Part shown: piece by piece, positions 1-16,214 of the stretch | Layout: every line of letters starts with the position of its first letter | Position numbering within the stretch: position 1 is the stretch's first letter | Source: an uncultured Clostridium sp. | GTDB taxonomy: Bacteria; Bacillota_A; Clostridia; Lachnospirales; Lachnospiraceae | Reading direction: 5' to 3' | DNA length: 16,214 nt | Assembly (NCBI GenBank): GCA_900556965.1 | Contig: USQV01000003.1 | Location: 1 to 16,214, forward strand | Made by a program: the position numbers and the translations under genes | Notes under the pieces: generated by a model | Told to the model about the DNA's origin: nothing | The model's database searches: none | Seen by the model: only the letters and a program-made list of their open reading frames with translations

Positions 1-2
1 AG

Positions 3-59
3 TTATTCGGTTATGAGCAAGTAGCGAAGCGGATTGCGAATATCCGCTTGACTAAATAA
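3..59 (+). CDS. C-terminal end of a small unidentified protein (possible type I toxin)
   Basis: An open frame enters from the left edge and stops with TAA at 57-59. The visible 18-residue tail reads LFGYEQVAKRIANIRLTK, which is rich in charged residues. Small membrane toxins of type I toxin-antitoxin systems typically end in such a charged tail after one hydrophobic helix. The helix, the start and the ribosome binding site are outside the window, so function cannot be seen directly. The idea rests on the neighbour: a convergent minus-strand RNA gene whose terminator abuts this stop codon. It could equally be a chance open frame or the end of some other protein. Confidence 0.3.
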   Translation, partial: LFGYEQVAKRIANIRLTK

Positions 60-86
60 AAAAGGGTACGGCGCTAACCATACCCT
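57..86 (-). terminator. Intrinsic terminator of the small RNA
   Basis: The arms AGGGTA (63-68) and TACCCT (81-86) pair perfectly, and inner GG/CC pairs at 70-71/78-79 are possible. A run of six A on the plus strand (58-63) gives U's directly after the stem in minus-strand RNA. There is no U run in the plus direction, so it terminates the minus-strand RNA only. Confidence 0.7.
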
Positions 87-200
87 ACTCTGGCGAACCA
101 GAGAGACCTCGTCGGTCAAATTATCCTTTCAATGGTGGCTTCGTCAGCCAAAAAAACACTTGTTAGTAAGTGTGAAAGTGCAGTTTTTATATCTCTACTC
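57..200 (-). ncRNA. Small structured RNA, antitoxin-like, convergent to the truncated frame
   Basis: Read on the minus strand, a perfect TATAAT box (212-207) predicts a start near 200. The transcript would be about 144 nt and end at an intrinsic terminator (stem 86-63, then six U). Inside it are three more perfect hairpins: ACACTT/AAGTGT (156-173), TGGCT/AGCCA (136-150) and CTCTGG/CCAGAG (88-103, tetraloop CGAA in the plus sense). No start codon with a ribosome binding site opens a meaningful frame. The position facing the 3' end of a small gene is the usual layout of Fst/TxpA-type type I systems, where the RNA base-pairs with the toxin mRNA. Which RNA family it belongs to is not recognised, and the antitoxin role is inference. 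Confidence 0.5.
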
Positions 201-206
201 ACTTAT

Positions 207-234
207 ATTATACACGATTTTCAGAAAAAATCCA
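207..234 (-). promoter_or_regulatory. Sigma-A promoter for the minus-strand small RNA
   Basis: On the minus strand there is a perfect TATAAT at 212-207. A weak -35 candidate, TGGATT, lies at 234-229 with a 16-base spacer. The predicted start is about 200. The -10 box is strong; the -35 is poor. Confidence 0.5.
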
Positions 235-648
235 CTGGTAATATCTACAAAATCTTTTTCTTAAATCGAGTGTAGGGATTAATCATAATGCCTAAAATTG
301 TGAATGTCAATCAAAATAGAATAAATTTTTGAGATTTTTTTCAAGAAGGTTAAAAACTCCCTGACAGACTGTAGATAAAGTGGTGTTTGACCGAGATTAA
401 GACGGAAACTCATACCAATTTCAAGTTCAAATTATCAATAAACATCAAAATATTTTTTGTAATCCGGTTTTACCTTTGTTTTTTGTCAAACTCTAGTATA
501 CAGGTAAATCCACGTTGCCACAAATGTGGGGTCACTTCATATTACATAAAGAGGTGGGAGTTTTCTTGATTGAGATAAAATGTTCCGAAGGATCAAAATC
601 GCACCCAGTCTCCCGGGATGTTCGACTTGATAACGGAGCGGAATGGCG
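235..648. other. AT-rich intergenic stretch without a supported gene
   Basis: About 410 bases that are clearly more AT-rich than the flanking coding DNA up to about 560. One open frame (387-569) starts with TTG, has no ribosome binding site and looks non-coding. A 16-codon ATG frame (580-630) also lacks a ribosome binding site. Short local palindromes occur, for example CCAC/GTGG around 518-529 and CCCGGG at 612-617, but no terminator or RNA gene can be defended. It may be eroded DNA left by a mobile element. Confidence 0.5.
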
Positions 649-677
649 TTGACTGTCAATAGGATTGTTTGTATAAT
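649..677 (+). promoter_or_regulatory. Sigma-A promoter for mgtE
   Basis: TTGACT (649-654), a 17-base spacer and a perfect TATAAT (672-677) form a near-consensus promoter. Transcription should start near 684, giving a leader of about 75 bases before mgtE. That is too short for a magnesium-sensing M-box riboswitch, and none was recognised. Confidence 0.85.
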
Positions 678-758
678 CAGAAACAGAGGATTATATCAAG
701 AAAAAGAAACCGCAAATAATTCGGCCGCGAGGTCCGGGAGCGGTACCGGAGGTATGAG

Positions 759-2153
759 GTGGAAAAGGAAATATTAAAAAAACCGGAGTTTGTAGATGAT
801 ATCGTCTCAATCATCCGGACAGAGCACAATAAAGACAAGCTGCTGGAAAAGCTGGGAGATTATCATGAAAAGGATATTGCTCAGAGTCTGGAGCAGCTGA
901 CGAAGGAAGAACGCCTAAGCCTGTATAACAATCTTGGGACCGAGTGGGTCTCCAACATTATTTCTTATATCGATGAGCCGGATGAATACATCAAAGAGCT
1001 GGGAATCGACAAGCTTGCCGCCGTTATCAATGAGATGGACTCCGATGATGCGGCAGAGCTTTTGGACGATATTGATGAGAGTGTAAAGGCAAAGCTGCGC
1101 CCGATCTTGGATGAGGATGTCAAGGCAGATATCCGATTGATCAATTCGTATGATGACGATGAGATCGGAAGCCTGATCACGAACAACTATGTCTGCATAT
1201 CCAAGAATCTGACGATCCGTCAGGCAATGCGCGAGCTGGTGCGTCAGGCCGGTGAAAATGACAACATCTCAACGATATATGTGGTGGATGAAAACGGGAT
1301 CTTTTGCGGAGCGATCGAATTAAAGGATCTTATCATTGCGCGCGAGTATGATGAGCTGGACAGTATTATCAGCTATTCTTATCCGTATTTACTGGATCAT
1401 GAAAGTATTTCGGAAAACATCGAAAAGATCAAAGACTATTCCGAGGACTCCCTCCCGGTATTAAACAGTGATAAGAAGATCATCGGTATTCTGACCGCCC
1501 AGAATGTGATCGAAGCGATCGATGATGAAATGGGTGACGATTACGCGAAGCTGGCCGGTTTGACAGAGGAGGAGGAGCTGAAGGAGACAACTCTGGAGAG
1601 TATTAAGAAACGACTGCCGTGGCTTGTTGTACTTCTGTTTCTGGGAATGGGAGTATCCAGTGTGGTCGGTGCCTTTGAGGGTGTTGTTTCCGCGCTTCCT
1701 ATTGTGATCTGCTTTCAGTCCCTGATCCTTGACATGGCCGGAAACGTGGGAACCCAGTCTCTGGCTGTAACGATCCGAGTATTGATGGATGAGGAACTGA
1801 GTGCGAAGGATAAGGCAGCACATGTCATGAAGGAGATACGGATCGGCTTCAGCAACGGATCGCTCCTTGGGATCCTTTCTCTGTTCTTCCTCGGTGCATA
1901 TATCTTTATTTTTAAGGGATATTCGCTTTCTCAGGCCTTTATGATATCCGGCTGTGTTGGAATATCTCTGCTGGTGGCGATGGTGGCATCCAGCTTAGTC
2001 GGAACTCTTGTTCCGCTCTTTTTCCACAGGATCAAGGTCGATCCGGCGGTAGCATCAGGGCCGCTTATCACTACGGTAAATGACTTGGTGGCGGTCGTTA
2101 CCTACTATGGACTGGCATGGATCCTATTGATCCAGTGGGTGCATCTGGCATAG
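759..2153 (+). CDS. mgtE: Magnesium transporter MgtE
   Basis: A membrane channel/transporter for Mg2+ of the MgtE/SLC41 family. The 464 residues are close to the usual length. The acidic, helical N-terminal domain covers roughly residues 10-135. Two CBS domains follow (about 137-260), which in this family sense cytoplasmic Mg2+ and gate the pore. From about residue 288 there are five hydrophobic segments forming the transmembrane domain. The conserved pore aspartate is seen as D442 in the motif TTVNDLVAV, equivalent to the selectivity-filter Asp of the Thermus protein. The start is GTG at 759, six bases after GGAGG (748-752). An ATG at 754 is too close to that site and stops after seven codons. 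A strong promoter lies upstream. No terminator separates it from ptsI, so cotranscription is likely. Confidence 0.93.
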   Translation: MEKEILKKPEFVDDIVSIIRTEHNKDKLLEKLGDYHEKDIAQSLEQLTKEERLSLYNNLGTEWVSNIISYIDEPDEYIKELGIDKLAAVINEMDSDDAAELLDDIDESVKAKLRPILDEDVKADIRLINSYDDDEIGSLITNNYVCISKNLTIRQAMRELVRQAGENDNISTIYVVDENGIFCGAIELKDLIIAREYDELDSIISYSYPYLLDHESISENIEKIKDYSEDSLPVLNSDKKIIGILTAQNVIEAIDDEMGDDYAKLAGLTEEEELKETTLESIKKRLPWLVVLLFLGMGVSSVVGAFEGVVSALPIVICFQSLILDMAGNVGTQSLAVTIRVLMDEELSAKDKAAHVMKEIRIGFSNGSLLGILSLFFLGAYIFIFKGYSLSQAFMISGCVGISLLVAMVASSLVGTLVPLFFHRIKVDPAVASGPLITTVNDLVAVVTYYGLAWILLIQWVHLA

Positions 2154-2171
2154 CATAGCTTTGGCAGAAAA

Positions 2172-2183
2172 GAGGTCGACCTC
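2172..2183. repeat. 12-base perfect palindrome in the mgtE-ptsI gap
   Basis: GAGGTCGACCTC is a perfect palindrome lying 18 bases after the mgtE stop, within a 121-base GC-rich gap. It could be a protein-binding site or chance. There is no T run, so it is not a terminator. No promoter is apparent in the gap. Confidence 0.35.
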
Positions 2184-2274
2184 GCTGACCGGAATCACGC
2201 GCCAAGGCTTACGGACGTTCGGCTTGAAGGCCCGGAAGGGAACAAAAATCAGACATGGATCGGGGGATAGCAAG

Positions 2275-3912
2275 ATGCAGATATATCACGGAAAGAGCGT
2301 ATTTGGCGGGATCGCAGTCGGAAAAATACAGATATTTTCCAAGACCGAGCGCCGGATCCTAAAAACAGATGTTGCAGATACGAAAACAGAGTGTGAGCGG
2401 TTTGAGTGTGCAAGAAAAGAAGCGATCGCTCAGCTTTCTGTCTTATACGAGAGAGCCACGGAGAAGGTGGGCAAGGAGAATGCAGCTATTTTCTCCGCAC
2501 ATCAGATGATACTGGAAGACAAGGAGTATATCGATTCGGTCAACTATATCATCAATGCGGAAGGTGTCAATGCCGAATATGCTGTGCATGTGACAGCCGA
2601 CAATTATTCTGCGGTTTTTCTTGCGATCGACGATGATTACATGCGCCAGAGAGCAGCGGATATCCGAGATGTCTCAGAGCGTCTGACCTCTGTATTATCG
2701 GGAAATAAGACAGAATTATCGAGCTTTTCGGAGCCGGTGCTTATCTTTGCGGAGGATCTGGCACCCTCTGAGACGGTGCAGATGGACAAGGAGAAGATCC
2801 TTGCCTTTGTCACCGCCGGAGGTTCGGTCAATTCCCATACGGCGATTTTAGCCAGAACCATGGGTATCCCGGCCATTGTCGACGCGGGGATAGATCTGCG
2901 GGCAGATATGGACGGAAAAGAAGCGATTGTGGACGGCTATGATGGTACTGTTTATATTGAACCGGATGAGATGGTAAGGGCAGGACTTTTAAAACGCAAG
3001 GCTGAGGAGGAGAAAAAGAAGGCTCTCCTTCTGGAATTAAAGGGAAAAGAGGATGTGACGTTAGATGGACGGCATGTAAGCCTCTATGCGAATATCGGCA
3101 GCCTCGACGATCTGGATATGGTATTTGAAAATGATGCCGGCGGGATCGGATTATTCCGAAGTGAGTTCATCTATCTCAACAGCATGGATTATCCTGATGA
3201 GGAGGAACAGTTTAAGATTTACCGGTCTGTCGCAGAGGCAATGGAAGGAAAACGTGCTATAATCCGCACACTGGATATCGGAGCGGACAAACAGGCAGAT
3301 TATTTTCACATTCCCAAGGAGGAAAATCCGGCCCTCGGCTATCGTGCAATCCGGATCTGTCTGTCGCAGCCGGAGATATTTAAGACACAGCTAAGGGCGA
3401 TCCTGCGCGCCAGTGCATACGGAAATATTGCGGTCATGTATCCGATGATCACGTCAGTCTGGGAGGTTCGCAGGGTGAAGGAGATCATGGAGGAGGTAAA
3501 GGAGGAGCTGAGAGCGCAGAAGATTACTTTCGGCAATGTACCTCAGGGCATTATGATCGAAACCCCGGCGGCAGTCATGGTCAGTGACGCGCTTGCACGT
3601 GAAGTCGATTTCTTCAGTATCGGAACGAATGATCTGACACAGTATGCGTTGGCAGCAGACAGGCAGAACCAGAAGCTTGAGCTGTTTTACGACGCACACC
3701 ACCCGGCCGTTTTAAAGATGATCCGGATGACGGTGGAGAGCGCCCATGAGGCCAAAATCCCGGTGGGGATCTGCGGAGAGCTGGGAGCAGATACAACGCT
3801 TACCGAGACCTTTATAAGAATGGGAGTCGATGAGCTGTCGGTGTCTCCCGGCTGTGTGCTGCCTGTCCGTAAGGTATTAAGGGAAATAACGTATAAAGAG
3901 AACGACGTATAA
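2275..3912 (+). CDS. ptsI: Phosphoenolpyruvate-protein phosphotransferase (PTS enzyme I)
   Basis: A cytoplasmic enzyme that takes phosphate from PEP onto a histidine and passes it to HPr, the first step of sugar uptake by the PTS. The 545 residues fit the clostridial family size. The HPr-binding and swivelling N-terminal part holds the phospho-histidine H188 in GGSVNSHTAILAR. The PEP-binding barrel shows GIGLFRSEF, the conserved IETPAAV and FSIGTNDLTQY motifs, and the active-site cysteine C500 in GICGE. The ATG at 2275 was chosen because it follows GGGGG (2262-2266) at about eight bases and matches family N-termini (MQIYHGKSVF). The frame stays open 38 codons upstream to a TTG at 2161, but that segment is basic and unlike enzyme I. 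No ptsH is in the window. It probably shares the mgtE transcript. Confidence 0.93.
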   Translation: MQIYHGKSVFGGIAVGKIQIFSKTERRILKTDVADTKTECERFECARKEAIAQLSVLYERATEKVGKENAAIFSAHQMILEDKEYIDSVNYIINAEGVNAEYAVHVTADNYSAVFLAIDDDYMRQRAADIRDVSERLTSVLSGNKTELSSFSEPVLIFAEDLAPSETVQMDKEKILAFVTAGGSVNSHTAILARTMGIPAIVDAGIDLRADMDGKEAIVDGYDGTVYIEPDEMVRAGLLKRKAEEEKKKALLLELKGKEDVTLDGRHVSLYANIGSLDDLDMVFENDAGGIGLFRSEFIYLNSMDYPDEEEQFKIYRSVAEAMEGKRAIIRTLDIGADKQADYFHIPKEENPALGYRAIRICLSQPEIFKTQLRAILRASAYGNIAVMYPMITSVWEVRRVKEIMEEVKEELRAQKITFGNVPQGIMIETPAAVMVSDALAREVDFFSIGTNDLTQYALAADRQNQKLELFYDAHHPAVLKMIRMTVESAHEAKIPVGICGELGADTTLTETFIRMGVDELSVSPGCVLPVRKVLREITYKENDV

Positions 3913-3919
3913 AAAGAAC
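3889..3919 (+). repeat. Tandem 15-base near repeat at the ptsI stop
   Basis: ACGTATAAAGAGAAC (3889-3903) and ACGTATAAAAAGAAC (3905-3919) match at 14 of 15 bases with a 16-base period. The second copy is read in a shifted frame and supplies the TAA stop. This suggests a small duplication that reset the C-terminus of enzyme I. Confidence 0.6.
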
Positions 3920-3929
3920 AATGCATAAG

Positions 3930-4080
3930 TGGGCTGTCGGAAAAATTTATTATAAATCAACAAATTTACGATATCCGGGTGAAAAAGTTAGCTTTCCTGC
4001 CGATATGCCAAAAATTGAAGGTAAAAATCCATTCTCACGAAACAAATTTATGACTTAGTTTCATTCCAAGAAACTCCGGC
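3930..4080. other. Intergenic stretch resembling a dispersed repeat or element remnant
   Basis: AT-rich gap between ptsI and the next promoter. Read on the minus strand, one frame gives an uninterrupted segment of about 29 residues containing GISAGKLTFSPGYRKFVDL before two adjacent stops (about 3952-4044), with a stop upstream and no start or ribosome binding site. The plus-strand beginning GGGCTGTCGGAAAAA resembles an insertion-sequence end, and ACAAATTTA occurs twice. No transposase and no matching inverted end were found. Whether this is a repeat is inference; it may be plain intergenic DNA. Confidence 0.3.
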
Positions 4081-4084
4081 TTAT

Positions 4085-4114
4085 TTGACTTTAAAAGAAA
4101 AAGTCTGATAAAAT
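4085..4114 (+). promoter_or_regulatory. Sigma-A promoter for the C-S lyase gene
   Basis: TTGACT (4085-4090), an 18-base spacer and TAAAAT (4109-4114). The predicted start is near 4121, leaving a leader of under 40 bases before the ribosome binding site and ATG 4159. Confidence 0.7.
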
Positions 4115-4158
4115 TGGTGCATCAAACAACAAGGGTGAAGCCGGAAAGGAAATGAGAT

Positions 4159-5382
4159 ATGTATAATTTTGATGAGATCATTGACAGAAGACACACGAAT
4201 GCTTTGAATACGGATGGCTTCCGTGACTATATTTTCCACGCGGATGAAACGATGACATTTCCTTACAAGGATGAGGAATTTATCCGCATGTGGGTCGCCG
4301 ATATGGAATTTGCCACACCGGAGGTAGTAATTGACGGGATCCGTGAGAGACTCAATAAGAGGATCTTCGGCTATAGCAGAGTATTTGAAAAGAGCTATTA
4401 TGACGCATTTAACGGCTGGTGCATGAAAAAATATGGCTGGAGCTTTGACCGGAAAGAGCTGGTTATGTCAAATGGGATCATCCCCGCATTATTCGAGCTG
4501 GTCGAATATATCTGCAAGCCGGATGAGAAGGTACTGTTTTTAACACCGTCATACGCATATTTTAAATATGCAGCGGATTTCAGCAAGCGGGAATATGTAT
4601 GCTCCGATCTGATCAATGAAGATGGATACTATAAGATCGACTATGATGATCTTGAGAAAAAGGCGGCAGATGAGAAGACAACTTTATTGATCTTCTGCAA
4701 TCCGCATAACCCCAGCGGCCGTGTGTGGAAAGAGGAGGAGCTGGAAAAGGTTGCAAAGATCGTTGAGAAGCATCAGTTATGGGTGATCTCAGATGAGATC
4801 CACTGCGATCTTCTGAGACTGGGTCAGCATCATATACCCCTTGGAAAGGTAATGCCGGACTATAAAAGACTTATCACCTGCATGGCACCGAGCAAGACCT
4901 TTAATCTGGCCGGAATGATGATCTCCAATGTGATTATCCGTGATGAAGATATGAGAAAGATCTGGCTGGACCGCCATTATAACTTTGATAACCCGTTGAG
5001 TATTGCCGCAGCACAGGCTGCCTATGAAAAGGGAGATGAGTGGTTACAGGAGCTTAGAGCTTATCTGGACGGAAACTTTGAATTTACGGTAAACTACTTA
5101 AAAGAGCATCTCCCGAAGGCAAAATGCAGGATCTCCGAAGCAACCTATCTGGCGTGGGTAGATTTAAGCGCATATTTTGAACCGGATGAGCATCTTCCGC
5201 TGTTTTTCGCCTATAAGGCAGGCGTGCTTCTTGAGGGCGGAAATATGTTTGTGCAGAGCTCTGACGGATTTATCCGCCTGAATCTGGCTTGTCCGAGAGC
5301 AACCGTAGAGGAGGGACTGCGCAGGATCTGTGAGGCAGTAAACACAAAGCATACAGAAAAATATCTGGGAGAGCAAAATTAA
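4159..5382 (+). CDS. patB: PatB/MalY-type PLP-dependent C-S lyase (cystathionine beta-lyase)
   Basis: A fold-type I, pyridoxal-phosphate enzyme of the MalY/PatB group, which cleaves C-S bonds of cystathionine or cysteine conjugates to give pyruvate, ammonia and a thiol. The 407 residues are typical, if slightly long. The N-terminus FDEIIDRRHTN is the family hallmark. WVADMEF, the cofactor region CNPHNPSGR, SDEIHCDL and the PLP lysine K246 in APSKTFNLAG are all present. The ATG follows GGAAAGGA (4143-4150) by eight bases. It has its own promoter and ends inside a terminator, so it is probably monocistronic. An aminotransferase role cannot be excluded, because the two activities are hard to tell apart by sequence. 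No sulfur-metabolism neighbours are present. Confidence 0.85.
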   Translation: MYNFDEIIDRRHTNALNTDGFRDYIFHADETMTFPYKDEEFIRMWVADMEFATPEVVIDGIRERLNKRIFGYSRVFEKSYYDAFNGWCMKKYGWSFDRKELVMSNGIIPALFELVEYICKPDEKVLFLTPSYAYFKYAADFSKREYVCSDLINEDGYYKIDYDDLEKKAADEKTTLLIFCNPHNPSGRVWKEEELEKVAKIVEKHQLWVISDEIHCDLLRLGQHHIPLGKVMPDYKRLITCMAPSKTFNLAGMMISNVIIRDEDMRKIWLDRHYNFDNPLSIAAAQAAYEKGDEWLQELRAYLDGNFEFTVNYLKEHLPKAKCRISEATYLAWVDLSAYFEPDEHLPLFFAYKAGVLLEGGNMFVQSSDGFIRLNLACPRATVEEGLRRICEAVNTKHTEKYLGEQN

Positions 5383-5405
5383 TCGCCTCTCCCAGATAGA
5401 GTTTT
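5357..5405. terminator. Bidirectional terminator between convergent genes
   Basis: The arms TATCTGGGAGAG (5362-5373) and CTCTCCCAGATA (5387-5398) pair perfectly over 12 bases with a 13-base loop. Five A's at 5357-5361 give U's directly after the stem for the minus strand. TTTT at 5402-5405 serves the plus strand after a short gap. The left arm codes for the last residues of the lyase and its TAA sits in the loop. The T run overlaps the stop of the convergent kinase gene. Confidence 0.85.
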
Positions 5406-7227
5406 ATTCATTATTCCTTAATTCCCATGCAATGTGGGCGCTTTCTTCCAGTTCTTCCAGACTGTAGAAGGCGTCCATAATTGTTTTTCCGGGAACGATA
5501 GGGCCGTGATTTTTCAAGAGGAAGCCATCACTGTCCATGACTCTTTCGCGGAATGCAGAGAACAGGGCTTCTGAGCCCGGCTTCTCATAGGGGATCAAGC
5601 CGACAGAGCCCAGCCGCATTTTCAGGTAAGGGGTATGAGCCGGTATGCAGTCCTTTTCATCGGAGGCGGGAACAAAGCTCCATAAAACGGCATAGGTACT
5701 GTGTGTGTGGATCACGGCGCCGATGTCCGGATCCTTCTCAAAGAGTGCTGTATGGAGCGGCCATTCCTTGCTCGGCTTTTTACCGGAAATGACCGAGCCG
5801 TCCTTATCAATGCAGGAAAAATCTTCTTTTTTGAGTGTGCCGAAGCAGCTGCCGCTGGCAGTAACGTAAATGTGGCCGTTGTGGGCGAAGCTCATGTTGG
5901 CAGAGGAGCCGCTGGTCTTTCCACGTTCAAACAGGCTGTGGGCTGCCCAGACGGCGTCTTCAAGCTTTCTATCCAGCTCCGGATCAAAGCTACCGGTCAT
6001 AGACAGGGCACGGCCAAAGAAGTCCTGCTGGCCGAAGTTTCCGCTTTTTAAAATAAGACGTATATCAGGACGTTCAGCGGGAACCATGATCGGAACACCC
6101 GCGGCAACACTTTCTCCGATCCAGTAGGAGGAGAAGCCAAGTCCCTTTGTAACAGCACCGGAGGTCTCCCCGCCGGCGGTGATGATGCGGGTAAAGCCGG
6201 CTTTCACCGCCCGGGCTGCGAGGGCGGCTGTAGTGCCCTCCAGTATAGAAGCAACACGCTCGGCTCCCATTTTCTGAAATTCCCGGACTCTTTCCGGTGT
6301 GTCGGAGCTGTATACCAATACCGTCTTATTGGGAGCAGAATACTTCATAACAAATTCCCACGCATCCTCCAGCGTCTGCTTTCCATTTATCATAGCTTCC
6401 GGATCGAGCTTGTAGGTGGGCATCCCCTGACTCTGATACCATGCGATTTGCCCCAAAGTTGCCTTAGAACAGCTTCCGGCTAAGAGCAGTGCGTTTCCTG
6501 TTGTCGCACTTGGGGGGATAGTACCGGAGGAAGCAAGCTTTTTCGCCCAGATCTTTGCAAGGGGCTCCAAGATCCCGCTTCCGCCGGTAAGGAGGGGGAG
6601 TGAGCTGAAAACGCGAGCGATTCTTTCACCGTCCTCAGCAGTTCTATAATCAGGAATCAAGTAAATTGGCGTTGTTTTAAGGCTTTCCACAGAAAAGTGC
6701 TCCAGCTCATTCGAGGAGATATTCATACAGCGGAACTTGCTCTGAGGAGCCATCAGATGGTCGATCCTACAGTCCCACATCGGCGTAAGGGGATGATTTT
6801 TCATGTGGCTCTCGTGAAGCGGAACTCCGTTTACCATAAGCTTTCCGTCTTCCACGGTTCTTCCGTTTACCGGGAGTGCGGGGCAGAGAATGGAGCAGGG
6901 AGATTTCGTAAGCTCCATGAGAGCGTCAGCCACCGGCCCGATGTTTCCTTTTGGAGTAGAATCGAAGGTAGAGCAATATTTAAAATAAATCTGTTTCACA
7001 CCATGGTCTAAGAGGAAGCGGGCTGCCTGAAGGCTGTCTGCTACGGCAGAGCTTGTTTCCTGTGTACGCGATTTTAAAGCGATCACGATAGCCTGTGCAG
7101 AGCTGCAGGATTCGCTGTTCTGCGGGATCCCGTTGTAGAGCCTTACACTCATGCCTCCCTTTACGAGAAATGATGCGGCGTCACTGGCGCCTGTAAAATC
7201 ATCTGCAATACATCCTAATACAGCCAT
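5404..7227 (-). CDS. otnK-otnC: Fused acid-sugar kinase (OtnK type) and class II aldolase/decarboxylase (OtnC type)
   Basis: A 607-residue fusion of two enzymes that are normally separate. Residues 1 to about 405 are a four-carbon acid sugar kinase (DUF1537 family): ADDFTGASD (8-16) binds substrate, while GGETSGAV (from G352) and SGNFGQQDF belong to the nucleotide-binding half. Residues from about 412 on are a class II aldolase/adducin domain: ASGSCFG, a likely catalytic E488, zinc ligands H507 and H509 in HTHSTY, and H574 in KNHGP. The TPYLKMRLG and IPYEKPG motifs match OtnC rather than fuculose-phosphate aldolase. In known pathways OtnK phosphorylates 3-oxo-tetronate at C4 and OtnC decarboxylates it to dihydroxyacetone phosphate. 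The ATG follows AGGAGG at five bases. A sigma-54 promoter lies upstream and a terminator at the end. The exact substrate is inferred. Confidence 0.88.
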   Translation of the reverse strand: MAVLGCIADDFTGASDAASFLVKGGMSVRLYNGIPQNSESCSSAQAIVIALKSRTQETSSAVADSLQAARFLLDHGVKQIYFKYCSTFDSTPKGNIGPVADALMELTKSPCSILCPALPVNGRTVEDGKLMVNGVPLHESHMKNHPLTPMWDCRIDHLMAPQSKFRCMNISSNELEHFSVESLKTTPIYLIPDYRTAEDGERIARVFSSLPLLTGGSGILEPLAKIWAKKLASSGTIPPSATTGNALLLAGSCSKATLGQIAWYQSQGMPTYKLDPEAMINGKQTLEDAWEFVMKYSAPNKTVLVYSSDTPERVREFQKMGAERVASILEGTTAALAARAVKAGFTRIITAGGETSGAVTKGLGFSSYWIGESVAAGVPIMVPAERPDIRLILKSGNFGQQDFFGRALSMTGSFDPELDRKLEDAVWAAHSLFERGKTSGSSANMSFAHNGHIYVTASGSCFGTLKKEDFSCIDKDGSVISGKKPSKEWPLHTALFEKDPDIGAVIHTHSTYAVLWSFVPASDEKDCIPAHTPYLKMRLGSVGLIPYEKPGSEALFSAFRERVMDSDGFLLKNHGPIVPGKTIMDAFYSLEELEESAHIAWELRNNE

Positions 7228-7241
7228 GTTATCCTCCTCAT

Positions 7242-7261
7242 ATCATCTAATGTTAAATGAT
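7242..7261. repeat. Interrupted inverted repeat in the kinase-fusion leader
   Basis: ATCAT-C-TAA-TG-TTA-A-ATGAT pairs 8 of 9 positions. It lies between the predicted sigma-54 start (about 7278) and the ribosome binding site. It could be an operator or a weak hairpin near the ribosome binding site. Confidence 0.35.
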
Positions 7262-7288
7262 GTAAATACATATTCACCATTAAAATAT

Positions 7289-7304
7289 AGCAAAAAACAT
7301 GCCA
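7289..7304 (-). promoter_or_regulatory. Sigma-54 (-24/-12) promoter for the kinase-decarboxylase fusion
   Basis: On the minus strand TGGCA (7304-7300), six bases, then TTGCT (7293-7289) matches the invariant TGGCA-N6-TTGCW spacing exactly. Transcription would start near 7278, about 50 bases before the start codon. A sigma-54 activator gene lies directly upstream. Confidence 0.85.
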
Positions 7305-7445
7305 ACTTGACAGCTTTTTTGCACAGGCGGGATAGGGCAGGGAGCAGGCAGCATAAAAATGAAAAATCTCCCGGCAAAGAAGGAAATTGAGCAAAAAAAT
7401 GTGTATAAATGTGCAGATCCGCTGCTCCAAGCAGGCGTTGATGCG

Positions 7446-7475
7446 TTGACGAGAAGTGTTGCACTGTTGTATAAT
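7446..7475 (+). promoter_or_regulatory. Sigma-A promoter for the PrpR-type activator
   Basis: TTGACG (7446-7451), an 18-base spacer and a perfect TATAAT (7470-7475) point at the activator gene. The predicted start is near 7482. The half-site TGTTGCA (7457-7463) sits inside the spacer, so binding there should block RNA polymerase, which suggests autorepression. Confidence 0.7.
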
Positions 7476-7508
7476 CAAACAAAATTCAACACCAGATGCA
7501 ACATGATG
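7457..7508. promoter_or_regulatory. Candidate activator binding sites (UAS) of the divergent region
   Basis: TGTTGCA (7457-7463) and TGCAACA (7497-7503) form an inverted pair with 33 bases between them. The second extends to ATGCAACATGATG (7496-7508), which recurs with one change at 9501-9513. The sites lie about 180 and 220 bases upstream of the predicted start of the kinase fusion, a usual distance for sigma-54 activators. That the PrpR-type protein binds them is inferred from their recurrence at both target promoters. Confidence 0.6.
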
Positions 7509-7572
7509 GCCCATACCGAATAAAAGTGTCTGCAGCATTGCGGCAGCAGTATAACAGAATGGAGGCAGCTTT

Positions 7573-9474
7573 ATGATCCGTCTTTTATTTATTGTCCCTT
7601 ACCCGGAGCTGAGAAGCAAGGTGGAATATGTTCTTTCGCATCATAAGGACGCCAAAAGAGTGAACGCGGATATATGCACTATGACGGTGGAGGATACACC
7701 GGATGTCCAGACCGGGGAATACGATGCGATCATCGCGAGAGGATATACGGCAAGAAAGACTACCTCCATGTATCATCAGATTCCCACGATCAACCTCTCG
7801 ATATCCGGATACGATATTATCCGTGCGATCCATGAGTGTGGGGAACGTTTTCATTCAAAGAAAATTGCGATCTGCGGCTTCGGGAGTCAGCTATTTGAGG
7901 CAGAGACCGCAGGAAAGATCATGAATATTGATGTTCGTGCATACGCTCCGGTAGAGCATGATGAGATATCCGATACCATGCAGAAGGTGCTGGAGGCCGG
8001 GTGTGATGCCGTTATTGGCGGTTATTCGGTAAATATGCTGGCCAGACAGATGGGAATAAATTCTGTCGTGATACGGACAGGTGAAGATACGATCCTTAGG
8101 GCCCTTGATGAAGCGATCCGAACGGTCGACCAGATCCGGCAGGAGAGGATCGTTTCCCAGATGTATAAGACGATCATTTATGCATCAAAGGATGGGATCC
8201 TTTATGTGGACAACCGGGGTGTGATATTAGTCAGGAATCGGGTCGTCCGTCAGATGCATGGAAATATCAGCCTGAAGGATCGAAGCTTAGAGGATACGCT
8301 GCCTTATCTTTCCAAAGTGTATCGTACAGTTATGGAAACAGAAAAAGAGATATCCGGTCAGATTCTGACCATTCCCGGTACAAAGACAAAAATTTCCGTG
8401 AGCGGAACTCCGGTGATCGCGAACAGAGAAATTTCCGGTGTGGTATTGGATCTGACGGATATAACGCTTATTCAGGATCTGGAGGGTCAGATCCGAAGAA
8501 AGTTAAATGAGCGTGGGTTAAAGGCCAGATATACGTTTGAGGATATCATCCATAAGAGCGAGCGGATGGATCGGACGATAGCCGTGGCAAAGAAATATGC
8601 GGCATCGGATTCTAACATAATTATTGTTGGAGAGACCGGAACAGGAAAAGAGCTGTTTGCCCAGAGTGTCCATAATGCCAGCAAACGGAAAAACGGGCCT
8701 TTTGTGGCGATCAACTGTGCGGCATTGGCAGAAAATCTTCTGGAAAGTGAGCTGTTTGGCTATGTAGAGGGCGCCTTTACCGGTACCAGCAAGGGAGGAA
8801 AGATGGGGCTGTTTGAGCAGGCCCACGGAGGCACCCTCTTTCTGGATGAGGTTGCAGAAATATCTCTGGCGACTCAGAGTAAGCTTTTAAGGGTCATTCA
8901 GGAGAAGCAGGTCAGAAGGATCGGAGATAATAAGGTCATCGATGTGGATGTCCGTATCCTTGCTGCGACCAATAAGAGCATCTCTCAATTGGCGGCACAG
9001 GGAAAATTCAGAAAGGATCTGATGTATCGGCTGGATGTTTTGCGCCTGTTCATCCCGCCCCTTAGAGAGCGTGGGAATGATGTAGAGCTCATGTTTCTTC
9101 ATTTTGTAAAAATGCTGTGTACTGAGGCCGGAATGCAGGTGCCGTTTATAGCCCCGGATGCGATCCCGCTCCTATACAATTATCCATTTACGGGTAATAT
9201 AAGAGAGCTTAGGAACATCGTGGAGCGGGTCTGCGTACAAAAGGACGGAGAGTGGATCACAGCCCAAAATATGAGAGAAGCTCTTTATCCGGATGATCTG
9301 GAGGAGGCGCGGCATACTCCGGAAATCAAAAAGAAAGAGGCAGAGATTGAAACGGAGGAGGAGAGGATCCGGAAGGTGCTGAACCGATGCGGAGGAAATA
9401 AGTCGAAGGCAGCCGCCCTTCTTGGGATAAACCGTTCCACCCTCTGGAGAAAAATGCAGAAATATCAAATATAG
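7573..9474 (+). CDS. PrpR-type sigma-54-dependent transcriptional activator
   Basis: A 633-residue enhancer-binding protein. The N-terminal third (about 1-180) has the PrpR_N sensor fold, seen in propionate and related small-acid regulators; it presumably binds the inducing metabolite. A PAS-like region follows (about 200-305). The AAA+ domain shows Walker A GETGTGKE (353-360), the sigma-54-contacting loop GAFTG (400-404) and Walker B GGTLFLDE (419-426). A Fis-type helix-turn-helix ends the protein (NKSKAAALLGINRSTLWRKM). The ATG follows GGAGG (7561-7565) by seven bases. It has its own sigma-A promoter. The two neighbouring transcription units carry sigma-54 promoters and shared upstream half-sites, so it most likely controls the acid-sugar genes on both sides. 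The inducer is unknown. Confidence 0.93.
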   Translation: MIRLLFIVPYPELRSKVEYVLSHHKDAKRVNADICTMTVEDTPDVQTGEYDAIIARGYTARKTTSMYHQIPTINLSISGYDIIRAIHECGERFHSKKIAICGFGSQLFEAETAGKIMNIDVRAYAPVEHDEISDTMQKVLEAGCDAVIGGYSVNMLARQMGINSVVIRTGEDTILRALDEAIRTVDQIRQERIVSQMYKTIIYASKDGILYVDNRGVILVRNRVVRQMHGNISLKDRSLEDTLPYLSKVYRTVMETEKEISGQILTIPGTKTKISVSGTPVIANREISGVVLDLTDITLIQDLEGQIRRKLNERGLKARYTFEDIIHKSERMDRTIAVAKKYAASDSNIIIVGETGTGKELFAQSVHNASKRKNGPFVAINCAALAENLLESELFGYVEGAFTGTSKGGKMGLFEQAHGGTLFLDEVAEISLATQSKLLRVIQEKQVRRIGDNKVIDVDVRILAATNKSISQLAAQGKFRKDLMYRLDVLRLFIPPLRERGNDVELMFLHFVKMLCTEAGMQVPFIAPDAIPLLYNYPFTGNIRELRNIVERVCVQKDGEWITAQNMREALYPDDLEEARHTPEIKKKEAEIETEEERIRKVLNRCGGNKSKAAALLGINRSTLWRKMQKYQI

Positions 9475-9500
9475 GATCGAGTGATCAAGGATAAAAGATG

Positions 9501-9564
9501 ATGCAGCATGATGCGGATGTTTCAAATTCTGTTCATGTGTTGCATCATCTTTTTCAATGCAACA
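9501..9564. promoter_or_regulatory. Candidate activator binding sites (UAS) upstream of the permease operon
   Basis: TGTTGCAT (9538-9545) and ATGCAACA (9557-9564) are a perfect 8-base inverted repeat with an 11-base spacer. It is centred about 140 bases before the predicted sigma-54 start. A further site, ATGCAGCATGATG (9501-9513), closely matches ATGCAACATGATG at 7496-7508. The repeat of the motif at both sigma-54 promoters makes it the best candidate for the activator's operator. Confidence 0.7.
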
Positions 9565-9664
9565 TCGTCATGAGAAATTTGCACAAGACAAAGCGGAAAG
9601 TACAGATGCTAATTATATAAGGTAAACAAAGGAAAATTAATTTTTTTTCAAGGAAAAAAATATC

Positions 9665-9680
9665 TGGCATAAATATTGCT
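9665..9680 (+). promoter_or_regulatory. Sigma-54 (-24/-12) promoter for the permease-dehydrogenase operon
   Basis: TGGCA (9665-9669), six bases, then TTGCT (9676-9680) is an exact fit to the sigma-54 spacing. Transcription would start near 9691, about 58 bases before the permease start. Confidence 0.85.
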
Positions 9681-9748
9681 GATTTATGAGAGTAACATTA
9701 ATGTGCTGCAAGCTGCAGCCGCAAATCTAAGAAGGGGGTAATTTTTAC

Positions 9749-11074
9749 ATGTCAACATCTTATGTACTAATTGTTTTTGCCGTTGTTATTGCGTTGATGA
9801 TCATCCTGATCTCAAAATGTAAGGTAAACGCAGCAATGGGAATTCTGGTTTCCGCTCTGATCCTTTCTGTAGCGCTCAAAACTCCGTGGGAGAAGATCGA
9901 GAGTACCATCAACAGCGGATTTTCCGGAACCATCAAAAGTGTAGCTATCGTTATTGTTCTCGGATGTACCATGGGTACGGTTCTTGAAAAAACAGGTGCG
10001 GCGATCAAGATCACCAAATGGGCGATCGGCCTTGTAGGCGAAAAAAATATGATCTGGGCGATCGCACTGAGCTCCGCGATCCTTGGTATTCCGATCTTTG
10101 CAGATACAGTCGTAATTCTCCTGATCCCGATCGTATCTCTTTTAGCAGTCAAGACAAATAAGTCTATGATGAGCTATGGTACTGCTCTTTATCTTGGCGC
10201 CCTTGTTACCGCTTCTTTAGTACCGCCGACACCGGGCCCGGTATCCGCGGCAGCTCTTTTGAACGTTCCTCTCGGACAGGCGATCCTCTGGGGCGCTATT
10301 GTAGCCGTTCCGAGTGTAATTGCAGCTACATTATACTGTATGACCTTAAAAACACCGGTTGCTCCGAAGGAGGAATTCCTGAAGTCAGCAGCGGAGAGTG
10401 AAAACATGGAGCTTCCGTCTCTGTTTAAATCTCTGCTCCCGATCCTGTTCCCGCTGTTTTTAATCCTTCTTAATACCGTTGCTTCTATCCTTGTTCCGGA
10501 AACGCCGATCGCAAACTTCCTTGCCTTCATCGGAAGCCCGTTAGCAGCTCTGTTCACCGGATGTATCCTTTCTTTACCGTTAACAGGAAAGAAATGGAGA
10601 AGCAAGGAAGTCTTAAACGACTGGGTAAACGAAGGTATTGTAGCTTCTGCAATCCCGATCGTTGTTACCGGTATGGGCGGCGCCCTCGCTACCTTTGTTA
10701 AAAATGCAGGCGTAGCAGAAAAGATCGCAGACATCATCGTACAGTCTCCGTTCCCGGCGATCCTGATCCCGATCATTATTGCAGCGATCATCCATGTAGT
10801 GACCGGATCAAATGCTCTTGGCGTAATGACAGCAGCCGCTTTAGTTGAGCCGATGTTAGCAACACTCGGTATCTCTCCGGTAGCAGCATTCTTAGCCTGC
10901 GGTACAGGCGCTTTGATGTTTAAGCATGCCAACTCCTCCGGATTCTGGGTAACCGTTTCCATGTCCAACATGAATGTGAACCAGGGTATCCGCGGCGTAG
11001 GCGGCGCTTCTACCGTAGCCGGATTTACCGGGGCTGTAGTTACCTGCATCCTTGTGTTCCTTCACATTATTTAA
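9749..11074 (+). CDS. GntP-family acid-sugar permease
   Basis: A 441-residue integral membrane protein of the gluconate:H+ symporter (GntP) family, which imports sugar acids by proton symport. It is hydrophobic throughout, with about a dozen membrane segments. Family landmarks include GIPIFADTVVILLIPIV, LVPPTPGPVSAAALL and, near the C-terminus, FKHANSSGFWV. Length is typical. The ATG follows a GGGGG ribosome binding site (9734-9738) by about ten bases. It is the first gene of a sigma-54-driven operon with the two dehydrogenases, so its substrate is probably the acid sugar consumed by the kinase-decarboxylase. The exact sugar cannot be read from sequence. By eye it uses isoleucine ATC and proline CCG very consistently, which fits high expression when induced. 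Confidence 0.9.
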   Translation: MSTSYVLIVFAVVIALMIILISKCKVNAAMGILVSALILSVALKTPWEKIESTINSGFSGTIKSVAIVIVLGCTMGTVLEKTGAAIKITKWAIGLVGEKNMIWAIALSSAILGIPIFADTVVILLIPIVSLLAVKTNKSMMSYGTALYLGALVTASLVPPTPGPVSAAALLNVPLGQAILWGAIVAVPSVIAATLYCMTLKTPVAPKEEFLKSAAESENMELPSLFKSLLPILFPLFLILLNTVASILVPETPIANFLAFIGSPLAALFTGCILSLPLTGKKWRSKEVLNDWVNEGIVASAIPIVVTGMGGALATFVKNAGVAEKIADIIVQSPFPAILIPIIIAAIIHVVTGSNALGVMTAAALVEPMLATLGISPVAAFLACGTGALMFKHANSSGFWVTVSMSNMNVNQGIRGVGGASTVAGFTGAVVTCILVFLHII

Positions 11075-11098
11075 GCAGTACCGGAAAGAAGTATCAAA

Positions 11099-11150
11099 AA
11101 TAATATTGGAAAATAGGATTTCAAATAATATCAGAAAATAATATCGGAAA
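11099..11150 (+). repeat. Three direct repeats leading into the dehydrogenase ribosome binding site
   Basis: AATAATATTGGAAA (11099-11112), AATAATATCAGAAA (11124-11137) and AATAATATCGGAAA (11137-11150) are three near-identical 14-base copies. The last one supplies the GGAAAGGA ribosome binding site. They fill the gap between the permease and dehydrogenase genes and probably arose by local duplication. Confidence 0.6.
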
Positions 11151-11165
11151 GGAATGGTATTGACC

Positions 11166-12155
11166 ATGGAAAAATTTGTTACCAGAGCAGCACGTTTAAA
11201 TAAGGCATACGATATCGAGCTGATCGAGCGTGAATTAGAGTGCGGAGAGGATGATATCATTGTTAAGAACCACATGATGGGTATCTGCGGCTCTGACAAG
11301 AGTTTCTATCGTGGCTTCATGCCGCCGCAGACGGCAGAGTTCCGCCAGCCGCCGGAATTTCCATTCCTTCTCGGACATGAGAGCGGCGGTACGGTCGTTG
11401 CAGTAGGAAACCGTGTCAGTGATTACAAGGTTGGCGATAAGGTTATCGCTTTCGGATGGAATAATAACTTTGCCGACTACTTCAAGGCGAAAAACTTCCA
11501 GCTTCAGCCGGTTCCGGAAGGTCTTGATATGGATATAGCAGCTCTTGGTGAGCCGACGGCATGTGCGATGTATTCCGGACTTCATACAGGCGTACAGCTT
11601 GGTGATACCGTTGTTATCATGGGAGCCGGATATGCAGGCCAGATCATTGCCCAGTGCTCTAAATTAAAGGGGGCATATCAGGTTATTGTTGTTGATGTTC
11701 TTGAGGGAAAATTAAATCTGGCAAAATCTCTCGGAGCGGATATTGTCATCAACTCAAAGGAGGAGGATCCGGTGGCAAAGGTCAAGGCCCTGACCGGAGG
11801 ACGCGGCGCCGATGTTGTTGTTGAGGCAGCGGGTTCAGCCGAATCCTTTAATGCGGCAAGCGCCATGATCCGCCACAACGGTAAATTTGTATTTTACAGC
11901 TGGGTGACCACCCCGATCACGTTAAACATCAGCCGCTGGCATGATGACGGACTGGAGTTCGTAAATACGTGTCTTGTTCATCATACATGGCAGGAACGCT
12001 TCGTGTGGGTACCGGATACACTTCGCCCGGTCATTCAGGGTTCTGTTAAGATCAAACCGCTGATCACAAATGAATTTAAGCTTGCAGACATCAAGGCGGG
12101 CTTTGATCTTGCAGATAAGGACGATGCGGCAATTAAGATCGTATTCCGTCCATAA
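11166..12155 (+). CDS. Zinc-dependent medium-chain alcohol dehydrogenase
   Basis: A 329-residue NAD(P)-dependent dehydrogenase of the MDR superfamily. Catalytic zinc ligands are visible as C41 (GICGSD), H71-E72 (LGHE) and E129 (GEPTAC). The nucleotide-binding Rossmann motif is GAGYAG (153-158). The four-cysteine loop that holds the structural zinc in many family members is missing: the region around 95-110 reads AFGWNNNFADYF. An ATG at 11154 would be read in the same frame, but GGAAAGGA abuts it, so ATG 11166 (MEKFVTRAAR) is preferred at a 12-base spacing. It is the second gene of the permease operon. It probably oxidises the imported acid sugar or an intermediate; the substrate is not determined. 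Confidence 0.85.
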   Translation: MEKFVTRAARLNKAYDIELIERELECGEDDIIVKNHMMGICGSDKSFYRGFMPPQTAEFRQPPEFPFLLGHESGGTVVAVGNRVSDYKVGDKVIAFGWNNNFADYFKAKNFQLQPVPEGLDMDIAALGEPTACAMYSGLHTGVQLGDTVVIMGAGYAGQIIAQCSKLKGAYQVIVVDVLEGKLNLAKSLGADIVINSKEEDPVAKVKALTGGRGADVVVEAAGSAESFNAASAMIRHNGKFVFYSWVTTPITLNISRWHDDGLEFVNTCLVHHTWQERFVWVPDTLRPVIQGSVKIKPLITNEFKLADIKAGFDLADKDDAAIKIVFRP

Positions 12156-12201
12156 AATATTCATCAACAATAATCAGCTTTAGAGGAGATTAATAAAAAT
12201 T

Positions 12202-13572
12202 ATGGATTATACAAACCTGATCAATGACAAATCCGGAAAGGTATCAAAAGTCGGCATCATCGGTGCGACACGCGGATATGGTTACACCTTATTAGCTCAG
12301 ATCCCCCATGTAAAACACATGGAGCTGCGTGTCATCTGCTCCAGACATACAGATGAATGCAGGGACGTATTAAAGGAGATCGGATATGATGAGAATAAGA
12401 TTGTTGTCTGTGACGACAAAAAAGCGATCGATGCAGCCCCGGAGGATGCAATTCTCATTGTCGGCGATTACCGTCTTGTCGCAGAATGTGGGATCACCGC
12501 TCTTGTTGAGTGTACCGGAAATACTGCTGTAAGCTCGGATGCCGCTCTGATCGCACTGAAAAAGGGCACTAACGTTTACATGGTATCTAAGGAGACAGAC
12601 AGTGTATGCGGCCCGCTTTTAAATCAGGTCGCTGCTGAGAATAATGCAGTGTATGCACTGGTAAACGGCGATCAGCCGAGAAATCTGATCGATCTTTATA
12701 CATGGGCACAGCTTCTTGGACTTGAGGTCGTTGCAGCGGGAAAATCCAGCGAATATGATTTCGTGTGGGATCGGGAAAGCGGCGATTTCCAGTATCTGGA
12801 CGGAAATTGCAAGGCAGAGAAGCTGCCTGAGATGATGGACAGCTGGTATTATAAGGGAACGGAAACACTGGAGGAAAGAAAAAGGCTTCTGGAGAAATAT
12901 CTGGATGTCATTCCGGCTGATCTCTGCGAGATGAATCTTGTTTCCAATGTGACCGGACTCGTTCCGACCTCCCCGTTCTTAAGCTACCCCATCGCAAAGA
13001 TCAGTGAGCTTGCCAATATCTTCATTCCGAAGGAGGATGGGGGCATTCTTGATAAGACAGGTGTTGTAGATGTATTCTATAACCTGAGAGGAAAAGATGA
13101 AGCCAGCTTCTGCGGCGGCGAATTTATTATCGTAAAATGCGAGAATGAGAAGATGTGGGATATCTTAAAGGGAAAAGGGCATGTAATGAGCAAAAATGAC
13201 AAGTATTGCTGCATTTATTACCCATACCACTATATGGGAATGGAAACTCCGGCCTCCATCATTCTCGGTGACTTCCTTGGAGTCGGAACGCATACGGAGT
13301 GCCGACAGGTATCTGTTCTTGCCGGTGTTGCCGACACAGATCTTAAGAAGGGAACAGTCTTTACGGTTCACGGTCATCACCATGAGATCGATGGATTGAC
13401 ACCGGAGCTTCTTGAAAGAAAAGCAGTCGGAAATGCAGCTCCCTTCTATCTGTTAAATGGTTCCGTCCTTTTAAATGATGTGAAGAAGGGAGATCCGGTC
13501 ACTATGGATGACGTAGATCTGTCCGGACTTGAAGCCTATCAGTTATATAAAAAAGGACTCGAGCTGAAGTAA
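12202..13572 (+). CDS. SAF-domain NAD(P)-dependent oxidoreductase (homoserine dehydrogenase-like, COG4091 type)
   Basis: A 456-residue protein. The N-terminal Rossmann fold carries GIIGATRGYG (18-27), and CTGN and SKETDSV match the homoserine-dehydrogenase-like group. A middle catalytic region follows, and the C-terminus ends in a SAF domain (about 385-456; KKGTVFTV and KKGDPVTMDD). Such proteins are often misannotated as flagellar FlgA or homoserine dehydrogenase. Several occur in polyol and sugar-acid gene clusters, but the reaction here is not known. The ATG follows AGGAG (12184-12188) at 13 bases, a rather long spacing with no better start. It is the third gene of the permease operon, 46 bases after the alcohol dehydrogenase. 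It may oxidise or isomerise the acid sugar before phosphorylation. Confidence 0.8.
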   Translation: MDYTNLINDKSGKVSKVGIIGATRGYGYTLLAQIPHVKHMELRVICSRHTDECRDVLKEIGYDENKIVVCDDKKAIDAAPEDAILIVGDYRLVAECGITALVECTGNTAVSSDAALIALKKGTNVYMVSKETDSVCGPLLNQVAAENNAVYALVNGDQPRNLIDLYTWAQLLGLEVVAAGKSSEYDFVWDRESGDFQYLDGNCKAEKLPEMMDSWYYKGTETLEERKRLLEKYLDVIPADLCEMNLVSNVTGLVPTSPFLSYPIAKISELANIFIPKEDGGILDKTGVVDVFYNLRGKDEASFCGGEFIIVKCENEKMWDILKGKGHVMSKNDKYCCIYYPYHYMGMETPASIILGDFLGVGTHTECRQVSVLAGVADTDLKKGTVFTVHGHHHEIDGLTPELLERKAVGNAAPFYLLNGSVLLNDVKKGDPVTMDDVDLSGLEAYQLYKKGLELK

Positions 13573-13587
13573 GGCAAAAAAGAAGCT

Positions 13588-14037
13588 TTATTTCCTCAGG
13601 AGAGTTTCCCGAAGGGAAACAAGCTTGTCTGCAATGCAGACGATCCAGGCCTCCCTTGAAGCGGGAACTCTCCGGGGGTTTAACGGCCACATGTGGCAGT
13701 AGATCACATCTGCGGTTTTCTTATCGATGTTTATGTATTTTCTTGCGTTTCTGCACGCTCTTTCCGCATGGGTGAAGCCGTGCAGGCGGTGCCTTCCGCC
13801 ATCCCTTTTATGCCAGTCATACAGGTAGAAGTCGTGGAGCATGGCGCCGACCAGCAGCACCTTTAGATCGGCATTAAGCGAAAATCTCTTATTGATATAA
13901 TAGCTTAAGCTTGCTACATTTCTGCAATGATCGAATGTGGAAACATGTCCGTGCTGAACATATTTTTTCATTTTCTGAACATGGGTATCTGACTGTATTT
14001 CATGCAGGAGTTTACCCGTTTTTTTATGGGATCTCAT
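13588..14037 (-). CDS. HD-domain metal-dependent phosphohydrolase
   Basis: A small 149-residue protein with the HD superfamily signature: H37 (TFDHC), H68-D69 (LHDFYLYDW) and D137 (CIADK), plus H86, H90 and H115, which may be further metal ligands. HD proteins hydrolyse phosphate esters of nucleotides or related compounds; the substrate here cannot be deduced. The ATG at 14037 follows a GGGG-containing ribosome binding site by about eight bases. It is the second gene of a minus-strand pair, 16 bases behind the VOC gene. Its stop lies only 15 bases from the convergent SAF gene, and no clear terminator separates them. The palindrome GTTTCCC/GGGAAAC (13604-13620) lies in its 3' end. Confidence 0.82.
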   Translation of the reverse strand: MRSHKKTGKLLHEIQSDTHVQKMKKYVQHGHVSTFDHCRNVASLSYYINKRFSLNADLKVLLVGAMLHDFYLYDWHKRDGGRHRLHGFTHAERACRNARKYINIDKKTADVIYCHMWPLNPRRVPASREAWIVCIADKLVSLRETLLRK

Positions 14038-14053
14038 CGGTAGCCCCTGCCCT

Positions 14054-14452
14054 TTACAGCTTCTGAAGGAGCTCTAACAGCTCTCCGTCCGGGCCAAAGA
14101 AGAAAATGTTCCGGATCCCGCCGAAGATAGGAAGTGTCATGGGAGCTTCGCTTCTAAAGTTTGTAATACCGGCCTCTTTAAGTTCAGCTACGGCAGCGTC
14201 GATATCATCGACCTCGATCGCAATGTGGGGGAACAGTCCGCCCTCAGAAGTGACAGCGCTTCCGTCATGGGGTTCAATGATCTCAAGGACAAATCCGGGA
14301 AGTGCGACCAGAGTGATGTGGTTGGTTCCGGCGGGTTTTTCAACATCGGCATGTCCGCAGACGGAGCCGCCCAGCTTTTCATAAAATTTTACAGAGGCAT
14401 TCAGATCTTTCGTAAACAGTGCGATATGTGCAAGTGCGGTAATATGTTTCAT
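14054..14452 (-). CDS. VOC-family (glyoxalase-like) protein
   Basis: A 132-residue protein with two beta-alpha-beta-beta-beta modules, typical of glyoxalase I and related metal enzymes of the vicinal oxygen chelate superfamily. Likely metal ligands are H9 (LAHIALFT), E57 (VLEIIE), H76 (FPHIAIEV) and E127 (GELLELLQ), the same arrangement as glyoxalase I. It may detoxify methylglyoxal or act on another small substrate; the superfamily is too broad to decide. The ATG follows AAGGAGAG by seven bases. A promoter (14489-14517) lies about 35 bases upstream, facing away from the exonuclease gene. It is the first gene of a pair with the HD hydrolase. Confidence 0.85.
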   Translation of the reverse strand: MKHITALAHIALFTKDLNASVKFYEKLGGSVCGHADVEKPAGTNHITLVALPGFVLEIIEPHDGSAVTSEGGLFPHIAIEVDDIDAAVAELKEAGITNFRSEAPMTLPIFGGIRNIFFFGPDGELLELLQKL

Positions 14453-14488
14453 GGAAATACTCTCCTTATATATTTTTTTATATCACTT

Positions 14489-14517
14489 AGTATAATATTG
14501 ATGGAACGGAAACTCAA
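14489..14517 (-). promoter_or_regulatory. Sigma-A promoter for the VOC-HD operon
   Basis: On the minus strand TTGAGT (14517-14512), a 17-base spacer and TATACT (14494-14489). The predicted start is near 14482, about 30 bases before the start codon. Its -35 end lies only six bases from the divergent promoter's -35. Confidence 0.65.
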
Positions 14518-14523
14518 CTGAAA

Positions 14524-14552
14524 TTTACAAGCAGGGAAAACTGTGCTATACT
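14524..14552 (+). promoter_or_regulatory. Sigma-A promoter giving a leaderless exonuclease mRNA
   Basis: TTTACA (14524-14529), a 17-base spacer and TATACT (14547-14552). Transcription should begin near A14559, only about three bases before the ATG at 14562, so the mRNA has practically no 5' leader. Confidence 0.7.
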
Positions 14553-14561
14553 TGTTTCACT

Positions 14562-15545
14562 ATGAAAAGTTATATTGTTTTTGATCTGGAATGGAATCAG
14601 AGCTCCGCGGGGAAAGAAGCGTCCCTTGACCATCTTCCATTCGAGATATTTGAGATCGGAGCCGTAAAATTAAATGAAAATATGGAAAAGCTGTCGGAAT
14701 TTCACCGTCTGATCCGTCCCTGCGTATACCGCCAGATGCATTTTGCGATCTCTGAGGTAACGCATGTAACGATGGATGAGCTTATCCACCGGGGAGAGCC
14801 GTTTAAACAGGTTATGGAGAGCTTTCTTGAATGGTGCGGCGACGACTATATTTTTTGCACATGGGGCAGTATGGATCTGACAGAGCTGCAGAGAAATATG
14901 ATATATCACGGAATGGAGATCCCGTTTGCGAGTCCGCTCCTGTTTTATGATGTGCAGAAATTATACAGCCGCCTTTATTCTGATGGAAAAACAAGGGAAT
15001 CCTTAGATGTGGCAGTGAATTTTTTCGGTCTTGAAGCCAATGTCCCGTTCCATCGGGCGCTGGAGGATGCCGAGTATACAGGAGGGGTCTTGCAGAGGCT
15101 TGATATGGATCAGGTCGGGGAATACGTTTCCGTGGATTATTACCGGATCCCACAGTGCAGGGAAGAAGAATTTACTCTTGTATTTCCGGATTATTCCAAG
15201 TTTGTTTCCAGAGGCTTTGCAACAAAAGAGGACGCAATGAGTGACAAACAGGTCACGGATATGGTTTGTTATAAATGTCGGAGAATGCTGAGAAAGAAGA
15301 TCCGCTGGTTTTCGTATGGGCAGCGGTTTTATCTTTGCCTTGCAGCCTGTCCGGAGCATGGACCGGTGAAGGGAAAGATCAGGATGAAGCGCTCCGAGGA
15401 CGGCTCTGTCTTCGCAATCAAGACACAAAAGATCGTGAACAGCGAAGGAGCGGAGCTGATCGCCAGAAAGAAGGAGGATACAAAGCTCCGCCGTGCGGAG
15501 CGGGAAAAAGCGAAGAAAAGAGTAAGACAGAATACAGAAGCGTAG
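14562..15545 (+). CDS. DEDDh-type 3'-5' exonuclease with C-terminal cysteine cluster
   Basis: A 327-residue protein. Residues 1 to about 190 are a DnaQ-like 3'-5' exonuclease with all five active-site residues: D8 and E10 (FDLEWN), D105 (WGSMDL), H164 and D169 (HRALEDAEYT). It is near the KapD/ERI-1 type of exonuclease; the substrate (RNA or DNA) is not clear. The C-terminal third has a CX2C (C236, C239) and a CX3C (C259, C263), which could bind zinc, then a strongly basic tail that would favour nucleic acid binding. The start is fixed because the catalytic FDLEWN begins at residue 7, and no start codon lies in frame just upstream. No ribosome binding site precedes the ATG, consistent with leaderless translation. 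A terminator follows. Confidence 0.87.
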   Translation: MKSYIVFDLEWNQSSAGKEASLDHLPFEIFEIGAVKLNENMEKLSEFHRLIRPCVYRQMHFAISEVTHVTMDELIHRGEPFKQVMESFLEWCGDDYIFCTWGSMDLTELQRNMIYHGMEIPFASPLLFYDVQKLYSRLYSDGKTRESLDVAVNFFGLEANVPFHRALEDAEYTGGVLQRLDMDQVGEYVSVDYYRIPQCREEEFTLVFPDYSKFVSRGFATKEDAMSDKQVTDMVCYKCRRMLRKKIRWFSYGQRFYLCLAACPEHGPVKGKIRMKRSEDGSVFAIKTQKIVNSEGAELIARKKEDTKLRRAEREKAKKRVRQNTEA

Positions 15546-15570
15546 AACTTCGCTTCATCGGATATAAGAA

Positions 15571-15618
15571 TGAGGGCATCGCAGATCATCAGCCTTTGCG
15601 GTGTCCTCACTGTTTTTT
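15571..15618 (+). terminator. Intrinsic terminator after the exonuclease gene
   Basis: The arms 15571-15584 and 15596-15609 pair over 14 positions, three of them G-U wobbles, with an 11-base loop. Three bases later come six T's (15613-15618). In the minus direction the wobbles become A-C mismatches, so it works only on the plus strand. Confidence 0.8.
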
Positions 15619-15626
15619 CATCGAAA

Positions 15627-16214
15627 CTATTTTCGTCGGAAGCGATCCCGGAAGCCGGGCTTTTTATAAGTCGACCGGGAGCGGATATGATCTTCCATTA
15701 TCTTGTCAAATTCTGTGGTAGAATAGCCCCATCTCTTTAAGCGGTTTTCACGGCGCTGCTGGCGCAGGATCCGCTCATTTCGTTCTCTGTGTTCCCGAAA
15801 AGCAAGGATCCCGAAGATAAGGGCGGCAACTGCACCCAGTCCGGCGGCTGCGATCAGTACCTTCTTTAAAATGGGAGGAAGCTTTGGTTTTACGGTGTTG
15901 TCAGAGCTTTTTTTGATTTCGGCTTCCTCTGTCTGGAGGGGGGCATCTGTTTCTGCCGCAGAGGTCTCCTTGGTAAAGGCAGAGGTCTCCTCGGTAGAGG
16001 CAGACGGATCATCAGGCAGAGTGTAGCCGGGCTCCCTTATGGCCTCCAAATAGGCTTGTCCGATCTTTTTATCCCCATACATGTATTCAATACAGGCGAT
16101 CGCAGAATCGGGGGCAGTACCGGTCAGCTCGTAGTCCAGAGTGGAGGTCACATCGGAAAAATCTCCCTCGGCGGGGAGTGTGACGACACTGTTTTTGTTG
16201 ACGGAGAGCCGGAG
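15627..16214 (-). CDS. C-terminal part of a membrane-anchored protein, probably a D-Ala-D-Ala carboxypeptidase (5' end outside the window)
   Basis: The frame is open to the right edge, so this is the last 195 residues of a longer protein. A GTG at 16151 is not a convincing start, because coding-like sequence continues upstream (VTLPAEGDFSDV). The first 70 or so visible residues (TLPAEGDF, IEYMYGDKKIGQAYL) resemble the all-beta C-terminal domain of DacA/DacF-type penicillin-binding proteins, which trim cell-wall peptides. A Ser/Thr/Glu-rich linker follows. Then comes one hydrophobic membrane helix (about VLIAAAGLGAVAALIFGILAF) and a strongly basic cytoplasmic tail. The catalytic domain is not in view, so the name is an inference from the tail. 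It converges on the exonuclease gene. Confidence 0.6.
   Translation of the reverse strand, partial: LRLSVNKNSVVTLPAEGDFSDVTSTLDYELTGTAPDSAIACIEYMYGDKKIGQAYLEAIREPGYTLPDDPSASTEETSAFTKETSAAETDAPLQTEEAEIKKSSDNTVKPKLPPILKKVLIAAAGLGAVAALIFGILAFREHRERNERILRQQRRENRLKRWGYSTTEFDKIMEDHIRSRSTYKKPGFRDRFRRK

Follow-up and report, generated by a model that had tools for sequence, protein, structure and literature searches.

A DXR-II relative as the proposed entry enzyme of a probable sigma-54-associated tetronate locus in an uncultured Clostridium

Genes and promoter-like sites of the locus

The window, that is, the whole stretch of 16,214 nucleotides that was analysed, comes from a relative of gut Lachnospiraceae and carries a probable five-gene sugar-acid locus, and the five open reading frames predicted there were all present and intact. 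The genes and associated features are as follows:

5404..7227, minus strand: OtnK-OtnC fusion gene; kinase half over its curated cut-off, decarboxylase half under
7289..7304, minus strand: promoter-like -24/-12 site of sigma-54 type, upstream of the fusion gene, one mismatch; likewise in 14/28 OtnK upstream regions
7495..7503, plus strand: GATGCAACA word, candidate activator half-site, from word counts; a related word is enriched in relatives
7573..9474, plus strand: PrpR-type sigma-54-dependent activator, by domain and family profiles
9493..9553, no strand: imperfect inverted repeat with 16-nt arms and 29-nt spacing, candidate upstream activator site of gntP
9665..9680, plus strand: promoter-like -24/-12 site of sigma-54 type, upstream of gntP and serving the gntP-adh-drl run, one mismatch; likewise in 14/20 GntP upstream regions
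9749..11074, plus strand: GntP-family acid permease, by domain and family profiles
11154..12155, plus strand: MDR (zinc-type) dehydrogenase (ADH), weakly IolM- and L-threonine 3-dehydrogenase-like; accessory and tied to GntP
12202..13572, plus strand: DRL-like oxidoreductase with the signature GK[SA]SEYDFVW, proposed entry dehydrogenase

Profile searches bore out the predicted kinase-decarboxylase fusion (SBD_N, NBD_C and Aldolase_II domains), PrpR-type activator (PrpR_N, Sigma54_activat and HTH_8), GntP permease (GntP domain) and zinc alcohol dehydrogenase (ADH_N and ADH_zinc_N), the activator lying under the propionate PrpR equivalog cut-off (377.2 vs 499.2). The kinase half exceeds the NCBIfam NF043035 cut-off for 3-oxo-tetronate kinase (426.4 vs 350 bits) and fails those for D-threonate kinase and OiaK (92.8 vs 700 for the latter). 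OtnC is the best-matching family of the decarboxylase half, which is nonetheless under the cut-off (184.3 vs 250 bits), as are the OtnC homologues of two related loci, L024 and L036 (179.8 and 141). The fifth protein had been called a 'SAF-domain' oxidoreductase, a label that proved loose, since the Pfam SAF model was unmatched at E 0.001.

Three -24/-12 sites with up to two mismatches occur in the window against 3.54 expected, and the count of GATGCAACA is likewise not above chance; we therefore rejected both as a signal from the window count alone, the signal being seen only across relatives. There, sites with at most one mismatch within 250 bp upstream were found for GntP (14/20), OtnK (14/28), DRL (12/34) and KdgT (4/6), window included, against a background of 4/238, in ORF calls that, wherever frames overlapped, took the longer one and so lack the DRL of L015, L016 and L018 and the OtnK of L050. 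Sigma-54-like sites are thus common to the DRL, OtnK and permease genes. A word related to GATGCAACA is also enriched upstream of the sigma-54 sites in relatives, the word used in this enrichment test, ATGTTGCA, having been picked after counts were seen.

The DRL-like oxidoreductase and its clade

The DRL-like protein matches Pfam DRL_cat (88.4 vs a cut-off of 27), and its sole sequence matches in the PDB are Brucella abortus DRL/DXR-II, 3upy and 3upl. A structure model (pLDDT 85.7) found 3upl as its best fold match (E 1e-31). By its DRL_cat domain and modelled DRL fold, the protein is accordingly placed in the DRL superfamily.

As described in the 2013 family survey (PMC3847144), K191, K193 and T229 of DXR-II anchor the phosphonate or phosphate, and position 229 is L/I/V in DLO1 and P/S/A in DLO2. 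In our clade alignment, K191, D167, E141 and E232 are conserved in 52/52 sequences, whilst T229 is replaced by D in 52/52 and K193 is gone; by the residues which the survey gives for position 229, the clade fits neither DLO1 nor DLO2. The aligned set was chosen by the signature motif, so the loss of K193 is partly true by definition, but the T229-to-D change and the tree are independent of the motif. The alignment is without L145-L149 (duplicates), L032, L038, L130, L015, L016 and L018, and without 16 more DRL-like loci whose ORF was unpicked or too short.

In a tree built with the motif and 229 columns dropped, by a quick method that flagged long inner branches, the window-type DRL clade stands apart from the DXR-II-type and DLO2-like groups. 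Its rows were 22 of 32 for DXR-II and 22 of 33 for DLO, with 16 locus ids skipped as close relatives and three 'other' rows dropped; no DLO1 sequence was identified for it. A DXR-II function for the window DRL was rejected on the anchor residues and this tree. With two phosphate-anchoring residues missing, the substrate is probably unphosphorylated. Compared with DRL/DXR-II (3upl, 3upy) and DLO1/DLO2 (PMC3847144), the window enzyme shares the fold, DRL_cat, K191, D167 and E232, but has no K193 or T229 anchor, forms its own clade and is linked to OtnK/OtnC.

Gene linkage and the usual first enzymes

Conservation of these genes as a group had been proposed as a check, and both a comparison of loci and a 200-genome draw from one family upheld it. 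In the draw, window-type DRL was found in 4/200 genomes and OtnK over cut-off in 8/200: OtnK was present in 4/4 DRL genomes, each time on the same contig, vs 4/196 without DRL (Fisher p 1.1e-6). The draw includes its centre, G007, itself a known DRL genome, and without it the counts are 3/3 vs 4/196 (p 2.7e-5). OtnK over cut-off was likewise found in 28/38 Bacillota genomes picked by DRL alone vs 3/393 class genomes, G007 being one of the three. Many of the related genomes derive from gut samples, according to their records.

Across these comparisons, the usual core is DRL, OtnK, OtnC and PrpR. The two unrelated dehydrogenases noted at the outset are therefore unequal: DRL belongs to the core, ADH occurs only with GntP (18/19 GntP loci vs 0/20 others). 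OtnK is absent nearby in 3/23 full-flank Bacillota loci (L021, L022 and L029), whose genomes hold no OtnK over cut-off genome-wide; gene counts were made by tblastn with a 40% identity threshold, which misses the L036 OtnK (36%). In Pseudomonadota, OtnK and OtnC lie near DRL in just 7/18 subfamily loci. Two others (L143 and L177) have PdxA near DRL, whilst OtnK, OtnC, TctA and PdxA are all missing around the DRL of L040, L141, L142 and L043, the last being short. Conversely, five of the six OtnK loci examined without a window-type DRL carry another dehydrogenase in the cluster (Iso_dh, a 2-hydroxyacid dehydrogenase, an LtnD-like enzyme and, twice, a TDH-like ADH), the sixth (L189) being a 4.6-kb contig.

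The known four-step pathway for L-threonate and D-erythronate runs through LtnD or DenD, OtnI, OtnK and OtnC. Because LtnD and OtnI were not seen beside OtnK and OtnC, a variant pathway had been suggested, a reading that finding these two genes nearby or elsewhere in the regulon would contradict. Domain profiles detected neither among the ten window proteins scanned, and each was over cut-off in 0/38 related Bacillota genomes with window-type DRL (many of them MAGs), which supports the suggestion. DenD, searched in 23 genomes (20 Bacillota and three Halomonadaceae), was over cut-off in 0/20 Bacillota, and none of 14 control genomes reached that cut-off. The searches did score in proteobacterial genomes, with OtnI in 11/12, LtnD in 12/12 and DenD in 3/3. 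LtnD and OtnI are also present in all 11 Halomonadaceae genomes with window-type DRL, so DRL need not use the same acids as they do, and its substrate in this family may differ.

A proposed pathway and its alternatives

These observations, made by sequence and comparison, comprise gene content, conserved linkage, shared promoter-like sites, the absence of LtnD and OtnI over cut-off from related Bacillota genomes, and a distinct DRL clade without the phosphate anchors. They make it probable that the locus serves to degrade a four-carbon sugar acid, with a DXR-II relative as entry enzyme in place of the usual first two. We favour, with moderate confidence, a sugar-acid catabolic regulon under sigma-54/PrpR control. 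GntP would take up an aldonic acid, a tetronate being the likeliest. The DRL-like enzyme would convert this acid to 3-oxo-tetronate without OtnI, either oxidising it directly at C3 or coupling its oxidation to an isomerisation; ADH may perform the same oxidation on another isomer. OtnK would then put phosphate on C4, and OtnC would decarboxylate its product to dihydroxyacetone phosphate (DHAP).

This scheme resembles the four-step pathway in OtnK, OtnC and the probable DHAP end product, but differs from it in that a DRL-like enzyme and ADH were found instead of LtnD and OtnI (DenD, too, being absent where tested), in its sigma-54/PrpR control and in the OtnK-OtnC fusion. The L-idonate operon, IdnT and IdnD, likewise pairs a GntP-family permease with an MDR dehydrogenase, but the window ADH scores 92.7 against an IdnD cut-off of 469. 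A three-step L-threonate bypass of LtnD, 2-OtnK and 2-OtnC also omits OtnI; as described in PMC12540250, it needs LtnD and an F_bP_aldolase-type OtnC, whereas the window OtnC belongs to the Aldolase_II type and LtnD was not detected.

Three other readings seem to us about equally improbable. The DRL-like enzyme could be a new catabolic oxidoisomerase that acts on 2-(hydroxymethyl)glycerate, a branched C4 acid, and yields the linear 3-oxo-tetronate; this would be the carbon shift of DXR-II, an enzyme of isoprenoid synthesis, run oxidatively. An intermediate aldehyde would undergo a carbon-group shift as in DXR-II in reverse, with no isomerase required; the nearest solved structure and fold are those of DXR-II, a skeletal-rearrangement enzyme, residues common to all three groups are retained whilst phosphate anchors are lost, and a different substrate would agree with the presence of DRL alongside LtnD and OtnI in Halomonadaceae. 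The D-apionate route, in which the oxidoisomerase ApnO is followed by OiaK, would then offer a parallel of one oxidising and isomerising enzyme before a DUF1537 kinase, but the window kinase scores as OtnK and not as OiaK (92.8 vs 700). Against this reading, no residue examined separates rearrangement from plain dehydrogenation, and we know of no abundant source of 2-(hydroxymethyl)glycerate. Moreover, four DLO representatives, none known to lie in the window-type DRL clade, failed to complement a DXR mutant, as reported in PMC3847144.

Alternatively, ADH could be the true entry enzyme, a tetronate 3-dehydrogenase, leaving DRL another role, such as epimerising or detoxifying. The best NCBIfam matches of the window ADH, though far under cut-off, are IolM and L-threonine 3-dehydrogenase, and TDH-like ADHs occur in two OtnK/OtnC loci without window-type DRL (L144 and L178), but these are just 29-30% identical to the window ADH. 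Furthermore, ADH is missing from 20/20 DRL loci without GntP, some of them short contigs (12/12 where flanks are full), even though OtnK is present in 11 of the 20.

A pathway that handles another 3-oxo acid, such as a C5 one, through OtnK and OtnC enzymes of loosened specificity would accommodate the low-scoring OtnC half and the variety among relatives, whose permeases are GntP, KdgT or TctABC and which also include an amidohydrolase; we consider it equally doubtful, because the kinase scores over the cut-off for 3-oxo-tetronate kinase but under those for D-threonate kinase and OiaK. In the halomonad locus L044, moreover, the neighbours of DRL pass both OtnK (613.9 vs 350 bits) and OtnC (350 vs 250) cut-offs, which favours 3-oxo-tetronate as a C4 intermediate and DHAP as end product. 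Finally, an ordinary pathway with LtnD and OtnI, or unrelated stand-ins, elsewhere in the genome of the window species is very unlikely given the 0/38 counts in related Bacillota genomes, even with sub-cut-off LtnD-like and TIM-barrel proteins in many relatives.

Among the non-subscription papers listed as matches, none connects OtnK with an enzyme like DRL in its title or displayed abstract. The 2013 survey left the non-DXR-II clades DLO1 and DLO2 uncharacterised (PMC3847144); under the favoured tetronate pathway, a DXR-II-like oxidoreductase clade now has a concrete, testable proposed function. Judging by the comparison, several unrelated entry dehydrogenases may feed into the OtnK-OtnC end of tetronate breakdown, in which case annotation rules requiring LtnD and OtnI would miss such routes. 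In the gut, L-threonate from plant ascorbate may be on offer.

The window cluster and its DXR-II-related oxidoreductase

The window cluster comprises five intact genes including the activator, four of them assigned to their class via Pfam and NCBIfam and the fifth, drl, via Pfam alone, as none of the NCBIfam models matched its product:

5404-7227, minus strand: fusion of OtnK (3-oxo-tetronate kinase) and OtnC (decarboxylase)
7573-9474: activator gene (PrpR)
9749-11074, plus strand: gntP, permease
11154-12155, plus strand: adh, zinc-type MDR dehydrogenase (ADH)
12202-13572, plus strand: drl, relative of Brucella DXR-II (DRL)

The gntP-adh-drl run has intergenic gaps of 79 and 46 bases. The kinase half of the fusion scores above the NCBIfam cut-off for OtnK and below those for D-threonate kinase and OiaK; its decarboxylase half is OtnC-like, yet falls below the OtnC cut-off. 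OtnK and OtnC also form a single ORF in loci L001, L003, L015 and L016, and may do so in a 638-aa open frame of genome G1111; they are separate in most other loci compared, and lie on opposite flanks of the cluster in L034 and L035. The ADH sequence displays C45, GHE (74-76) and a GEP motif, which we take to be the catalytic zinc ligands, and five cysteines in all, the structural zinc lobe presumably being absent. Elsewhere in the window, the PTS enzyme I ORF (2161-3912) has a TTG start approximately 37 residues ahead of the first internal Met, and its real start is probably the ATG of that Met.

The window DRL matches Pfam DRL_cat weakly (88 bits, as compared to approximately 117-228 for most full-length DRLs of Clostridia and Alphaproteobacteria). 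Its sole matches in a PDB sequence search were B. abortus DRL/DXR-II, and its AlphaFold model (pLDDT 85.7) gave 3upl as top structural match (E 1e-31, TM 0.74). A quick 82-protein tree, built with the motif columns and column 229 removed and with long inner branches flagged, split off the window group, DXR-II-type and DLO-type proteins each by their own branch (SH-aLRT 99 each). Lys191, Lys193 and Thr229 anchor a phosphonate inhibitor in DXR-II, position 229 being Thr in DXR-II, Leu/Ile/Val in DLO1 and Pro/Ser/Ala in DLO2 (PMC3847144). In our alignment K191 is common to all three groups, whilst 52/52 window-group proteins lack K193 and carry Asp at 229, a position held by Thr in 32/32 DXR-II-type and Ser/Ala in 33/33 DLO-type proteins. 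We read this as a redox core retained and a phosphate pocket gone, which would imply an unphosphorylated substrate. Higher-scoring DRLs are common in Clostridia: DRL_cat matches occur in 41/393 genomes, two of them window-type, and 29 of 30 further fetched Clostridia loci (L081-L110) encode the DXR-II-type GKGKNN motif, the other CKGKNN.

Conserved linkage and probable sigma-54 control

Gene neighbourhoods, whose comparison the original prediction had proposed, were assembled from 50 loci fetched through DRL similarity alone (38 Bacillota and 12 Pseudomonadota). Across the 39 Bacillota loci including the window, OtnK was present in 27, OtnC in 27, PrpR in 30, GntP in 19 and ADH in 18. Of these loci 23 have full flanks; 19 of them encode OtnK, or 20 if the distant OtnK of L036 is counted, and in L021, L022 and L029 it was not found nearby. 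Across whole genomes, 28/38 DRL-fetched Bacillota encode OtnK above cut-off versus 3/393 genomes of the class. One of these three belongs to the DRL genomes; the other two (G192 and G261) each carry one higher-scoring DRL, not beside OtnK. In a draw of 200 genomes from one family, OtnK was present in 4/4 DRL genomes, each time on the contig that carries DRL, and in 4/196 others (p = 1.1e-6), or 3/3 versus 4/196 without the DRL-bearing centre genome (p = 2.7e-5). These association figures are inflated by relatedness, yet gene orders vary between loci. Of 18 Pseudomonadota loci (six further ones added), 7 have OtnK and OtnC nearby. A PdxA gene lies near a window-clade DRL, without OtnK, in L022, L143 and L177. 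The conserved DRL-OtnK-OtnC-PrpR linkage supports the suggested variant OtnK/OtnC pathway.

The window holds two -24/-12 sites, a count that is not special within it. Across loci, sigma-54-like sites (≤1 mismatch, ≤250 bp upstream) precede GntP in 14/20 cases, OtnK in 14/28, KdgT in 4/6 and DRL in 12/34, against a background of 4/238; by the same criterion none precede PrpR (0/31), ADH (0/15), OtnC (0/18) or the amidohydrolase (0/9). The word ATGTTGCA, chosen post hoc after counting, occurs in 27/62 stretches that precede a full match to a somewhat loosened site pattern, versus 12/310 random stretches of the same loci. The sigma-54 factor gene rpoN lies near the cluster in L013 (identified by Pfam) and in L012, L014, L019 and L191 (by BLAST).

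Exchangeable permeases and putative entry enzymes

The original prediction counted two unrelated dehydrogenases; both are present, and only DRL belongs to the core. ADH is accessory, occurring in 18/19 GntP loci and 0/20 loci without GntP, some of the latter being short contigs (full-flank loci: 11/11 and 0/12). An amidohydrolase, whose substrate might be the pathway acid in lactone, ester or amide form, replaces the GntP-ADH pair in 9/39 loci and never occurs with ADH; it is usually accompanied by KdgT (L004, L017, L018, L024, L027, L028, L036) or TctABC-type genes (TctA-type permease in L020 and L022). The core is thus DRL-OtnK-OtnC-PrpR, to which an exchangeable permease and partner enzyme are added. 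In most Halomonadaceae loci DRL is accompanied by an FCD-type GntR and TctABC; PrpR was not found in the DRL loci of this family. Between close loci, ADH identity (93-96%) exceeds that of DRL (77-89%) and OtnK (67-74%).

The noted lack of the classical entry enzymes LtnD and OtnI extends to related Bacillota: each scored above cut-off in 0/38 Bacillota DRL genomes, many of them MAGs, and in 12/12 and 11/12 proteobacterial genomes, respectively. DenD was above cut-off in 0/20 Bacillota and 3/3 Halomonadaceae genomes covered. LtnD, OtnI and window-type DRL occur together in 11/11 Halomonadaceae genomes, and five genomes carry an OtnK apart from the DRL-linked one, adjoining LtnD, OtnI and DenD (G045, G048), LtnD and OtnI (G046, G050) or OtnI (G044). 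This coexistence suggests that DRL handles an acid outside the reach of the classical enzymes, or another isomer.

Six OtnK loci without window-type DRL were also inspected. The dehydrogenase is of isopropylmalate/tartrate type (Iso_dh) in L187, a 2-hydroxyacid dehydrogenase in L188, where a TIM-barrel protein is also encoded, and an LtnD-like enzyme under cut-off (224.6 vs 350) in L190. In L144 and L178 it is a TDH-like ADH, accompanied by a TRAP transporter; L189, a 4.6-kb contig, has no dehydrogenase on it. With other dehydrogenases in five of six, the slot of DRL is usually held by some entry dehydrogenase, and OtnK-OtnC would seem to be a terminal module that can be fed by different entry enzymes.

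A proposed tetronate route

L-threonate and D-erythronate match at C2 but not at C3; a pair of dehydrogenases with opposing preferences at C3 could therefore arrive at one common product. In the proposed route GntP would import the acid, DRL would oxidise it to 3-oxo-tetronate, with ADH predicted to do so for another isomer, and OtnK followed by OtnC would yield DHAP. Direct oxidation at C3 would make OtnI unnecessary and require no new chemistry; a bolder scheme, in which DRL performs a DXR-like carbon shift on 2-(hydroxymethyl)glycerate, strikes us as improbable. The cluster is genuine and conserved; it probably encodes a variant tetronate pathway, in which an uncharacterised DRL clade probably has a new role.
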